Origin: Sphingosinicella sp.
GTDB taxonomy: Bacteria > Pseudomonadota > Alphaproteobacteria > Sphingomonadales > Sphingomonadaceae
Direction: 5' to 3'
Length of the DNA stretch: 64,000 nt
Assembly (NCBI GenBank): GCA_013816585.1
Contig: JACDEE010000001.1
Coordinates: 15,001 to 79,000, forward strand
In this document: positions 1 to 64,000 of the stretch, one piece after another
Layout of the letters: each line of letters opens with the position of its first letter
Numbering within the stretch: the stretch's first letter is position 1
Program-made: the position numbers and the translations under genes
The notes under the pieces: generated by a model
The model's input: only the letters and a program-made list of their open reading frames with translations
Databases searched by the model: none
Told to the model about the DNA's origin: nothing

Positions 1-37
1 ACCCTGGAATGGGCAACACCAAAGACCGGCTTCAAGG

Positions 38-96
38 AGCCGTTCCTGCACATTACATATTACTGTGGATATGTATTGAGACATATAGGAACGGCT
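38..96 (-). repeat. Perfect 10-bp inverted repeat in the rRNA leader
   Basis: AGCCGTTCCT at 38-47 pairs with AGGAACGGCT at 87-96. Inside the 39-nt loop, ACATAT (55-60) can pair with ATATGT (69-74), giving a stacked two-stem structure. In the leader context this may be part of a processing or antitermination structure. The role is inferred. Confidence 0.5.
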
Positions 97-170
97 TAAT
101 TTAACCGATCTGACCAGGCCTTAAAACCCTGGCAGACCGGAGCCGCCGCCCACATGTCCCTTCATCTAAA

Positions 171-190
171 CCGACAATGTCAAAGAGCCA
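171..190 (-). promoter_or_regulatory. boxA antitermination element
   Basis: The minus strand reads TGGCTCTTTGACATTG here. This matches the GCTCTTTGACA boxA core found in rRNA leaders, where NusB/NusE (S10) bind to form the antitermination complex. It lies about 100 nt downstream of the proximal promoter, as expected for an rrn leader. Confidence 0.75.
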
Positions 191-285
191 ACGCCTCACC
201 TTCCCCCTTTTACCGGGGCACCGGATTACCGATTGATGAGACGCGAACGGGTTGGGCCAGATGACCTGTCCCCGTCGGTGAAGGT

Positions 286-314
286 CATATATGGAGGACT
301 GATCCCCCGGTCAA
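286..314 (-). promoter_or_regulatory. Proximal rRNA operon promoter
   Basis: On the minus strand, TTGACC (314-309) and TATATG (291-286) are separated by exactly 17 nt. An A-tract (TTTCAAAAAAGG) lies just upstream and could act as an UP element. This is the best sigma-70-type promoter in the first kilobase, and it points into the boxA-containing leader. The start site should fall near 279. Confidence 0.65.
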
Positions 315-491
315 TGGCCTTTTTTGAAACCTTTCGAAGATTTCGAAGCAGGTAAGAACCAAAGGTTCCGATCTACCGCTCATGACAATTTGGGAAGGGC
401 GGACCCTACCTTCAAGAGCTATGAGCCAAGAGATTTCAGAAAGTTTTCAACAACTAAGCGATGTCTTTCGGCGCCGCTTCGTCGTGGCAGC

Positions 492-520
492 CATATGGAA
501 GCCTGTTCCCCGACCGTCAA
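492..520 (-). promoter_or_regulatory. Possible distal rRNA operon promoter
   Basis: On the minus strand, TTGACG (520-515) is followed after 17 nt by CATATG (497-492), a weak -10. An oligo-T/oligo-A stretch (about 521-540) lies upstream. Tandem promoters are common in rrn operons, and this could be the distal one. The stretch 541-618, up to the end of the CBS gene, shows nothing else. Confidence 0.42.
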
Positions 521-618
521 CCGTCTTTTTCAAAAAAAACGGCCAATAACCGTCAAAATCGAGCCTGATCAGGCGGTTGTGCCGCTATCGATCAAGCCGA
601 AAATCCCGCGAAACCGGG

Positions 619-1047
619 TCAGGTGCCCTGGATATAGCCGCGCATTGCCTCCGCTTCCTCTTCGATGCGCGCGATTCGGTAGGCCACCAGGTCTCCGATG
701 GAGACGATTCCGATCAGGCGCTCGCCCTCCACCACCGGCAGATGACGGATCCGGCGCGCGCTCATTTGCGAAAGGGCCGAGAGGACGGGGACATCCGTTT
801 CCACGCTGATGGCCGGCGCGGTCATCACCTTGTCCACCGGTCGGTCGAGGATCGAAGCGCCCTCGCTATCGAGGCAATATATAATGTCCCGTTCCGACAG
901 GATGCCGACGGCTTTCCCGTCCCGGGTAACGGGCAGCGCCCCGATACGGTGCGCGGTAAGCTTTGCCACCGCCTCGCGGACGGTCGTGCCGCATTCGACG
1001 CTGACGACCTGATCGCCTTTGCGTCCGAGTATCGCCGAAATGGTCAT
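619..1047 (-). CDS. Tandem CBS-domain protein
   Basis: A 142-residue soluble protein made almost entirely of two CBS motifs, roughly residues 5-60 and 72-130. CBS pairs form Bateman modules that bind adenine nucleotides and usually act as energy sensors. No catalytic or membrane domain is attached, so this is a stand-alone module whose partner is unknown. Recognisable landmarks are GILSERDI in the first repeat and GIVSIGDLV in the second. The start has a good AGGAGG site 8 nt upstream. It is divergent from the small membrane-protein gene and its stop is about 100 nt from the distal rRNA promoter. Function beyond ligand sensing is not predictable. Confidence 0.9.
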   Translation of the reverse strand: MTISAILGRKGDQVVSVECGTTVREAVAKLTAHRIGALPVTRDGKAVGILSERDIIYCLDSEGASILDRPVDKVMTAPAISVETDVPVLSALSQMSARRIRHLPVVEGERLIGIVSIGDLVAYRIARIEEEAEAMRGYIQGT

Positions 1048-1123
1048 GCCTTGATCCTCCTGGCTGACTTCTTTTTACACGACTTGTCTTGATGATCCCA
1101 TGGGTCACGGCCAAAGGAGGCAC

Positions 1124-1474
1124 ATGCCCCGACATGATCCCGTCCCAAAGCTGCAGCCCGAGCCCGATTCGGCGGCAAAGCTTCACTATGAACGCACCGC
1201 CATCGCCTGGGCCCGGTACAAAAGGCTGATGCGATGGATGGCGATCGCGGCGGTAACCGCGGTACTGCTCGCCCTCATCTATCTGAAGAGCTCTGGCGTG
1301 CCCGTGCCGATCCATATGCTGATCGCCACGATCGCCGGGGTCGGTCTTTCGGTGCTGCTGGGCACCGCCCTGATGGGACTTGTCTATTTCAGCAATAATA
1401 GCGGACATGACGATGCCGCCCATCGCGGCCCGGCCGGCGATGGCAATGAAGGAAATGACCATGACCGAATCTGA
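1124..1474 (+). CDS. Small two-helix membrane protein
   Basis: I placed the start at 1124 because AAAGGAGG ends 3 nt before this ATG, whereas the ATG at 1100 has no ribosome-binding site. The product is about 116 residues. A short polar N-terminus is followed by two hydrophobic helices, the first containing AIAAVTAVLLALIYL and the second AGVGLSVLLGTALMGLVYF. The tail is hydrophilic and rich in Gly, Asp and His. It overlaps the next gene by 14 nt, so the two are probably co-translated. I do not recognise a named family. It looks like the short conserved inner-membrane proteins often found beside YciA-type thioesterases. Confidence 0.75.
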   Translation: MPRHDPVPKLQPEPDSAAKLHYERTAIAWARYKRLMRWMAIAAVTAVLLALIYLKSSGVPVPIHMLIATIAGVGLSVLLGTALMGLVYFSNNSGHDDAAHRGPAGDGNEGNDHDRI

Positions 1475-1841
1475 GCGGCAGGAACCCATCTTGCGAGTCG
1501 TGCCCCGCCCGGGCGACATCAATTCGAACGGCCATATATTCGGCGGCTGGATTCTCAGCCAGATGGATATCGCCGCCGGAATCGTCGCCGGACGCGAGTC
1601 ACAGGGCGCGGTAGCCACGGTCGCGATCGACGCGATGGAATTCATCGCCCCAATCCTTTTGCATGACATCATATCCATCTACGCGCGGATCGAACGGATC
1701 GGGCGCACCTCCATGGGCATAAAGATCGAGGTCGTCGCGGATCGCGACCGTGGCCAGCGTCAGGTAAAAGTAACCGAGGGCCTGTTCACGTTCGTCGCGC
1801 TGGACGCACAGCACAGGCCCCGGCCGGTCAAACAGGGATGA
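1461..1841 (+). CDS. YciA-type acyl-CoA thioesterase
   Basis: A single hotdog domain of 126 residues, close to the length of E. coli YciA. These enzymes hydrolyse acyl-CoA thioesters in the cytoplasm. The N-terminal landmark is GDINSNGHIFGGWILSQMD, which carries the Asn/His-Gly-Gly region that forms the active site across the hotdog dimer. ATAVAID-like strands follow (VATVAIDAMEF). I chose the ATG at 1461 because AAGGA lies 7 nt upstream; an ATG at 1455 is also in frame. The gene overlaps the small membrane-protein gene. It converges on the porin gene, whose stop is only 7 nt away. Confidence 0.88.
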   Translation: MTESERQEPILRVVPRPGDINSNGHIFGGWILSQMDIAAGIVAGRESQGAVATVAIDAMEFIAPILLHDIISIYARIERIGRTSMGIKIEVVADRDRGQRQVKVTEGLFTFVALDAQHRPRPVKQG

Positions 1842-1848
1842 TCCGCTT

Positions 1849-3396
1849 CTAGAAATCGACCTGGGCGCGCAGCGCGAACGTGTCGACGCTATATTTGCGC
1901 TCGTCGATAGGATTGGTCGAGCCAGGTCGAACCGCAGCGGCCGAGGGCCCGCCTTCGACATTGGCCCGCGCATATTGAAGCAGGAAGCGGACATAATCTT
2001 CCGGGATCCAGATCAGGCTGGCGAGATAGCCGGTCTGGGTTCCTCCGCGCGACAGATTGTTTGACGCGGTGGACGCCCCGCTATTGAAATTATTGGTAAA
2101 GCCCGATTGGAGGGCGTTCGTCGTCAGATCCAGATAATCATAACGGGCATTGATCTGGAGCGCGCCCGAACCGCCCTTGCTAAGTGGCTTCAGAACCTTG
2201 GTCCGGTCCCAAAGGCCATTTTTATAGCCGCGCGTTTCGCCGGTGAGGAAATAGCCGGCCTCTGCATACCAGCTGAAGAAGTCCGGATTTTCTGAAGCCA
2301 CTAGGGCCGTGTTCGCGGTCGAAAAAGCGTCCAGGCCGGTCGCGACGTCGCCGCGTGAATAAGCGTTGACCTTGGTCCACTGGGCTTCGCCGGCAACATG
2401 CAGCGATTTGAAGATACCCCCCAGTTCGACACCGTAAATATTGTCGCTCTCAGCCGCGAACGACCCGGTATCGACAAAACGGACGTCGGTGGTCTGCAGG
2501 AACGGCCGCGCGCGATAGCGGGCCAGTTGGTTGGTGGAGGGCGCGCCGACCGACGTGGAGGCGACGCCGCCATTGTTGGTCTGGAATTCGCGATGCTGGG
2601 CGTTCACCCCCAGATGGAGCATTCCCCCCATGGCCTGCGGCGAATAAGTGGCCCGCGCCGCGGCGATCCAGCCATCATTATCCAGCGAGGCGTCAATCGA
2701 ATGCGCGGCGAAGATACCGGCGTTGAGGCGCATGATGTTGGCCTGATCGGCAAGGCCGAGCGAGATGCCGAGACGGCGGGTGTGAGTGAAGGCATCGTTC
2801 ATCTGCGCGCGTTCGAGGAAGCTGATGAAGCGCGAACTGGTCAGTTGCTCAAGGCTTTCGAACGGCTCGTGATTGCCGATCGCGATCGACCAGGGCTTAC
2901 CCTTGGGCACATAGGTCAGGATCGCGTCGCCAAAGCCTATCGTCGAATTGGAGAAATCCATTTCGAACTTGTAGCCGAAATCGCCCGGGATCGTGCCCTC
3001 GGCCCCAAGTCGGATGCGGCGGACCCGGCTATTATAGCCAAGATTGCGGGTGGCGATCGCATCGTTCGGGTTTTCGACATAGCCGACATCATACTGAATG
3101 CGCCCGCGCGGTTTGAACGACCACCCGTTCGCTTTGTCCTCCAGCAAGGGAGCGCCCTTCCAGCTGGGAGTGACCACGCCAATTTGAGCTTTGAGCGAAT
3201 CAAGCTGCGCCTGAAGCGCTTCCACCTGCGCCTCGAGGAATTGAGCCTTGGTGGCGGCCTCCTCCGGTGTCAGCGGCAGCGCCTCGTCCGCCGAAGTCTC
3301 GGGAGGCGCCGCATTGTCCTGCGCGAGAGCCGGCGTCGCCAGCATGAGCGTCGAACCGCCGGCCAGGAGCGCCAGCAGAAATGGCTTGTTCTTCAT
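1849..3396 (-). CDS. Phosphate-selective porin (OprP/OprO family)
   Basis: An outer-membrane beta-barrel of 515 residues of the Porin_O_P family, which carries anions such as phosphate across the outer membrane. It has a signal peptide (about residues 1-26, cleavage after the ALA before QDN), then a short coiled coil (about 45-75, EAQVEALQAQLDSLKAQIG) typical of OprP-like trimer stalks. A barrel follows and ends in a terminal Phe (AQVDF), the usual BAM signal. The longest frame begins far upstream at 3561 inside pstS; I use the ATG at 3396, which starts the signal peptide. A Pho box lies 67 bp upstream, between this gene and pstS, so phosphate control is likely. Confidence 0.88.
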   Translation of the reverse strand: MKNKPFLLALLAGGSTLMLATPALAQDNAAPPETSADEALPLTPEEAATKAQFLEAQVEALQAQLDSLKAQIGVVTPSWKGAPLLEDKANGWSFKPRGRIQYDVGYVENPNDAIATRNLGYNSRVRRIRLGAEGTIPGDFGYKFEMDFSNSTIGFGDAILTYVPKGKPWSIAIGNHEPFESLEQLTSSRFISFLERAQMNDAFTHTRRLGISLGLADQANIMRLNAGIFAAHSIDASLDNDGWIAAARATYSPQAMGGMLHLGVNAQHREFQTNNGGVASTSVGAPSTNQLARYRARPFLQTTDVRFVDTGSFAAESDNIYGVELGGIFKSLHVAGEAQWTKVNAYSRGDVATGLDAFSTANTALVASENPDFFSWYAEAGYFLTGETRGYKNGLWDRTKVLKPLSKGGSGALQINARYDYLDLTTNALQSGFTNNFNSGASTASNNLSRGGTQTGYLASLIWIPEDYVRFLLQYARANVEGGPSAAAVRPGSTNPIDERKYSVDTFALRAQVDF

Positions 3397-3462
3397 CTTA
3401 GCAATTCCCCAAAATTCGCCGCTAGGCGTAGGACGGCCGCGCGATGTTTCGATGACGCGGCC

Positions 3463-3480
3463 GTTACACTTTGATGACAA
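3463..3480 (-). promoter_or_regulatory. Pho box (PhoB operator) for the porin gene
   Basis: On the minus strand, TTGTCAT, four spacer bases (CAAA), then GTGTAAC. Two 7-bp direct repeats with an 11-bp period are the defining layout of a PhoB site, and both halves match the CTGTCAT/CTGTAAC consensus closely. It sits in the 94-bp gap between pstS and the porin gene. Confidence 0.72.
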
Positions 3481-3490
3481 TTGCGACGTT

Positions 3491-4528
3491 TTATTTGATC
3501 GAAGCGAGATTGAGCGGCGAAAGAGCCTTGGCCGTCTGGGCATTGCGCGCCCGCACCGCATCGGGAGCCGCGATCATCCCTCGCTGAACCAGATAACCGC
3601 CTTTGCCCCAGGCCGCCTCCTTGGTGAATTCGGCCACATAGGCCCGGATCGAGGGAATGGCGCGCGCATGCGCATTCTTCACATAGATATAAAGCGGCCG
3701 CGCGCCGGGATATTTGAAGCTGGCGATACTGTTATAGCTGGGCCCGATCCCGTTGATCGAAATCCCCTTCAGCTTGTTGGCATTTTCTTCGAGATAGGAA
3801 TAGCCGAAGATACCCACCGCGCCGGGCGTTGCGGCAATCTTCTGCACGATCAGATTGTCGTTCTCGCCCGCCTGGATGAAGGCCTCGTCTTCGCGGACCC
3901 CGGTGCAGATCGCCTTGAATTTGGCCTCATTGCTCTTCTTCAGCGCCGCCATTCCGGCATTGGCCTCGCAAGGCGGGGTCATCAGCAATTCGCCGAGCGC
4001 ATCTCGCGTGCCGCTGGTCGGCGGGGGACCGTAGACGCGGATCGGAATGGCCGGGAGCTTCGCATTGACATCCCTCCAGGTCTTGGCCCGATTGGGTTTG
4101 CCGAACGGCGTCTTGGCGATCGCCATATAGATGTCGCGCTGGCTAAGGCCCGAAAGCTGCCCGCTTTTGCCCATGGCGAGCACAATGCCGTCCATGCCGA
4201 CCTGGATTTCGGTGATCTGGGTCACGCCGTTGGCGGCGCATAATTTGGTTTCGGACGCCTTGATCCGACGCGAGGCGTTGGCAATGTCCGGGAAGCGTTC
4301 GCCTATCCCCTGGCAGAATAGTTTCATCCCCGCGCCGGTGCCGGTGGATTCGATGATCGGCACCCCCATCCTTGGGTTCGCGCGCGCCATCCGTTCGGCG
4401 ACCGCCTTGGCAAAAGGATAGACGGTGGAAGATCCTACCGCGCGGATCTGCGTCCTTGCGGCGGCGGGTGTTGGAAGCAGCATCGAGCCGCACAGCAAGG
4501 CCGTCACGGCCAAACGACGATTGAACAT
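3491..4528 (-). CDS. pstS: Periplasmic phosphate-binding protein PstS
   Basis: A PBP-like phosphate-binding protein of 345 residues with a cleavable signal (about 1-24, TPAAA then RTQ). Phosphate-contact motifs are easy to see: GSSTVYP near residue 32, STGTGAGMKLF near 61, and the TSGTRDA loop near residue 170. PstS normally feeds the PstCAB importer, but no pstC, pstA or pstB is here. Instead it is paired with an OprP-type porin, so the two may work as an outer-membrane/periplasm capture pair. A weaker Pho-box-like site lies 86 bp upstream. The start ATG follows AAGGGACC. Confidence 0.93.
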   Translation of the reverse strand: MFNRRLAVTALLCGSMLLPTPAAARTQIRAVGSSTVYPFAKAVAERMARANPRMGVPIIESTGTGAGMKLFCQGIGERFPDIANASRRIKASETKLCAANGVTQITEIQVGMDGIVLAMGKSGQLSGLSQRDIYMAIAKTPFGKPNRAKTWRDVNAKLPAIPIRVYGPPPTSGTRDALGELLMTPPCEANAGMAALKKSNEAKFKAICTGVREDEAFIQAGENDNLIVQKIAATPGAVGIFGYSYLEENANKLKGISINGIGPSYNSIASFKYPGARPLYIYVKNAHARAIPSIRAYVAEFTKEAAWGKGGYLVQRGMIAAPDAVRARNAQTAKALSPLNLASIK

Positions 4529-4613
4529 TGAAAAGGTCCCTTATTCGAACGGACGGAACTCCGCCCACAAGGCCTCGATTAGGATCGGATCGCTTCGCTT
4601 GCGTGACTCTTCT

Positions 4614-4631
4614 GTTTCGGATCGGTGACAA
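4614..4631 (-). promoter_or_regulatory. Possible weak Pho box upstream of pstS
   Basis: On the minus strand, TTGTCAC, CGAT, then CCGAAAC. The first half is a good PhoB half-site and the second is poor. It is listed because pstS is expected to be PhoB-controlled and because a clear site stands before the next gene. Confidence 0.3.
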
Positions 4632-4645
4632 TCGCCGAAGACAAC

Positions 4646-4676
4646 AAAAAAAGGCGACAATCCGAAGATTGCCGCC
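4646..4676 (-). terminator. Rho-independent terminator after the DUF4167 gene
   Basis: On the minus strand, GGCGGCAATC and GATTGTCGCC form a 10-bp stem (one G-U pair) closed by a TTCG tetraloop. Seven T residues follow directly. It lies 22 nt past the DUF4167 stop codon and separates that gene from pstS. Confidence 0.92.
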
Positions 4677-4698
4677 CCTTCTGGTGATATTTGAAACC

Positions 4699-5448
4699 TC
4701 AGGCCGCCGGAGCGATCTCGGTATCGTCATTGTCCGTGCGAGGACGGCGCGTACGGCGGCGCGGAGCGCGAGCCGGTTCGTCGCTGTCGCTCACCGCAGC
4801 AACCGCAATGGCCGGCGGCAGGCTGTCGAGCGAGATACGCTCCTCGCCGGAATCGTCATCGTCGTTCCGCACCGGGCGCGCGCGCTGCTGGCGCGGGCGA
4901 TCCTCGCCGTTCCGAGGCTGACGTTCGGGCCTTTCCTGGCGTTCGGGTCTTTCCTGGCGGTCAGGCCGCTCAGCCCGTTCGAAGCGAGGCTCGCGAGGGG
5001 CCCGATCCTCTCGAGATGAACGGTCTTCCGACGAAGAACGATCGTCCCGGGAGGATCGGTCTTCACGCGCAGGACGGTCGTCGTAGGAACGCACACGATC
5101 CTCGCCTTCATCCTGATCGCCGTCATCGGACGCGTTGACGCCCCCGTCCTGATCGTCATCCTGATCGGATTGATAATCGTCGCGCCGCGGACGCTGCTCA
5201 TCGAAGCGAGCGCGGGTTTCGTTCAAGACGCGGAAATAATGGTCCGCGAACTGAAGATAATATTCGGTCTGGACCCGATCGCCGCCAAGCTGCGCGTCGC
5301 GCGCGAGAGCTTTATACTTCTCGTGAAGCTGGCTCGCATTTCCACGGGACCGGTTTTCCTGGCGATTGCCGGGGCTGGGCGCATTATTCGGCGTGCGGGG
5401 TCCGCCGCCACGACCGCGCCTGCGGCCGTTCTGACGATTATTGATCAA
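4699..5448 (-). CDS. DUF4167 domain protein, low-complexity charged tail
   Basis: A 249-residue cytoplasmic protein. Residues 1-35 are Arg/Gly/Asn-rich (RRRGRGGG). The conserved DUF4167 core (about 37-85) carries LHEKYKALARDAQLGGDRVQTEYY and HYFRV. The rest is a long Asp/Arg/Glu-rich repeat region with units such as SSRDDR, SSSEDR and RQERPE, ending in an RRRTRRPR patch. The domain is typical of alphaproteobacteria. The basic N-terminus suggests RNA or DNA binding, but its function is unknown to me. Translation starts at TTG (5448-5446) with GAGGA 7 nt upstream. The gene is closed by a strong terminator. Confidence 0.85.
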   Translation of the reverse strand: MINNRQNGRRRGRGGGPRTPNNAPSPGNRQENRSRGNASQLHEKYKALARDAQLGGDRVQTEYYLQFADHYFRVLNETRARFDEQRPRRDDYQSDQDDDQDGGVNASDDGDQDEGEDRVRSYDDRPAREDRSSRDDRSSSEDRSSREDRAPREPRFERAERPDRQERPERQERPERQPRNGEDRPRQQRARPVRNDDDDSGEERISLDSLPPAIAVAAVSDSDEPARAPRRRTRRPRTDNDDTEIAPAA

Positions 5449-5710
5449 ACTTTAGTCCTCGTCAAAGATGGTTTTATGGTGCCACTCCATCGGCCAGGCC
5501 CTTCCCGGCCGCTCATTCTGCACGACACCCGCGGCTGGCAGCCGCATCGCGGCTCCCGCCTCCTCACACCAGGATCTTCAAAAGACGCCAGAGCAATCGG
5601 GGGTCGGCAACGGGAAACCTCACGCGATAATTGCTGTGATTGGCCCCGTCCCTGCAGACCTATGTAGCTATACAAACTGACAAATCCAAGCAGAAAAGAT
5701 CATAAATAGA
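5449..5710. other. Intergenic stretch, no gene seen
   Basis: These 262 bases separate the DUF4167 start from the prmC stop. I see no tRNA, no plausible frame with a ribosome-binding site, and no convincing terminator. The DUF4167 promoter must lie here. A weak candidate on the minus strand is TTGGAT, 17 nt, TACATA, in the AT-rich part near 5660-5690. Confidence 0.5.
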
Positions 5711-6529
5711 TCAACGACCTATCGTCAGGCAGCGGATATGACCGCCCAGATCGCGCCGCTCGCCTACCTTCAGCGCCATGTCGCTGAATAATAAGCCGAC
5801 ATCGGCCTCCTGCCCCGCGCCAATTTCGACGCAGGCGAGGCCGGCGGGAACAAGCAATCTGGCGATCTCCGGCGCCAGGCGGCGATAGGCCGAAAGGCCG
5901 TCGGCGCCCGCAAACAGGGCCTGATGAGGCTCCCATTCCATGACATCGACCGGCAAGGCGCAACCCGCCTCGACATAAGGCGGGTTGCACAGGATGAGGT
6001 CGAACCGTTCATCCAGCCCGGCCGCCCAGTCGGCGACCCGAAACGACGCTCGCCCCGAAAGGCCGAGCCGTTCAGCGTTGCGGTTCGCATAGGCCAGGGC
6101 TTCCTCCGAAATATCGACACCGACACCGCGCGCGCGCGGCCACTGATCGAGCGCGGCGAGCAGCAACGTCCCAGGCCCGGTGCCGAGGTCCAGCACCCTC
6201 GACGGCCCATCCTGCCCGAAATGGTCCAGCGCCGCCTCGATCAACGTTTCGCTGTCAGGGCGCGGCACCAGGGCGCCCGGCCCTACTTCCAGTTCGATCC
6301 TCCAGAAGGCGCGGCGTCCGATTATATAGGCGATCGGCTCTCCCGCCGAGCGGCGGTCCACCAGCCCATTAAAGGTTTCGGGGGGCGGTCGATCGAGATC
6401 CGACAGCAACAAGGCTTCGCGCTCCACGTCCAGCGCCTCCGCCATCAGGCATTCGGCATCAAGGCGCGGCGTGTCGCTGGTGGCTTTCAGCCGCGCCGCG
6501 GCGAGCGCCAGCGCCTCACGCGACGTCAT
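5711..6529 (-). CDS. prmC: Release factor glutamine N5-methyltransferase PrmC
   Basis: A 272-residue SAM-dependent methyltransferase that methylates the Gln of the GGQ motif in peptide release factors. It has the N-terminal helical domain of the HemK family. The SAM-binding motif I is DLGTGPG at residues 114-120, and the catalytic NPPY is at 182-185. It overlaps the 3' end of prfA by 14 nt, so enzyme and substrate are co-expressed, the classic prfA-prmC pairing. Confidence 0.95.
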
Positions 6530-7592
6530 CGAGGGCCGCCAGCCGCTCCGCTTCGTCCTCGGCGACCAGCGCCGACACCAATTCCCCGAGGCCAGGGCCC
6601 GCCAATATTTCGGGAAGCCGATGCAGGGTCAGATTGATCCGATGGTCGGTCACCCGGCCCTGGGGGAAGTTATAAGTGCGGATGCGTTCGGAGCGGTCGC
6701 CGGACCCGACCATCGACTTGCGCGCCCCGGCGCGCGCGCTCGCCAGCCGCTCCCGCTCCAGTTCATAAAGGCGGGTACGCAGCACCTTCAGCGCCTTGGC
6801 CTTGTTCTTGTGCTGCGATTTCTCATCCTGCTGGATCACCACCAGACCGGTGGGAAGATGGGTGATGCGGACCGCGCTGTCGGTGGTATTGACCGATTGC
6901 CCGCCGGGTCCAGAAGACCGATAAACGTCGATCCGAAGATCCTTGTCCTCGATATGGATATCGACCTCTTCGGCCTCCGGAAGCACGGCCACCGTCGCCG
7001 CCGAAGTGTGGATCCGGCCACCACTTTCGGTTGTGGGGACGCGTTGCACGCGGTGGACGCCGCTTTCGAATTTCATCCTCGCGAACACGCCTTGGCCGGT
7101 CACGGAGGCGACGACTTCCTTGAAGCCGCCAACATCGGACGCGCTCGCGGAAATCATCTCGACCCGCCAGCCCTGCTCTTCGGCATAGCGCTGATACATT
7201 CGAAACAGATCGCCGGCGAAAAGGGCCGCCTCATCGCCGCCGGTGCCGGCGCGAATCTCAAGCATGGCGGGGCGGTCGTCGGCGGCATCGCGCGGCAACA
7301 GCTTTAGCGCGAGCACCCGTTCGGCCTCGGGTAGCTTGCCTTCGATCTCCCGGGCTTCGTCCTCGGCCATCTCGCGCAATTCCGGATCCTCGGCCATGCC
7401 GCCGAGCACTTCCAACTCCGCGCGGAGCCGCCGGACTTCGCGCGCGGCCTCGGCCACCGGCAATATCTCGGCATAATCCTTGGAAAGCCTGACAAACTCG
7501 TCCGGCGCGAGGTCGGGCGCCGACATCGCATTCTGCAATTCGTCTCTGCGCGCCTCGATCGCCGCGATACGTTCGGCTGAAATGGAGATCAT
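6516..7592 (-). CDS. prfA: Peptide chain release factor 1
   Basis: RF1, 358 residues, normal length. It recognises UAA and UAG stop codons and triggers peptide release. The GGQ loop is at residues 230-232, within [10 protein letters not shown]. The codon-reading region has PTT (186-188) at the position of the RF1 PxT tripeptide, which separates it from RF2 (SPF). Its ATG overlaps the hisS stop in an ATGA and its 3' end overlaps prmC, giving a hisS-prfA-prmC translationally coupled unit. Confidence 0.96.
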
Positions 7593-8833
7593 TTTCCGCC
7601 GACAGCCTCGGCCAGCGCCTCGATCGCGACCTGGCTCTGTTCGCCGCTCGCCATGTCCTTCAGCCCGGCTTCGCCCTGGTCGAGTTCATTATCGCCGATG
7701 ATCACGGCATAACGCGCGCCGCGCGCCGCTGCCTTTTGCATCCGACGCTTCATATTGCCCTTATAGGCCATGTCGCAGGCGAGGCCGGCACGGCGGAGCG
7801 TAGCGGCAATGCCGATCGCCGCTGCTTCGGCCCGTTCGCCAAGCGGCACCAGCGCTACGTCCGGCTTCAGGGGTTCGGGGGCCGCTGCGAGCATCGAAAG
7901 CCGCTCTACACCGGCCGCCCAGCCTACTGCGGGCGTCAGTGGGCCGCCCATCGTTTCGATCAGGCCGTCATAGCGTCCGCCCGCAATCACCGCGCTCTGC
8001 GCGCCAAGATCCTCGGTCACGAATTCGAACGCCGTGTGGCGATAATAATCGAGCCCGCGCACCAGACGCGCGTCGCGGGTCCATTTCACGCCGGCGGCGT
8101 CCAGCCCAGAGGTTACCAGGGCGAAAAATGAAGCGGCATCCTCGCTCAGATAATCATCGACCGTCGGCGCACAGTCGACGATCGGGAAATCATTATGCTC
8201 CTTGCTGTCGAGGATGCGCAGCGGGTTCTTGTCCAGTCGCAGCCGGCTTTCATCCGAAAGGTCGAAGCGATGACTGGTGAAATGTTCGACCAAAGCGGCA
8301 CGCCAGGCGTCGCGCGTCGCGGGATCGCCAAGCGTGTTGAGCTTCAATTCCACGCGGTCGGATATGCCGAGCTCTTCCAGCAATTGCGCGCCCATACCGA
8401 TCAGTTCAGCATCCGAGGCCGGCTCGCCTGCGCCAATGATCTCGGCATCCAATTGGTGGAATTGGCGGAAACGCCCTTTCTGGGGCCGCTCGTAGCGGAA
8501 TGCGGGGCCCCAGGTGGCGACCTTTAGTGGCGCATGCTGCTGCCAACCTTCGCTCAGATAGGCGCGGGCTATCCCGGCGGTGAATTCGGGGCGGAGGGTC
8601 AGCGAATCCCCACCGCGATCCTCGAACGTGTACATTTCCTTGGAAACTACATCGGTGGTTTCGCCAAGGGTGCGCGCGAAGACGGAGGTCGCTTCGAACA
8701 CCGGCACTTCAACGCGCTGGAAGCCATAGAGACGCCGCACCCGGTCGAAGGCCGAAACCACGCTGTGGAAACGCTCGGCGGCCTCGCCCAGCATGTCTTG
8801 CGTTCCCCTGATGGCTTGAACTTTGTTGCTCAT
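7589..8833 (-). CDS. hisS: Histidyl-tRNA synthetase
   Basis: A class II aminoacyl-tRNA synthetase of 414 residues. It has motif 2 ([16 protein letters not shown]), the histidine-binding signature RGLDYYRHT, and an anticodon-binding domain at the C-terminus. The longest frame runs to 9031, inside ppa. I use the ATG at 8833 because [15 protein letters not shown] matches the normal N-terminus of the family. It is divergent from ppa with 64 nt between starts, and its stop overlaps prfA. Confidence 0.95.
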
Positions 8834-8897
8834 ATGCGGCCGCCTTAGCATTTTTGCGTGGCGTGGAAAGCACTTCGGGCTTAAGGGCGGCGCCATC

Positions 8898-9437
8898 ATG
8901 AACATCGAACTTATCCCGATCGGCGATGATCCGCCGAACAGCGTCAACGTCATCATCGAAGTCCCGGTGGGCGGCGAACCCGTAAAATATGAATTCGACA
9001 AGAAATCGGGCGCGATCTTCGTCGACCGCATCTTGCATACGCCGATGCGCTATCCGGCCAATTACGGATTCATCCCGCACACTTTGTCGGCCGATGGCGA
9101 TCCACTGGACGTGATGGTCGTGGCGCGATCCCCCTTCATTTCAGGCTGCGTGGTTCGGGTCCGCCCAATCGCGGTCCTGCTGCTGGAGGATGAATCGGGC
9201 GGCGACGAAAAGATCCTGGCGGTGCCGGTCGACACGACTTTTCCATATTATGAAAAGGTCGAGGAAGCCGACGATCTGCCGCAGATCGTCAAGCAGCAGA
9301 TCGAGCATTTCTTCACCCATTATAAGGACCTGGAGCCCGAAAAATGGGTGAGGGTCGGCACCTGGCTTGGCCGGGCCGAGGCCGCTCGCATCATCGTCGA
9401 GAGCATCGAGCGCGCGAAGCAGGCGAAGGCAGCCTAG
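8898..9437 (+). CDS. ppa: Inorganic pyrophosphatase
   Basis: A family I soluble pyrophosphatase of 179 residues that hydrolyses pyrophosphate and so drives biosynthetic reactions. The family signature DGDPLDVMV supplies the metal-binding aspartates. The N-terminal [19 protein letters not shown] supplies the substrate-binding Glu and Lys residues. The start at 8898 fits the family N-terminus and follows AAGGGCGG; the longer frame from 8823 does not. It is divergent from hisS. Confidence 0.96.
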
Positions 9438-9500
9438 GGGGCTGGACGCAAGCGGCGCGATCCTTCATCGAACGGGAAATAATCGTCCCAGGAGAGTCGC

Positions 9501-11414
9501 TTGCGCACCTTCATCCTTTTCGCCGCCTTCGCTTTCATACTCCCGGCCTCCGCGCAGAACGCGCCGCCGCTCCCACAGCCGCTGCCCCGGATTGATCAGG
9601 TCCCAGCCGCGCGCGACATAGAATATCCGGGTACCATGCGGGTCGATATCGACGCGACCGACACCGCCCGCGCCATCTATCGGGTCAAGCAGAGCATCCC
9701 CGTGGCGGGACCGGGTCCGATGACCTTGCTCTACCCCGAATGGCTGCCGGGCAACCACGCCGCCCGTGGGCCGATCGCGACGGTCGCGGGCCTCAAGATC
9801 AGCAGTGGCGGACGGCCGATCACCTGGCGGCGCGATCCGCTCGACGTATTTGCCTTCCACATCGACGTGCCGGCGGGCGCTCGCGAGCTGGATGTCCGGT
9901 TCGAACATCTGTCGCCGACCGAAGCCGACCAGGGTCGCATCACCATGACCCCTGACATGCTCAACCTGCAATGGGAGAAGATGACGCTCTATCCGGCCGG
10001 CTGGTTCGTCCGGAACATCCCGGTCCGCGCCGGCGTGCGCCTTCCGGCCGGATTCAAGGCGGCGACTTCGCTCGACGTCGACACCAACAAGGCCGGCAAT
10101 GTCATCACCTACAAGCCCGTATCCTATGAGACCCTGGTCGATTCCCCGATCTTTGCCGGACGCCATTTCCGGTCCATCCCTCTTTTGAACGATGTCGATC
10201 TGAACGTGATGGCCGATCGGCCGGAGGATCTGGAAGCGACGCCGGAGCAGATTGCGGCCCATCGCCGTCTCGCTGAGCAAGCCGAGAAGGTGTTCGGCGG
10301 CCAGCATTATGACGAATATGAATTCCTGCTCGCGCTGACCGACCAATTGGGCGGGATCGGGCTTGAGCATCTGCGCTCGTCCGAAAACAGAAAGTCGCGT
10401 AATTATTTCACCGACTGGAATAAAGGTTCGGCGGGGCGCGACCTGCTGGCGCATGAAATGACGCATAGCTGGAACGGCAAATATCGACGGGGGGCGGATC
10501 TGTTCACCCCCGACTATCGGATGCCGATGCAGAACACGCTTTTGTGGGTCTATGAGGGACAGACCCAATTCTGGGGCAATATCCTGTCGGCCCGCTCGGG
10601 CATGATGCCGCCTGAGGACGTGAAGGCGGAACTCGCACGCACCGCGGCCTATTACGACATTCTTCCCGGGCGCAATTGGCGGCCCTTAATCGACACCACC
10701 CACGATCCGATCATCGCCGCGCGGCGTCCCAAGCCCTATTCGAGCTATCAAAGGTCCGAAGATTATTATTCGGAAGGAATGCTGATCTGGCTCGACGTCG
10801 ATTCGATCATTCGGGATCGGACCGGCGGTCAGCGTTCGATCGACGATTTCGCCCGCGCCTTCTTCGGAATCAATCCGGGCCATCAGGGGATCGTAACCTA
10901 TCGTTTCGACGACGTGGTCCGGACACTTAGCCAGGTGACGCCCTATGATTGGGGCGGCTATCTTCGCCAGCGGGTGGAGCAAACCGGCGATGCACCGCTC
11001 GACTGGATCAAGCGCGGTGGATACCGGTTGGCTTATTCGGAAACGCCCCCACTTTATTTCACCAGCCGGGAAAAGGATCGCGAGATTCTGGACCTTACCT
11101 ACACGATCGGGATCACCGCCACGAAGGACGGGACGATCAATGGGATTGCCTGGGATTCGCCGCTGTTCAATGAAGGGGTGACGACAGGCACGCAGATCCT
11201 GGCGGTCAACGGACGCGCTTATTCCGCCGACGATCTTAAGAGCGCGATCCGCGCGGCCAAGGGAGGCAAGGACGCGATCAAGCTGCTGGTCAAAAAGGGT
11301 TCGAGCTATCGGACCATCGACCTCCATCATCACACCGGGCTTCGCTATCCGGTGCTGGAGAAGATCGGGACCGGCCCCTCCTCGCTCGATGCTTTGCTCG
11401 CGCCTTTGCCCTGA
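9501..11414 (+). CDS. Secreted M61 family peptidase with PDZ domain
   Basis: A 637-residue exported metallopeptidase of the M61 (glycyl aminopeptidase) family. It has a signal peptide (about 1-18, ending ASA before QN), an M61 N-terminal beta domain, and a zinc motif HEMTH at 318-322. The third ligand is probably Glu352 in YEGQTQFWG. The C-terminus carries a PDZ-like domain (about 520-615). The start codon is TTG with CAGGAGAG 4-5 nt before it. It sits 17 nt upstream of an amidase lipoprotein, so the two may process peptides or peptide derivatives in the envelope. No specific substrate can be read from the sequence. Confidence 0.92.
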   Translation: MRTFILFAAFAFILPASAQNAPPLPQPLPRIDQVPAARDIEYPGTMRVDIDATDTARAIYRVKQSIPVAGPGPMTLLYPEWLPGNHAARGPIATVAGLKISSGGRPITWRRDPLDVFAFHIDVPAGARELDVRFEHLSPTEADQGRITMTPDMLNLQWEKMTLYPAGWFVRNIPVRAGVRLPAGFKAATSLDVDTNKAGNVITYKPVSYETLVDSPIFAGRHFRSIPLLNDVDLNVMADRPEDLEATPEQIAAHRRLAEQAEKVFGGQHYDEYEFLLALTDQLGGIGLEHLRSSENRKSRNYFTDWNKGSAGRDLLAHEMTHSWNGKYRRGADLFTPDYRMPMQNTLLWVYEGQTQFWGNILSARSGMMPPEDVKAELARTAAYYDILPGRNWRPLIDTTHDPIIAARRPKPYSSYQRSEDYYSEGMLIWLDVDSIIRDRTGGQRSIDDFARAFFGINPGHQGIVTYRFDDVVRTLSQVTPYDWGGYLRQRVEQTGDAPLDWIKRGGYRLAYSETPPLYFTSREKDREILDLTYTIGITATKDGTINGIAWDSPLFNEGVTTGTQILAVNGRAYSADDLKSAIRAAKGGKDAIKLLVKKGSSYRTIDLHHHTGLRYPVLEKIGTGPSSLDALLAPLP

Positions 11415-11431
11415 CAGGAAAGATATCGCTC

Positions 11432-12982
11432 ATGCTGCGCTGCCTTTTGCTCACTGGAACCCTCGCGCTTTGCGCCTGCACGGCGATCGATCCCCAGGAA
11501 GCGCCGGTTACACCAGTGCCGCAGCTCGGCCTGGCCGAAGCCAATGTCGCCGCGGCGATCGGGCGGATCGAAGCGCTCAATCCAAGGATCAACGCGGTGA
11601 TCGCCATCGAACCCGATGCGTTGGCCGAAGCGCGCGCGCTCGACCGCAATCGTATGGCGCGCGGGCCGCTCTACGCCATGCCGATCTTGGTCAAGGACAA
11701 TATCGAGACGCGGGGAACGCTGCCGACGACGGCTGGAAGTCTCGCTCTCGCGCAGAATGTCACCAATCGCGATGCGCCGCTGGTCGCCAATCTGCGCGCC
11801 GCCGGCGCGGTGATCGTGGGCAAGGCGAATTTGAGCGAATGGGCGAATATCCGCTCGTCCGATTCGATCTCCGGGTGGAGCGCGGTCGGTGGCCAGACCC
11901 GCAATCCGCATGCGCTGAACCGCAACACATGCGGCTCCTCTTCGGGAAGCGGAGCGGCGGTCGCGGCGGGAATGGTACCGGCCGCGATCGGCACCGAGAC
12001 TGACGGGTCGGTCGCCTGCCCCGCAGCAATCAACGGGATTGTCGGTTTCAAGCCGACGGTCGGCCTGGTCAGCCGCACTCATATAGTGCCGATCAGCCAC
12101 AGCCAGGATACGCCGGGGCCAATGACTCGCAACGTGCGCGATGCTGCAATGGTGCTGGGGGCGATGGCGGGGAGCGACCCCGTCGATGCGGCGACCGCCG
12201 AGGCAAATCGGCGGCGCACCGATTATGCCGCCCCGCTTTCGACAGAATCGCTGCGCGGCAAACGGGTCGGCGTGATGCGCTTTGCCAGCGGCTTCGGGAC
12301 CAATCCGGCGTTCGAGGAGGCCCTGGCGACCCTGAAGACCGAGGGAGCGACCCTGGTCGAAATCGCGAAGTTCGATGGTCGAAGCGAGATCGGGCGCAAT
12401 GAATTTCCGGTTTTGCTCACCGAACTCAAGGCGAACATGAACGCCTATCTCGCGACCACGCCACCATCGGTGACGAGCCGTACGCTGGCCGATCTGATCG
12501 CCTTCAACAAGGCGCATACCGAGGTGGAAATGGCCCTGTTCGGGCAGGACATTTTCGAACAGGCGGAAGCCACGAAAGGCCTCGGCGACCCCGCCTACAA
12601 AAAGGCGCGCGAAGTCTCTTTACGTCTCGCCGGCAAGGAGGGGGTCGACAAGCTTCTGGCGGACAATGACGTGATCGCCCTGATCGGGCCCACCATGCCG
12701 CCGGCCTGGTTGATCGATGCGGTGAACGGCGACCAGATTTCTGGCGGCGGGGCCGGTAGCCTGGCCGCGGTCGCGGGCTATCCGCATCTGACCGTACCGA
12801 TGGGCCATGTGAAGGGATTGCCCGTGGGCCTGAGCTTCATTGGTCCCAAATGGTCCGATGCGCTGATCCTGTCCCTTGGCTATGATTATGAGCAGGCGTC
12901 GCAGAAAAGGGGCGAGCCGCGCTTCCTGCCGTCGATCGAGGAGAGCGCTGAGGTGGCCCCCTTGCTGGAGCCGGCGCGCTGA
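11432..12982 (+). CDS. Amidase-signature family lipoprotein
   Basis: A 516-residue amidase signature enzyme, which hydrolyses C-N amide bonds through a Ser-cisSer-Lys triad. The likely triad is Lys88 (ILVKDNIE), a Ser in GSSSGSG (168-174), and the nucleophile Ser193 (ETDGSV). The N-terminus has a signal with a probable lipobox (LCAC, Cys16), so it is likely membrane-anchored in the envelope, unlike cytoplasmic GatA. It is 17 nt after the M61 peptidase and probably co-transcribed with it. Its stop abuts the stop of the convergent TfoX-like gene (TGATCA). The amide substrate is unknown. Confidence 0.9.
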
Positions 12983-13342
12983 TCAGTCCTTGCCGCGCGG
13001 CTTTTTGCGAGCGGCGGATCGAATTCCGGCGCCATGGGCGAGCTGCGCCCAACGCTGCATGACTTCAGGGTCGTCATAGACTTCGGTCGGCGCGCGGCGA
13101 TAATTCATCGTACCGACCCGGCCGTCCTTGAACGTCATTGAGAAACGTTCGCAACCTTCGCAATCCCAGATCGAATTGGTCTCGTCATCGGCCTTGAACC
13201 AGATGTCGGCCCCTTCCAGAATCGCGAAGATGATGCCGTTCAGATAAAGCGTCGCACCGCCCATCATCTTGCGCATCGTGACAGACCCAAGCGGCTCCAG
13301 CACTTCCTGCACCTGAACGACGAGGCTTTCGTCGAAACTCAT
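12983..13342 (-). CDS. TfoX/Sxy N-terminal domain protein
   Basis: A 119-residue protein covering only the TfoX N-terminal domain (about residues 10-105), with the typical RKMMGGATLYLNG and FKADDETN segments. In gamma-proteobacteria the full-length TfoX/Sxy regulates competence with CRP. Short alphaproteobacterial versions lack the C-terminal domain and have no known role. It is 10 nt downstream of the SMR gene on the same strand, so it may be the last gene of an ispG-DMT-SMR-tfoX run. The Lys/Arg-rich tail ends KKPRGKD. Confidence 0.85.
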   Translation of the reverse strand: MSFDESLVVQVQEVLEPLGSVTMRKMMGGATLYLNGIIFAILEGADIWFKADDETNSIWDCEGCERFSMTFKDGRVGTMNYRRAPTEVYDDPEVMQRWAQLAHGAGIRSAARKKPRGKD

Positions 13343-13352
13343 GCGGTAAGCT

Positions 13353-13652
13353 TCAGCCGGCTATGCAGGCGATCAGGCCGAAGATAAGCAGTATCCGGAC
13401 CGTCGCGGCGGGCTCGTTGAACCAGATGATCCCGACCAATACCGTGCCGAGCGCGCCGATGCCGCCCCACACCGCATAGGCCGTCCCCATCGGGATGCTG
13501 CGCGAGGCATATTCCAGCAGACTCATCGAAAGGATGACCGATGCCAGGAAACCCAGAGTCCAGGGCAGGTTGCGAAACCCGTCGACATAGCGAAGGCAGG
13601 TGGTGAACCCGATTTCGAACAGGCCACCCAGGATAAGCCAGACCCAGGCCAT
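13353..13652 (-). CDS. SMR family transporter, Gdx/SugE-like
   Basis: A 99-residue protein with four transmembrane helices of the small multidrug resistance family. The essential membrane Glu is at residue 13 (GGLFEIG), and the GTAYAVWGGIGALGTV segment resembles Gdx/SugE proteins that export guanidinium. The C-terminus is a few residues shorter than usual and ends in a Gly, without the common KLS-type tail. The ATG at 13652 overlaps the DMT stop in an ATGA; the longer frame from 13679 lies inside the DMT gene. No guanidine riboswitch was seen upstream, since the upstream sequence is coding. Confidence 0.85.
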   Translation of the reverse strand: MAWVWLILGGLFEIGFTTCLRYVDGFRNLPWTLGFLASVILSMSLLEYASRSIPMGTAYAVWGGIGALGTVLVGIIWFNEPAATVRILLIFGLIACIAG

Positions 13653-14560
13653 CAGGTAATCCCGCCCGGAATCCCGCATTCGGCGTCCGCGGTTGCGGGA
13701 GAACGGCGGCTGGCGGCGACCAGGCAGGCGACGACGATCATCGCCGCGCCGGCCAAGGTCAGCGGGAGTACGCGTTCGTCGAAAAAGAAATAACCGAGCA
13801 AGGCAGCCCAGATGAAGCTGGTATATTCGACCGGGGCGAGATGCTGCGCCTCGGCCCGTGCATAGGCCCAGGACAGGAAGAGAAGCGAAACGAATGCGAG
13901 CACCGCGCCGCCGATTATGCTCGGCAGATGTTCGGCCGACGGAAGGACGGCAAGGAATGGCGCGGCGAGCAGAAAGGACGCGACCATGATCAGCGCCATG
14001 AAGAAAGCGATTTCCATCGGGCCGGCAAGCAAGGCCTGCTGACGCATCAGGATGATATTGTAAGCGTAGAGGCAGGCCGAGAGCAGGATCGATACCGAAC
14101 CCCAGAATGCCTCCGGACCAAGATCCGCCTCGGCCTGACCTGAAAAGATGACGATCACACCGGCAAAGCCCAGGATCGAGGCGAGGATGGCACGCCGTTC
14201 GATCTTTTCCTTGAGCAATATGGCGGCAAGATAGAGCGCGATCAGCGGCGCGATGAAAGCCAAAGCGATCGCCTGCGCCATTGGCACCCGCGCCAGTCCC
14301 CAGAAAAACAGCATGGCCATTACCGCCGAAAGCACGCCCCGCACCAGATGGACCCGCATCGCGGGCCGACCCGGCCAGGCGCTGCGCCTCCCAAAGAACA
14401 AGGCCGCGCCGATCAGGGCGCCCGCCATGGTCCGCCAGAGAAGCGCATTATAGGCCCCGATCGCCAGCGAAAGGTCCTTCATCACCGCGTCCATGATCGA
14501 GAAGGCGGCAATTCCCAAAGTGGCGACGCCGAACGCAACCGCCGTGATGACCGGCTTCAT
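13652..14560 (-). CDS. EamA/DMT family transporter
   Basis: A 302-residue inner-membrane protein with about ten hydrophobic helices arranged as two EamA repeats (about 10-140 and 155-290). DMT-superfamily members export metabolites or amino acids, and the substrate cannot be told here. Start and stop are coupled by ATGA overlaps to ispG upstream and to the SMR transporter downstream. Confidence 0.87.
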
Positions 14561-15705
14561 TCGGCGGCGTGCGAAAGGTGTCGGGCGAGATCAGCCTCGC
14601 CGGCCCGGGTCTCGGCCTCTATCTCCGCGGCCTTGGCCTCGACCAGGCGCACGATGTGATCGACCATATCCTCATCCTGGACATGGTGATCGGTCACTCC
14701 CGAAAGATAGACCATATGCTTGCCATTGCCGCCGCCGGTGATGCCGATATCGGTCTCTCGCGCTTCGCCCGGTCCATTGACCACGCAGCCAAGCACCGAC
14801 AGCGAAAGGGTGGTCCGGATATGCGAAAGCCTTTGTTCGAGCTTTTCGACGGTCCGGATGACGTCGAAGCCCTGGCGCGCGCAAGACGGACAGGAAATCA
14901 CTCGAACGCCGCGATTGCGAATGCCGAGGGATTTCAGGATTTCGAACCCGACCCGGACTTCTTCTTCTGGCTCGGCGGAAAGCGAAACGCGGATGGTGTC
15001 GCCAATCCCGAACCAGAGCAACGAACCGATACCGATCGAGGATTTGACGGTCCCACCGATCAGGCCGCCAGCCTCGGTAATACCCAGATGCAGCGGGCAG
15101 TCCACGGTCTCGGCGAGCTGCTGATAGGCGGCGACGGCAAGGAAGAAATCAGACGCCTTCACCGCCACCTTATATTCGTGGAAATCATGGTCCTGGAGCA
15201 ATTTGATATGATCGAGCGCGCTTTCGACCAAAGCCTCGGGGCAAGGCTCGCCATATTTTTCCAGCAGGTCTCGCTCAAGACTTCCGGCATTGACGCCGAT
15301 ACGGATCGCGCAGCCATTGGCCTTCGCAGCGCGGACCACTTCGGCCACGCGCTCGGACGATCCGATATTGCCGGGATTGATGCGAAGACAGGCCGCGCCC
15401 GCATCCGCCGCCTCCAGCGCGCGCTTATAATGGAAATGGATGTCGGCAACGATCGGCACCTTGGCGGCGCGAACGATCTCACCCAATGCCGCGGTCGATT
15501 CCACGTCGGGGCAGGAAACCCGGATAATGTCGGCGCCTACCTCTTCGCAACGGCGGATCTGGTCGATCGTCGCCCCGGCATCCGACGTCGGCGTATTGGT
15601 CATCGTCTGCACCGTGACGGGCGCGTCTCCGCCCACGGCCACGTTGCCGACCATGATCTGACGAGATGGGCGCCGCGCAATGTCGCGCCACGGACGAATG
15701 GACAT
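14557..15705 (-). CDS. ispG: 4-hydroxy-3-methylbut-2-en-1-yl diphosphate synthase
   Basis: IspG (GcpE), 382 residues, converts MEcPP to HMBPP in the MEP isoprenoid pathway using a [4Fe-4S] cluster. Cluster ligands are Cys272 and Cys275 (SCPSC) and Cys307 ([10 protein letters not shown]), with the conserved Glu314 after it. The N-terminal TIM-barrel half is complete. I use the ATG at 15705, with GGAGG 5 nt upstream; the longer frame to 15912 invades the M24 peptidase gene. Its stop overlaps the DMT transporter start. Confidence 0.96.
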
Positions 15706-15776
15706 CAAAGCCTCCGAATATCGGCCGCTATATAGTCGCCATGGCCGGCCAGCGATAGGGCGGGCCTTGCCAAGGC

Positions 15777-17027
15777 TTAGCCGAACGGGTTGCCCAGTGA
15801 GGGTGGCGGCGTCGAAAACCAGTGGGGCCCGGCCGCGGTCATATAGAAGCAATCCTCCAGCCTTATCCCGAATTTGCCAGGCAGATAGATGCCGGGTTCG
15901 TTCGAAAAGCACATTCCCGGGGCAAGCAGGGTCTTTTCGCCACGCACCAGATTGACCGGATCATGCCCGTCGAGACCGATGCCGTGGCCGGTGCGGTGGG
16001 ACAGGCCCGGCAATTTATAATCGGGGCCGTAGCCGAGCTTTTCATAATAAGCGCGCACCGCGTCATCGACGCTTCCGGCGGGCCGCCCGACCCGGGCCGC
16101 GGCAAACGCGATCTCCTGGCCACGGTGCATCTCATTCCACACCTTGCGCTGTTCGGCATTGGCCTCGCCGAACACGAAGGTGCGCGAAATGTCGGACTGA
16201 TAGCCTTCCACCGTGCAGCCGCAATCCATCAGCACGACTTCACCCTTTCGAACCTGCTGCGGCTTGCCGTTACCGTGCGGATAGGCGCTCGCTTCCCCCA
16301 GCAGGATCAGGGCAAATCCCGGCTGTCCGCCCAGCGCGCGGGTCGCGTCGTTCATGATCGCGCCGATGTCGGCCGGGGACATCCCCTCCTCGATCCGGGA
16401 GGCGGTATGACGATAGGCGCCGATCGTGATGTCCGACGCTGTCTGCATCAAGGCCAGTTCGTGGGCCGATTTGATCAGCCGACACCCCCGGACGATCGGC
16501 GCCCCATCGACCAATTTCACGCCGGGCATGGCTTTGGACAGGCCCTCAAAGGCAAAGAACCGAACCGTCTCCTCGATTCCCACGGGTCCGCGCAGCTTTC
16601 GGTCGCGCAGGAAGCCGGCGGCGATCGCCAGCGGGTTCTGATCCTCGTGCCAGACGCGGACTTCACCCGGCACGTTCAGACTTTCGCGCACCGAAGGCTC
16701 TTCGAAATGCGGTGTGACGATCGCGATATCGCCTTCGACAGGGATGATCGCGGCGGTCAGCCTCTCGCTTCGATTCCAGCGAACGCCGGTAAAATAGATG
16801 AGCGATGCGCCCGGCTCGATCAGGAGCGCGGAAATGCCCTGGGCACGCATCAATTCCTGCGCCCGCGCGATTCTGGAAAGCCGTTCGGCGCTGCTGATCG
16901 GCACCACATTGCCAGTGATCGGTTTCAGTTCGCTGGTGCCTTGCGCAAAGGCCCAGCCGGGGGACAATGCAGCCAGCCCTGCGGTGGCCATCGTCATTCC
17001 CATAAAGTGTCGCCGATCTGCCCGCAT
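15777..17027 (-). CDS. Exported M24 family Xaa-Pro-type peptidase
   Basis: A 416-residue pita-bread metallopeptidase. All five metal ligands of the M24 family are visible: Asp268, Asp279, His348, Glu377 and Glu391. The N-terminal creatinase-like domain is present (about 45-180). The first 30 residues, with RR at 5-6 (DRRHFMG) and a hydrophobic stretch ending in AFAQ, look like a Tat signal, so the enzyme is probably periplasmic. Cytoplasmic PepP/PepQ lack this. RBS AAGGG precedes the ATG. It is divergent from the isoaspartyl peptidase gene, which is also exported, so the region may handle peptide breakdown in the periplasm. Confidence 0.9.
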
Positions 17028-17169
17028 CGCTTTTGCCCTTCTTGTTCCCGTCGCTGATTGAGCGGAGAAGTAGCGCTTGGCAAGATGGCAGGGGCAAAGC
17101 GCACGCCAGGTCGCGGCTGGCGGCGGCCATGCTTTCTGCTATTCGGGGCGCCGAACAAGGAAATATTCC

Positions 17170-18138
17170 ATGCGTTTGCTTTTGATAATCGGAGCCTTGA
17201 TGATGACTTCGCCCGCCGCAGCTCATGACTGGAAGCTGGTTATCCATGGCGGCGCGGGCGTCATCGAACGAAATGTATTGAGCCCTGAAAAGGACAAGGC
17301 GATCCGCGCCGCGCTCGATCATGCACTGCAAAGCGGATCGAAGATATTGGCGGCGGGTGGAAGCTCGCTTGATGCGGTCGAGGCCGCGGTTAGGGAATTG
17401 GAGAATGACCCCAATTTCAATGCCGGGCGCGGCGCGGTCTTCACCTATGAGGGCACGAACGAGATGGACGCGGCGATCATGGACGGGCGCGACCGCAACG
17501 CTGGCGCCGTCGCCGGAGTCACCTCCACCAAGAACCCGATCAGCCTCGCCCGCACGGTGATGGAAGACAGCCCGCATGTCATGCTGAGCGGCGAAGGCGC
17601 CAACATCTTCTCGCGCGAAAAGGGACTGGAACAGGCCGGGCCCGAATATTTCGCTACCCCCGAGCGCAAGCGGCAATTGGACGAGCTGAAGGCCAACAAG
17701 CTTTCCTGGTTCGACGTCGACATGAAATACGGCACTGTCGGCGCGGTGGCCCTTGATGTATCGGGCCACGTCGCCGCCGCCACCTCCACCGGTGGGGTGA
17801 CCGGCAAGCGCTGGGGCCGGGTCGGCGATTCCCCGATCATCGGCGCCGGTACCTATGCCGACGACCGCGCCTGCGTGATCTCGGCTACGGGTTCGGGGGA
17901 ATATTTCATCCGCGTCGGCGTCGCGCACGAAATCTGCGCCCGGATGCGAATGAAGGGCGAGAGCGCGAAAGCCGCGTCGGACGCGGTCATCAAGGAAATG
18001 GCCGATCTCGGCGGCAGCGGCGGGGTGATCATAGTCTCCCCCGGCGGCGAAGCCGACTGGTCGTTCAACACGCCTGGAATGTATCGCGGCAAGGCCTCGG
18101 CCGCCGGGCGCAATGTCGCCATCTATGGCGATGAATGA
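17170..18138 (+). CDS. Isoaspartyl peptidase / L-asparaginase (Ntn hydrolase)
   Basis: A 322-residue type III (plant-type) asparaginase. It is made as a precursor that cuts itself before the catalytic Thr, here Thr189 in KYGTVGAV. Substrate-site motifs IHGGAG (near residue 25) and NAGRGAVFT (near 84) are intact. A signal peptide (about 1-18, SPAAA then HDW) suggests a periplasmic enzyme acting on beta-aspartyl dipeptides. The ATG at 17170 follows CAAGGAAAT; the longer frame from 17077 has no such site. The S1/P1 nuclease gene starts 30 nt downstream. Confidence 0.93.
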   Translation: MRLLLIIGALMMTSPAAAHDWKLVIHGGAGVIERNVLSPEKDKAIRAALDHALQSGSKILAAGGSSLDAVEAAVRELENDPNFNAGRGAVFTYEGTNEMDAAIMDGRDRNAGAVAGVTSTKNPISLARTVMEDSPHVMLSGEGANIFSREKGLEQAGPEYFATPERKRQLDELKANKLSWFDVDMKYGTVGAVALDVSGHVAAATSTGGVTGKRWGRVGDSPIIGAGTYADDRACVISATGSGEYFIRVGVAHEICARMRMKGESAKAASDAVIKEMADLGGSGGVIIVSPGGEADWSFNTPGMYRGKASAAGRNVAIYGDE

Positions 18139-18167
18139 TTGACACAATCCGGCTATAGAAACGGAAT

Positions 18168-19019
18168 ATGCTGAAGATACGCTGCCTTATCATGGCGTTG
18201 TGCCTGACGTTCGCCGCCTCGCCCGCCGCCGCCTGGTGGGAATATGGGCATGAGACGATCGCAACCATCGCCGCGCTGGAAATGAAACCCGAAACGAGGC
18301 GCGAAATTGCAAGGCTGCTGGCACGGTCGAGGGAGCTTGAAACGCCGACCTGTCCCTCCAGCACGATTGAGGAAGCCAGCGTATGGCCGGATTGCATCAA
18401 GGAGCTGAAGGACCGCTTCAGCTATGCCTATTCCTGGCATTATCAGAATGTCGACGTGTGCAAGCCGTTCGACCAGAAATCGGCCTGCAAGGACGGTAAT
18501 TGCGTGTCGGCGCAGGTCGACCGCAATGCACGGCTGCTGGCAGACCGAAGCCTTCCTGACCGCGAGCGGCTGCAGGCGCTCGCTTTCCTGGTCCATTTCG
18601 TAGGCGACCTGCACACGCCGCTCCACGCCGGCGACCGGGGCGACCTGGGCGGCAACCGCTTCAAGGCCGCTTATGGCTTTATGAAGGGCCGCAACATCCA
18701 CACCATCTGGGACGGCTATTTGTCGGACCGTTCGATTTCGACTCCGCCTGGCGAGCCCAAGGGCTTGCTGTCGGAGCTTTCGGCCGATCAACGTGCCCGG
18801 ATGCGCGCCGGAACCCCCGAAGATTGGGCGCGCGAAAGCTGGGAAACGGCGCGGACCTTCGCTTACGGCGCCGTCATGCAGGACCCTTGCGGACCGGTTC
18901 CGGCCGAGGAGCCGGTAATCACCGAAGAGATCACCCGGAAACTGATCCCAGTAGTACGCGACCAGGTCGCCAAGGGCGGCCTGCGCCTCGCCCGCTTGCT
19001 GGACGAGGCGCTAAGCTAA
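18168..19019 (+). CDS. Secreted S1/P1-type zinc nuclease
   Basis: A 283-residue exported nuclease of the S1/P1 family, which cleaves single-stranded nucleic acid and removes 3'-phosphates with a three-zinc site. The signal ends at Ala22 and exposes Trp23, the N-terminal Trp that binds zinc in this family. Further ligands are His28 (YGHE), and HFVGDLHTPLH (143-153) with Asp156 and GGN at 161-163. Several Cys residues probably form disulfides. It likely recovers nucleotides or phosphate in the periplasm, which fits with the phosphate genes in this window, though not in one operon. It converges on pal with 7 nt between stops. Confidence 0.93.
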   Translation: MLKIRCLIMALCLTFAASPAAAWWEYGHETIATIAALEMKPETRREIARLLARSRELETPTCPSSTIEEASVWPDCIKELKDRFSYAYSWHYQNVDVCKPFDQKSACKDGNCVSAQVDRNARLLADRSLPDRERLQALAFLVHFVGDLHTPLHAGDRGDLGGNRFKAAYGFMKGRNIHTIWDGYLSDRSISTPPGEPKGLLSELSADQRARMRAGTPEDWARESWETARTFAYGAVMQDPCGPVPAEEPVITEEITRKLIPVVRDQVAKGGLRLARLLDEALS

Positions 19020-19026
19020 TCGGACG

Positions 19027-19551
19027 TTACTGCGGAACGACGGACACCGCGCGGCGATTCTGCGACCAGGCGCTTTCATCCGATCCAAGCGCGACCGGGC
19101 GCTCCTTGCCCCAGCTCACCACCGTCATCCGCGAGGTGGGAATGCCACGGCCGGCCAGATAATTCTTGGCGGCATTGGCGCGGCGGTCGCCAAGCGCCAG
19201 ATTATATTCGCGCGTGCCCCGTTCGTCGGCATGGCCTTCGATCGTCACCCGGACATTAGGATAGCGTTGCAGCCAGGCGATCTGCGAATCCAGGGTAGCG
19301 CGATCCTGCCCGTCGAGCGAAAAACTCTCGGTTTCGAAATAGACGCTGTCGGACGGGACGTTCTGCAGGAAATCGCCACGCGAGCCCGGCAACGGAACGC
19401 CGCTCACATTGCCCGCATTCGGATCCTCACCAGTCTGCGTCTGGCCGTCCTCGGCAGGGGCCGGTGGAAGGACGTCCGGGGTCTTCTTGCCGCAGCCGGC
19501 CAGCGCCATCGTCGCGGCCAAAGCGGCAATTGCCAATCCGTTCCTGATCAT
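19027..19551 (-). CDS. pal: Peptidoglycan-associated lipoprotein Pal
   Basis: A 174-residue outer-membrane lipoprotein with lipobox LAGC (Cys20) and a C-terminal OmpA-like peptidoglycan-binding domain (about 65-174, landmark GHADERGTREYN). It anchors the Tol-Pal system to the cell wall and is needed for outer-membrane constriction at division. The ATG at 19551 has GAGGAGAAG before it. It is the last gene of ybgC-tolQRAB-pal, 16 nt after tolB. Confidence 0.96.
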   Translation of the reverse strand: MIRNGLAIAALAATMALAGCGKKTPDVLPPAPAEDGQTQTGEDPNAGNVSGVPLPGSRGDFLQNVPSDSVYFETESFSLDGQDRATLDSQIAWLQRYPNVRVTIEGHADERGTREYNLALGDRRANAAKNYLAGRGIPTSRMTVVSWGKERPVALGSDESAWSQNRRAVSVVPQ

Positions 19552-19567
19552 CTTCTTCTCCTCAAAT

Positions 19568-20923
19568 TCAGGGCAGCAGCGGGCCCCATGCGGGGTCGGA
19601 CCCGTCAAGTGGTGTGGGAATTTTGCGTTCGTTCACGCCGGTCAGATCTACCTGCCACACGCTCGACTTGCCGCCGCGCCCCTGACTGGTGCGAAAGAAC
19701 TGGATCACTCGCCCATTGGGCGACCAGGTCGGCGCCTCGTCCTGCCAGCTATCGGTCAGCAGTCTTTCGCCGCCCCCGTCCGGAGTCATGACGCCCACCC
19801 GGAAATTACCGGCCAGCCGTGTGAACGCGATCAGGTCGCCGCGCGGACTCCATTCCGGAGTTGCATATCCGCCGCCGCCAAAGCTGATGCGGCGCGGGCT
19901 GGAGCCGTCGGCGTTCATCACATAAAGTTGCTGGCTTCCCGACCGGTCGCTTTCGAACACGATCCGCGATCCATCCGGAGAATAGCTGCCGCCCACGTCG
20001 ATGCCGGGGGTGTTGGTCAGCCGCTGCGACTGGCCGCCATTCGCCGACACGCGGTAAATGTCGGTATTGCCGCCGACCGACATCGAATAGAGAATGAAGC
20101 GTCCGTCGGGCGAAAACCGGGGCGCAAAGGTCTGGTTGGCGCTTTCGGTCACCACGCGTTGCTGACCGGTGCCAATATTATAAACGTAGATATGCGGCCG
20201 GTTTCCAGCATAGCTCATATAGACGATTTGGCGATAATCGGGGGAGAAACGCGGAGTCATCACGACCGACTGTCCGTTGGTGAGGAAGCGGTGATTGGCC
20301 CCGTCCGAATCCATGATCGCCAGCCGCTTGACGCGCTTATCCTTGGGACCGCTTTCGGCAATATAGGCGATCCGGCTATCGAAGAACGGGCTATCGCCCG
20401 AAAGCCGTGCGTAAATGGCGTCGGCGCATTTGTGCGCGGCCCTTCGCCAATCGCGCGGCGCGACCACATAGCCCTGCCGGGTAAGTTCGGTTTTCAGCGC
20501 GACATCGTACAAATAACAGCCGACCATCAGCTGCCCATTTCCTTCCGCGCGAACGAAGCCCTGGACGAGCGCTACCGCGCCTGTTTGGGGCCAGTAGTCA
20601 AATTGTGGCGCCGTTACTTCAGGATAGGAAATGGCACGTACCGCTGCGGGGCCGAGCGGCTGGAACAAACCGCTTCGGCTGAGGTCATTTGCAATTACCT
20701 CTGCAACCTGGCGGCCTACCGCGGCCGTATTGCCCGCCTCGGTGTCGATCGCCTGGGGCGTCGGCATCGCCGGGACAGCGATCCGCATGTCGGAGGCGCT
20801 CTCGTCGGTGACATCCACGCTAAGCCCCGTCGATGGTTGCACGATCGGCGGGGCATCCTGCGCCAGCGCGAGAGCCGATCCGAACGCCAGCGCGGGGATG
20901 AGGAGAAGCATCAGACGAATCAT
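19568..20923 (-). CDS. tolB: Tol-Pal system protein TolB
   Basis: A periplasmic beta-propeller of 451 residues with an N-terminal TolB domain and WD40-like PD repeats (for example RFSPDGRFILYSM and SYSPDGSRIVFESDRSG). The signal peptide (about 1-22) ends LALA before QD. TolB links Pal to TolA. The ATG overlaps the tolA stop in an ATGA; the longer frame to 21178 lies inside tolA. Confidence 0.95.
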   Translation of the reverse strand: MIRLMLLLIPALAFGSALALAQDAPPIVQPSTGLSVDVTDESASDMRIAVPAMPTPQAIDTEAGNTAAVGRQVAEVIANDLSRSGLFQPLGPAAVRAISYPEVTAPQFDYWPQTGAVALVQGFVRAEGNGQLMVGCYLYDVALKTELTRQGYVVAPRDWRRAAHKCADAIYARLSGDSPFFDSRIAYIAESGPKDKRVKRLAIMDSDGANHRFLTNGQSVVMTPRFSPDYRQIVYMSYAGNRPHIYVYNIGTGQQRVVTESANQTFAPRFSPDGRFILYSMSVGGNTDIYRVSANGGQSQRLTNTPGIDVGGSYSPDGSRIVFESDRSGSQQLYVMNADGSSPRRISFGGGGYATPEWSPRGDLIAFTRLAGNFRVGVMTPDGGGERLLTDSWQDEAPTWSPNGRVIQFFRTSQGRGGKSSVWQVDLTGVNERKIPTPLDGSDPAWGPLLP

Positions 20924-21723
20924 TGGGCTAGCCTTTTGTCGAAATTGGTATTGATCTGTTTCCAGGCGTCGTAAAAATCGGCCGGGAGCCGGAACGGAGC
21001 CGCCAGCCGGACCGCGCGAACCGCCTGCTCCTGATGAAGCTTGACCTGCGGCCGGTTGCTGTCGGTCTGTCCTAACGTTCGAACCACGTCGACATCCTGC
21101 ACCGATCCGTCGCGGGCGAGGCTGATCCTGAGCTCGGTGCGCAACAGCTCGGCGTCCGCGCCGGTCGGTGCTTTCCAATGCGGCTTCAGCTGCCGCCGAA
21201 TCTCTGCGGCGAGCGAGCTACGCGCTGCCGCGCTGACTGTTGCCGCAGGTGGGCTCGTCGAGCGGCTGTTGCTGGCCCGATCGGTGATACCCTCCAGCAA
21301 TCCATCGAGCCGGCCGGTCGGCTTGTTGGCTGCCGGCTTCGTTGCCGGCTTGGCTGGTGCCTTTATCTCTTTTGGCGGCGCTGGCTTTTGCGACGCTGGC
21401 TTTTCGGGCGTCGGCTGAGTCCGCTGCGGCGGGGAGGGAGGAGTAGGCTTAGGCAGGGGCTGAGGGATCGGCGCCGGGACAGGTTCGGCGGGCGCGTTGT
21501 CGGGCTCTAACTGACCTTCGATATCCGCTAGTTTCGGCGCGGGCGCCGCGGAAGATATTTCCGGCGCGGCGCTTTCCAGCCCTAACTCATCCACGAAGGA
21601 AACTTCGATAGGCGTGTTCAACACTGGCTGGATCGCATTGGCGAAACCCAGCGACAGCGCCGCCAGCAAAGCAGCATGCCCGACAAGGGCAATGCCGAAA
21701 CCGGCGGCTTCGGCCTTATCCAT
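20920..21723 (-). CDS. tolA: Tol-Pal system protein TolA
   Basis: A 267-residue inner-membrane protein with one N-terminal helix (about 9-28). A Pro/Ala/Lys-rich periplasmic spacer follows (about 60-150), then a C-terminal TonB/TolA-like domain (about 170-260) with the LKPHWKAP and AVRLAAPFRLP segments. It transfers proton-motive-force energy from TolQR to the outer membrane. I chose ATG at 21723 with GGAA 6 nt upstream; a TTG two codons earlier is in frame. The spacer is shorter and more Pro-rich than in E. coli, as is normal for alphaproteobacteria. Confidence 0.92.
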   Translation of the reverse strand: MDKAEAAGFGIALVGHAALLAALSLGFANAIQPVLNTPIEVSFVDELGLESAAPEISSAAPAPKLADIEGQLEPDNAPAEPVPAPIPQPLPKPTPPSPPQRTQPTPEKPASQKPAPPKEIKAPAKPATKPAANKPTGRLDGLLEGITDRASNSRSTSPPAATVSAAARSSLAAEIRRQLKPHWKAPTGADAELLRTELRISLARDGSVQDVDVVRTLGQTDSNRPQVKLHQEQAVRAVRLAAPFRLPADFYDAWKQINTNFDKRLAQ

Positions 21724-21738
21724 GGCCAATTCCGGCCA

Positions 21739-22179
21739 TTAGCTGTTAGGCCCCTGCGTGCTGACCAGGGCCACCTTGCGGAGGCCCGCCGCATTGATTT
21801 CCCCCATCACGCCCATCACCAGACCGTAATCGAGGCTCTTGTCGGCGCGAAGGAAGATACGTGGACCGCCATCCTCGCGCGCCGAGGCGGCGATTTGCTG
21901 TAGCCGTGCGGATAGCTGGTCCCTAGGAATCTGCGCGTCGTCCACGAACAGGGCGCCTGATGGATCGAGCGAGATTTGCACCGGCTTTTGTTCCTGATCG
22001 AGCGCTCCGGCTTTGCTGTCGGGGAGATCCACCGGGACACCCGCAACCAGCAAGGGGGCGGTCACCATGAATATGATCAGCAGCACCAGCATCACGTCCA
22101 CCATCGGCGTGACATTGATTTCCGCCATCGGCGACCGACGCGCCCGGCGGTTATTGCCCAGGATCGGCCCCATCGCCAT
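21739..22179 (-). CDS. tolR: Tol-Pal system protein TolR (ExbD family)
   Basis: 146 residues with one transmembrane helix (about 25-46). The key proton-channel Asp lies at its start in NVTPMVDVMLVLLIIF. A periplasmic ExbD domain follows. It works with TolQ as the proton-driven motor. The ATG overlaps the tolQ stop (ATGA). TolR and ExbD look alike, and the operon decides for TolR. Confidence 0.95.
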   Translation of the reverse strand: MAMGPILGNNRRARRSPMAEINVTPMVDVMLVLLIIFMVTAPLLVAGVPVDLPDSKAGALDQEQKPVQISLDPSGALFVDDAQIPRDQLSARLQQIAASAREDGGPRIFLRADKSLDYGLVMGVMGEINAAGLRKVALVSTQGPNS

Positions 22180-22877
22180 CAGGCTTCATGCTCCAGTTCG
22201 CGCGACAGCGTTCCATGAAAGCCGTCGGCGAAGCGGCTCAGCCGGGATTCGATGCGATTGATGCCATGGGTCATGCGGTTATAGGCGATGACCGCCGGGA
22301 TCGCCGCGAACAGCCCGATCGCCGTAGCGAACAAGGCTTCGGCAATGCCGGGGGCCACGACCGCCAGGCTGGTATTATTGGCGCCGGCAATGTCGTTGAA
22401 GCTGCGCATGATGCCCCAGACGGTTCCGAACAGGCCGACGAACGGCGCGACCGATCCGATCGTGGCGAGGATGTTCAGCCGGTCGGCCAACCGGTCCACC
22501 TCTTCCCCGACCGCCGCATGCATGGCGGTGGCGAGGCGGGACCGCGTTCCATCCTTGTCGATATTCTTGCTGGCGGTGGAGCGGCGCCATTCGGCGATGC
22601 CGGCGGCAAATATCCTGGCGCTGGGCCAGGCGTCGCCGCCGCGCGCTGTGTCGAAGCCGTCAATATCCTGCGCGGCCCAGAATTCCTTTTCGAAGCTGGC
22701 ATTTTCACGGGCAACGCGCTTCAGGCGAAAGGCATGGCCGATGATGATCGCCCAGGTCCAGATACTGGCGAGGATCAGGCCGACCATCACGGATTTCACG
22801 ACCAGATCGGCCTGCATGAACAAGGCGATCGGCGACATCGCCTCACCTACCCCGCCGGTCAGTCCCAAATTGCTCAC
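22179..22877 (-). CDS. tolQ: Tol-Pal system protein TolQ (MotA/TolQ/ExbB family)
   Basis: 232 residues with three transmembrane helices (about 22-45, 135-160 and 175-200). The family core FVGLFGTVWGIMRSF and the PGIAEALFATAIGLFAAIPA channel segment are intact. The start codon is GTG, overlapping the ybgC stop in a GTGA. It forms the stator complex with TolR. Confidence 0.95.
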   Translation of the reverse strand: MSNLGLTGGVGEAMSPIALFMQADLVVKSVMVGLILASIWTWAIIIGHAFRLKRVARENASFEKEFWAAQDIDGFDTARGGDAWPSARIFAAGIAEWRRSTASKNIDKDGTRSRLATAMHAAVGEEVDRLADRLNILATIGSVAPFVGLFGTVWGIMRSFNDIAGANNTSLAVVAPGIAEALFATAIGLFAAIPAVIAYNRMTHGINRIESRLSRFADGFHGTLSRELEHEA

Positions 22878-23332
22878 TCACTCTCCCCTTTCAGCCGCTC
22901 GAATTTCTCGACCCAGTCGCGCGGCTGACGCTTCGGCCGGCCTTCGGGCGAAAGGAAGGCGGCCGTCACGATCGCATCGGTCAAGATTTCATCCCCTCGC
23001 ATGACTCGTTGATGAATGACGCAGGAGGCCGCGCGAACCTCGCGAACCTCGCTCACGACCACCAGCGCATCCTCCAGCTTGGCGGATCCGCGATATTTGA
23101 TGGTCACGTCGGCAACGACGTAGACGCCCTCGCCGCTTTCGATCGCCTTGCGCTGGTCGATCCCGACCGCGCGAAGCATGTCGGACCGAGCCCTTTCCAT
23201 GAAGCGGAGATAATTGGCGTAATAGACGACGCCGGCGACATCGGTATCCTCGAAATAGACGCGCAAGGCGAAGCGGTGGGTCTTGCCCGCAAAGGCCCCT
23301 TGATAAGGCGTGTCGACATTGTTCCCGCTCAT
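22874..23332 (-). CDS. ybgC: Tol-Pal-associated acyl-CoA thioesterase YbgC
   Basis: A 152-residue hotdog thioesterase of the 4HBT family. The catalytic Asp is at residue 31 in YFEDTDVAGVVYYANY. YbgC acts on acyl-CoA or acyl-ACP near phospholipid-synthesis enzymes and is the usual first gene of tol-pal operons. The ATG has AAGGCGG about 7 nt upstream. The operon promoter must lie in the 123-bp divergent gap that also holds the XRE-type palindrome. Confidence 0.95.
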   Translation of the reverse strand: MSGNNVDTPYQGAFAGKTHRFALRVYFEDTDVAGVVYYANYLRFMERARSDMLRAVGIDQRKAIESGEGVYVVADVTIKYRGSAKLEDALVVVSEVREVRAASCVIHQRVMRGDEILTDAIVTAAFLSPEGRPKRQPRDWVEKFERLKGESE

Positions 23333-23410
23333 TCGCCGACCGCCTTAACCATCCGCGATTCACGACGGAAGGAAGAACTGCCCAGGCGAGGCGAATTTGC
23401 GTTTGACTCC

Positions 23411-23450
23411 TGTGTAACTTCAAGGTTACATGTAACCTATAAGTTACACA
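23411..23450. promoter_or_regulatory. 40-bp near-perfect palindromic operator
   Basis: The left arm TGTGTAACTT and right arm AAGTTACACA flank a perfect inner palindrome, GGTTACATGTAACC (23424-23437). Across the 40 bp, 36 positions are symmetric. It contains four GTTACA/TGTAAC half-sites. It begins 3 bp after a TTGACT (-35-like, 23403-23408) and ends 12 bp before the membrane-protein ATG. Any promoter here would be blocked when the site is occupied. The XRE protein encoded two genes on is the obvious candidate ligand. Confidence 0.8.
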
Positions 23451-23462
23451 GGGAGCATGAGA

Positions 23463-23906
23463 ATGACCGATATTGAAACCGCCGACCGGCTGACCCGGCG
23501 CCGAGCCCGCATGTTCCCCGTTCTGGCGCTGATGTTCATCATTCAGCAGGCGAGCTTCTTTATCGGCCGGATCGAGGAGGGCGCCCGCACCGTCGATCAT
23601 GTCAAGATTTCGGCCTGGCTGGTCCTGTCGATCGCCTTGCTGCTCGCGCTCACCACCGGTGGTTCCTGGTTCAAGTCCGCCAAGGTGCGGGAATTGATGA
23701 ACGACGAAGTCACCAGAGCCAATCGCACCGAGGCCTTCCGCGTCGGCTTCCTCGGGACCATGACCGCCGCCATCGGCCTCTATTTCGTCAGCATGTTCGA
23801 GGCCGTCGACGGGCGCGAAGCGATCCACATCCTGATGACGATCGGCATCGCCGCCGCCTTGCTCCGCTTCGGCTTTCTCGAGCGGCGAGCGCTCAGGGAT
23901 GGCTGA
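23463..23906 (+). CDS. Four-helix membrane protein paired with XRE regulator
   Basis: A 147-residue protein with about four hydrophobic helices, near residues 18-35, 50-70, 98-115 and 122-142. A cytoplasmic loop between helices 2 and 3 is charged (KVRELMNDEVTRANR). I chose ATG at 23463 because GGGAG lies 7 nt upstream; the ATG at 23457 is too close to it. The 3' end overlaps the XRE gene by 8 nt. I do not recognise a function. The ELMNDEVTRANR-type loop resembles other small membrane proteins encoded beside YozG-like regulators. The palindrome immediately upstream implies repression by its partner. Confidence 0.8.
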   Translation: MTDIETADRLTRRRARMFPVLALMFIIQQASFFIGRIEEGARTVDHVKISAWLVLSIALLLALTTGGSWFKSAKVRELMNDEVTRANRTEAFRVGFLGTMTAAIGLYFVSMFEAVDGREAIHILMTIGIAAALLRFGFLERRALRDG

Positions 23907-24105
23907 ACGGCTCGGCAACCGACTTCACGAACTTCGAACCGAGCGAGGCCTTACGCAGGCGGGGCTTGCAGAAATGGTCGAGGTAAGCCGCAAGACCATC
24001 AATACGGTCGAGAACGGAATATTCGTGCCATCCACTCTTCTCGCCTTGAAGATTGCGCGCGCGCTGGGCTTGCCGGTCGAGGAGATATTCTCGCTTGAGG
24101 ACTAA
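23899..24105 (+). CDS. Small XRE-family transcriptional regulator
   Basis: A 68-residue protein that is a single Cro/CI-type helix-turn-helix domain (about residues 5-62) with no extra ligand domain. The recognition part reads LTQAGLAEMVEVSRKTINTV, and the C-terminus (GLPVEEIFSLED) is the usual end of this family. Its start overlaps the membrane-protein gene. It probably binds the 40-bp palindrome upstream as two dimers and represses its own operon. The stop overlaps the stop of the convergent DUF3089 gene. Confidence 0.9.
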   Translation: MAERLGNRLHELRTERGLTQAGLAEMVEVSRKTINTVENGIFVPSTLLALKIARALGLPVEEIFSLED

Positions 24106-25262
24106 TGCCGGGCGAATGCCCGCCCCTGCGCCTCGACCATGGCGACGAGATCACCCAGAGCGAGGTTCATGTCGGCAAGATGCAGTCCCCACCCGGCGAG
24201 CCGCGATCCCCCAGCGTAGACATCGCCTGGAATGGCGTCGGTGCGCGCGTCGTTCGGGGCGGCCTTCACGATCACCGACAAATAGCCGAGCGGCCCCCTG
24301 TTGACGCAGGCCGCTGACGCGAGGCCCTCGGTACGCAGGAAAGGCGTTGGCGGGGCACCTTCGGGCGACCATGTGATCGGCGGCGGCCCCTTCCCCAGAT
24401 TAGAAGGGCCGGCATACCAATAGGAATTGAGCGGCACGCTTCCGCGGCTGCCAAGGCCAGCCGGGTTGGTGCAGGCGACCGTCATACCCGGCGTTGTGGA
24501 ACGCCCGAACAGTCCGATTGGCGGCGGCGGATTAGTCCCCCGGAAGGAGACGTAGGTAACCACGCAGCCGGTCTCGCTTTTCTTGGTGCACAGCGGCGTC
24601 TGCTTGAAGGTGCCGCCGACAATCTTTCCTTCGGGCACTTCGACATTGAAGCCGATCAGCACTGCCGAGAGCATTCTTGCGGCGGCCGGACTGCCCTCGA
24701 TCTCGCGGGAAAGCAATTGCGACAGCATGACCGTGCCCTGCGAATGGCCGATGATGACGAACGGGCGTCCCTGATTGTGGTTCTGAAGATAATGGCGCCA
24801 GGCGGAAAGCACATCGCCATAGGCCAATGCGATATTGCCCTGCGGCTTGCCAATCATCGTGCTTCTCAGCGCCGCCAGCGTCACCTGGCGGTACATCGGC
24901 GCAAAGGTCCGGCACACAGTGCTGAAGCGCGCGAATTGGACCGTCGCGGCAGATTTCTCTTCGGGGCCGGGGACCATATCCGAATTGGCGCCCGCATCCT
25001 CGGAGATGGTCGGATAGACGTAGAAGCAATCGATCCCGGGATCCGTCGCCGGAACGCTCTGCCGGTTCGAGCCATAGCCATTGGCGTTAAGCGCGGTGGT
25101 GGGGAGCGGCGTTCCGCACGGATCGGCTCGGCCGGGCAGGCAAAGCCAGTTCGCCTCGTTCGCATAATTGACTGGAGCGGGCGCAGTATCCAGCTGCTGC
25201 GCGGCGAGCGGGGAGGTCAGGAAAATAGCGGCCAGCACCGATAGTGATTTCAGGATGCGCAT
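24102..25262 (-). CDS. Secreted DUF3089 alpha/beta hydrolase
   Basis: A 386-residue exported protein with a signal peptide (about 1-21, SPLAA then QQ) and a DUF3089 domain, a lysophospholipase-like alpha/beta-hydrolase group. The nucleophile elbow GHSQGT lies within FVIIGHSQGTVMLSQLL. Several Cys residues (including NWLCLPGRADPCG) could form disulfides. The ATG at 25262 has GAGAGGGGGGAAT before it. It is 16 nt downstream of ruvB on the same strand, so it may be read through from the ruv operon. The substrate is unknown; an esterase is likely. Confidence 0.88.
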   Translation of the reverse strand: MRILKSLSVLAAIFLTSPLAAQQLDTAPAPVNYANEANWLCLPGRADPCGTPLPTTALNANGYGSNRQSVPATDPGIDCFYVYPTISEDAGANSDMVPGPEEKSAATVQFARFSTVCRTFAPMYRQVTLAALRSTMIGKPQGNIALAYGDVLSAWRHYLQNHNQGRPFVIIGHSQGTVMLSQLLSREIEGSPAAARMLSAVLIGFNVEVPEGKIVGGTFKQTPLCTKKSETGCVVTYVSFRGTNPPPPIGLFGRSTTPGMTVACTNPAGLGSRGSVPLNSYWYAGPSNLGKGPPPITWSPEGAPPTPFLRTEGLASAACVNRGPLGYLSVIVKAAPNDARTDAIPGDVYAGGSRLAGWGLHLADMNLALGDLVAMVEAQGRAFARH

Positions 25263-25278
25263 ATTCCCCCCTCTCAAT

Positions 25279-26310
25279 TCATTTTGCGTCGAACAATCCG
25301 TCCTGCGCCGCGCCCGGTGGGGGATTGAGGCCAAGATGGGTCCAGGCGCGCCCGTTGAGGCACCGGCCGCGCGCGGTCCGTGCGACCAGGCCGAGCTGAA
25401 TCAGGAAAGGTTCGATTACTTCCTCGATCGTGTCGCGCGGTTCGCTGAGGCCCGCCGCCAGCGTCTCCACGCCGACCGGTCCACCTTTGTAGATATCGGC
25501 GATCATCATGAGGTAGCGCCGGTCCATCGCGTCCAGCCCCAGCCCGTCCACTTCCATCCGGGTCAGCGCGCCGTCGGCGATCTTCGCATCCACCACTTGA
25601 TCGCCCCCTGCCTGCGCGAAGTCGCGAACTCGGCGCAGCAGCCGGCCCGCGATGCGCGGCGTCCCCCTCGATCGGCGGGCAATCTCCCTTGCTCCATCAT
25701 CGGCAAGACTAAGGCCGAGCAGCCCGGCGGCGCGGCGCACGACCTTTTCCAATTCTTCCACGGTGTAGAAATTGAGCCGCACCGGAATCCCGAACCGGTC
25801 GCGCAAGGGGGTGGTGATCAGGCCCTGCCGTGTGGTCGCGCCCACCAGGGTGAATTTGGGAAGATCGATCCGCACGGAGCGGGCCGAAGGTCCCTCGCCG
25901 ATCATCAGGTCGAGCGCGCGGTCTTCCATCGCCGGATAAAGTATCTCCTCGACTGCGGGGCTGAGGCGGTGAATTTCATCGATGAAGAGGACGTCGCCAT
26001 CTTCCAAATTGGTGAGCAAAGCCGCGAGGTCGCCTGATTTGGCGATCACCGGCCCGGAAGTAGCGCGAAACCCCACCCCCAGTTCGCGGGCGATGATCTG
26101 GGCCAATGTGGTCTTGCCAAGGCCGGGGGGCCCAAAGAACAGGACATGGTCGAGTGCGTCGCCTCTACTTTTGGCGGCATCGATGAAGATCCGCAGGTTC
26201 TCGCGCGCCGCCCGCTGCCCGACAAATTCATCCAGAGTTTTGGGGCGTAGGGCGGCATCCACATCCTCGGGCCGTCGGTCGCCGGTCAGGATGCGATCGG
26301 GGTCAGTCAT
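25279..26310 (-). CDS. ruvB: Holliday junction branch-migration helicase RuvB
   Basis: 343 residues, an AAA+ ring motor that drives branch migration with RuvA. Walker A is GPPGLGKTT (near residue 61), Walker B is FIDEIH (near 110), and sensor 1 is GATTRQG. The C-terminal winged-helix DNA-binding domain is complete. The ATG overlaps the ruvA stop (ATGA). A standard member. Confidence 0.97.
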
Positions 26311-26903
26311 CGGGAGGCCTTTTTGAGCGCCGCGCGAACCAGCGCGTCAAGGCCGGCATCCGGGCCCAATTCGGCTTCGGCCCTCGCGACAGCGGACGAA
26401 GCTTCCGCCGGCCTAAAACCAAGGTTGAGCAAGGCGGAGACGGCATCGGAGGCGAAACTGCCCGCAGGCACGATCGGGCCCGAACCGCCGCCCAGTATGA
26501 TACCGCCGGCCTTGTCCTTCAATTCATTGACGATCCGCTGGGCAAGCTTTGGCCCGACCCCCTGCGCGCGGGCGACCATCGCCTGATCGCCGCTGACGAT
26601 GGCCCGGTGGAGTTCCTCCCCATTCAGCGCCGAAAGGATCGCCAGCGCAACGCGCCCGCCGACACCCTGGACCGAGGTCAGCAGGCGAAACCAGTCGCGC
26701 TCCTCGATGCTTGAAAAGCCTATCAGCCGGATAGCATCGTCCGACACCTGCATTTCGGTGTGGAGGAGAACTTCGTCACCAATCGCGCCGAGCGCGGAAA
26801 GCGTGCGGGTCGAGGCGGCAACCAGATAGCCAACCCCAGCGACGTCGATCACCGCATGGTCCGCACCGAAACTGTCGAGCAGGCCGCGAAGCTTGGCTAT
26901 CAT
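26307..26903 (-). CDS. ruvA: Holliday junction DNA helicase subunit RuvA
   Basis: 198 residues with the N-terminal OB domain, two helix-hairpin-helix motifs ([13 protein letters not shown] and [13 protein letters not shown]), a Gly-rich linker and the RuvB-binding domain III. It binds four-way junctions as a tetramer. The ATG at 26903 overlaps the ruvC stop; the longer frame to 26999 lies inside ruvC. Confidence 0.97.
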
Positions 26904-27388
26904 GCAGCGCCTCGCATGGCGTGCCGGCTCGCCAGATGATGGGCGTGGGTGATGGCGACCGCCAGCGCGTCCGCCGCGTCGGCCCCGGCAATCTTGCACC
27001 CCGGAAGCAGTCTCGCCACCATGGCATGCACCTGGACCTTGTCGGCGCCGCCGGTGCCGACCACCGCTTTCTTGACCAGTCGCGCGGCATATTCACCAAC
27101 TGCCATTCCGCCGCGCGCGGCGGCAAGCAGCACGACGCCCCGCGCCTGGCCCAGCTTCAGCGTCGATTGGGGATTGTCGTTCACGAACACTTCCTCGACC
27201 GCGGCCGCCTCCGGTCGATATTCGGCGAAGAGGGCTGCCAGCGCCGCGTCCAGCTTTACCAGACGATCGGGCAAGGATGCCTTGGGATCCGTCCTGATCT
27301 GCCCATTAGCTATATGGCTCAGCCGGTTGCCCTCGGCCCGGATCAGGCCCCAGCCGGTGCAGCCTAGGCCCGGATCGAGACCGATCAA
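26900..27388 (-). CDS. ruvC: Crossover junction endodeoxyribonuclease RuvC
   Basis: 162 residues, the Holliday-junction resolvase. The acidic active site is visible as Asp5 (GLDPGLG), Glu65 (VEEVF), Asp137 and Asp140 (DAADALA). It starts with TTG, 2 nt after the yebC stop, so translation is probably coupled. The gene order yebC-ruvC-ruvA-ruvB is standard for the class. Confidence 0.95.
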
Positions 27389-27390
27389 GA

Positions 27391-28134
27391 TCAGCTGAGC
27401 CGCTCCATCACATCGTCCGACACTTCGTAATTGCCCCAGACGGTCTGGACGTCGTCATCATCGTCGAGCGTGTCGATCAGCTTTAGCAGGGATTGCGCGT
27501 CATCCTCGCTCACCTCCACCGGGGTCTGTGGTCGCCAGGCCAGCTTGGTGTTTTCGGGCTCGCCCAAAATCTTTTCCAGCGCCTTGGCGACCTCGTGCAG
27601 GTCCTCCTGCGCGGTCCAGATTTCATGACCCTCGTCGCTGGATTCGATATCTTCGGCCCCAGCCTCGATCGCCGCTTCGAACACATTATCATGGCTTCCG
27701 GCGGAGGCGGGATAAGAGATCAGGCCAAGCCGGTGAAAACCATGGCTAACCGACCCGCTCGCCCCCATATTGCCGCCGTTCCTGGAAAAAGCCGTGCGGA
27801 TGTTAGTGGCGGTGCGGTTGCGATTGTCGGTCAAAGCTTCGACGATCAGGGAGACGCCGCCGGGGCCAAAGCCTTCATAGCGGACATCTTCGTAATTCTC
27901 GCCGTCGCCGACGACAGCCTTGTTGATCGCCCGCTCGATATTGTCCTTCGGCATGGACTGTGCCTTGGCCGTCATGACCGCCGCGCGAAGACGCGGGTTC
28001 ATGTCGGGATCGGGGGTGCCCATCTTGGCCGCGACGGTGATTTCGCGGCTCAGCTTTGAAAACATCGCCGAGCGCTTTTTGTCCTGCGCGCCCTTGCGAT
28101 GCATGATGTTCTTGAACTTGCTATGGCCGGCCAT
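27391..28134 (-). CDS. yebC: YebC/PmpR family protein
   Basis: 247 residues with the usual start [18 protein letters not shown]. Family members bind DNA as regulators (PmpR), and some have been linked to easing translation of polyproline stretches. Which role applies here cannot be told. It heads the ruv operon. The C-terminal acidic patch ([10 protein letters not shown]) is typical. Confidence 0.95.
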
Positions 28135-28214
28135 CGCCGCTTCGTACCTTCATGCTAATGATTGCCCCGCTCGGTTCTAGCGGCCCCGACCCTTGGCTTC
28201 AATCGCGCTGACGA

Positions 28215-28457
28215 TCAATCGATGCCGAGCGCCGTCTTGTAGGTTTCGAGCAAGGCCTCCGCTTCCTGGCGGTCGTGATTTTCCATCTTGCGGAGGCGAA
28301 CGATGGCCCGGATCGTCTTGGTGTCGTAACCGCGCGACTTGGCCTCGCCGTACACGTCCTTCACGTCGTCGGCGATCGCCTTCTTCTCTTCCTCCAGCCG
28401 CTCGATCCGCTCGATCAAAAGCCGCAATTCGTCCGCCGCGATAATGCCTTCCGCCAT
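28215..28457 (-). CDS. gapR: GapR-type nucleoid-associated protein (DUF2312)
   Basis: An 80-residue protein covering the whole DUF2312 domain. It is mostly a long coiled-coil helix ([21 protein letters not shown]) and then the conserved [16 protein letters not shown] segment. In Caulobacter, GapR encircles overtwisted DNA ahead of the replication fork and aids chromosome organisation. It is divergent from pyk, and has an 80-nt gap before yebC. Confidence 0.92.
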
Positions 28458-28593
28458 ATTTGCTCCACCCGATTTCTGGAAATTGATGCGTCCCTCTAGG
28501 CATTGGGAAGGAAGGGCTCAAGACTTGCGGCCAATCGCCGGTTGAACTGTCGCAAATAGTGGCTATTCCGCCACCAACATCACGGGAGACACA

Positions 28594-30054
28594 ATGCAGA
28601 GCCAGTTCGTCCCGCGCAGCCGCAAGGTCCGTATCCTGGCGACGCTCGGTCCCGCCAGCAACACTCCCACGATGATCAGGAGGCTGGCCGAGGCCGGCGC
28701 GGACGCCTTCCGCATCAATATGAGCCACGGCAAGCATGCCGATCATCTGAAGCTGATAGAGATTATCCGAGGCCTCGAAAAAGATCTCGAACGGCCGATG
28801 ACGATCCTGGCCGACCTGCAGGGACCCAAGCTTCGCGTCGGGCAATTTGCGGACGGGAAGGCCGATCTGGTCAAGGGAAAGACGTTCATCTTCGACCGCG
28901 AAAAGACCGTCGGCGATGCGACGCGCGTCGGCCTGCCGCACAAGGAAATCTTCGTCGCGGTCGAGGAAGGCACGAGGCTGCTGGTCGATGACGGCAAACT
29001 GGTCTTTCGCGTAGTCCGGTCGGACGCCGACCGGATCGAGACCAAGGTCGAAGTCGGCGGTACCATTTCCAACAATAAGGGACTGAACGTCCCCGACGTC
29101 GTGCTCCCGCTGGCCGCGCTGACTGACAAGGACCGGGCCGACCTGGCGTTCGCGCTCGACCAGCATGTCGACTGGATCGCGCTCAGCTTCGTCCAGCGAC
29201 CCGAGGATGTGGCCGAGGCGCGGCGGCTGATTGCCGGCCGGGCCGCCCTGCTCGCCAAGATCGAAAAGCCCGCGGCGATCGAGCGCCTGGACGGCATTTT
29301 GGAATTGGCCGACGCGGTAATGGTCGCTCGCGGCGATCTGGGCGTCGAAATGCCGCCCGAACAGGTTCCCCCGCTGCAAAAGCAGATCGTCGAGGCGGCG
29401 CGCCGTCTGGGCCGGCCGGTCGTGGTAGCGACGCAAATGCTGGAATCGATGATCACGTCGCCGTCACCAACCCGCGCCGAAGTTTCGGACGTAGCGACCG
29501 CAGTCTATGACGGAGCGGACGCGATCATGCTTTCCGCCGAAAGCGCGTCAGGGCAATGGCCCTGCGAATCGGTCGCCATGATGAACGGGATCGCGATCAG
29601 CGTCGAAGCCGACCCGACCTACAGCGCGCGGGTCCATTTCACCGAGACCCTGCCAGACCCCACCACCAACGACGCCATCGCAGCCGCGGCAAGCAACATC
29701 GTCGGCACGGTCGAGGCCAAGGCGATCGTCTGCTTCACCTCTTCCGGATCGACCGCGCGCCGCGTGGCGCGCGAGCGGCCGGCGGTTCCCTTGCTGGTGC
29801 TCACTCCCTCGCTTCGCACCGCGCGGCGTCTCGGCCTGCTGTGGGGCGCGCACGCGGTACGGACGCGCGACGTTTCCAGTTTTGAGGAAATGATCGCCAA
29901 GGCGCGGCGGATGGCCTTGCGCCACGGCATCGCCAAAGGCGGCGAGCGCATCATTATCACCGCGGGCGTCCCGTTCGGAACGCCGGGATCGACCAATGTG
30001 GTGCATGTCGCTCGTCTGATCGGCGACGAGCTGGACCGCCACAAAGGCAGCTAG
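28594..30054 (+). CDS. pyk: Pyruvate kinase
   Basis: 486 residues, catalysing the last step of glycolysis and the Entner-Doudoroff route: PEP plus ADP to pyruvate plus ATP. It has the active-site segment AKIEKPAAIERLDGIL and the metal-binding signature VMVARGDLGVEMP. The B domain and the C-terminal allosteric domain are both full length. The ATG follows ACGGGAGACACA. The stop codon overlaps that of the convergent NAD(P)H-hydrate dehydratase gene at a CTAG. Confidence 0.96.
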   Translation: MQSQFVPRSRKVRILATLGPASNTPTMIRRLAEAGADAFRINMSHGKHADHLKLIEIIRGLEKDLERPMTILADLQGPKLRVGQFADGKADLVKGKTFIFDREKTVGDATRVGLPHKEIFVAVEEGTRLLVDDGKLVFRVVRSDADRIETKVEVGGTISNNKGLNVPDVVLPLAALTDKDRADLAFALDQHVDWIALSFVQRPEDVAEARRLIAGRAALLAKIEKPAAIERLDGILELADAVMVARGDLGVEMPPEQVPPLQKQIVEAARRLGRPVVVATQMLESMITSPSPTRAEVSDVATAVYDGADAIMLSAESASGQWPCESVAMMNGIAISVEADPTYSARVHFTETLPDPTTNDAIAAAASNIVGTVEAKAIVCFTSSGSTARRVARERPAVPLLVLTPSLRTARRLGLLWGAHAVRTRDVSSFEEMIAKARRMALRHGIAKGGERIIITAGVPFGTPGSTNVVHVARLIGDELDRHKGS

Positions 30055-30935
30055 CAGGCCTCACCCAGCAAGGCCGGAATGGACCCGGGAAGCTCGCGCG
30101 CGAGGAAACCGATACGGCCCACTTCCCTGGACAGACGGCGCCCCGCCTCTCCGTGCAGATAGACACCCCAGAGCGCGGCGGTAAGCGGGTCGGCGCCGCG
30201 CGCGGCCAGGCCACCGACAATTCCCGCCAGCACGTCGCCCGATCCTGAGGTCGCAAGCCCCACGCCACCACCTTCGAAGCGAAAGGCCGCGCCATCGGGA
30301 GAAACGATGAAACTATATTGGCCCTTGATTACGGTGGTCACGCCCAGTTTTTCGGTGGCGAGACGGGCCGCGGCGAGCGGATCGGCGCTGACCTCTTCCT
30401 TGTCGCATCCGAGCAGGCTTGCCATTTCGCCGGCATGAGGAAGGATCACCGCGCCGCCCCTCCAGGCCTTCAGGCGCTCCGCGCGGCCAGTGAGATTTTC
30501 GAGCGCGGCCGCGTCCAACACCAAGGGGAAGTCGGCGCCGCAATCCAGCAGGGCGTCGATCAGGCTATCGAGCGGAGCGCCAGGCTCCAGCCCGCTGCCG
30601 ATCACCACGCCATCTGCTTCCATCGCCAGTTCCAGCAAATTGCCGATCGCCCCTGGCGCGATGCAGCCATTCTTGGCTTCCGCATAAGGAATGACCCGCG
30701 CCTCGGGTACGGCGACGCCCAGCGAGGGTGCGACGCTTGCCGCGGTCGCGATCTGCAGCTTTCCGGCACCGACGCGAAGCGCGGACGTGCCGGAAAGCAG
30801 GGCCGCGCCGGACAATTCGCGACTGCCGGCGATGACCAATAGCCGCCCGCGATCCTCTTTGTCGCTATCGTCGGGATGACAAGGGAGCGGGAAACGCTTC
30901 AGCAGCCCCGCGTCGAGCGTTTCGGCCTTCGTCAT
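30051..30935 (-). CDS. nnrD: ADP-dependent (S)-NAD(P)H-hydrate dehydratase
   Basis: 294 residues of the ribokinase-like carbohydrate-kinase (YjeF C-terminal) fold. It repairs hydrated NADH and NADPH using ADP. Landmarks are GRLLVIAGSRELSGAALL, the ILPHAGEM segment, and the anion-hole GLATSGSGDVLAG near the C-terminus. E. coli fuses this domain to an N-terminal epimerase (NnrE). Here the epimerase half is absent, so it must be encoded elsewhere or be missing. The gene overlaps the histidine phosphatase start (ATGA). Confidence 0.92.
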   Translation of the reverse strand: MTKAETLDAGLLKRFPLPCHPDDSDKEDRGRLLVIAGSRELSGAALLSGTSALRVGAGKLQIATAASVAPSLGVAVPEARVIPYAEAKNGCIAPGAIGNLLELAMEADGVVIGSGLEPGAPLDSLIDALLDCGADFPLVLDAAALENLTGRAERLKAWRGGAVILPHAGEMASLLGCDKEEVSADPLAAARLATEKLGVTTVIKGQYSFIVSPDGAAFRFEGGGVGLATSGSGDVLAGIVGGLAARGADPLTAALWGVYLHGEAGRRLSREVGRIGFLARELPGSIPALLGEAC

Positions 30936-31693
30936 CTGACGCCCGTAATTCGGTCCGGCTCGGCGGTAACCGGCGCCTGCTCGTCCGTCAGCGGCGCGGC
31001 GAAATTATACCGGGTGAGCCTGGGTACGCACAATTTGGCGTCATCAGGCTGGAATTCATATTCGCAGACGCCGCAATTGAGCACGTCGCCTTGCTTGTCG
31101 ATCGCGAGTATCTGTTCCTCGTCCATTTCCTCCAGAATGTAACGGAGGCACAAGACCACAACCTGGTGACAGACGATCAGCACCCGCCGGTCGGCATGGT
31201 GCAGGCTGATCGTGTCGAGCGCTCCGCGAAGGCGGAGGATCACGTCGGCCCAGCTCTCCCCGCCCGGGGCACGATGATAGAATTTGCCGAGCATGGCGCG
31301 ATGTTCGGCGATCTCGGGATATTTTTCCCTGATGCCGCTGGTGGTTAGGCGGTCGAATATGCCGAATTCCCGCTCGCGCAGCCGTTCGTCGAGGATTGGG
31401 CCCCGCTTTTCAGCCGTTCCGCCGGCCTCGCAGATGGCGCGAGCAGTCTGGCGCGCTCGCACATAAGGCGAAGCAAGGATGATCTCCGGCCTTTCCTGTT
31501 CGGGAAGCGCGGCAAAATAATGACCAAGTGCGTCTGCCTGGCGCTTGCCGAGGTCGCTAAGCGGCACGTCGACGTCGCGAACCGATATATCGATCATACT
31601 TTGCCCGGCGGCATGCGCCGCGTCGCGCGCAACGTTGCCCGCGCTTTGTCCGTGCCGGACGATCCAGAGTTTTTCAGGCCATCTTTGCCGCAT
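30932..31693 (-). CDS. Histidine phosphatase family protein
   Basis: A 253-residue phosphoglycerate-mutase-like phosphatase. The catalytic RHG motif is in WIVRHGQSAGN near residue 13, and the second His is in VLIVCHQVVVLC. The body (PLSDLGKRQADALG, SPYVRARQTA) is typical of broad phosphatases rather than of the glycolytic mutase, which is encoded separately at 35638. A C-terminal extension of about 50 residues (VCEYEF to the end) is unlike the short family members. I take the ATG at 31693; a TTG one codon earlier is also in frame. The substrate is not known. Confidence 0.88.
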   Translation of the reverse strand: MRQRWPEKLWIVRHGQSAGNVARDAAHAAGQSMIDISVRDVDVPLSDLGKRQADALGHYFAALPEQERPEIILASPYVRARQTARAICEAGGTAEKRGPILDERLREREFGIFDRLTTSGIREKYPEIAEHRAMLGKFYHRAPGGESWADVILRLRGALDTISLHHADRRVLIVCHQVVVLCLRYILEEMDEEQILAIDKQGDVLNCGVCEYEFQPDDAKLCVPRLTRYNFAAPLTDEQAPVTAEPDRITGVR

Positions 31694-31724
31694 CAAAACG
31701 ATAAAGCGTAAGCGACGCTAAAGT

Positions 31725-32333
31725 TCAGAGCAGGCCTTCCGACTTAAGCCGGTCCCGAAGATCCTCGGCCGAATTGAACAGATGGGCGGCCATTCCGACG
31801 GCCAGCGCGCCTTCCACGTTGATCTCCCGGTCGTCGATGAACAGGGCCTCATCCGGCTTTAGTTCGAACCGGTGGAGTGCCCGATAGTAAATGGCCGGAT
31901 CGGGCTTCAGCAATTTCTCCTCGCCGGAAACCACGATGTCGCGGAAGCGGCCGAAGAAGGCCATTTCGCGCTCGTAAAAGGGCTTCCAGAAATCGGCCGA
32001 GAAATTGGTTATGGCGAACAGCGGCACTTTTTTCGTGCCCAGTTCCTCCACGATCGCGTGAACCCCGGGGACCGGGTCGATGATCGTCTCGCCGAAGCGG
32101 TCGCCCCAGGCGGAGATCAGGGCCGCATAAGCCGGAAATTTTTCGGAAAGCTCGGCGGCGGCTTCATCGAACGGCCGGCCTCCGTCGAGCGTCTCGTGCC
32201 AGCCATAGAGATCGGTGTCTTCAATGAAGCGCAGGCGCGAATCATCGTCCGCTATCTGCCGAACGAGAAAGCTATCGGGATCCCAGCCATAAAGGACGTT
32301 GCCGACGTCGAAGACGGCGGCGGTCACGGCCAA
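31725..32333 (-). CDS. HAD-IA family hydrolase
   Basis: A 202-residue HAD-like phosphatase with motif I FDVGNVLYGW, motif II ITNFSADFW, motif III Lys in EKLLKPDP and motif IV FIDDREINVEGA. The GNV form of motif I is the YihX-like subgroup, which includes sugar-phosphate phosphatases. Start is TTG at 32333 or GTG at 32327. It lies 6 nt after rpmJ, so the two are likely co-transcribed. Confidence 0.88.
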   Translation of the reverse strand: MAVTAAVFDVGNVLYGWDPDSFLVRQIADDDSRLRFIEDTDLYGWHETLDGGRPFDEAAAELSEKFPAYAALISAWGDRFGETIIDPVPGVHAIVEELGTKKVPLFAITNFSADFWKPFYEREMAFFGRFRDIVVSGEEKLLKPDPAIYYRALHRFELKPDEALFIDDREINVEGALAVGMAAHLFNSAEDLRDRLKSEGLL

Positions 32334-32339
32334 GGCGAA

Positions 32340-32465
32340 TTAGCCCTGGCGCGCCTTGAAGCGGCGATTCGTCTTGTTGATGACGTAGGTGCGGCCCCGG
32401 CGACGGATCACGCGGCAGTCGCGATGGCGCGACTTCAAGGATTTGAGCGAGTTGCGGATCTTCAT
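32340..32465 (-). CDS. rpmJ: 50S ribosomal protein bL36
   Basis: A 41-residue protein found by reading the minus strand directly. It begins [17 protein letters not shown] and ends [12 protein letters not shown]. It keeps the basic bL36 fold but has only one of the usual zinc-binding Cys residues (Cys17), so it is the zinc-independent type. bL36 is a small basic protein of the large ribosomal subunit. The gene is a free-standing copy, away from the ribosomal protein operons, as is common in alphaproteobacteria. It is just upstream of the HAD hydrolase gene. Confidence 0.93.
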
Positions 32466-32504
32466 GGCCGGTACGCCTGCCTGTTCTTTCAAAATTCATG
32501 GTAG

Positions 32505-32532
32505 GAAAAGAAGGCGCTCCCCTAAGGGGGCG
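32505..32532 (-). terminator. Possible terminator after the TPR-hydroxylase gene
   Basis: On the minus strand, CGCCCCC pairs with GGGGAGCG around a short TTA loop, with one bulged A, and is followed by CCTTCTTTTCC. The T-tract is interrupted, so this is a modest terminator candidate 52 nt past the stop of the TPR-hydroxylase gene. Confidence 0.35.
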
Positions 32533-32547
32533 GGCGGTTCAAGTCAA
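32519..32547 (-). promoter_or_regulatory. Possible rpmJ promoter
   Basis: On the minus strand, TTGACT (32547-32542), then 17 nt of GC-rich spacer, then TAGGGG (32524-32519), a poor -10. It is the only -35-like hexamer before rpmJ. It overlaps the hairpin listed separately, so at most one of the two readings may be correct. Confidence 0.3.
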
Positions 32548-32583
32548 GCTTCCCACCGGGTGCTGGCCGAAGCTTTGAGGAGC

Positions 32584-33735
32584 TTAGCTGCTATATTCGG
32601 TGATCGCTTCGAACATGGTGGTCAGCGCTCGCTTTTCATCATCGGTGATTTCGGGCCGCCATATCTCGAAAAGCAGGATTACCCGCGTCTCGGCGCTGCC
32701 GTTCCAGGCTTCATGTTCAATACTGTCGTCGAAGATCAGCGTCTTGCCTTCCTCCCAGGTCCGCGTCTCGTTTCCGACCCGCAGCCGGCAATCGGGCGGC
32801 ACGATCAGCGGAAGGTGGCAAATGAGCCGCGTGTTCAACAATCCGCTATGCGGCGCGATATGCGCCCCCGGCCGTAGCAGCGAAAACAGCGCCATGGGCG
32901 ACCGGCCCTTGATCCGCGGCAACGGGACCTTGTCCAACGCCTTTATCGTGCGCGGACAACGCGCCGCATTTTCTTCGACAAGGGCGCCCTCCCGCCACAA
33001 GTGAAAGGCACTCCAGCTCGGGTCGCCGCGCATTCTGTGCCGGGTCGGCGGGCGGTTCGGAACATCCTCGACATAGGGCGTGAAGGCGCCTTCTTCCTCG
33101 ACAATCGCCTGCAATTCGGACCGAATTTCCGGTGCCGCCGCCTCCAATTCGGCCAGCCAGGTAAATTCCTCGCGCTCGTAAAACTGGATGTGCGGGAGTC
33201 GCGGGAAGAAATAAGAACTCGGCTGCTGCAGGAACACCTGTTTTTCGCCCTTCAGCAGGCTGATCGCTTCCTCGAACCGAGCGCTGCGATGACCCGGCCC
33301 CAATCCTGCCTCGGTGAGCTTCCTCTCCAATTGGCCTCCGAAATCGCCCTTTGCCTCGATCAGAAAGGCCTCGGCCCGTTGCAGGTCGGGAATCAGGCCG
33401 GGAGGAACTGGGCCGTTGGCGGCCTGCTGCAGCGCCATTGTGTAAAAAGAGGTGGCGGCACGCTTGTCGATAGCGCGGGCATGACAATCGCCGCGCATCA
33501 GGAGCCCCTGAAGATCGCGCGGCTGGAGGGCCAGCAGGGTATCGAGGGCCTTTTCCTCGCCGCTATAATCTCCACCCATGCGGCAAGCCTGCGCCAGCAA
33601 TATCCAGGGGGGCGCTATCGCCCCTGATCCAATCACTTGTTCGAAAAGGCTTTTAGCCGAAACTGCATCTTGGCGCTGCAGGGCGGCAACAGCTTCGCGC
33701 ATCATTTTTTCGGCAGTGGCGGCATCGATCTGCAT
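32584..33735 (-). CDS. TPR - aspartyl/asparaginyl beta-hydroxylase-like protein
   Basis: A 383-residue cytoplasmic protein. TPR-like helices fill the first half (about 1-170). The C-terminal third is an AspH-type 2-oxoglutarate/iron dioxygenase domain. Visible metal-site histidines are in LRPGAHIAPHSG and in DDSIEHEAWNGS; the family uses two His with no acidic third ligand. The Arg in LRVGNETRTW and the RVILLFEIWRP strand complete the core. The family hydroxylates Asp or Asn side chains, here presumably on a protein bound by the TPRs. A paralogue lies at 46995. I chose ATG at 33735; the longer frame starts with TTG at 33801. Confidence 0.85.
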   Translation of the reverse strand: MQIDAATAEKMMREAVAALQRQDAVSAKSLFEQVIGSGAIAPPWILLAQACRMGGDYSGEEKALDTLLALQPRDLQGLLMRGDCHARAIDKRAATSFYTMALQQAANGPVPPGLIPDLQRAEAFLIEAKGDFGGQLERKLTEAGLGPGHRSARFEEAISLLKGEKQVFLQQPSSYFFPRLPHIQFYEREEFTWLAELEAAAPEIRSELQAIVEEEGAFTPYVEDVPNRPPTRHRMRGDPSWSAFHLWREGALVEENAARCPRTIKALDKVPLPRIKGRSPMALFSLLRPGAHIAPHSGLLNTRLICHLPLIVPPDCRLRVGNETRTWEEGKTLIFDDSIEHEAWNGSAETRVILLFEIWRPEITDDEKRALTTMFEAITEYSS

Positions 33736-33849
33736 GCAGGGGGCGTAAAGCAATGCGCCAGCCTCGCGCAAGCGCACGAAATAGCGTTCCCAATGCAGCA
33801 AAAAGCGCGGATGATCGTTTCAAGGGTAACACGAAAGACGAGGTCCGGA

Positions 33850-34458
33850 ATGAAAGCTGTTTTCCTGCGCGGATGCGCGATTGCCCTTGCTGCCAGCCTG
33901 GCCGCCTGCACGACCCCGCTTGGCACCCGTGCTAGCCCCGTCGATGTCACCCGATTCCACCTGGGCCAGCCGGTAGCCCGTGCGACGATCGCGATCGAGC
34001 CGGTCGATGCCGCCGATCGCAACAGCCTGGAATATAATGCCTATCGCAACGCCGTCGGCCGCCAGCTCGGCCGGCTCGGCTGGACAGTGGTGGCCAACGC
34101 GGCCTCTTCCGAACAGATCGCGCTGATCGATGTCGAACAGGGCACCCGCGCCGCGCTTGCGCAACGATCGCCGGTGTCGATCGGCGTCGGCGGCAGCACG
34201 GGCGGTTGGGGAAGCGGCGTCGGCGCGGGGATCAATTTCGGGCTCGGCGGCGGCAAATCGCGCGACCTGGTCTCCACCTTGCTGGAAGTCAGCATAAGGC
34301 GGCGTTCGGACAGCACCGTGTTCTGGGAGGGCCGGGCCGAAACCGAAGCCCGGGTGGGAAGCGCCGATGCCGACCGCAGCCTGGTGGTAGAAAAGCTTAG
34401 CGAAGCCCTGTTTCGGGACTTCCCTGGAGAATCCGGCCGCACTATCAGGCTTAAATGA
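33850..34458 (+). CDS. DUF4136-type lipoprotein
   Basis: A 202-residue protein with a signal and lipobox LAAC (Cys20 of the mature numbering, in SLAACTTPLG). The rest resembles DUF4136 envelope lipoproteins (DVTRFHLGQP, NSLEYNAYRNAVGRQLGRLGW, SVGVGG-like Gly-rich loop). The role is unknown. I use the ATG at 33850, where the signal begins; the longer frame starts inside the TPR-hydroxylase gene. It overlaps the M14 peptidase start (ATGA), so the two are coupled. Confidence 0.83.
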   Translation: MKAVFLRGCAIALAASLAACTTPLGTRASPVDVTRFHLGQPVARATIAIEPVDAADRNSLEYNAYRNAVGRQLGRLGWTVVANAASSEQIALIDVEQGTRAALAQRSPVSIGVGGSTGGWGSGVGAGINFGLGGGKSRDLVSTLLEVSIRRRSDSTVFWEGRAETEARVGSADADRSLVVEKLSEALFRDFPGESGRTIRLK

Positions 34459-35588
34459 CCCTATCCATTTCGAGCGCCTTTGATGGCGGCAACATTAACC
34501 TGGTCGCCATCGACGGCGCCCGTATCGATCTTGAAATCGAACAGGACCACCAGTCCGATTTCTACCAATGGTTTTATTTTCGGCTGACTGGCGCGGCGGG
34601 ACAGAAGGTAGAGCTTCGTATCGTCAATTGCGCCGGCTCCGCTTATCCACACGGTTGGAACAATTATAAGGCCTGCATCTCCTCGGACCGCGAGGAATGG
34701 GAGCGGGTCGAGACCGAATATACGAACGGGATCCTGACGATCCGCACGACGCCGACCGCCAACAGCGTCTGGTTCGCCTATTTCGCGCCCTACACGATGG
34801 AGCGGCATCACGATCTGGTCGCGTCGGTGGCCTCGCACCCGGCGGTGGAACATCGTTCGCTGGGACAAACGCTCGACGGGCAGGAACTCGATTATTTCAA
34901 GCTTGGCGAGGGCAAGCTGCAGGTGTGGCTCTATGCCCGTCAGCATCCGGGCGAGACGATGGCCGAATGGTGGATGGAAGGTGCGCTGGAAAAGCTGCTC
35001 GACGATTCCGATCCGGTCACCCGCAGGCTGCGTGAAAAGGCCACTTTCCACATCGTGCCGAACATGAATCCGGATGGGTCGAGGCGCGGGCATTTGCGCA
35101 CCAATGCGGTGGGCGTGAACCTCAACCGCGAATGGCATGAGCCGTCCCTGGAGCGCAGCCCGGAGGTCTATCACGTTCGGAACGAGATGGACCGAACCGG
35201 GGTGGATTTCGCGATGGACGTGCATGGTGACGAAGCCATTGCCGCGAATTTCCTTGCCGGTTTCGAAGGCATCCCTTCGTGGACGAAAGAACAAGGCAGG
35301 CTCTACACCGCCTTTAGCGAAGCGCTGGTGCGGGTATCGCCCGATTTTCAGACGGAAAAAGGCTATGAGATACCCAAGCCCGGCCAGGCCAATCTTTCCA
35401 TGTCCACCGCGCAGCTGGCCGAGCGCTTCGGCGCCGTCGCGATGACGCTGGAGATGCCGTTCAAGGACAATGACGATCTACCCGATCCGATCGAAGGCTG
35501 GTCGCCCGATCGCAGTGGCAATCTCGGCCGCGCGTGCCTCGATGCTCTGCACGCGATCGTCGGCGATCTGGAGAAGCGCAAACGCTGA
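34455..35588 (+). CDS. M14 family zinc carboxypeptidase
   Basis: A 377-residue cytosolic carboxypeptidase of the group with an N-terminal beta-sandwich (M14_N, about 1-120) ahead of the peptidase fold. Zinc ligands are His and Glu of RQHPGETM (near residue 160) and the His of DVHGDE (near 256). The general-base Glu is in MTLEMPFKD (near 335). There is no signal peptide. Bacterial members resemble the eukaryotic CCP deglutamylases, but the substrate is unknown here. Start overlaps the lipoprotein stop. Confidence 0.9.
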   Translation: MTLSISSAFDGGNINLVAIDGARIDLEIEQDHQSDFYQWFYFRLTGAAGQKVELRIVNCAGSAYPHGWNNYKACISSDREEWERVETEYTNGILTIRTTPTANSVWFAYFAPYTMERHHDLVASVASHPAVEHRSLGQTLDGQELDYFKLGEGKLQVWLYARQHPGETMAEWWMEGALEKLLDDSDPVTRRLREKATFHIVPNMNPDGSRRGHLRTNAVGVNLNREWHEPSLERSPEVYHVRNEMDRTGVDFAMDVHGDEAIAANFLAGFEGIPSWTKEQGRLYTAFSEALVRVSPDFQTEKGYEIPKPGQANLSMSTAQLAERFGAVAMTLEMPFKDNDDLPDPIEGWSPDRSGNLGRACLDALHAIVGDLEKRKR

Positions 35589-35637
35589 AAGCGTCCCCGC
35601 GGATGCTCCCTCGCCTGAAAGTATAACGGAGTAGGAA

Positions 35638-36324
35638 ATGCCGACGCTCGTCCTCATTCGCCACGGCCAATCGACCTGGAATCTGGAAAACCGGTTCACC
35701 GGGTGGTGGGACGTGGACATGACCGAAAAAGGCGTCGCCGAAGCCAAGGCCGCGGGCGAACTCATGGCGAATAAGGGTCTCGATTTCGACACCTGTTTCA
35801 CGAGTTTGCAGAAACGGGCGATCAAGACTTTGAGCCTGGCTCTGGAAGCCATGGACCGTCTTTGGCTGCCGGTCGAAAAGGATTGGCGGCTGAACGAGCG
35901 TCATTATGGCGGGCTCACCGGCCTCAACAAGGCGGAGATGATCGCGAAGGTCGGAGAAGAGCAGGTCAAGATCTGGCGCCGCTCATTCGATATTCCGCCG
36001 CCGCCTCTCGAAGCGGAAAGCGAGTTCGATCTTGCCGGCGACCGGCGCTATGCCGGGATCGACATTCCCCGCACCGAGAGCCTGAAGGACACGATCGCCC
36101 GGGTGCTCCCTTATTGGGAAGAGCGGATCGCGCCGGCGCTAAAAAGGAATGAGCGCGTCCTCATCTCCGCCCACGGCAACAGCCTGCGCGCGCTGATGAA
36201 GCATCTCTCCAAAATCCCGGACAAAGACATTACCGGCCTGGAGATTCCGACGGGTCAGCCGATCGTCTATCAACTGGACGCGAGCCTCTCCGAAATCGAG
36301 CATCATTATCTGAAAGACCGCTGA
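35638..36324 (+). CDS. gpmA: 2,3-bisphosphoglycerate-dependent phosphoglycerate mutase
   Basis: 228 residues, interconverting 3- and 2-phosphoglycerate. The phosphohistidine is His9 in [10 protein letters not shown]. The extended loop [14 protein letters not shown] is characteristic of the cofactor-dependent mutase, and the second His lies in [24 protein letters not shown] precedes the ATG. It converges on the GNAT gene. Confidence 0.95.
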
Positions 36325-36338
36325 GTCCGGCGCTGAGG

Positions 36339-36836
36339 CTAGGCGAGGATCAGGCGCAGGAAGAGCGTCCCGTCCACCGGCGTGTCGTAATAAGGCTCCA
36401 TCGGCCTGAAGCCCGCGTCGCGATACATGTTCTGCGCGGCCGCCATGGTCGGCAGGGTATCGAGCCACATTTCATCATAGCCGATCCGCCGCGCTTCCGC
36501 GATGACCGACAGCATCAACGCTTTTCCAAGGCCGGCGCCGCGGGCCGCTGGCGACACATAGAGGCGCTTCATTTCGCAAATCCCCGCGTCCGGCAGCGGC
36601 TTCAGCGCCACGCAGCCGACCGGGCCGCCGGAGGAGTCCCGGGCAAGAAGCAGGTCGCCTTCAGGGGGCGAATATTTCCCCGGAAGTGCCGCCAGCTCCG
36701 CGGCGAAATCCTGGTAGCCGAGATCGACGGGAAGCGAATTGGAATAGGCTTCGAACAGCAAGGCGATGTCGGAAAGATCGGCTTTCAATCGGACGGGATG
36801 GACAGAAAATGCGCTTGCCATCCGGCCGCCATACAT
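36339..36836 (-). CDS. GNAT family N-acetyltransferase
   Basis: A 165-residue acetyltransferase fold. The acetyl-CoA pyrophosphate-binding loop is SPAARGAGLGKALM, preceded by the strand CEMKRLYV. It ends with AGFRPMEPYYDTPVDGTLFLRLIL, which is common in small-molecule GNATs. I chose ATG at 36836 because AGGCGG is 5 nt upstream; the ATG at 36821 is an alternative. It is divergent from purE. The substrate cannot be inferred. Confidence 0.88.
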   Translation of the reverse strand: MYGGRMASAFSVHPVRLKADLSDIALLFEAYSNSLPVDLGYQDFAAELAALPGKYSPPEGDLLLARDSSGGPVGCVALKPLPDAGICEMKRLYVSPAARGAGLGKALMLSVIAEARRIGYDEMWLDTLPTMAAAQNMYRDAGFRPMEPYYDTPVDGTLFLRLILA

Positions 36837-36962
36837 CGCGCCGCCTGTCTTGCAACAGCCCCGGGCGAATAGGCCAAGAATCCAGGGTGCCGGGCCTGCG
36901 CCCGATTGCCTCGCCGCCTCGTGCCGGTTAAGAAGTGCCGCTTCGCCGGGCAAGGGGTCAAC

Positions 36963-37466
36963 ATGGCAGACGAAGCGCCTTCAGTCGGAATTATCATGGG
37001 CAGCAACTCCGATTGGGAGACGATGCGCCATGCGGCCGAGATGCTCGAAGCCCTGGACGTGAGCCATGAGGCCAAGGTGGTTTCAGCGCATCGCACGCCC
37101 GAACGGCTTTACGATTACGCCCGCGGCGCTGCCGCGCGGGGCCTGAAGGTGATTATCGCCGGGGCTGGTGGCGCGGCTCACCTGCCCGGAATGACCGCTT
37201 CGATGACCAGCCTGCCCGTGCTGGGTGTCCCGATCGAATCCAAGGCCTTGTCCGGAATGGATAGCCTGCTTTCGATCGTGCAGATGCCGGCGGGTATCCC
37301 CGTGGGCACGCTCGCGATCGGGAAAGCGGGGGCGGTCAATGCGGGGCTTCTCGCCGCTTCCATCCTCGCCACTTCGGACGATGCCCTTTCCGCGCGCCTG
37401 GACGCCTGGCGTCAGCGGCAGACGGACGGCATCGCTGAAACCCCCGAAGGCGTCTCGCCTAAATGA
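36963..37466 (+). CDS. purE: N5-CAIR mutase PurE
   Basis: 167 residues, class I PurE, converting N5-CAIR to CAIR in purine synthesis. The catalytic SNSDW ([13 protein letters not shown]) and the VSAHRTP loop are intact. AAGGGG precedes the ATG at 36963; the longer frame from 36906 has no signal. It overlaps purK by ATGA. Confidence 0.96.
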
Positions 37467-38542
37467 GTGTCCCGCCCGGCTCCACGATTGGCATCGTCGG
37501 GGGCGGTCAGCTCGGGCGTATGCTGGCCATGGCGGCGGCGCAGCTTGGCTATCGATGCCATATATATGCCCCCGACGAAGCGCCGCCGGCCGCCGAAGTA
37601 TCGGCGTTGTTCACGCGGGGCGCCTATGATGACGAGGCGGCGCTTGCCCGGTTCGGCGCGGCGGTCGACGTCGCTACCTACGAATTCGAAAATATCGCCG
37701 CCGGGCCACTTAGCGCCCTGGCCGGCCAGGTGGCGCTCTATCCTCCGCGCAAGGCGCTTGAAACGGCGCAGGATCGCCTCGCCGAAAAGCAGTTCGTCCA
37801 GCGGCTCGGCGGGCGGCCAGCCCCTTTTGCGGTGGTGGATAGTCGCCAGGACCTGGAGACGGCGCTCGGCCATATCGGTGTTCCCGCAATCCTCAAGACC
37901 CGGCGCTTTGGCTATGACGGCAAGGGGCAGGCGCGGATCATGCACTCGTCCGATGCCGACGCGGCCTGGGATGCGGTGCAAGGATCGCCCTCGATCCTGG
38001 AAGGATTTGTGGAGTTCGAACATGAATTCTCGATCCTGCTTTGCCGCGCCGGGTCCGGTGAAATCGCGATCTGGGACGCTCCGCTTAACGTCCATGCCGA
38101 AGGCATTCTCGATACCTCTATTATTCCCGCCCCGGCCGTAATCCGACCGGCAGTGGAAGAGGCGACCCAGCTCTCCCGAACGATCGCGGAGGACCTTGGC
38201 CATGTGGGCCTGTTGACGCTGGAGTTCTTCGCAACGCGCGAAGGCGCGATTTTCAATGAGATGGCGCCGCGCGTGCACAATAGCGGCCATTGGACGATCG
38301 AGGGCGCGTTGAGCTCGCAGTTCGAAAATCATGTCCGCGCGATTTGCGGATTGCCGCTGGGGGCGACCGACCTCGTCGTGCCGCGCGTCGAAATGAAGAA
38401 TCTGATCGGAGCCGATGTCGATGACTGGCGTGAAATCCTTACCGATCCGAGCGCGCATCTGCACCTCTATGGCAAACGCCACGCCCGACCCGGCCGCAAA
38501 ATGGGCCATGTCACCCGGCTGATCGGCGCGGGCGGACATTAA
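37463..38542 (+). CDS. purK: N5-carboxyaminoimidazole ribonucleotide synthetase PurK
   Basis: 359 residues, an ATP-grasp enzyme that makes N5-CAIR from AIR and bicarbonate, the substrate of the adjacent PurE. Landmarks are [13 protein letters not shown] (residues 8-20), the [14 protein letters not shown] loop, and [13 protein letters not shown], which carries the Mg-binding residues. It converges on the M16 peptidase gene with 18 nt between stops. Confidence 0.96.
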
Positions 38543-38560
38543 CCGCCCGCGCCCGATACC

Positions 38561-41446
38561 TTATTGCGGGCCGGCGATCGATTGCGCCGACACCACTTCG
38601 ATCGGAAGACCCAGCGGCAGAAGCTGGGGCCGGACCGTTGCGGCGTCGCCGACCACCACCCAGACGATCTTGGACGGATCGATCATCTGCCGTGCCCGCT
38701 GATCCAGAACCTGTGCGGTCATGCCCCGATAGCGGTCCGCGATCATCTCCCAATAATTATCGGGCCGGCGGTACAGCGCGTTCGAACGGAGCGAGCCAAG
38801 CAACGCGCCGGAAGTTTCGAACTGCCCGGCAAGCTGCCTGGTGTTGCCGTTGATGATCCGCTGCAATTCGGCAGGGGTGACCCCGTTGCTGGTGGTGAAG
38901 CCCTTGATCTGATCGATCACGGCCTGAATCGCCGGGCCGGTCTTGTCGGCTTGCACGGGCGCATTGATCACATAGGGGACGAGATCCTCGCGGAGCCCGA
39001 TTCCGCTAGAGGAACCGTAGGACCAGCCCTTGGTCTCGCGCAGGTCCATGTTGATCCGGGCGAGGAAGCTGCCGCCGAGAATCTCGTTTGCGGCGGTCAA
39101 GGTCAACAGATCCTCCGTACCGCGAACCGGCAGGACGGTGCCCGCGACGATCAGGGATTGCGGCGATTGCGGGCGGTCGATGATCACGATCCGCGAGCGC
39201 GGCGCAGGCGGCGTGGCGGCGAAATTCTTCGTCCCCTTCGCTGCTGCCGGCGAGGTCCAATTGCCAAAGCGCGCCTCCAGTAACGGAACCAGCTCCGCCA
39301 GCGGCAGATCGCTGACCGCAAAGATGGAAGCGTTGTCGGGACGAATCCATCCTTGGTGGAAACGGATAAGGTCATCCCGCGACAGCGACTTCAATACTTG
39401 CGGCGTGCCGAGACCGCTGGTGGGCCGCCCATAAGGATGGTTCGGGCCGTAGAGCAATGGCGCCAGCGTCCGTCCGGCTAGGCCGGCGGGCTGGGTAAGT
39501 TCTTGCGCGATCTGCGCGATCTGCTGCGCCCGCAACCGCTCCACTTCGGAAGGTTCGAAGGCGGGATTGCGAACGATGTCCGCCATAAGGTCGAGCGAGG
39601 CCCCGAGCACCGGAGTAAGCGCGGTCATCGTCACCGCGGTACGATCGAGCGAGGCACCTGGATTGATGCTCGCGCCAAGCCGTTCCTGCTCTTCGGCAAT
39701 CTGAATCGAATTGCGGCTGGTGGTACCTTCTTCCAGCAGGTTTAGTGCCAAAGCCTGGGTACCGAGCGCGCCTGAAGGGTCGGCCGCAGTGCCGGCGTTG
39801 AATTCGACGGCAAGGCGAGTCACCGGGACGGTGTCGCGGCGCGAATAGATGATTGGAATGCCGTTCGACAGGGTCGCCCGCTCGATCTCGGGGAGGTCGA
39901 GCGCGGAGATATCGCCTACCGGCGGCATGGGACGATTTTCGACGTAGGGGAGCGGCGCCATCGGCTGTTCGCCGGGTTGCGGTTCACGGTAATAACGCGG
40001 ACGCTGGCTGGCTGCGCCTCGGCTACCCTTGGCCTCCTCATAAGCCTCACGGCCACCCGGCACCACGCGCAGGGTATATACCGGGCGGGTCAGCCATTTT
40101 TGCATGACGCCCCGAACATCCTCGGGGGTGACCTTCCCATAAGCCAGCAGCTGCTTCTTATAGAATTCGGGGTCGTCCGCGTAGAGCGTTCCCTCCGCCA
40201 GCGCGACGGCCTTGCCGCCGAAGCCGCCCACTTGTTCCAGCCCCTGGATACGCCCCGAAACCTCGCGCATGGCGACGCGCTGCACTTCGTCGGCAGTAGG
40301 CCCGGTGGCAATGAAGTCGGCAATGATCCGGTCGAGGCGCTCGGCCACTGCGCCCGGATCCTGACCAGGCTTCACGTTGACCTGCACTTCGAACAGGCTG
40401 ACGCGGTGGAAGGGCAACAGGCTGGCGGAGACGCTGACCGCGCTCTGATCCTTGCGGACCAGTTCGTTGTCGAGCCTGGAACTGGCGAGGCCGCCGAGCA
40501 CGGTCGCACCCATTTCAAGCGGGATCATGTCCGGATCGGTGAGACCCGGCACCGCCCAGTTGCGGTAGATGCGCGTGTTGGCGACGCGATCCTTCATGAC
40601 TTCGACTTTGGGCGCAGCCAAAGTGGGTACGGCAGCGGCGGCTGGAACGTTCACAGGCCCGCGTGGAATATCGCCGAAATATTTTTCGACCATCGGACGA
40701 GCTTCGGCCGCGGAAACGTCGCCCGCGATGACCAGAACCGCGTTGTTCGGGCCATATTTGTCGCGGAACCATTGCTTCACATCTTCGAGCGTCGCAGCGT
40801 CGAGGTCGGCCATCGAGCCGATGGTCGAATGATGATAGGGGTGGCCTTCGGGGAACAGCGCTTCCAATTGCGCATATTCGACCAGGCCGAACGGGTCATT
40901 ATCCCCCTGGCGCTTTTCATTCTGCACCACGCCGATCTGATTGGTGAGCTTTTCCTGCGTCACCGCGCCCAGCAAATGGCCCATGCGGTCGCTTTCCAGG
41001 AACAAGGCCCGTTCCAAGGCAGGGCGCGGTACGGTCTGGAAGTAATTGGTACGGTCGAACCAGGTGGTGCCGTTATAATCGGTGGCCCCAATTTCACGCA
41101 GCGGCTCGAAATAATCGCCGGGTGAATTTTCCGAACCGTTGAACATCAGATGTTCGAACAAATGCGCAAAGCCGGTCTTGCCCCTGGGCTCGTCCTTGGA
41201 TCCAACATTATACCAGATCGATACCGCCGCTACCGGCGCTTTCCGGTCTTCATGGACGACGACACGAAGGCCGTTGTCGAGCGTGAAGGATTGGTAAGGA
41301 ATATCGACCTGCCGCACGAGCGCGGCAACCGGCGGGACGCCCGCGGGCGCCGCCGCTCCGGACGTCGTCACCGAAGCTTCGGGGATGGCGCAGGCCGAAG
41401 CGGACAAGGCTGCAAGCAAAGCGATTGGAAGGAGCAAACGGCGCAT
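38561..41446 (-). CDS. M16 family metallopeptidase, two-lobed, exported
   Basis: A 961-residue pitrilysin-type protease made of two M16 halves in one chain. The inverted zinc motif HLFEH is at residues 95-99, with the distal Glu about 75 residues further (LEDVKQWF). The second half (from about residue 515, [13 protein letters not shown]) lacks the motif and serves as the inactive lobe. A signal peptide is present (ASACA near residue 19, a weak lipobox), so it is periplasmic or membrane-attached. The true start is ATG 41446 with AAAAGGA; a much longer open frame reaches into clpB on the other strand and is not real coding. It is divergent from clpB. Confidence 0.92.
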
Positions 41447-41515
41447 CGAACATCCTTTTCGAATCCTATGCCACGCACCATAGCCGCGTGTAATAGGAGC
41501 GCAATACGGTCGGGC

Positions 41516-41543
41516 CTTGTGTGGCAAGGCGGCAACACTACAT
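41516..41543 (+). promoter_or_regulatory. Possible heat-shock (sigma-32) promoter of clpB
   Basis: CTTGTG (41516-41521), 14 nt, CACTACAT (41536-41543). The first element matches the CTTG core of RpoH promoters and the second partly matches CCCCATNT. The site was considered because clpB is normally an RpoH target. It is weak by eye. Confidence 0.3.
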
Positions 41544-41563
41544 CGGTTCGAAAGGGGCAGGGT

Positions 41564-44164
<2,601 letters not shown>

Positions 44165-44327
44165 TACCGACGAGGGATCGCCAAAGCTCCGGAAGCTAAA
44201 TCCGTTTCGCCAAAATTACCTCGATATTCCGACGTCGAGCGGGATGAATGTCCATGCCAGGTTTTTCTGACCGCTAAAAATGTAGCAGTAGCGGGGCGGG
44301 CCGTCCGGGCGCACCGCAACTCATGGG

Positions 44328-44894
44328 CTATTGGCCGTGAGTGCTGCCCTTGGATCCTTGCAATTCTCCCCACTCCTCGCGGGTACGTTGCGCCATGGAC
44401 TCCCAGTCAGCTCTTGTCGCGCAGATGCGCTCGAAATCTGCAAGCGAGCCGGTCTTGAGCCTCCGCCGGCAAATCTTCTTTTCAGGCGCGGCGTTGGAAG
44501 CGATGGTCATTGCAGGCGCCGGGGTGCCAGACGCGTTCGCCGGCAACCTCCAATTGACGACGCCGCTAGCGACCGAGCTTATCTTGCGGCCATTCTCGTC
44601 TTTGATGCCCTTGAAGGTCGCGCGATTGAGAATCAGCTGGCATGTTTCCGCATCCAGCAGCTTGTATCCGCTGCTCTGCGTCACTTCACAAGCGCTGGCA
44701 TAGCCCTCGCGGTCGAGCGTGACCTTGAAACCGACCGCGCCCTGCTCTCCCGCGGCGAGCGCCCGCGCCGGATACTGGCTTTCAATCACGGCCTCGTTAC
44801 TGGCGTCGCGAATGGCCGCATCATTTGGTGGTCCGGCGATAGACGGCGCTGCCGTTCCGAGGAGAAGAGCGAACAAGAAAGCCGTGCGGGTCAT
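44328..44894 (-). CDS. Secreted TonB-C-terminal-like protein with Cys motif
   Basis: A 188-residue protein with a signal peptide (about 1-20, APSIA then GPP). Residues about 40-115 look like a free TonB C-terminal domain (YPARALAAGEQGAVGFKVTLDREG, then ASACEVTQSSGY). It has no membrane anchor or Pro-rich spacer. The tail has a CRRRLKTGSLADFERIC segment followed by ATRADWE, a Cys-Arg/Thr-Gly-Ser/Cys motif I have seen in sphingomonad hypotheticals. It cannot act as a normal TonB, but might bind TonB boxes or peptidoglycan. It is near the TonB-receptor cluster and on the same strand as the dioxygenase gene, 93 nt away. Confidence 0.8.
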   Translation of the reverse strand: MTRTAFLFALLLGTAAPSIAGPPNDAAIRDASNEAVIESQYPARALAAGEQGAVGFKVTLDREGYASACEVTQSSGYKLLDAETCQLILNRATFKGIKDENGRKISSVASGVVNWRLPANASGTPAPAMTIASNAAPEKKICRRRLKTGSLADFERICATRADWESMAQRTREEWGELQGSKGSTHGQ

Positions 44895-44987
44895 AGCAAT
44901 TTCTCCGTCATGCAGCTGATTTGTTACTCGAAACGAGCCAAGCCTTCAACCCCGCACTCTTCGGCAGCACAGATCTTGTCACCTTTA

Positions 44988-45950
44988 CTAGCGGGGTCTC
45001 GGAGGAAATGGCGGGCAGAAATCCCTCTGACGCCAGATCGCATTTTGCGGCTCCTCTGGATCTGGAATGGCAAAATTAAGATAGCCGAAGAACGTCATGA
45101 TCAGTCGCTCGCCCGGATCCTCGATGGCGGTGCGCCCGTGCATGAAGCGGCTATTGTCGAGCATCAGCACGTCGCCGCTGCGCCAGGCGACTCCCGCGGA
45201 CAAGCGCTCCCCTGTATCTCTAATCGCGTGCAGCCAGGGGTCAGGCACCGGCTGGCCATTGTCGAGCAGCGGGTAACCTTGGCGGTTGTGATTGAACCGG
45301 GCAAATAGCAGAAAATTGCCGAAGGCCGGCTCATCGATGAACATCGGACGGTGGAGGGCTGGTCGGCTGAAGAAACGGACCACTTCGCCTTCCACCCGGC
45401 GAAATTGATAAGGGCACCAGTCTGGTGGATGAGCAAGCTGCTCATCGGTAGGTTCAGGATTCCCGAGCCAGAATTCGAGCAGGCCTGGCCAGGTCGGCTT
45501 GACCTGGAGCAATCGCCGTCCTTCCAGGCCGCGCCGGATTTCCTCCGGCATCTGGCGCACCAGTTCCACGCCGTCACACATCGTCGTTGCGCCGCCGCGG
45601 CTTGGAGCGGAGAGGCAGCCGAAGAAGGCGGCATCCGGCTTCCAGGGCTCGCGGGAAAGTTCTGGATGAAGCGAAAAAGGTCCGGTGCCGGCATCGACAC
45701 TATGGACGTTATTTGATGGATCGATGGGCTGCCGGCCGGGGCTTTCATTGACGACTGAGGTGGAACAGAATTGCCGCGCGAAATCGCGGAACTGATAAAC
45801 TTCGGCGCTAAAGCCCCGGAGCAGCAGCGCTCCGTGCATCTTGTAAAGCGAGATGATTTCGGCCGGATCCAGGTCCAGAACCGAACGCTCGTCGGTTGGC
45901 TCGACCAGCACGTACGGACGCCCGGCTTCCGGAAGGTGAATCGTCGGCAT
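44988..45950 (-). CDS. TauD/TfdA-type 2-oxoglutarate dioxygenase
   Basis: A 320-residue Fe(II)/2-oxoglutarate dioxygenase. The iron triad is likely His95 and Glu97 (SLHPEL; Glu replaces the usual Asp of HxD) and His271 (SRFMHGRTAI), with Arg282 as the 2-oxoglutarate anchor. No signal peptide. Related enzymes include clavaminate synthase-like and beta-hydroxylating enzymes of amino-acid derivatives, so side-chain hydroxylation of an amino acid or peptide is plausible. It is divergent from a sulfotransferase-like gene with 49 nt between starts, which may share control. The substrate is unknown. Confidence 0.85.
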   Translation of the reverse strand: MPTIHLPEAGRPYVLVEPTDERSVLDLDPAEIISLYKMHGALLLRGFSAEVYQFRDFARQFCSTSVVNESPGRQPIDPSNNVHSVDAGTGPFSLHPELSREPWKPDAAFFGCLSAPSRGGATTMCDGVELVRQMPEEIRRGLEGRRLLQVKPTWPGLLEFWLGNPEPTDEQLAHPPDWCPYQFRRVEGEVVRFFSRPALHRPMFIDEPAFGNFLLFARFNHNRQGYPLLDNGQPVPDPWLHAIRDTGERLSAGVAWRSGDVLMLDNSRFMHGRTAIEDPGERLIMTFFGYLNFAIPDPEEPQNAIWRQRDFCPPFPPRPR

Positions 45951-45999
45951 AACGAGCTTCGGATAGCGGATGCCCCGCTGCCGGGCTATAGCCGGATTA

Positions 46000-46974
46000 A
46001 TGACTTTGACGCTCGATGACCTGTTCGCCTCGCCGGATCACTACCTCCACTCATTTGAGGGTGAGGCGGCGCTGTTCATGCCCATGGATCGCGAGGCCTA
46101 TCATCGCTCGATCTTTCTCGACGGACGAATCTCCCCGGCAGCCAGCCGGACGATGCTCCTTCCTGTGAAGAATTTTACCGAGCGAATTCCGCAGCCCGCC
46201 GGGACCGGCTGGATCTTCCATATCGCGCATTGCGGCTCCACATTGCTCGCGCGCGCTCTCGACCAATTATCGACCAATCTGGTCCTGCGCGAACCCTTCG
46301 CGCTGCGGCAGCTTGGCTTCGACTATGATGAAGAGCGGCTGGCCTTGGTCGCGGCGATGCTATCAAAGCGATACCGGCCAGACACCCCGACGATCGTCAA
46401 GGCGAACGTGCCTGTCAATTTCCTGCTACCGCATCTGATCCGCCTGGAGCCGGACGCACACGCAATCTTCCTGCAATGCAGTCTTCGCGACTATTTGCTC
46501 GCCATATTGCGGGATGAAAATCATCGAGAATGGATGCGCCGGGTTACAACCCATCTGGCATCCCATTTGGGAGGCCTTTCGGGCCTGGCCGATCACGAGC
46601 GCGCAGCCGCGCTCTGGCTGGCGCAAATGCAGGCCTTTGCACGCGCGATCCGCCAATTGCCCAATGCCCGAAGTCTCGATTCCGAAGCCTTCTTCGCGCG
46701 GCCTCGCCATTTCGTCGGCGTGGCCGCAAGGCATCTGCAAGTACCGATCACCGAATTGGAGCTGGACGCTCTTTTCAAGGGCTCCCTATTTACGACCTAT
46801 TCGAAGAACCCGGCGTTGGAATTCGACAACGCAGCGCGAATGATAAGACGAAGATCATTGGAAGATAGCCTCACCCCCGAGCTTGACCGGGCACAGGCAT
46901 GGCTCGACGGGAGAAAGCAAGAAACCGCAGACGCCCTGGCTGTCATCGCCGCGAGCGCGCTCCAAAACGAATAG
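46000..46974 (+). CDS. Sulfotransferase-like protein
   Basis: 324 residues. A P-loop-like segment [16 protein letters not shown] (about 73-88) matches the layout of the 5'-phosphosulfate-binding loop of sulfotransferases (G-S/T-T-x-L), followed by LREPFALRQL. A possible 3'-phosphate strand is near IFLQCSLRDYLLAILRDE (about 160-178). No membrane segment or signal. It is related to the protein at 59913. I call it sulfotransferase-like because the core is weaker than in the gene at 48518. I chose ATG at 46000; ten further codons are open upstream with no ribosome-binding site. It converges on the TPR-hydroxylase gene with 20 nt between stops. Confidence 0.72.
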   Translation: MTLTLDDLFASPDHYLHSFEGEAALFMPMDREAYHRSIFLDGRISPAASRTMLLPVKNFTERIPQPAGTGWIFHIAHCGSTLLARALDQLSTNLVLREPFALRQLGFDYDEERLALVAAMLSKRYRPDTPTIVKANVPVNFLLPHLIRLEPDAHAIFLQCSLRDYLLAILRDENHREWMRRVTTHLASHLGGLSGLADHERAAALWLAQMQAFARAIRQLPNARSLDSEAFFARPRHFVGVAARHLQVPITELELDALFKGSLFTTYSKNPALEFDNAARMIRRRSLEDSLTPELDRAQAWLDGRKQETADALAVIAASALQNE

Positions 46975-46994
46975 GCGTCACCCGGCCGTTGCGG

Positions 46995-48284
46995 TCAACC
47001 CAATTTCACCGCGCTGTTGGTGGCACGACCGCTCCGGTCGGCCACTTTATAGAAGCTACGGAGCAGATCGCGTTCGGTGTCGGTAAGATAGGGGTTCCAC
47101 ACGTCGAAGATGAGGACGGCGCGCACCTCGCTCGATCGGTTCCAGGCCTCGTGCTCGATCGTGTCGTCGAACGCCCACGCCTTGCCTGCCGCCCATTCGC
47201 GCGTTTCGCCTCCAACCCGAAAGGCACAGCCGGGCGGGACGATGATCGGAAGGTGGATGATGGTCCGTACGTTGCTGACACCCGTGTGGGCAGGAAGGTG
47301 CGCGCCGGGTCGCAGCAGCGAAAAAAAGACAGTCGGAGTGCGCCCAGGCAGATCAACCAGTGGGAGGGCCTCGACTGCGGCTGCTGTTTGTGGCGCGCGC
47401 GCGCACGCGGCATCGTTGCGGCGCCCGTCCTTCCATAGATGCAAGGCATTCCAATCCAAGGAATGATCCAAGGGCGTCCACTTGTTGGTCGGGGTGCCCG
47501 GCTCCATCGCGACATAAGGCAAAAATCCTGCGTCATCGACGCTGAGCAACGTCTCGAGTTCAGCCCGGATGTCTTGGGTCCTGCCCTCGATTTCCGCCAA
47601 CCAAGGAAAATGCCGCCGCTCGAAAAATTCTTCCGCCGGCAAAAACGGAAAATGGAGCCCGGCACATTGATTGGGATAAATCTGGCGGCGGCCGAGAACG
47701 TGGTCAATGCAGGCGTCGAACCGCCGGCGCTCCGTCTCCGCAAGATCAAGTCTTACCTGGGCAAGCCCGTCTTCAACCGCGTCGGCGAAATCTGCACTGT
47801 GGCGGGTCACGGCTTCGCGAGCATGTTCAAGCATTGCCTCAAGGGCGGGGGTTCGCTGGTCGAGCATCGGGGCCATGGCGAGCACGCCCGACCACCGTTC
47901 CACCGCGCGGGCATTTTCCCCTTGGCGTTCGAACAATTCGGCGAGGCGCACCAGCGCCATGAAGTGGCGCTGGTCTAGCGCAAGTGCCCCTTCCAGCGCC
48001 GCCAATTCGGCCGCGTCATCTTTTTGTTCGCGTCCCGCTTTTGCTAGATTCATCCAGAGGTCGGGCGATCGCGGATCAGCGGCTATCGCGCGGCGAAAAA
48101 AGCCGGCGGCGGCGGCGGGGTCGCCGGCCGAGAGCGCATGAAAGCCAAGATCGTTCAGTGCGGCGGGCTGCTCGCCCTCTTCGGCAATGATCCGTTGAAG
48201 AATTTGGACCGCTTCACTGGCGCGGCCGGCTTGCTTCGCTGCGCGTGCGGCGGCGAGGGATCGTTGAATTTCTGCCTGGTCCAT
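46995..48284 (-). CDS. TPR - aspartyl/asparaginyl beta-hydroxylase-like protein (second copy)
   Basis: 429 residues with a longer TPR region than its paralogue at 32584 (about 1-170; NDLGFHALSAGDPAAAAGFFRRAIAADP is a clear TPR). The C-terminal AspH-type dioxygenase domain is strongly similar: LRPGAHLPAHTGVSN and DDTIEHEAWNRS supply the metal His residues, and RVGGETREW supplies the conserved Arg. The two copies share many identical residues across the last 100. It lies between the two sulfotransferase-type genes, which suggests that protein or peptide hydroxylation and sulfation are linked. ATG at 48284 is preferred over TTG at 48293. Confidence 0.87.
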   Translation of the reverse strand: MDQAEIQRSLAAARAAKQAGRASEAVQILQRIIAEEGEQPAALNDLGFHALSAGDPAAAAGFFRRAIAADPRSPDLWMNLAKAGREQKDDAAELAALEGALALDQRHFMALVRLAELFERQGENARAVERWSGVLAMAPMLDQRTPALEAMLEHAREAVTRHSADFADAVEDGLAQVRLDLAETERRRFDACIDHVLGRRQIYPNQCAGLHFPFLPAEEFFERRHFPWLAEIEGRTQDIRAELETLLSVDDAGFLPYVAMEPGTPTNKWTPLDHSLDWNALHLWKDGRRNDAACARAPQTAAAVEALPLVDLPGRTPTVFFSLLRPGAHLPAHTGVSNVRTIIHLPIIVPPGCAFRVGGETREWAAGKAWAFDDTIEHEAWNRSSEVRAVLIFDVWNPYLTDTERDLLRSFYKVADRSGRATNSAVKLG

Positions 48285-48293
48285 GCGGCTCAA

Positions 48294-48517
48294 TAGCCAG
48301 TTTGCCCCGGATGGACAAACCTCTCCCTGGTCCTGACTGACTTATCGAACAAGGGCCCCGGCATCCGTTTAGTGAAGCCGCGGGCGGCGTGCGGCGGGTC
48401 GCCGCCGGCCTCTCAATCCCGCAGATGAGAGCGCAGGCCCGATCGCCAGGCGTCCTCTCCGGTTCAGTCTTCGGTTAACGCATTCAGACTTTCCGCCAAA
48501 TTGTTATAGACGGGTAT
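48294..48517. other. Divergent intergenic region with a leaderless-type promoter
   Basis: These 224 bases lie between the divergent TPR-hydroxylase and TPR-sulfotransferase starts. There is a GC-rich inverted stretch (GGCGGCG...CGCCGCC) near 48385-48415. A TATAGA hexamer at 48505-48510 ends only 7 nt before the sulfotransferase ATG at 48518, so that transcript could be leaderless. The matching -35 is weak. No tRNA or small gene is seen. Confidence 0.4.
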
Positions 48518-50167
48518 ATGCCCAGTCGAAATAAGAGCCCCAAACGCGACACCGCCCTGCACCGTTCGCGGATTGCACGTATCGAACAGGCCCTCGGCAG
48601 GGGCGATATTGCGCAAGCCGCGACTATTGCGGCCGTCGCGCTGGCGGCCGGGCAGGTCGATCCGATGGTCCTCAACCTTGCCGCCTGGCGCTGCGAGGAA
48701 GCAGGCGACTATTCTGGAGCCCACCGGTTATTGCAACGGGCCCTGGACTTGGCCCCCGGCGATGTCCTCGTGCTGGGCGCCATAGGTTCCGTGCTGCGCA
48801 AGGAAGCCCGATTTGAGGAGGCGCTTGCGGTGCTTGACCGGGTAGTGGCGGCGGAGCCGCGTCACGCGGCGGCCTGGCTTGAGCGCGGCTTTACCCTCGA
48901 GGCCTTGCGATCGGAACGGCTTGCCACCGAAAGCTATAAGCGGGCACTTACCCTTGATCCCAACCTGGCCCCTGCGCTGGGTAAGCTTGCCGACGGCGCC
49001 GCCAGGCGAGGCGACACGGAGGAGGCGCTGGGTTTTGCCGGCCGTGCCGTTGCAATCGACCCGCTCCAGCCCGCGGCAGTCTTCGCCTTGGCCGCAATCG
49101 ATATTGAGGCTGGAGAGGGCGCCCGAGCGGAGGCCAGGCTTCGGAAATTGCTGTCTTCGTCTTTGAAGAACGAGGATCAGACGCGCACGTTGACTTTGCT
49201 CGGCGATGCGCTTGACCGACAAGACCGCTGCCCCGAGGCGTTCGCCGCCTACGTCCAGGCCCAGGAAATTTTCAGAAGCGTATATTCTTCGTATCTCGCG
49301 CCTACTCCTGAATCTCCTTCGCATCGCGATTTCATCGAGAAGATCGCGGCCCAGGTTCGGGACGCCGCCCCAGCGACCAGCCCAATTGCGCTCGCCCCTG
49401 TTCAGGGGGAGACCAAATCCCATATTTTCCTGCTCGGCTACCCGCGCTCCGGCACTACCCTGGTAGAAAATATTTTGGCGAGCGCAGCCGAAGTGGTGGC
49501 GCTTGAAGAACATGAAACCCTGGTCGACACCGAAGAGGTTCTGGTGGCGAATGACGGAACGATGGCCGACCTCGATGCTCTCGATCCAGACCTCGTCGCG
49601 AAACTACGCGCGAGCTATTGGGAAAGGGTTCGTGGCTGGGCTGGCGACGTAACAGGCCGCGTCTTCGTCGACATGAATCCGCTGAATGGAATCAAATTGC
49701 CGGTGATTGCGCGCTTATTTCCCGACGCCCGGATCCTGATCATGCGGCGCGATCCGCGCGATGTCGTGCTGAGCTGCTTCCGCATAAATTTCGTCCCTAG
49801 CCCGGCTGCCTATTCCTTCAGCAATCTCGAAGAGACCGCGCGGCATTATGATGCGTTGATGCGGCTCACAGAACTTTGCCGGGAACGTCTCCCGCTCGCC
49901 TTCCATGAAGTGAGTTACGGTAACCTGATCACCGATTTCGAAACGACCGTGTGCGAATTGGCCGATTTCGTTGGGATCGAATGGACGGAAGACTTTCGTG
50001 CCTTTGGCAAGACCGCCCGCCGTCGCGGGGTGCGGACCGCCAGCGCGACACAGGTCCGGCGGGGCTTGTACAATGGCGGAGGGAGGTGGCGACGCTACCG
50101 GACTGAGCTGGCAACGGTCCTGCCGATATTGGAGCCCTGGGTTAGGCGGTTCCACTTCGAACCATAA
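48518..50167 (+). CDS. TPR-containing sulfotransferase
   Basis: A 549-residue fusion of five or six TPRs (about 15-260) with a C-terminal sulfotransferase (about 290-545). The PAPS 5'-phosphosulfate loop is LGYPRSGTTLVENIL (near residue 305). The 3'-phosphate strand is ILIMRRDPRDVVLSCFRINF (near 405). A late GRWRRYRTEL helps bind the cofactor. The enzyme transfers sulfate from PAPS to an acceptor, probably a protein or peptide held by the TPRs, as TPST-like enzymes do. No signal peptide is visible. It converges on the TonB receptor, sharing a terminator region. PAPS is made by CysD-CysNC 4 kb downstream. Confidence 0.9.
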   Translation: MPSRNKSPKRDTALHRSRIARIEQALGRGDIAQAATIAAVALAAGQVDPMVLNLAAWRCEEAGDYSGAHRLLQRALDLAPGDVLVLGAIGSVLRKEARFEEALAVLDRVVAAEPRHAAAWLERGFTLEALRSERLATESYKRALTLDPNLAPALGKLADGAARRGDTEEALGFAGRAVAIDPLQPAAVFALAAIDIEAGEGARAEARLRKLLSSSLKNEDQTRTLTLLGDALDRQDRCPEAFAAYVQAQEIFRSVYSSYLAPTPESPSHRDFIEKIAAQVRDAAPATSPIALAPVQGETKSHIFLLGYPRSGTTLVENILASAAEVVALEEHETLVDTEEVLVANDGTMADLDALDPDLVAKLRASYWERVRGWAGDVTGRVFVDMNPLNGIKLPVIARLFPDARILIMRRDPRDVVLSCFRINFVPSPAAYSFSNLEETARHYDALMRLTELCRERLPLAFHEVSYGNLITDFETTVCELADFVGIEWTEDFRAFGKTARRRGVRTASATQVRRGLYNGGGRWRRYRTELATVLPILEPWVRRFHFEP

Positions 50168-50193
50168 AAAAGGCGGGCCGCGAACGGCCCGCC
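50166..50193 (-). terminator. Bidirectional terminator between TPR-sulfotransferase and TonB receptor
   Basis: A perfect 9-bp stem GGCGGGCCG / CGGCCCGCC with a CGAA loop (50172-50193). It is flanked on the left by six A residues (a T-tract for the minus strand) and on the right by CTCTCT. It terminates the TonB receptor gene. Its effect on the plus-strand sulfotransferase transcript should be weaker, for lack of a T-run. Confidence 0.88.
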
Positions 50194-50216
50194 CTCTCTA
50201 AATCTCGACAGCTGGC

Positions 50217-53200
50217 TTAGAACTTCAGCCGTGCGCCGATGGCGAAGCGGCGGCCAAGCGCGTCGTAGGTCGACGGATAGGTGTTGCCGCTGTTGAAGCT
50301 TGTCGAACCAATCGTGGAACCGACAATCGGTGGCTTTTTGTCGAGCAAATTCTGCACAGTCACCGTCATTTCCATGTTTTCGTTTACTTCGAAGCGCGTA
50401 GCCAGATCGAAATAATTGTGCGCCTTGATGTGCCCGAAATCGACCGTTTCACCATCGAGAGCGCCCGTGTTCGCTGTTACGCGGCCCGGCAGAACGCCGG
50501 CGTAGGCGACGACACCGTCTTCGGCCTGCATCTTGCCGATATGGCGCCACAGCAGCGATACATCGGTGCTGCCGAAGCTAAGCGTCGAGCGCTGGTTCCA
50601 GGAGAATTCTGGCTGCAGCGAACCTGCGGCCGAATTCGGCCCGGCTGAACCCGGCGAACCGCAATTGGGTGAGTAGAAGCCGACGCACTCGCGAACATCG
50701 GAAACAGGGAACAGACCGCCAGCTCCTGGGAAGCCCGCCGGAATCGTCGATCCGGGCGAAAGAGCCTGGAATTGCGAGCGGTTGGTCCAGTTGCCGATGA
50801 AGCTGAGGTTCATCTTCGCGAAGCCCAGATCACGGCGATAGTTCACGCCGAGGTCGATACCGTCGGTCAGGATGCGGCCCGAATTCGACGATGGGAAAAT
50901 GATCCCTCCCGTCGTCGCCGGATCACCCGATAGCTGGCCGGTCACTGGATCACGCAGGAACAGCTGACAGATTGGGTTATTCACGCTGCCAGCAGTGATC
51001 GCGCTACCATTATTATCACCAAAGCACCCGGTCACGAGATCGCCCGGAACGGGCTGCGAGATCGCGTCCTTAATCTTGATGTTATAATAATCGACCGTGA
51101 TCGAGAGGCCCGGCACGAAGTCGGGCTGGAACACTACGCCCAGGGTGTAGCTGTCCGACTTTTCAGGGCGCAGATAAAGGCCACCGGCAAAGACACCGTT
51201 GGACTGAGCGGCCGTGGGGTTCGCGATGGAACCGATGGACGAAGCCGGCGCACCTTGGGCGAGGCAGACCGCCCGCAGATTGGCGTTATTGACCGGATTT
51301 GCACCGCGGCAAGGATCAATGGCGAGATTCGTCAGGCCGACCACCGACGGAGCAAACAGCTCGTTGATGTTCGGTGCGCGAACCGCCCGCTGACGGTTGG
51401 CCCGGAACTTGAGGCCGTCAAATGGCTCCCAGGTACCCGCAACCTTCCAGGTCGTGGTGTTATATTTCGGCGAGGTGGGAGCATCGACCTTGTAGGCCGA
51501 ATAGCGCAAGCCGCCTTCGACGGTCAGGCTCTTGAAGAACGGCCTGTCCTGAACCAGCGGCGCAATCACTTCGCCATAGGCTTCGTAGACTTCATATCCA
51601 CCATCAAAGGCCGAGACGGCACCGCCGGCGCCACCCAGCTCTCCGGCCGATTGCGCCAAAGCATCGGGCACCGAAGCGCCGGTATAGTGACGGTATTCGG
51701 CACCAAGGGCGAAGCCGATTGGATCTTCTGCCCAGGGAGCCGAGGCACCGATATCGCCGTTCAGCAGAGCTCGCGCTTGTGACAGGGTGCTCTTGTTGGT
51801 GGTTGTCGCTTTGCCCCTCAGATAGGCGGCCATCGCTGGCGTGATGGAACCATCGGCGCCGAACAGGTTGACGGGAACGCAGCCAGTGCCCGCAGTGGGG
51901 CTGGCACCCGGCTGGGCGAGCGGCGGCAATAACGGGTTCGGATTGGCGATGGTCGGGGACGATCCGAGATTACAGGTGGTCGCGCTGGTGGTGTAGGCGG
52001 CCGTACGAACGCGGGACGTGAGCAAATATCCGTCCAGCGTCTGCCTGTTTTCGGATTCACCATAGGAACCCGACACGTCCAGATTGATGCTGTCGGTCAC
52101 GCCCATCCGCAGGCCTGCCCGATAATCGAAAATGTTGGTGACGAATTCCGAGGTGCGGGGGCCCAGTTCGGTAGAACGACGGCCAACCGTGGTCGTGAAT
52201 GTCCGGAAGTTAGGATCGCTGGGGCTCAGGGCCGTCGCAGCTGCGGCGCATTGCGCGGGAGTAAGCGTCTGAATACCAGCGGTGGCCCGATCGAAATCGT
52301 TATTCGCGCAGAAAGTGGCGCGAGCGGCCGCCGGGAGGAAAGGATTGCTGACTGGAATTGCCAGTACCGAGCTAAAAATGCCCGATGGCGCGACAATGGT
52401 GTTGACCGTGTTCTTCGAGAACAGGCCACGCGTATAGACTTCTATTCCGTCTGCGACTTCGTAATGACCCGCGCCGTAGATATTGAAGCGCTCGAAGGGC
52501 GTCTGGAAGATGTTGAACGGGTTGAAGTTGAAGTTCACGACCGGAGTCTGCAGCCCGCCCGTAGTGGGGTTGATCTGCCTGAAACCGCTGCCGACGGTGA
52601 AGCGCCCAGGCACCGTGGTGCCCGATCCGCCAACGGCACCCGTGGTGGACGTATAGTTGGAACGGGAGAATCGGCGGGCACCCTGATAAACGGGATCAGA
52701 TTCCTGATAGCCTACCGACAGCACCGCATTACCGCGACCGTCGTCGAAATTGGCACCGATCGTCGCATCGATACGGAACACGTTGCCGTCTCCGCGCTGG
52801 GTGATCTGTTCGCTTGCGGAGATCTCGGCGCCGGCGAAATCGCTGCGCGTGATGAAGTTGACGACGCCGGAAACCGCGTCCGCGCCGTAGGTTGTCGCGG
52901 CGCCGCCGGTCAGCGTGTCGACACGGTCGACCAGTGCCAGCGGGATATTGTTGAGATCGACGCGTCCGATAACGCTGGAAGGCGTAATGCGGTTACCGTC
53001 AAGAAGGACGAGGTTGCGGAAGTTGCCAAGGCCGCGAAGATCGGCGAACGATGAACCACCGTTACCATTGTTGACCGCGGAGCCCATGCTAGGCACGGCG
53101 CCGGGAAGGTCGCGCAGCAGTTCTTCGGCAACGTTCGACTGGCGGAGCTGAATTTCTTCCTGGCCGATCACCGACACCGGGGCAGATGAAACCAGGTTGG

Positions 53201-53387
53201 GGTTCTTGATGAGAGTCCCGGTCACGACGATCTCGCCGGAACTGTCTTCTTCGACCGGAGCGGCGGAATCCTGAGACTGCACGCCTGCTTCACTCGCATC
53301 CTGGGCGAAAGCGGGAGCTGAGAAAATGGTCATGCCGGCGATCACGGTCGAAGCCAGCAGCGTGTCCCTAAAGAGCTTTGTAGACAT
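50217..53387 (-). CDS. TonB-dependent outer-membrane receptor
   Basis: 1056 residues. A signal peptide (about 1-28, APAFA then QD) and an acidic linker are followed by a TonB box region (GEIVVTGT, near residue 51). The plug domain (about 65-175; LLDGNRITPSSVIGRVDLNNIPLALVDRV, TYGADAVSGVVNFIT) follows, then a large barrel with extended loops, ending in IGARLKF with terminal Phe. It imports a scarce ligand using TonB energy. The barrel is longer than a siderophore receptor and is of the sphingomonad NNIP...DRVD type often used for oligosaccharides, peptides or aromatic compounds. The ATG has AAGGGGACC before it. Confidence 0.93.
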   Translation of the reverse strand: MSTKLFRDTLLASTVIAGMTIFSAPAFAQDASEAGVQSQDSAAPVEEDSSGEIVVTGTLIKNPNLVSSAPVSVIGQEEIQLRQSNVAEELLRDLPGAVPSMGSAVNNGNGGSSFADLRGLGNFRNLVLLDGNRITPSSVIGRVDLNNIPLALVDRVDTLTGGAATTYGADAVSGVVNFITRSDFAGAEISASEQITQRGDGNVFRIDATIGANFDDGRGNAVLSVGYQESDPVYQGARRFSRSNYTSTTGAVGGSGTTVPGRFTVGSGFRQINPTTGGLQTPVVNFNFNPFNIFQTPFERFNIYGAGHYEVADGIEVYTRGLFSKNTVNTIVAPSGIFSSVLAIPVSNPFLPAAARATFCANNDFDRATAGIQTLTPAQCAAAATALSPSDPNFRTFTTTVGRRSTELGPRTSEFVTNIFDYRAGLRMGVTDSINLDVSGSYGESENRQTLDGYLLTSRVRTAAYTTSATTCNLGSSPTIANPNPLLPPLAQPGASPTAGTGCVPVNLFGADGSITPAMAAYLRGKATTTNKSTLSQARALLNGDIGASAPWAEDPIGFALGAEYRHYTGASVPDALAQSAGELGGAGGAVSAFDGGYEVYEAYGEVIAPLVQDRPFFKSLTVEGGLRYSAYKVDAPTSPKYNTTTWKVAGTWEPFDGLKFRANRQRAVRAPNINELFAPSVVGLTNLAIDPCRGANPVNNANLRAVCLAQGAPASSIGSIANPTAAQSNGVFAGGLYLRPEKSDSYTLGVVFQPDFVPGLSITVDYYNIKIKDAISQPVPGDLVTGCFGDNNGSAITAGSVNNPICQLFLRDPVTGQLSGDPATTGGIIFPSSNSGRILTDGIDLGVNYRRDLGFAKMNLSFIGNWTNRSQFQALSPGSTIPAGFPGAGGLFPVSDVRECVGFYSPNCGSPGSAGPNSAAGSLQPEFSWNQRSTLSFGSTDVSLLWRHIGKMQAEDGVVAYAGVLPGRVTANTGALDGETVDFGHIKAHNYFDLATRFEVNENMEMTVTVQNLLDKKPPIVGSTIGSTSFNSGNTYPSTYDALGRRFAIGARLKF

Positions 53388-53423
53388 TTTGGTCCCCTTG
53401 TCAGCGCCTTAGCGCATTTGAAG

Positions 53424-53453
53424 CATATAACATTGCCCGGCATTCCGGGTCAT
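53424..53453 (-). promoter_or_regulatory. Candidate promoter of the TonB receptor with internal dyad
   Basis: On the minus strand, ATGACC (53453-53448), 18 nt, TATATG (53429-53424). The same TATATG -10 appears in the rRNA promoter at 286. A CCCGG/CCGGG dyad with a 4-nt centre (53436-53449) fills the spacer and could be an operator. The start site would be near 53417, giving a leader of about 30 nt. Confidence 0.37.
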
Positions 53454-53621
53454 ATTGCCTCGTCTGTAGGGAGAATTGCACCTCCAGCGCAATCAGGATA
53501 CGGCCGAGTTACGAAAAAATGACAGCGTTGTTGTAAACGGAACACATATGCATCGCGGCCGGTCCGTGCGAGATTGGTGCAACAGAAGGACGAGCGGCCC
53601 CGATGTCGCGAGGAGTAGTGA

Positions 53622-54140
53622 ATGAAATTGTCTGCAATGATATTTCTTTCGTTGGCGTTGTCCGCCGCGGCGGATGCCCGGGACGCCCCGCCCCAGTCGC
53701 CTTTGATCCGGGCCCTGGTAGATTGCCGTTCCCAGACCAACGACACGTCGCGCCTGCGTTGCTACGATCTGGCGGCCGGAGCGCTGGTCGAAGCCTCGGC
53801 GCAGGGCAAGATTGTCGTGCTCGACCAGGAACAGGCGAGAACGACCCGCAGGTCACTGTTCGGATTCCACCTGCCGAAGCTGCCGCTGTTCAGCGGAGAT
53901 GAGAGCGCGGAGTTCGACTCGGGGGAACTCACGGCGAAGGTCACTTCCGTCCGGGCCATGCCCAATGGCCGTTGGCAGATGAAAATCGAGGGGGGCGCAT
54001 TGTGGGAAACCACCGAGGCATCGAGCGTGGTCAATGATCCGCGCGCGGGCAACACTCTGGTGATCAAGCGCGGACCGCTCGGCAGCTACATGATCCGAAT
54101 CGAAGGCCAACGCGCGCTCAGGGCCAAAAGGGTGGGTTGA
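53622..54140 (+). CDS. Small exported protein of unknown function
   Basis: 172 residues with a signal peptide (about 1-19, SAAADA then RD). A conserved-looking LVDCRSQTNDTSRLRCYDLAA follows, whose two Cys probably form a disulfide. A basic LFGFHLPKLPLF segment and a small beta domain (about 100-172; GRWQMKIEGGALWETTE) follow. The CRxxxxxxxRLxCYD pattern occurs in several proteobacterial envelope proteins of unknown role. The ATG has GAGGAG 7 nt upstream. It sits between the TonB receptor (divergent) and cysD (54 nt downstream), and could be co-transcribed with cysD. Function not known. Confidence 0.82.
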   Translation: MKLSAMIFLSLALSAAADARDAPPQSPLIRALVDCRSQTNDTSRLRCYDLAAGALVEASAQGKIVVLDQEQARTTRRSLFGFHLPKLPLFSGDESAEFDSGELTAKVTSVRAMPNGRWQMKIEGGALWETTEASSVVNDPRAGNTLVIKRGPLGSYMIRIEGQRALRAKRVG

Positions 54141-54193
54141 CCGGTCGAAGGGAGGCTTGACAGGAAGGCACCTGCGGCTGATCCGCAACGTTA

Positions 54194-55096
54194 ATGTCCG
54201 CGCTCACTCATCTCCAGCTGCTTGAAGCTGAATCCATTCACATCATCCGCGAGGTGATGGCGGAAATGGAGCGGCCGGTGATGCTCTATTCGGCGGGCAA
54301 GGATAGCGCGGTGATGCTGCATCTCGCCCGGAAAGCCGCCTATCCGTCGTCGCCGCCATTCCCCTTGCTTCACGTGGATACCGGCTGGAAATTCCGGGAG
54401 ATGTACGAGCACAGGGATCGCGCTGCGGCGCAAGGCGGCATGGAATTGATCGTCCACCGCAACCCTGACGCGGTGGAAAGGAACATAGATCCCTTCGTCC
54501 ATGGATCCAGCTTGCATACCATGTTGTGGAAAACCGAAGGTTTGAAGCAGGCCTTGTCAGCGCACCGTTTTGACTCTGCCTTCGGCGGAGCGCGGCGCGA
54601 TGAAGAGGCGAGCCGCGCCAAGGAAAGAATCTTTTCCTTCCGCTCGTCGAGCCATGCCTGGGACCCGAAGAACCAGCGGCCCGAATTGTGGCGGCTTTTT
54701 AACACCAGGATTTCGCCCGGCGAGAGCGTCAGGGTGTTCCCATTGTCCAATTGGACCGAACTCGACGTGTGGCAATATATAGAAGCCGAAGAAATAGAGG
54801 TCGTGCCTCTCTATTTTGCCGCAGCGCGCCCGACCGTCGAACGTGACGGCCAATTGTTCGTTATCGACGACGACCGCTTTCCCCTGGCCAAGGGCGAGCG
54901 CCCAGTCGAACGGCGGGTACGCTTCAGGACGCTTGGCTGCTATCCGCTGACGGCGGCCATTGAAAGCGACGCCACCACTGTCGCCGAGGTGGTGGATGAA
55001 ATGCGTCGAAGCCCTTCCTCTGAGCGAAGCGGGCGACTGATCGATCGCGACGAGGCCGCTTCCATGGAACGCAAGAAACGCCAGGGTTATTTCTAG
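54194..55096 (+). CDS. cysD: Sulfate adenylyltransferase subunit 2 (CysD)
   Basis: A 300-residue PP-loop ATP pyrophosphatase, the catalytic subunit of ATP sulfurylase: sulfate plus ATP gives APS. The PP-loop is SAGKDS at residues 33-38. Further family landmarks are the [21 protein letters not shown] segment (near 130) and [16 protein letters not shown] (near 247). It directly abuts cysNC, whose ATG starts right after the TAG. The Shine-Dalgarno site is weak. Confidence 0.96.
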
Positions 55097-56929
55097 ATGA
55101 CCTCCTTGCTTCGGCTGATTGCCTGCGGGTCCGTTGACGACGGAAAATCTACCCTGATCGGGCGCCTTCTCCACGATTGCGGCGGCATATATGACGATCA
55201 GCTTTCCGGGCTCGTCGCGGCTTCGCGCAGATTTGGTACCCAGGGCGGCGAAGTCGATCTGGCCTTGTTGGGGGATGCGCTGGAGGCGGAGCGGGAGCAG
55301 GGTATCACGATCGATGTCGCTTACCGCTTCTTCGCGACGCCGGCGCGCAAGTTCATTCTGGCCGACGCACCCGGACACGAACAATATACGCGCAACATGG
55401 TGACCGGGGCCTCCACCGCGGACCTGGCGGTGGTGCTGGTCGATGCGGGAAAGGGAATCCTTACCCAAACCCGCCGCCATAGCTATCTGGCGAAACTGCT
55501 CGGCATCGGCCGGGTCGTCCTGGCCGTCAACAAGATGGATTTGGTGGGATGGGATCGCGCCAGGTTCGAAGAGATAGCCGGAGAATATCGCAGCTTTGCG
55601 GAAGGGATAGGTATCCCGCAGGTGACAGCGATTCCCCTGTCGGCACTTACGGGTGCGAACGTGGCCTCGAAATCGGACCTTGCCGACTGGTATCACGGCC
55701 CGGCGCTCATCGAATATCTGGAGCAGGTCGACATAAGCCAGAATGCCGCCGGCCCCGGTCTTTTTCGAATGCCGGTCCAATGGGTCAGCCGGCCCAATGT
55801 GGATTTCCGCGGCTATGCAGGAACTGTCGTGAGCGGCACCGTCCGACCCGGCGATCAAGTGATCGTGCTGCCAGCCGAAACTCCCGCCGAGATCGAGCGG
55901 ATCGTCACGATGGACGGCGAATTGGCGGAGGCGGTCTCGGGGCAGTCTGTGACGCTCACTTTCACGAGGCCGGTCGAATGCGCTCGCGGATCGGTGCTGA
56001 GCAGCGCCGTCGACCTTCCGCAAAAGGGAGATCAGTTCGAAGCCGTGCTCCACTGGATGGCCAGCGAAGACCTGCTTCCGGGCCGGCAATATCTGCTGAA
56101 GCTCGCCACTCAGACCGTCGCCGCGGTGGTGCAAACGCCTAAATATGAAATCAACGTCGACACGCTCGAGCATCTTGCCTGCAAGACGCTGGGACTGAAC
56201 GCAATCGGGGTGGCCAACATCTGGGCCGACGGGCCGATCATATTCGAACCCTATGACGCCAGCCGCGATCTTGGCGGCTTCATCCTGATTGACCGGCTAA
56301 GTAATGCCACGGTGGCGGCTGGAATGATCAACCATGCCCTTCGCCGATCTATCAACGTCCACGAACAGATATTGGAGGTTACCCCGGAAAGCCGCGCGGC
56401 GCTCAAGGGTCAGCGGCCCAAGTTGCTCTGGTTTACCGGCCTCAGCGGGGCGGGCAAGTCGACTATCGCGAACATCGTTGAGCGCAAGCTGAATGCGCGG
56501 GGGCGCCACACCTTCCTGCTCGACGGCGACAATCTGCGACGCGGCCTCAATAAGGATCTGGGCTTTACCGACGCCGACCGGATCGAAAATATACGCCGCG
56601 CCGCGGAGACGGCCTGCTTGATGATGGACGCCGGGCTGATCGTACTCACCGCATTCATCAGCCCATTTCGCGCCGAACGGCAAATGGTCCGTGAAATGGT
56701 GGCCGAAGGAGATTTCGTAGAAATCTTCGTCGATACGCCCTTGGCCGATGCCGAGGCCCGCGACGTCAAGGGGCTCTATAAAAAGGCCAGGGCCGGGGAG
56801 CTGCAGAACTTCACTGGGCTGGATTCGTCCTATGAGACGCCGGAGGTTCCGCAAATTCGGATCGATACGATGCGCACGGCAGCCGAGGAGGCGGCGGACA
56901 TCATTATCGCCTATCTGGAACGGCTATAG
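55097..56929 (+). CDS. cysNC: Bifunctional CysN/CysC: ATP sulfurylase GTPase subunit and APS kinase
   Basis: 610 residues. The N-terminal part (about 1-420) is an EF-Tu-like GTPase (GSVDDGKS at 11-18, [20 protein letters not shown]) that drives CysD. The C-terminal part (about 425-610) is APS kinase with its own P-loop (GLSGAGKST near 446-454), the [11 protein letters not shown] segment and the [18 protein letters not shown] motif. The product is PAPS. The same fusion in rhizobia is NodQ, which supplies PAPS to the sulfotransferase NodH. Here two sulfotransferase-type genes lie within 10 kb. Assimilation through an APS-type CysH would not need the kinase, and no cysH is in the window. Confidence 0.95.
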
Positions 56930-56978
56930 TCGAGCCCCGCATCGGATGGCCAAACGCCTCCTGAAATAGCCGGCCTGT

Positions 56979-57179
56979 TTATCCCCGGGCTTCCGCCTGA
57001 ACCGAGGCTTCTGCAGATACATAAGCTTGCTGGCGCGCAACGCTCCAGTAACGCAACTGGTCGAGAGGGATCCTCTTCCCCGTCACGGCGCAAATCACAT
57101 GATCGCCGGAGCTCAATACGCGAAACGTGCCGTCCATATAATGGAGCTTCGCGGTGCGGCCGGTATTGGACGTCAGCAT
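56979..57179 (-). CDS. DUF2093 family protein
   Basis: A 66-residue protein covering the full DUF2093 domain. The conserved core is GDHVICAVTGKRIPLDQLRYWSVARQEAY-like (residues about 25-52). It is restricted to alphaproteobacteria and has no assigned function. The CxxTGKxIPL pattern resembles a degenerate zinc-ribbon, but only one Cys is present. It is downstream of xseA on the same strand, as in many relatives. Confidence 0.9.
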   Translation of the reverse strand: MLTSNTGRTAKLHYMDGTFRVLSSGDHVICAVTGKRIPLDQLRYWSVARQQAYVSAEASVQAEARG

Positions 57180-57190
57180 GGTCGATCGTT

Positions 57191-57244
57191 CCTGTCAGGT
57201 GAATTTGGCCTATCAGATGAGTTTGGCCTGTCAGATGAGTTTGG
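57191..57244. repeat. Three tandem 18-bp repeats at the 3' end of xseA
   Basis: The units are CCTGTCAGGTGAATTTGG (57191-57208), CCTATCAGATGAGTTTGG (57209-57226) and CCTGTCAGATGAGTTTGG (57227-57244). The second and third differ at one base; the first differs from the third at two. The xseA stop codon (TCA on the plus strand, 57231-57233) lies in the third unit. Confidence 0.9.
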
Positions 57245-58634
57245 GCTGGTCACTCTTGGTCTCCCGATAATTTCCCCGGCGCGGCCGCTCAACCCCCGAA
57301 CCTGGTCCATCGACACTGGCATCGACCTTGCCGTCGGCGAAGATCAGCCGCAGGCGTCCAGCCTCGCGAGCAGCCGCGGAATTCGTCAGGGTCTTCCCAT
57401 GCCGGTCCTCGATACGCGCATAGCCCCGCTCCAACGGTTTGTTCGGATGCGCAAGCTCGGCGATCCGCCAAAGTCCGGCCAGCCGCTCCCGGCTTCGGCG
57501 CAGGGTCGAATCCAGCAAGGCGGGCCGGATCGCGCCCGCGGCCTTCCCCAGGTCCGCCCGGGCGTGGCCGAGGCGCGTGCCGAGCGCACGCGGCAGCCGG
57601 TCGGCCAACTCGTCCAGCTTCTGCCGCTGGGGCGCTAGCAAATCTTCGCGCGCGGGCATGTGGCGAAGGCAATTTTGAAGCTGCTCCGAAGAACGTTCGA
57701 CCGATCGGACCGCGCACCGCGAGGAGCGGGCGCCGGTTTCGCCGATCATGGCCAGCAGTTCGGAACGGACCGGAACCGCGATTTCCGCGGCGGCGGTCGG
57801 GGTCGGCGCGCGTATATCCGCGGCAAAGTCGCTTAAGGAAGTGTCGGTTTCATGCCCCACCGCCGAAATGATCGGGATCGAACATTCGGCGACAGCGCGG
57901 ACGACTTCCTCTTCGTTGAAGGCCCAAAGATCCTCGATCGATCCGCCGCCGCGTGCGACGATGATCAGGTCGGGTCTTGTTATGGATCCGCCGGGCAGCA
58001 GCCGATCGAAGCCGCGGATCGCCGCCGCAATCTGCGGCGCGGCGCCTTCCCCCTGGACCGGTACCGGCCAGACGATCACATGGGTGGGGCAGCGGTCGGC
58101 AAGGCGATGAAGGATGTCGCGAATGACCGCTCCCGTCGGCGAGGTCACCACGCCGATCGTGCGTGGCAGGAAAGGCAGTTTTTGCTTCCGCTCGGCCGCG
58201 AACAATCCCTCGGCCTCAAGGGCGCGGCGTCTTTTGTCGAGCAACGCCATCAAGGCGCCCTGTCCGGCCAGTTCGAGCCGGTCGATCACAATCTGGTAGC
58301 GCGAACGGCCCGGATAGGTGGTGAGCTTGCCGGTCGCGACGACCTCGATCCCGTCTTCCGGGCGGAAACGCAGCGCGCCGGCCACGGCTTTCCAGATCAC
58401 CCCGTCGATCACCGCCTTGTCGTCCTTGAGGCAGAGATAGCAATGGCCGGATGCCGCGCGCTTCCATCCCGAAATTTCGCCGCGCACACGAACATGGCCG
58501 AACGCATCCTCGACCGTCCGCTTCAATGAAGCCGACAATTCGGAGACGCTCTGCGCGGGCGCGTTGTCGCCGGGCATATCGGTTGCTAACAGGCCCCCAT
58601 TGGCTGCGTCGTCAGTCGGAGGGGAATCGGTCAT
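57231..58634 (-). CDS. xseA: Exodeoxyribonuclease VII large subunit
   Basis: 467 residues. It has an N-terminal OB-fold (about 30-125, [34 protein letters not shown]), then the catalytic domain with [26 protein letters not shown], and the [28 protein letters not shown] signature. A coiled-coil arm and C-terminal segment follow. The enzyme degrades single-stranded DNA with XseB. The start at 58634 has AGGA 5 nt upstream; its ATG overlaps the purD ATG on the other strand. The longer frame to 58982 is purD antisense and not used. The last codons run into the 18-bp tandem repeat. Confidence 0.94.
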
Positions 58635-59916
58635 GAATGTCCTGCTCATTGGATCGGGCGCCCGCGAACATGCGCTGGCGTGGAAGCTCGCGCAATCGCC
58701 GATGCTGGGCAAATTATTCGCCACCCCCGGCAATCCGGGTATCGCCCAGCACGCCGAAATTGTCGCAATCGACCCCCGCGACCATCGCGGCACGGTCGAT
58801 TTCTGCCTGAAAAATTCCGTCGAACTGATCGTGATCGGCCCCGAGGCGCCTCTTGTCGACGGGTTGGGCGACAATCTGCGCACGATGGGCTTTTGCGTGT
58901 TCGGTCCGAACAAGCTGCCCGCGCAACTTGAGGGATCAAAGAGCTTCACTAAGGATCTGTGCGCGCGCCACAATATTCCCACGGCGCGCTACGCCAAGGC
59001 CTCCGACCGCCTGGCCGCCGAGGCCGCGCTCGAGGACTTCGCGCTTCCAATGGTGATCAAGGCCGACGGGCTGGCGGCGGGCAAGGGAGTGATCATCGCC
59101 GGAACCGGGGAGGAAGCGATCGCCGCGCTGGACATCATGTTCGCCGGCGGATTTGGAAGCGCCGGTGCATCGGTGGTCATCGAAGAATTTCTGACGGGCG
59201 AGGAAGCGAGCTTCTTCGCGCTTACCGACGGCGAAACCGTGGTGCCGTTCGGGTCCGCGCAAGATCACAAAAGGGTCGGCGACGGGGATACCGGTCCCAA
59301 TACCGGCGGCATGGGCGCCTACAGCCCCGCGTCGATCCTCACCCCTGCGCTGGAACAGAGGGTGATGGACGAAATCATCCGGCCCACGATACGCGCGCTG
59401 GCCGATCGCGGATCGCCTTATTCCGGAATACTCTACGCCGGACTGATGCTCACGGAAGATGGCCCCTCGCTTATCGAATATAATGCGCGCTTCGGCGATC
59501 CGGAATGCCAGGTGCTGATGATGCGGCTTGAGGACGATCTGCTGGAAATCATGCTCGCCACGGCCAAGGGCAAGCTTGGATCCATGCCAACGCCTCGCTT
59601 CTCCGACGATGTCGCACTCACTGTCGTGATGGCCGCCAACGGCTATCCCGGCCCGCCCGAACGAGGCGGCCGCATCGACGGACTGGAAGTTGCGGCGGAG
59701 TCTGGCGCACTGGTGTTCCACGCAGGCACAGCGGAGGCAGGAGGCAGCATTGTGTCCGACGGCGGGCGAGTGCTGGCAGTGACCGCGCGGGGAAGCTCCG
59801 CAAAGGCGGCGCAGAAAACCGCTTATGCCGCTGTGGACGCGATCGACTTCCCGGCCGGCTTCTGCCGCCGGGACATTGGCTGGCGGGAGATCATGCGTTC
59901 GGGCGGCGAGAAATGA
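58633..59916 (+). CDS. purD: Phosphoribosylamine-glycine ligase
   Basis: 427 residues, an ATP-grasp enzyme of the second step of purine synthesis (GAR synthetase). Landmarks are [16 protein letters not shown] (residues 2-17), [24 protein letters not shown] and the Mg-binding [11 protein letters not shown]. The ATG at 58633 follows GGAGGGGAATCGGTC and is the family N-terminus. It overlaps the xseA start head-to-head, and its stop overlaps the next gene (ATGA). Confidence 0.96.
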
Positions 59917-60944
59917 GGGTGGCCGCGCCTGATGCAGGCCGCATTGCCGCCGATCCGCTCTGGTTGCCGCACCGCTACGACGAAGCGGCGGATGCCGTTC
60001 ACTTCATCCATCTGGAGCGCGAGGAGCACCGCGCCGCCATTTTTCTCACCGACGAATATATCCATGCCGACGTCGAAAGGGTCATTATGGCGCGCGCGGA
60101 AGCGGTGGCTTCAGCGGGCCCGCCGACGCCGCTTCACTTCATTTTCCACTCAGCTTATTGTTGCTCTACGCTGCTTGCCCGCGCCCTTGACGTTGAGGGC
60201 GTAGCCATGGGCCTCAAGGAGCCCGTCATTCTTAACGACATGGTCGGGTGGATGAAGCGCGGGGCGGCGCCCCACCAGCTGAAAGCGGTGCTCGACAACG
60301 TGCTTACCTTGCTTGCACAGCCCTTTTTGCCTGGCGAAGCCGTGGTGGTGAAGCCCTCCAATATCCTCAATTCCTTTGCCGAAGGGATGCTGGATATGCG
60401 GCCGCAGTCGAGGGCGCTGCTGCTCCACGCGCCACTGCCGGTCTATTTGCGTTCGGTGGCCAAGAAGGGCTTGTGGGGGCGGCTCTGGGTGCGCGAACTT
60501 TTTATCATCCTTCTGGAACAGAGGCTGGTCGACCTTGGTCTGGAGGATAAGAATTATCTCGACCTCACCGACCTTCAAATCGCAGCCGCCGGCTGGCTCG
60601 CCCAACAGGCCTTGTTTGCCCGGCTGGTTGAACGTTTCGGCGCGGAGCGGATAAGGACTCTGGACAGCGGCACTCTGATGGAACGGCCCGCCCAGGTCAT
60701 TGCGGGGTTGTCGGAACTGTTCGGCCTCGGTTTGGACGAGGCGGCCGCATCTGCCCTTGTCACCGGGCCCGCTTTCACTCGCCATTCCAAGTTCGATACG
60801 GATTTCACCTCCAAAGACCGCGCGGCGGAACAGCGCGATGCCGCAGCCACACATGGGGACGAGATCGAAAAGGTTAGCGCATGGGCTGAGGCGGTGGCGG
60901 CCGCCGCGGGGATCCGAACGGATTTGCCCGCCCCGCTGATCTAG
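59913..60944 (+). CDS. Sulfotransferase-like protein coupled to purD
   Basis: 343 residues. The P-loop-like segment [21 protein letters not shown] (about 73-93) parallels [15 protein letters not shown] of the protein at 46000, with Gly replaced by Cys. It is followed by [13 protein letters not shown] later [18 protein letters not shown] (about 165-182) aligns with the probable 3'-phosphate region. No membrane segment is present. The Gly-to-Cys change and the lack of an obvious RxxRD make catalytic activity uncertain. It overlaps the purD stop by ATGA but has no known link to purines. What it does is open. Confidence 0.7.
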
Positions 60945-61160
60945 CGAGGCGAATGTCTTTCAGCGGGGATGCGCCCGAAATGGGAGGTCAAGCGACGAAT
61001 GCCTCGGAACATTTCCTGCTACGCATTCAAGGGGCGCTAATCAGCTTGGCGGTTCCCTGGGATTCGAGGGTTAAAGGCAATCGTCGGGCTATCGCGCGCA
61101 ATAGTGGACAGGGCGACCCAATCGAATATGCTGATGCCGTGGCAATAAGGGAAATCAAGC
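60945..61160. other. Intergenic stretch with no supported gene
   Basis: A 74-codon frame (60953-61177) is open here, but its composition is irregular and it overlaps the next gene by 17 nt. I see no tRNA or terminator. The promoter of the downstream pair presumably lies here, and no strong -35/-10 is evident. Confidence 0.45.
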
Positions 61161-61589
61161 ATGTCTCCAGCGCTTAAATTTCTTGTCGGGATCGTGGCGG
61201 TAGCGGGAATGACCTGGCTAAACCACGGCCCGCTCGGCAACGGCACTGCCTTGGTGGACGGCGTCGAAGCCAGGGCCAAGCAAGCCGTGTCGGCCACTGA
61301 AGTGCCGGGCATCAACGTAACCCTTGAGCGAGAGCCGCTGTCGCGGCTGGCGACCCTTTCAGGGAATGCCGACGCCTTCCAACGCGAAGGCCAGGGCGAG
61401 ATGAAGGGCCTCAACGACCATGTTCGCGACGTAGAGGGCGTGTCCGGCGTGCGCTGGCCGGACGAACCCGATAGGGTGGCGATCCCGTTGCTGGCTGAAA
61501 CACTCGCCTGGACCCTCGCTGCGTTTCTTCTCGGTGTCGCCTTGGCCTGGCTGCTATGGCGGCGAAAAGACGAAGGCCGCCACCCATAA
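61161..61589 (+). CDS. Membrane-anchored BON-like protein
   Basis: 142 residues. An N-terminal signal or anchor (about 4-20) is followed by a domain (about 35-95) with INVTLEREPLSRLATLSG and GLNDHVRDVEGVSGVRWP. This is the strand-helix-strand pattern of BON domains, which bind phospholipid. A C-terminal transmembrane helix follows (about 108-133, LAWTLAAFLLGVALAWLLW) and then a basic tail. The next gene, 20 nt downstream, also carries a membrane anchor, so the two probably form one envelope unit. The BON call is by pattern only. Confidence 0.75.
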   Translation: MSPALKFLVGIVAVAGMTWLNHGPLGNGTALVDGVEARAKQAVSATEVPGINVTLEREPLSRLATLSGNADAFQREGQGEMKGLNDHVRDVEGVSGVRWPDEPDRVAIPLLAETLAWTLAAFLLGVALAWLLWRRKDEGRHP

Positions 61590-61609
61590 TCTGAAGGATG
61601 TTTTGAGCC

Positions 61610-62245
61610 ATGATGACCGTTTTCGACGCCAATATCGTCATAATCGCCATTGCGCTGTTGGTTGGCGTTGTGATCGCCTGGTGGATATTCAAACATGGCC
61701 GGGCGCCGAAAGACGTCGCCACTCGCGAACCGCATCGCGATGCTGCGGCTGCCCTGCCTCCCACGGATTCCAGGCCAGCCGATCCCAGCCCCATCGATCC
61801 CAGGCCCTCCGACCTCAAGCTCGCTGATCCCAAGCCCGCTCCGGCCCGAGCCGCGCGCGCCACAGCGCGCCGCGGCGCGCGCGTCGATAGCCCCGAAGGC
61901 AATTCCGTCGTCGACCAGGGCGCGGCCGCGACCACCGATGTCGCGGGCGAGATGCTGGGAGTCCAGGCCCATCGCGAGCTCGCTGGGGCAGGCGGGGTGC
62001 CCGACAATCTGGAACTGATGAAGGGCGTCGGACCCAAATTCGTTGCCAGGCTTCAGGAGCATGGCGTTACCCGGTTCGATCAGCTCGCGCGCCTCAGCGG
62101 CAACGAAATCGCGATTCTCGATGACAAGATGGGCCCATTCAAAGGCCGCCTGCTACGCGATCGGGTGCCTGAGCAGGCAGGCTACCTCGCCCGCGACGAT
62201 CGCGATGGCTTCGAGGCCAAATTCGGCAAGCTCGGCCCTTCCTAA
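61610..62245 (+). CDS. Membrane-anchored helix-hairpin-helix (DUF4332-like) protein
   Basis: 211 residues. One N-terminal helix (about 7-26, NIVIIAIALLVGVVIAWWIF) is followed by a long Pro/Ala-rich linker with an ADPxP-like repeat (about 40-85). A C-terminal helix-hairpin-helix domain (about 128-175) contains LMKGVGPKFVARLQEHGVTRF and NEIAILDDKMGPFKGRL. Such domains bind DNA or partner proteins; here it would be tethered to the inner membrane on the cytoplasmic side. It is 20 nt after the BON-like gene. The function is not known. Confidence 0.82.
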   Translation: MMTVFDANIVIIAIALLVGVVIAWWIFKHGRAPKDVATREPHRDAAAALPPTDSRPADPSPIDPRPSDLKLADPKPAPARAARATARRGARVDSPEGNSVVDQGAAATTDVAGEMLGVQAHRELAGAGGVPDNLELMKGVGPKFVARLQEHGVTRFDQLARLSGNEIAILDDKMGPFKGRLLRDRVPEQAGYLARDDRDGFEAKFGKLGPS

Positions 62246-62273
62246 GCACACGGAGCGGCGAACCGCCGGGCGG

Positions 62274-63602
62274 CTAGACCCGGCGGCGGCGGGGCTTTTC
62301 GCTCGCGAGCAATTTATCGATCTTGCGGCCGTCCATATCGATCACTTCGAACTGCCAACGGCCGAAGCTGAAACGCTCGCCGGTTTCCGGCAGATGCTTC
62401 AGCACGGAGAGCGCAAAGCCGGCCGCGGTGGCATAATCGCGGTCTTCGGGAAGACTAAAGCCAAGGGCATCGGACATGGCGTCCGCCGAGAGCGATCCCG
62501 ACACCAGCCAGCTTCCATCCTCGCGCTCGATCAATGGCGGGTCGCGATCCTCATCCTGGTCGGACGCGAAAACCCCCGCCAGGGCGCGAAGCAGGTCGGC
62601 CGGCGTCAGCAATCCATCGAAATGACCATATTCATCGTGGACGAAAGCCATCGGCACTTCGGCCGTACGAAGCACGTCCAGGGCGTCCATCGCATCCATC
62701 TGGTCGGGGACCACCGGCGCGATCCGCACCAAATCGCGAAGATTGAGAGGCCGGCCTTCGATTTGCGCGACGATGATGTCGCGCAGCTGGACCACACCGA
62801 CCAGATTATCGACCGATCCTTCGGCGACCGGCAGCCGGCTGTGTGGAGTATCGAGCAGGCTGTCGCGGATCTTGTCCGGAGTGGCGTCGATATCGATCCA
62901 GTCGACTTCGGTGCGGGGCGTCATCACTTCGCGCGTTGGCCGGTCCGCCAGCCGAACCACGCCCGAAATGATCGCCCGTTCGCTTTCCTCCAGCACTCCT
63001 GCGTGATGTGCCTCTGCCACCACCAGGTGCAATTCCTCCGCCGTTACCTTGTTTTGGGATTCGCGCTTGAGGCCGAGCAAGCGGAAGATAAGCGCACTCG
63101 ATTTGTCGAGCAGCCAGACGAGCGGCGCGGTGGCCTTGGCCAGTCCCAGCATGATCGGGGCCATGAATAAGGCAATCGGCTCCGGCGCACGAAGCGCGAA
63201 CTGCTTGGGCACGAGCTCGCCGATGATCAGCGAGGCGTAGGTGGTGAGCGCGATCACGATCGTGAAGCCGGCCGTTGCCGCGGTGTCGGCGTCGAGGCCC
63301 AGAAGCATCATCCGTTCGGCGACGGGACCGCCCAGGCTCGCGCCCGAATAGGCGCCCGCGAGAATTCCGATCAAGGTGATGCCGATCTGTACGGTCGAAA
63401 GGAAACGACTGGGGTTGGCGGCAAGATCAAGCGCGATCTGCGCGCTTTTTCGCCCTTTTTTGGCGAGCCCCTTCAGCCGCGCCTCGCGGGCCGAAACTAT
63501 CGCCAGTTCCGACATGGCGAACACGCCGTTCAGCGCCACGAGCAGCATGATGACGACAACGTCGAACCAGGGAAATGGCGTTAAGGGGGATGCGGGCGAC
63601 AT
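62274..63602 (-). CDS. Hemolysin-family CorC/HlyC-type protein (DUF21-CBS)
   Basis: 442 residues. An N-terminal DUF21 membrane domain with about four helices (residues 10-195, containing SELAIVSAREARLKGLAKKG and FLSTVQIGITLIGILAG) is followed by a CBS pair (about 220-340). A C-terminal CorC_HlyC domain follows (about 355-435). The family includes CorB/CorC-type Mg/Co efflux proteins; the historic name hemolysin is misleading. It converges on the HhH gene with 28 nt between stops. Confidence 0.92.
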   Translation of the reverse strand: MSPASPLTPFPWFDVVVIMLLVALNGVFAMSELAIVSAREARLKGLAKKGRKSAQIALDLAANPSRFLSTVQIGITLIGILAGAYSGASLGGPVAERMMLLGLDADTAATAGFTIVIALTTYASLIIGELVPKQFALRAPEPIALFMAPIMLGLAKATAPLVWLLDKSSALIFRLLGLKRESQNKVTAEELHLVVAEAHHAGVLEESERAIISGVVRLADRPTREVMTPRTEVDWIDIDATPDKIRDSLLDTPHSRLPVAEGSVDNLVGVVQLRDIIVAQIEGRPLNLRDLVRIAPVVPDQMDAMDALDVLRTAEVPMAFVHDEYGHFDGLLTPADLLRALAGVFASDQDEDRDPPLIEREDGSWLVSGSLSADAMSDALGFSLPEDRDYATAAGFALSVLKHLPETGERFSFGRWQFEVIDMDGRKIDKLLASEKPRRRRV

Positions 63603-63744
63603 GGTCTGCTTGATCCCTTTAGCCAGGAAGTTTCCATCGCGGCAACCGTTTCGTGGTGAGTTCGATCCACAAGCGGAACAAGTTCAACCGATTGACGGTT
63701 GACGGACCACACGCAATTCACCCGATTTCGGGAAAGGAATAATC

Positions 63745-64000
63745 ATGTTCGTATCTAAACGCTTTGCAGGAATCACCCTCGCCACCGCCCTGATGGCTAC
63801 CACCGCCGCCTGCGTAACAGACCCCAATACCGGCGAACGCCGCATCTCGCGCGCCGCGATCGGCGCGATCGGCGGTACCGTCGGGGGCTATCTACTGGGC
63901 GACCTGATCGGTGGCCGCGGCGACCGCACCGAGAAAATCCTTGGCGCAGGCATCGGCGCCATCGGCGGCGGCTTGGTCGGCGCCTATATCGACAAGCAGG
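63745..64000 (+). CDS. Glycine-zipper outer-membrane lipoprotein, cut by the window end
   Basis: The first 85 codons are present. The signal ends in a lipobox (MATTAACVTD, Cys23). A glycine-zipper follows with RAAIGAIGGTVGGYLLG and ILGAGIGAIGGGLVGAYIDKQ. In YiaD-like proteins this is followed by an OmpA domain, which would lie beyond the window. RBS GGAAAGGAA precedes the ATG by 4-5 nt. The 142-bp gap to the hemolysin-family gene must hold its promoter. Confidence 0.85.
   Translation, partial: MFVSKRFAGITLATALMATTAACVTDPNTGERRISRAAIGAIGGTVGGYLLGDLIGGRGDRTEKILGAGIGAIGGGLVGAYIDKQ

Follow-up and report, generated by a model that had tools for sequence, protein, structure and literature searches.

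Why does a TonB-dependent receptor gene of a Sphingosinicella species lie among genes for oxygenases and sulfotransferase-fold proteins? The window, a stretch of 64,000 nucleotides, was originally predicted to encode a hydroxylation and sulfation system acting on a peptide or protein, and all of the genes on which this prediction was built are present where it placed them, with agreement between the open reading frame list and Pfam (Table 1). Because the module genes lie on both strands, a single operon is ruled out. No description of this locus was found among the literature matches listed (for example, the best 12 of 144), and the terms sulfotransferase, hydroxylase and oxygenase are all absent from the main text of PMC7142613, which concerns TonB transporters of sphingomonads.

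Table 1. Features of the receptor locus and its surroundings in the window
Feature	Position	Strand	Evidence or remark
Secreted TonB_C-domain protein	44328-44894	-	Pfam TonB_C 3.6e-12; C-terminal end carries f16 motif
TauD-type 2OG/Fe(II) oxygenase, transcribed divergently from its partner STL334	44988-45950	-	Pfam TauD 2.6e-28
STL334, 334 aa, sulfotransferase fold without PAPS motifs	45970-46974	+	Zero Pfam matches; start probably ATG at 46000
TPR-AspH, TPR + Asp_Arg_Hydrox (aspartyl/asparaginyl beta-hydroxylase)	46995-48293	-	Pfam
TPR-sulfotransferase (TPR-ST) with PAPS motifs	48518-50167	+	Pfam Sulfotransfer_3 2.7e-29
TBDR1, TonB-dependent receptor, 1056 aa	50217-53387	-	Pfam plug + barrel; conserved partner
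ORF172, 172 aa, signal-like N-terminus, divergent from TBDR1	53622-54140	+	Recurs in locus
cysD	54194-55096	+	Pfam/ORF; judged outside module
cysNC	55097-56929	+	Pfam/ORF; judged outside module
STL343, second STL, directly beyond purD	59913-60944	+	Orthologues in relatives adjoin TPR-AspH
Second TPR-AspH paralogue, other old TPR-AspH subfamily	32584-33801	-	Sequence comparison

Linkage of the enzymes to the receptor

In many genomes of Sphingomonadales, TBDR1 is accompanied by varying subsets of TPR-AspH, a TPR-2OG oxygenase, TauD, TPR-ST, STL and two small secreted families, f16 and ORF172. Conservation of this neighborhood had been proposed as a check on the original prediction, and it holds: TPR-AspH, TPR-ST, STL and TBDR1 are neighbors across Sphingomonadales and at some loci outside the order. 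A TonB-dependent receptor (TBDR) lies within three genes of TPR-AspH in 61 of 79 loci from named genomes, 17 of 20 close loci and 9 of 16 distant loci; for TPR-ST, a TBDR lies equally near at 30 of 40 loci. As a control, genes of the same regions lying more than four genes from any enzyme included 8 TBDRs among 827, a frequency from which a TBDR would be expected among six neighbors in about 6% of cases. Outside Sphingomonadales, a TBDR lies within five genes in 8 of 21 TPR-AspH loci, two of these through weak TBDR scores. Loci in which the codon-trained gene caller called no TPR-AspH were dropped from these samples (L125, L127, L133 and L134, 4/20 of the distant loci; 1/80 of the named loci; and L297, L298, L302, L305 and L306, 5/26 of the regions outside the order). 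Counts for single families refer to 70 named loci, 9 of the 79 with fewer than nine called genes each having been left out, and are lower bounds because the caller misses some genes.

Within the host genome (2.82 Mb, with 23 plug-domain matches in total), all three Sulfotransfer_3 genes found directly adjoin a TBDR, one in the window and two on other contigs (L034, L035). TPR-AspH genes without a TBDR in their 20-kb stretch also occur (e.g., L129, L131, L137), and in a TPR-AspH tree built from 85 of 136 rows, the TBDR link was weakly clustered (21 changes against 24.5 when shuffled). Large neighbors of such lone TPR-AspH genes, suspected to be receptors, proved to be UvrD (two cases), a transketolase-like protein and an RNB exonuclease.

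Sulfotransferase-fold proteins and sulfate donor supply

The 334-residue protein of the window had been predicted to be sulfotransferase-like. Its fold bears this out, and it belongs to a sulfotransferase-fold family (STL) that falls below every Pfam cut-off; the PAPS-binding motifs, in contrast, are absent. All 28 STLs compared carry [FL]H.[AG].[CV].ST where a PRSGTT-type 5'-PSB loop with its Arg/Lys would stand, the profile alignment has a two-residue gap at the Pro-Arg of that loop, and none of the 28 has Arg at either 169 or 170, the positions that align with the invariant 3'-PB Arg of TPR-ST. STL thus lacks both PAPS signatures, and an ordinary PAPS sulfotransferase was rejected on these motifs despite the fitting fold; STL may be non-catalytic. 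The TPR-STs differ in this respect, with both the 5'-PSB and 3'-PB motifs kept in 16 of 16 aligned sequences, and the best PDB match of the window protein's sulfotransferase domain is TPST2. In half of the aligned sequences (8/16), including that of the window, a Lys of the TPST catalytic site is replaced by Met. TPR-ST was called in just 18 of the 70 named loci. The predicted pair of PAPS-dependent sulfotransferases is thus not supported.

STL was found in 50 of the 70 loci by gene call and in 56 by six-frame search, and its subfamilies follow the family of the adjoining oxygenase. In a tree of 55 of 102 rows, partner labels changed 9 times against 26.6 in shuffles, with 0 of 200 shuffles as low, and the TauD-partnered STLs form one clade (support 100/98). 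Labels were given for an oxygenase within 600 bp, with priority to TauD, then OX220, then AspH when two were near, so that TPR-AspH is also near in four cases labeled TauD (window, L037, L145, L148) and one labeled OX220 (L312). Among 26 STL genes examined of the 47 in the family scan, 7 had no oxygenase within 800 bp. STL-oxygenase pairs without a TBDR occur at L311 and at C22 of the host genome itself, where zero TBDRs were called (20-kb stretches), and at L313 and L315 (4.4-kb stretches). OX220, the STL partner at C22 and thus outside the window, meets the cut-off of the PRK05467.1-3 dioxygenase model (199.7 vs 143).

The original prediction further tied the locus to cysD-cysNC as the source of PAPS. 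This pair was seen at none of the 70 named-genome loci, and a separate set of 25 TBDR1 loci contained it once. The window's cysNC is the sole strong CysNC match in the host genome, so cysD-cysNC probably represents housekeeping sulfate activation; a dedicated supply was rejected on both grounds.

Hydroxylases and small secreted proteins

Catalytic motifs are intact in both oxygenase families of the window locus. H.G..N.R and FDD..HE are present in 28 of 28 TPR-AspH sequences, which join TPR repeats to an AspH domain with the catalytic His/His/Arg, and the HPE, HGR and R motifs are retained in all four called TauD proteins of the locus. The best non-TPR PDB match of TPR-AspH is human ASPH, with which it shares the TPR plus AspH architecture and catalytic motifs; unlike ASPH, it has no visible signal or membrane anchor. 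The EGF-type motif of ASPH substrates is nearly absent from the neighboring receptors, occurring in 2 of 126 TBDR1-type sequences, and EGF-type ASPH sites in TBDR1 were rejected.

The window's TonB_C protein ends in a C..GS...C.T..W motif common to the small secreted f16 proteins in the locus of relatives. The f16 genes are short and repeated, with up to four copies per locus, and their products have signal peptides and no invariant Asp, Asn or Tyr in the core. A gene of this family was called in 39 of 70 named loci. With an f16 model built from locus members, 29 of 86 places lay within 6 kb of an enzyme, as judged against incomplete lists, typed by hand, of where TPR-ST, STL and TPR-AspH lie. 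A Pfam scan of 18 f16 proteins gave four chance-like matches, in one member each. ORF172 genes were called at 45 of the 70 named loci; the window copy has zero Pfam matches, and one relative gives a sub-cut-off match to VasI.

A putative modification module and its alternatives

A conserved neighborhood of receptor, oxygenases and sulfotransferase-fold proteins suggests chemical modification of something that the receptor needs. From sequence, we give about even weight to the reading that the locus is a TonB-receptor-linked module in which oxygenases and sulfotransferase-fold proteins carry out such a modification for TBDR1. The oxygenases, STL and TPR-ST, in which no signal peptide was seen by eye, would work in the cytosol and in sequence: an oxygenase would hydroxylate a residue or ligand group, and its partner would then act on the new hydroxyl group, with PAPS as donor in the case of TPR-ST and, for STL, either with a different donor or through binding alone. 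Candidates for the product are the receptor chain, a ligand made by the cell and a secreted peptide or protein, of which f16 would be an example. Besides the receptor linkage and the STL tree, the exchange of oxygenase families at one position of the locus speaks for this reading. Modification of a peptide or protein, as originally predicted, is favored by the nearest solved relatives of the TPR-AspH and TPR-ST catalytic domains, the protein modifiers human ASPH and TPST2. The receptor as substrate, also raised by that prediction, is possible, but the scarcity of EGF-type motifs and the STL-oxygenase pairs and TPR-AspH genes lying away from any TBDR do not support it.

An alternative hypothesis is that TBDR1 imports a compound which the cytosolic enzymes break down or detoxify after uptake, as proposed for PiuC, YbiX and CciO in PMC12004943 and PMC12004947. 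Enzymes adjoining the receptor without visible signal peptides are consistent with this, and oxygenase families that interchange at the same place (AspH, PF13759-TPR, TauD and Sel1-PF13640) would suit different ligands. However, no recurring inner-membrane transporter was seen by eye in the conserved core, most of whose other genes are unannotated, and a peptide or protein substrate is indicated both by the TPR domains and by the relationship to ASPH and TPST; we regard import followed by degradation as rather unlikely. Improbable, too, is that the enzymes tailor a ribosomal peptide (RiPP) made by the cell and then recognized by TBDR1. Short, repeated f16 genes would fit, as would two published observations. 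In a table of PMC10040529, gene families of Pontixanthobacter/Allopontixanthobacter with the near-consecutive numbers 1738-1748 (lasso B2, nucleotidyltransferase, ABC ATPase, sulfotransferase, aspartyl beta-hydroxylase, hypothetical, sulfotransferase, PqqD, asparagine-synthase-like, glycosyltransferase) resemble a lasso cluster that contains enzymes of both types, if numbering reflects adjacency, and the 2OG hydroxylase CanE is described in PMC8498205 as hydroxylating an Asp of a linear lasso precursor. Yet Pfam identified no gene for the maturation of a lasso peptide or another RiPP in the window's locus, f16 proteins bear signal peptides and have no invariant residue of the kinds named above in their core, and none of seven TBDR-poor TPR-AspH neighborhoods inspected by eye resembled such a cluster.

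The association might also reflect a chromosomal hot spot, since the locus of relatives often lies in the interval from clpB to xseA-purD, which could collect genes unconnected with the receptor. Both the arrangement and the strand of the genes differ widely from one genome to another, and cysD-cysNC occupies the same interval in the window and L124. Against this, the same families also come together at other positions and beyond Sphingomonadales (L286, L289, L294, L303, L312), the remaining two Sulfotransfer_3 genes of the host lie next to TBDRs on separate contigs, and the STL-oxygenase pairing follows the STL tree, making a mere hot spot very improbable.

Returning to the modification module, we speculate that it might be a bacterial counterpart of hydroxylation and sulfation in the eukaryotic secretory pathway, although we doubt this strongly. 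Cytosolic TPR-hydroxylases and TPST-fold proteins would tailor the small secreted Cys-motif proteins of the f16 family or the receptor, TBDR1 would strictly require the modified protein as its partner or ligand, and STL would transfer from a non-PAPS donor to hydroxyls made by its dedicated oxygenase. Differences from TPST1/TPST2 lie in the missing PAPS loops of STL and in the window TPR-ST, whose Met replaces a Lys found in TPST2 and in half of the aligned TPR-STs. If true, such a counterpart would close the gap between outer-membrane receptors and their cytosolic dioxygenases. Why Fiu, PiuA and CciT accompany a cytosolic dioxygenase is posed as an open question in PMC12004947, and the locus offers concrete substrate and product candidates in its six kinds of oxygenase (in the locus or beside STL), its STL-oxygenase pairing by subfamily and its two small secreted families.

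The closest known systems are the TBDR-dioxygenase partnerships CciT-CciO of Caulobacter, Fiu-YbiX of Escherichia coli and PiuA-PiuC of Pseudomonas, and we read the locus as an elaborated variant that would operate like CciT-CciO with more enzymes. According to PMC12004947, CciT depends on CciO for iron acquisition and fitness under EDTA; a second paper on CciO reports that Fe or Cu transport does not need it (PMC12004943). All of these systems and the locus share a TonB receptor gene that adjoins a gene for a cytosolic 2OG oxygenase, a pairing conserved across genomes, and OX220 falls within the model series that includes YbiX. In contrast, the window oxygenases, TPR-AspH and TauD, lie outside the PRK05467/PKHD family of CciO, YbiX and PiuC, and the locus adds sulfotransferase-fold proteins, TPR-ST and small secreted families. 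TBDR1 also differs from Fiu and PiuA in falling below every NCBIfam receptor cut-off among the matches listed, and BtuB is nearest to its plug among PDB sequences. In a crude test, Fur-type operator patterns were not enriched upstream of 99 TBDR1 genes. Some 8-mers were enriched upstream of TBDR1, probably by reason of near-identical relatives.

Conservation of the receptor-linked neighborhood

The locus is a real, conserved and uncharacterized receptor-linked gene set, a putative modification module, and its most distinctive part is STL, a sulfotransferase-fold family that scores below every Pfam cut-off and is without PAPS motifs. ORF calling and Pfam searches found in place every gene that the original prediction had listed.

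Genes of the module and related genes in the window
Gene	Position	Strand	Features
Second TPR-AspH	32584-33801	-	Other old subfamily; ~10 kb from locus, away from receptor
TonB_C protein	44328-44894		N-terminus signal-like by eye
TauD	44988-45950		Usual HxE, H and R motifs retained
STL334	45970-46974		No Pfam or NCBIfam match
TPR-AspH	46995-48293		TPR repeats + Asp_Arg_Hydrox
TPR-ST	48518-50167		TPR repeats + Sulfotransfer_3
TBDR1	50217-53387		Plug + barrel
ORF172	53622-54140		N-terminus signal-like by eye
cysD, cysNC			After TBDR1
STL343	59913-60944	+	No Pfam or NCBIfam match

Regions of up to 20 kb were compared around 40 genes for the TPR-sulfotransferase (TPR-ST) and 40 for the TPR-aspartyl/asparaginyl beta-hydroxylase (TPR-AspH), and named genomes supplied 80 TPR-AspH loci; genes were called in each region and labeled with profiles made from sequences of this analysis. 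A common order recurred, clpB - variable block - TBDR1 - ORF172 - M23-like gene (label assigned by eye) - xseA - purD, in which the variable block comprises TPR-AspH, STL, TPR-ST, a TPR-2OG oxygenase (PF13759), TauD and the small secreted protein f16 in differing number, order and strand. A Sphingobium, for example, has purD-xseA-M23-ORF172-TBDR1-STL-TPR-AspH-f16-clpB. The comparison shows that these families are conserved together, that oxygenase families replace one another at a single position, and that STLs and oxygenases form matched pairs. In 30 of the 40 TPR-ST loci a TonB-dependent receptor (TBDR) lay no more than three genes from the enzyme; for TPR-AspH, the same distance held in 17/20 close, 9/16 distant and 61/79 named-genome loci. 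Background in the same regions was 8 TBDRs among 827 genes lying more than four genes from any enzyme (2/429 in the named set), giving an expectation of ~6% for six neighbors. Because loci were selected for resemblance to enzymes of the window, these sets describe the families rather than a random sample of genomes. Within the window's own genome, which has 23 plug-domain matches in 2.82 Mb, each of the three Sulfotransfer_3 genes found adjoins a TBDR, and one of these places also holds a Sel1-2OG oxygenase. Outside Sphingomonadales, a TBDR was found within five genes of TPR-AspH in 8 of 21 loci, though in two of the eight the TBDR scored weakly; one region (L289) reads TBDR-ORF172-AspH-f16-f16. 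A region from another family of the class, fetched by its STL (L312), reads STL-AspH-TPR-ST-TBDR-TPR2OG.

In most of L058-L072, other TPR-STs have as their neighbor a second TonB receptor family of ~800 aa, TBDR2; several of these loci carry by-eye look-alikes of amino-acid permease, Rieske-type and FAD oxidoreductase genes. Close kin of the window's second TPR-AspH adjoin a TPR-ST in relatives L036 and L038.

STL and its partner oxygenases

For most of the 94 STL genes collected, a 2OG oxygenase lies no more than a few hundred bases away, a tally biased toward oxygenase neighbors in that many of the regions were selected by TPR-AspH. A less biased scan of 99 genomes from the family gave 47 STL matches, spread over 37 of those genomes; for the 26 with visible neighbors, some of which came from regions selected by TPR-ST or TPR-AspH, an oxygenase lay within 800 bp in 19 and was absent in 7. 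Of the ten STLs fetched blind to their neighbors, two adjoined TauD, three adjoined a PF13661 oxygenase, and five had no oxygenase within the 4.4-kb stretch.

Partner identity follows STL phylogeny. On a tree built from 55 of the 102 STLs, partner labels required 9 changes, compared to 26.6 when shuffled, and none of 200 shuffles was as low. The ten TauD-partnered STLs form one clade (support 100/98); where two oxygenases lay near, the label was TauD or the 220-aa oxygenase OX220 ahead of AspH, and TauD was the sole oxygenase near in six of the ten TauD-labeled rows. The OX220 that partners an STL at the C22 locus of the window's genome passes the PRK05467.1-3 cut-off (199.7 versus 143) and scores 122.6 bits against the YbiX model, whose cut-off is 399; profile searches found its family paired with STL in L104, L130, L197 and L312 as well. 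At C22 (L311:9355-11241) the STL and this PRK05467-family dioxygenase stand as a lone pair: gene calling gave no TonB receptor anywhere in the 20 kb around them.

The nearest kin of STL343 in relatives mostly adjoin TPR-AspH. In the window, the start of STL343 overlaps the end of purD by 4 bp, and the two may therefore be translationally coupled.

Putative mechanism and the closest precedent

The original prediction read the locus as a candidate hydroxylation and sulfation system. Of that reading, the hydroxylation part stands and the sulfation part is weakened. Catalytic motifs are intact in all 28 TPR-AspH sequences, and PAPS motifs in 16/16 TPR-ST. The PAPS-making pair cysD-cysNC, also proposed as part of the system, is judged not to belong to it: the pair was found in none of the 70 named-genome loci. 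In the second set it turned up in 1 of 25 TBDR1 loci (L124), and in the first set, with 19 TBDR1 loci, only L062 had a weak CysNC-like match (26 bits), with no CysD. The window's cysNC is the sole strong CysNC match of its genome (runner-up, 78 bits). Calls in the named loci, which are lower bounds, placed TPR-ST in at least 18 of 70 and TauD in at least 2 of 70.

We propose that the oxygenase would hydroxylate, in the cytosol, something that serves TBDR1, and that transfer to, or binding on, the new hydroxyl would follow in the same compartment. By eye, no signal-like N-terminus is visible in the window's enzymes. The closest experimental precedent is CciT-CciO, a TonB receptor and cytosolic dioxygenase pair in Caulobacter, and by analogy the window's module would work like it; the oxygenase and receptor families differ, so the window is not a member of that pair. 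Of two reports on the pair, one finds CciO needed for iron acquisition via CciT, which is still produced without CciO (PMC12004947); in the other CciO is not needed for Fe or Cu transport, cciT and cciO mutants share the same copper sensitivity, and CciT protein is lower without CciO (PMC12004943). The two reports disagree on transport, and neither settles the chemistry (PMC12004947, PMC12004943). A published table of gene families points, in a related genus, to a lasso cluster (Pontixanthobacter families 1738-1748) that would include a sulfotransferase as well as an aspartyl beta-hydroxylase (PMC10040529), and this possible cluster keeps a peptide substrate in play.

TPR-AspH linkage and the small secreted proteins

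TPR-AspH comprises two old subfamilies, both with linked and unlinked members on the tree. Linkage within four genes was found in 107 of 136 rows, but the TBDR link shows only weak clustering by phylogeny, at 21 changes compared to 24.5 in shuffles. In L115, L149 and L153 (L153:9377-11272), TPR-AspH and f16 keep together although gene calling gave no TBDR there; the L149 and L153 arrangement would fit a tighter pairing of f16 with TPR-AspH.

f16 proteins are ~90-120 aa, with no Pfam family, and carry C-x(14-15)-C followed by Trp, with four invariant columns in 18 sequences. They were called in 39/70 named loci. Of the 99 family genomes, 61 carried f16 matches, 86 in all; 29 matches lay no more than 6 kb from a TPR-ST, STL or TPR-AspH on the lists used, and the remaining 57 did not. 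In the window the f16 motif is fused to TonB_C, a hint of periplasmic work with the receptor. The longest run has four consecutive f16 genes, flanked by TPR-AspH and clpB (L112:10576-12168). In L289 (L289:4864-5875), two f16 proteins adjoining TBDR1-ORF172-TPR-AspH each carry a C..GS..C..W motif twice in tandem.
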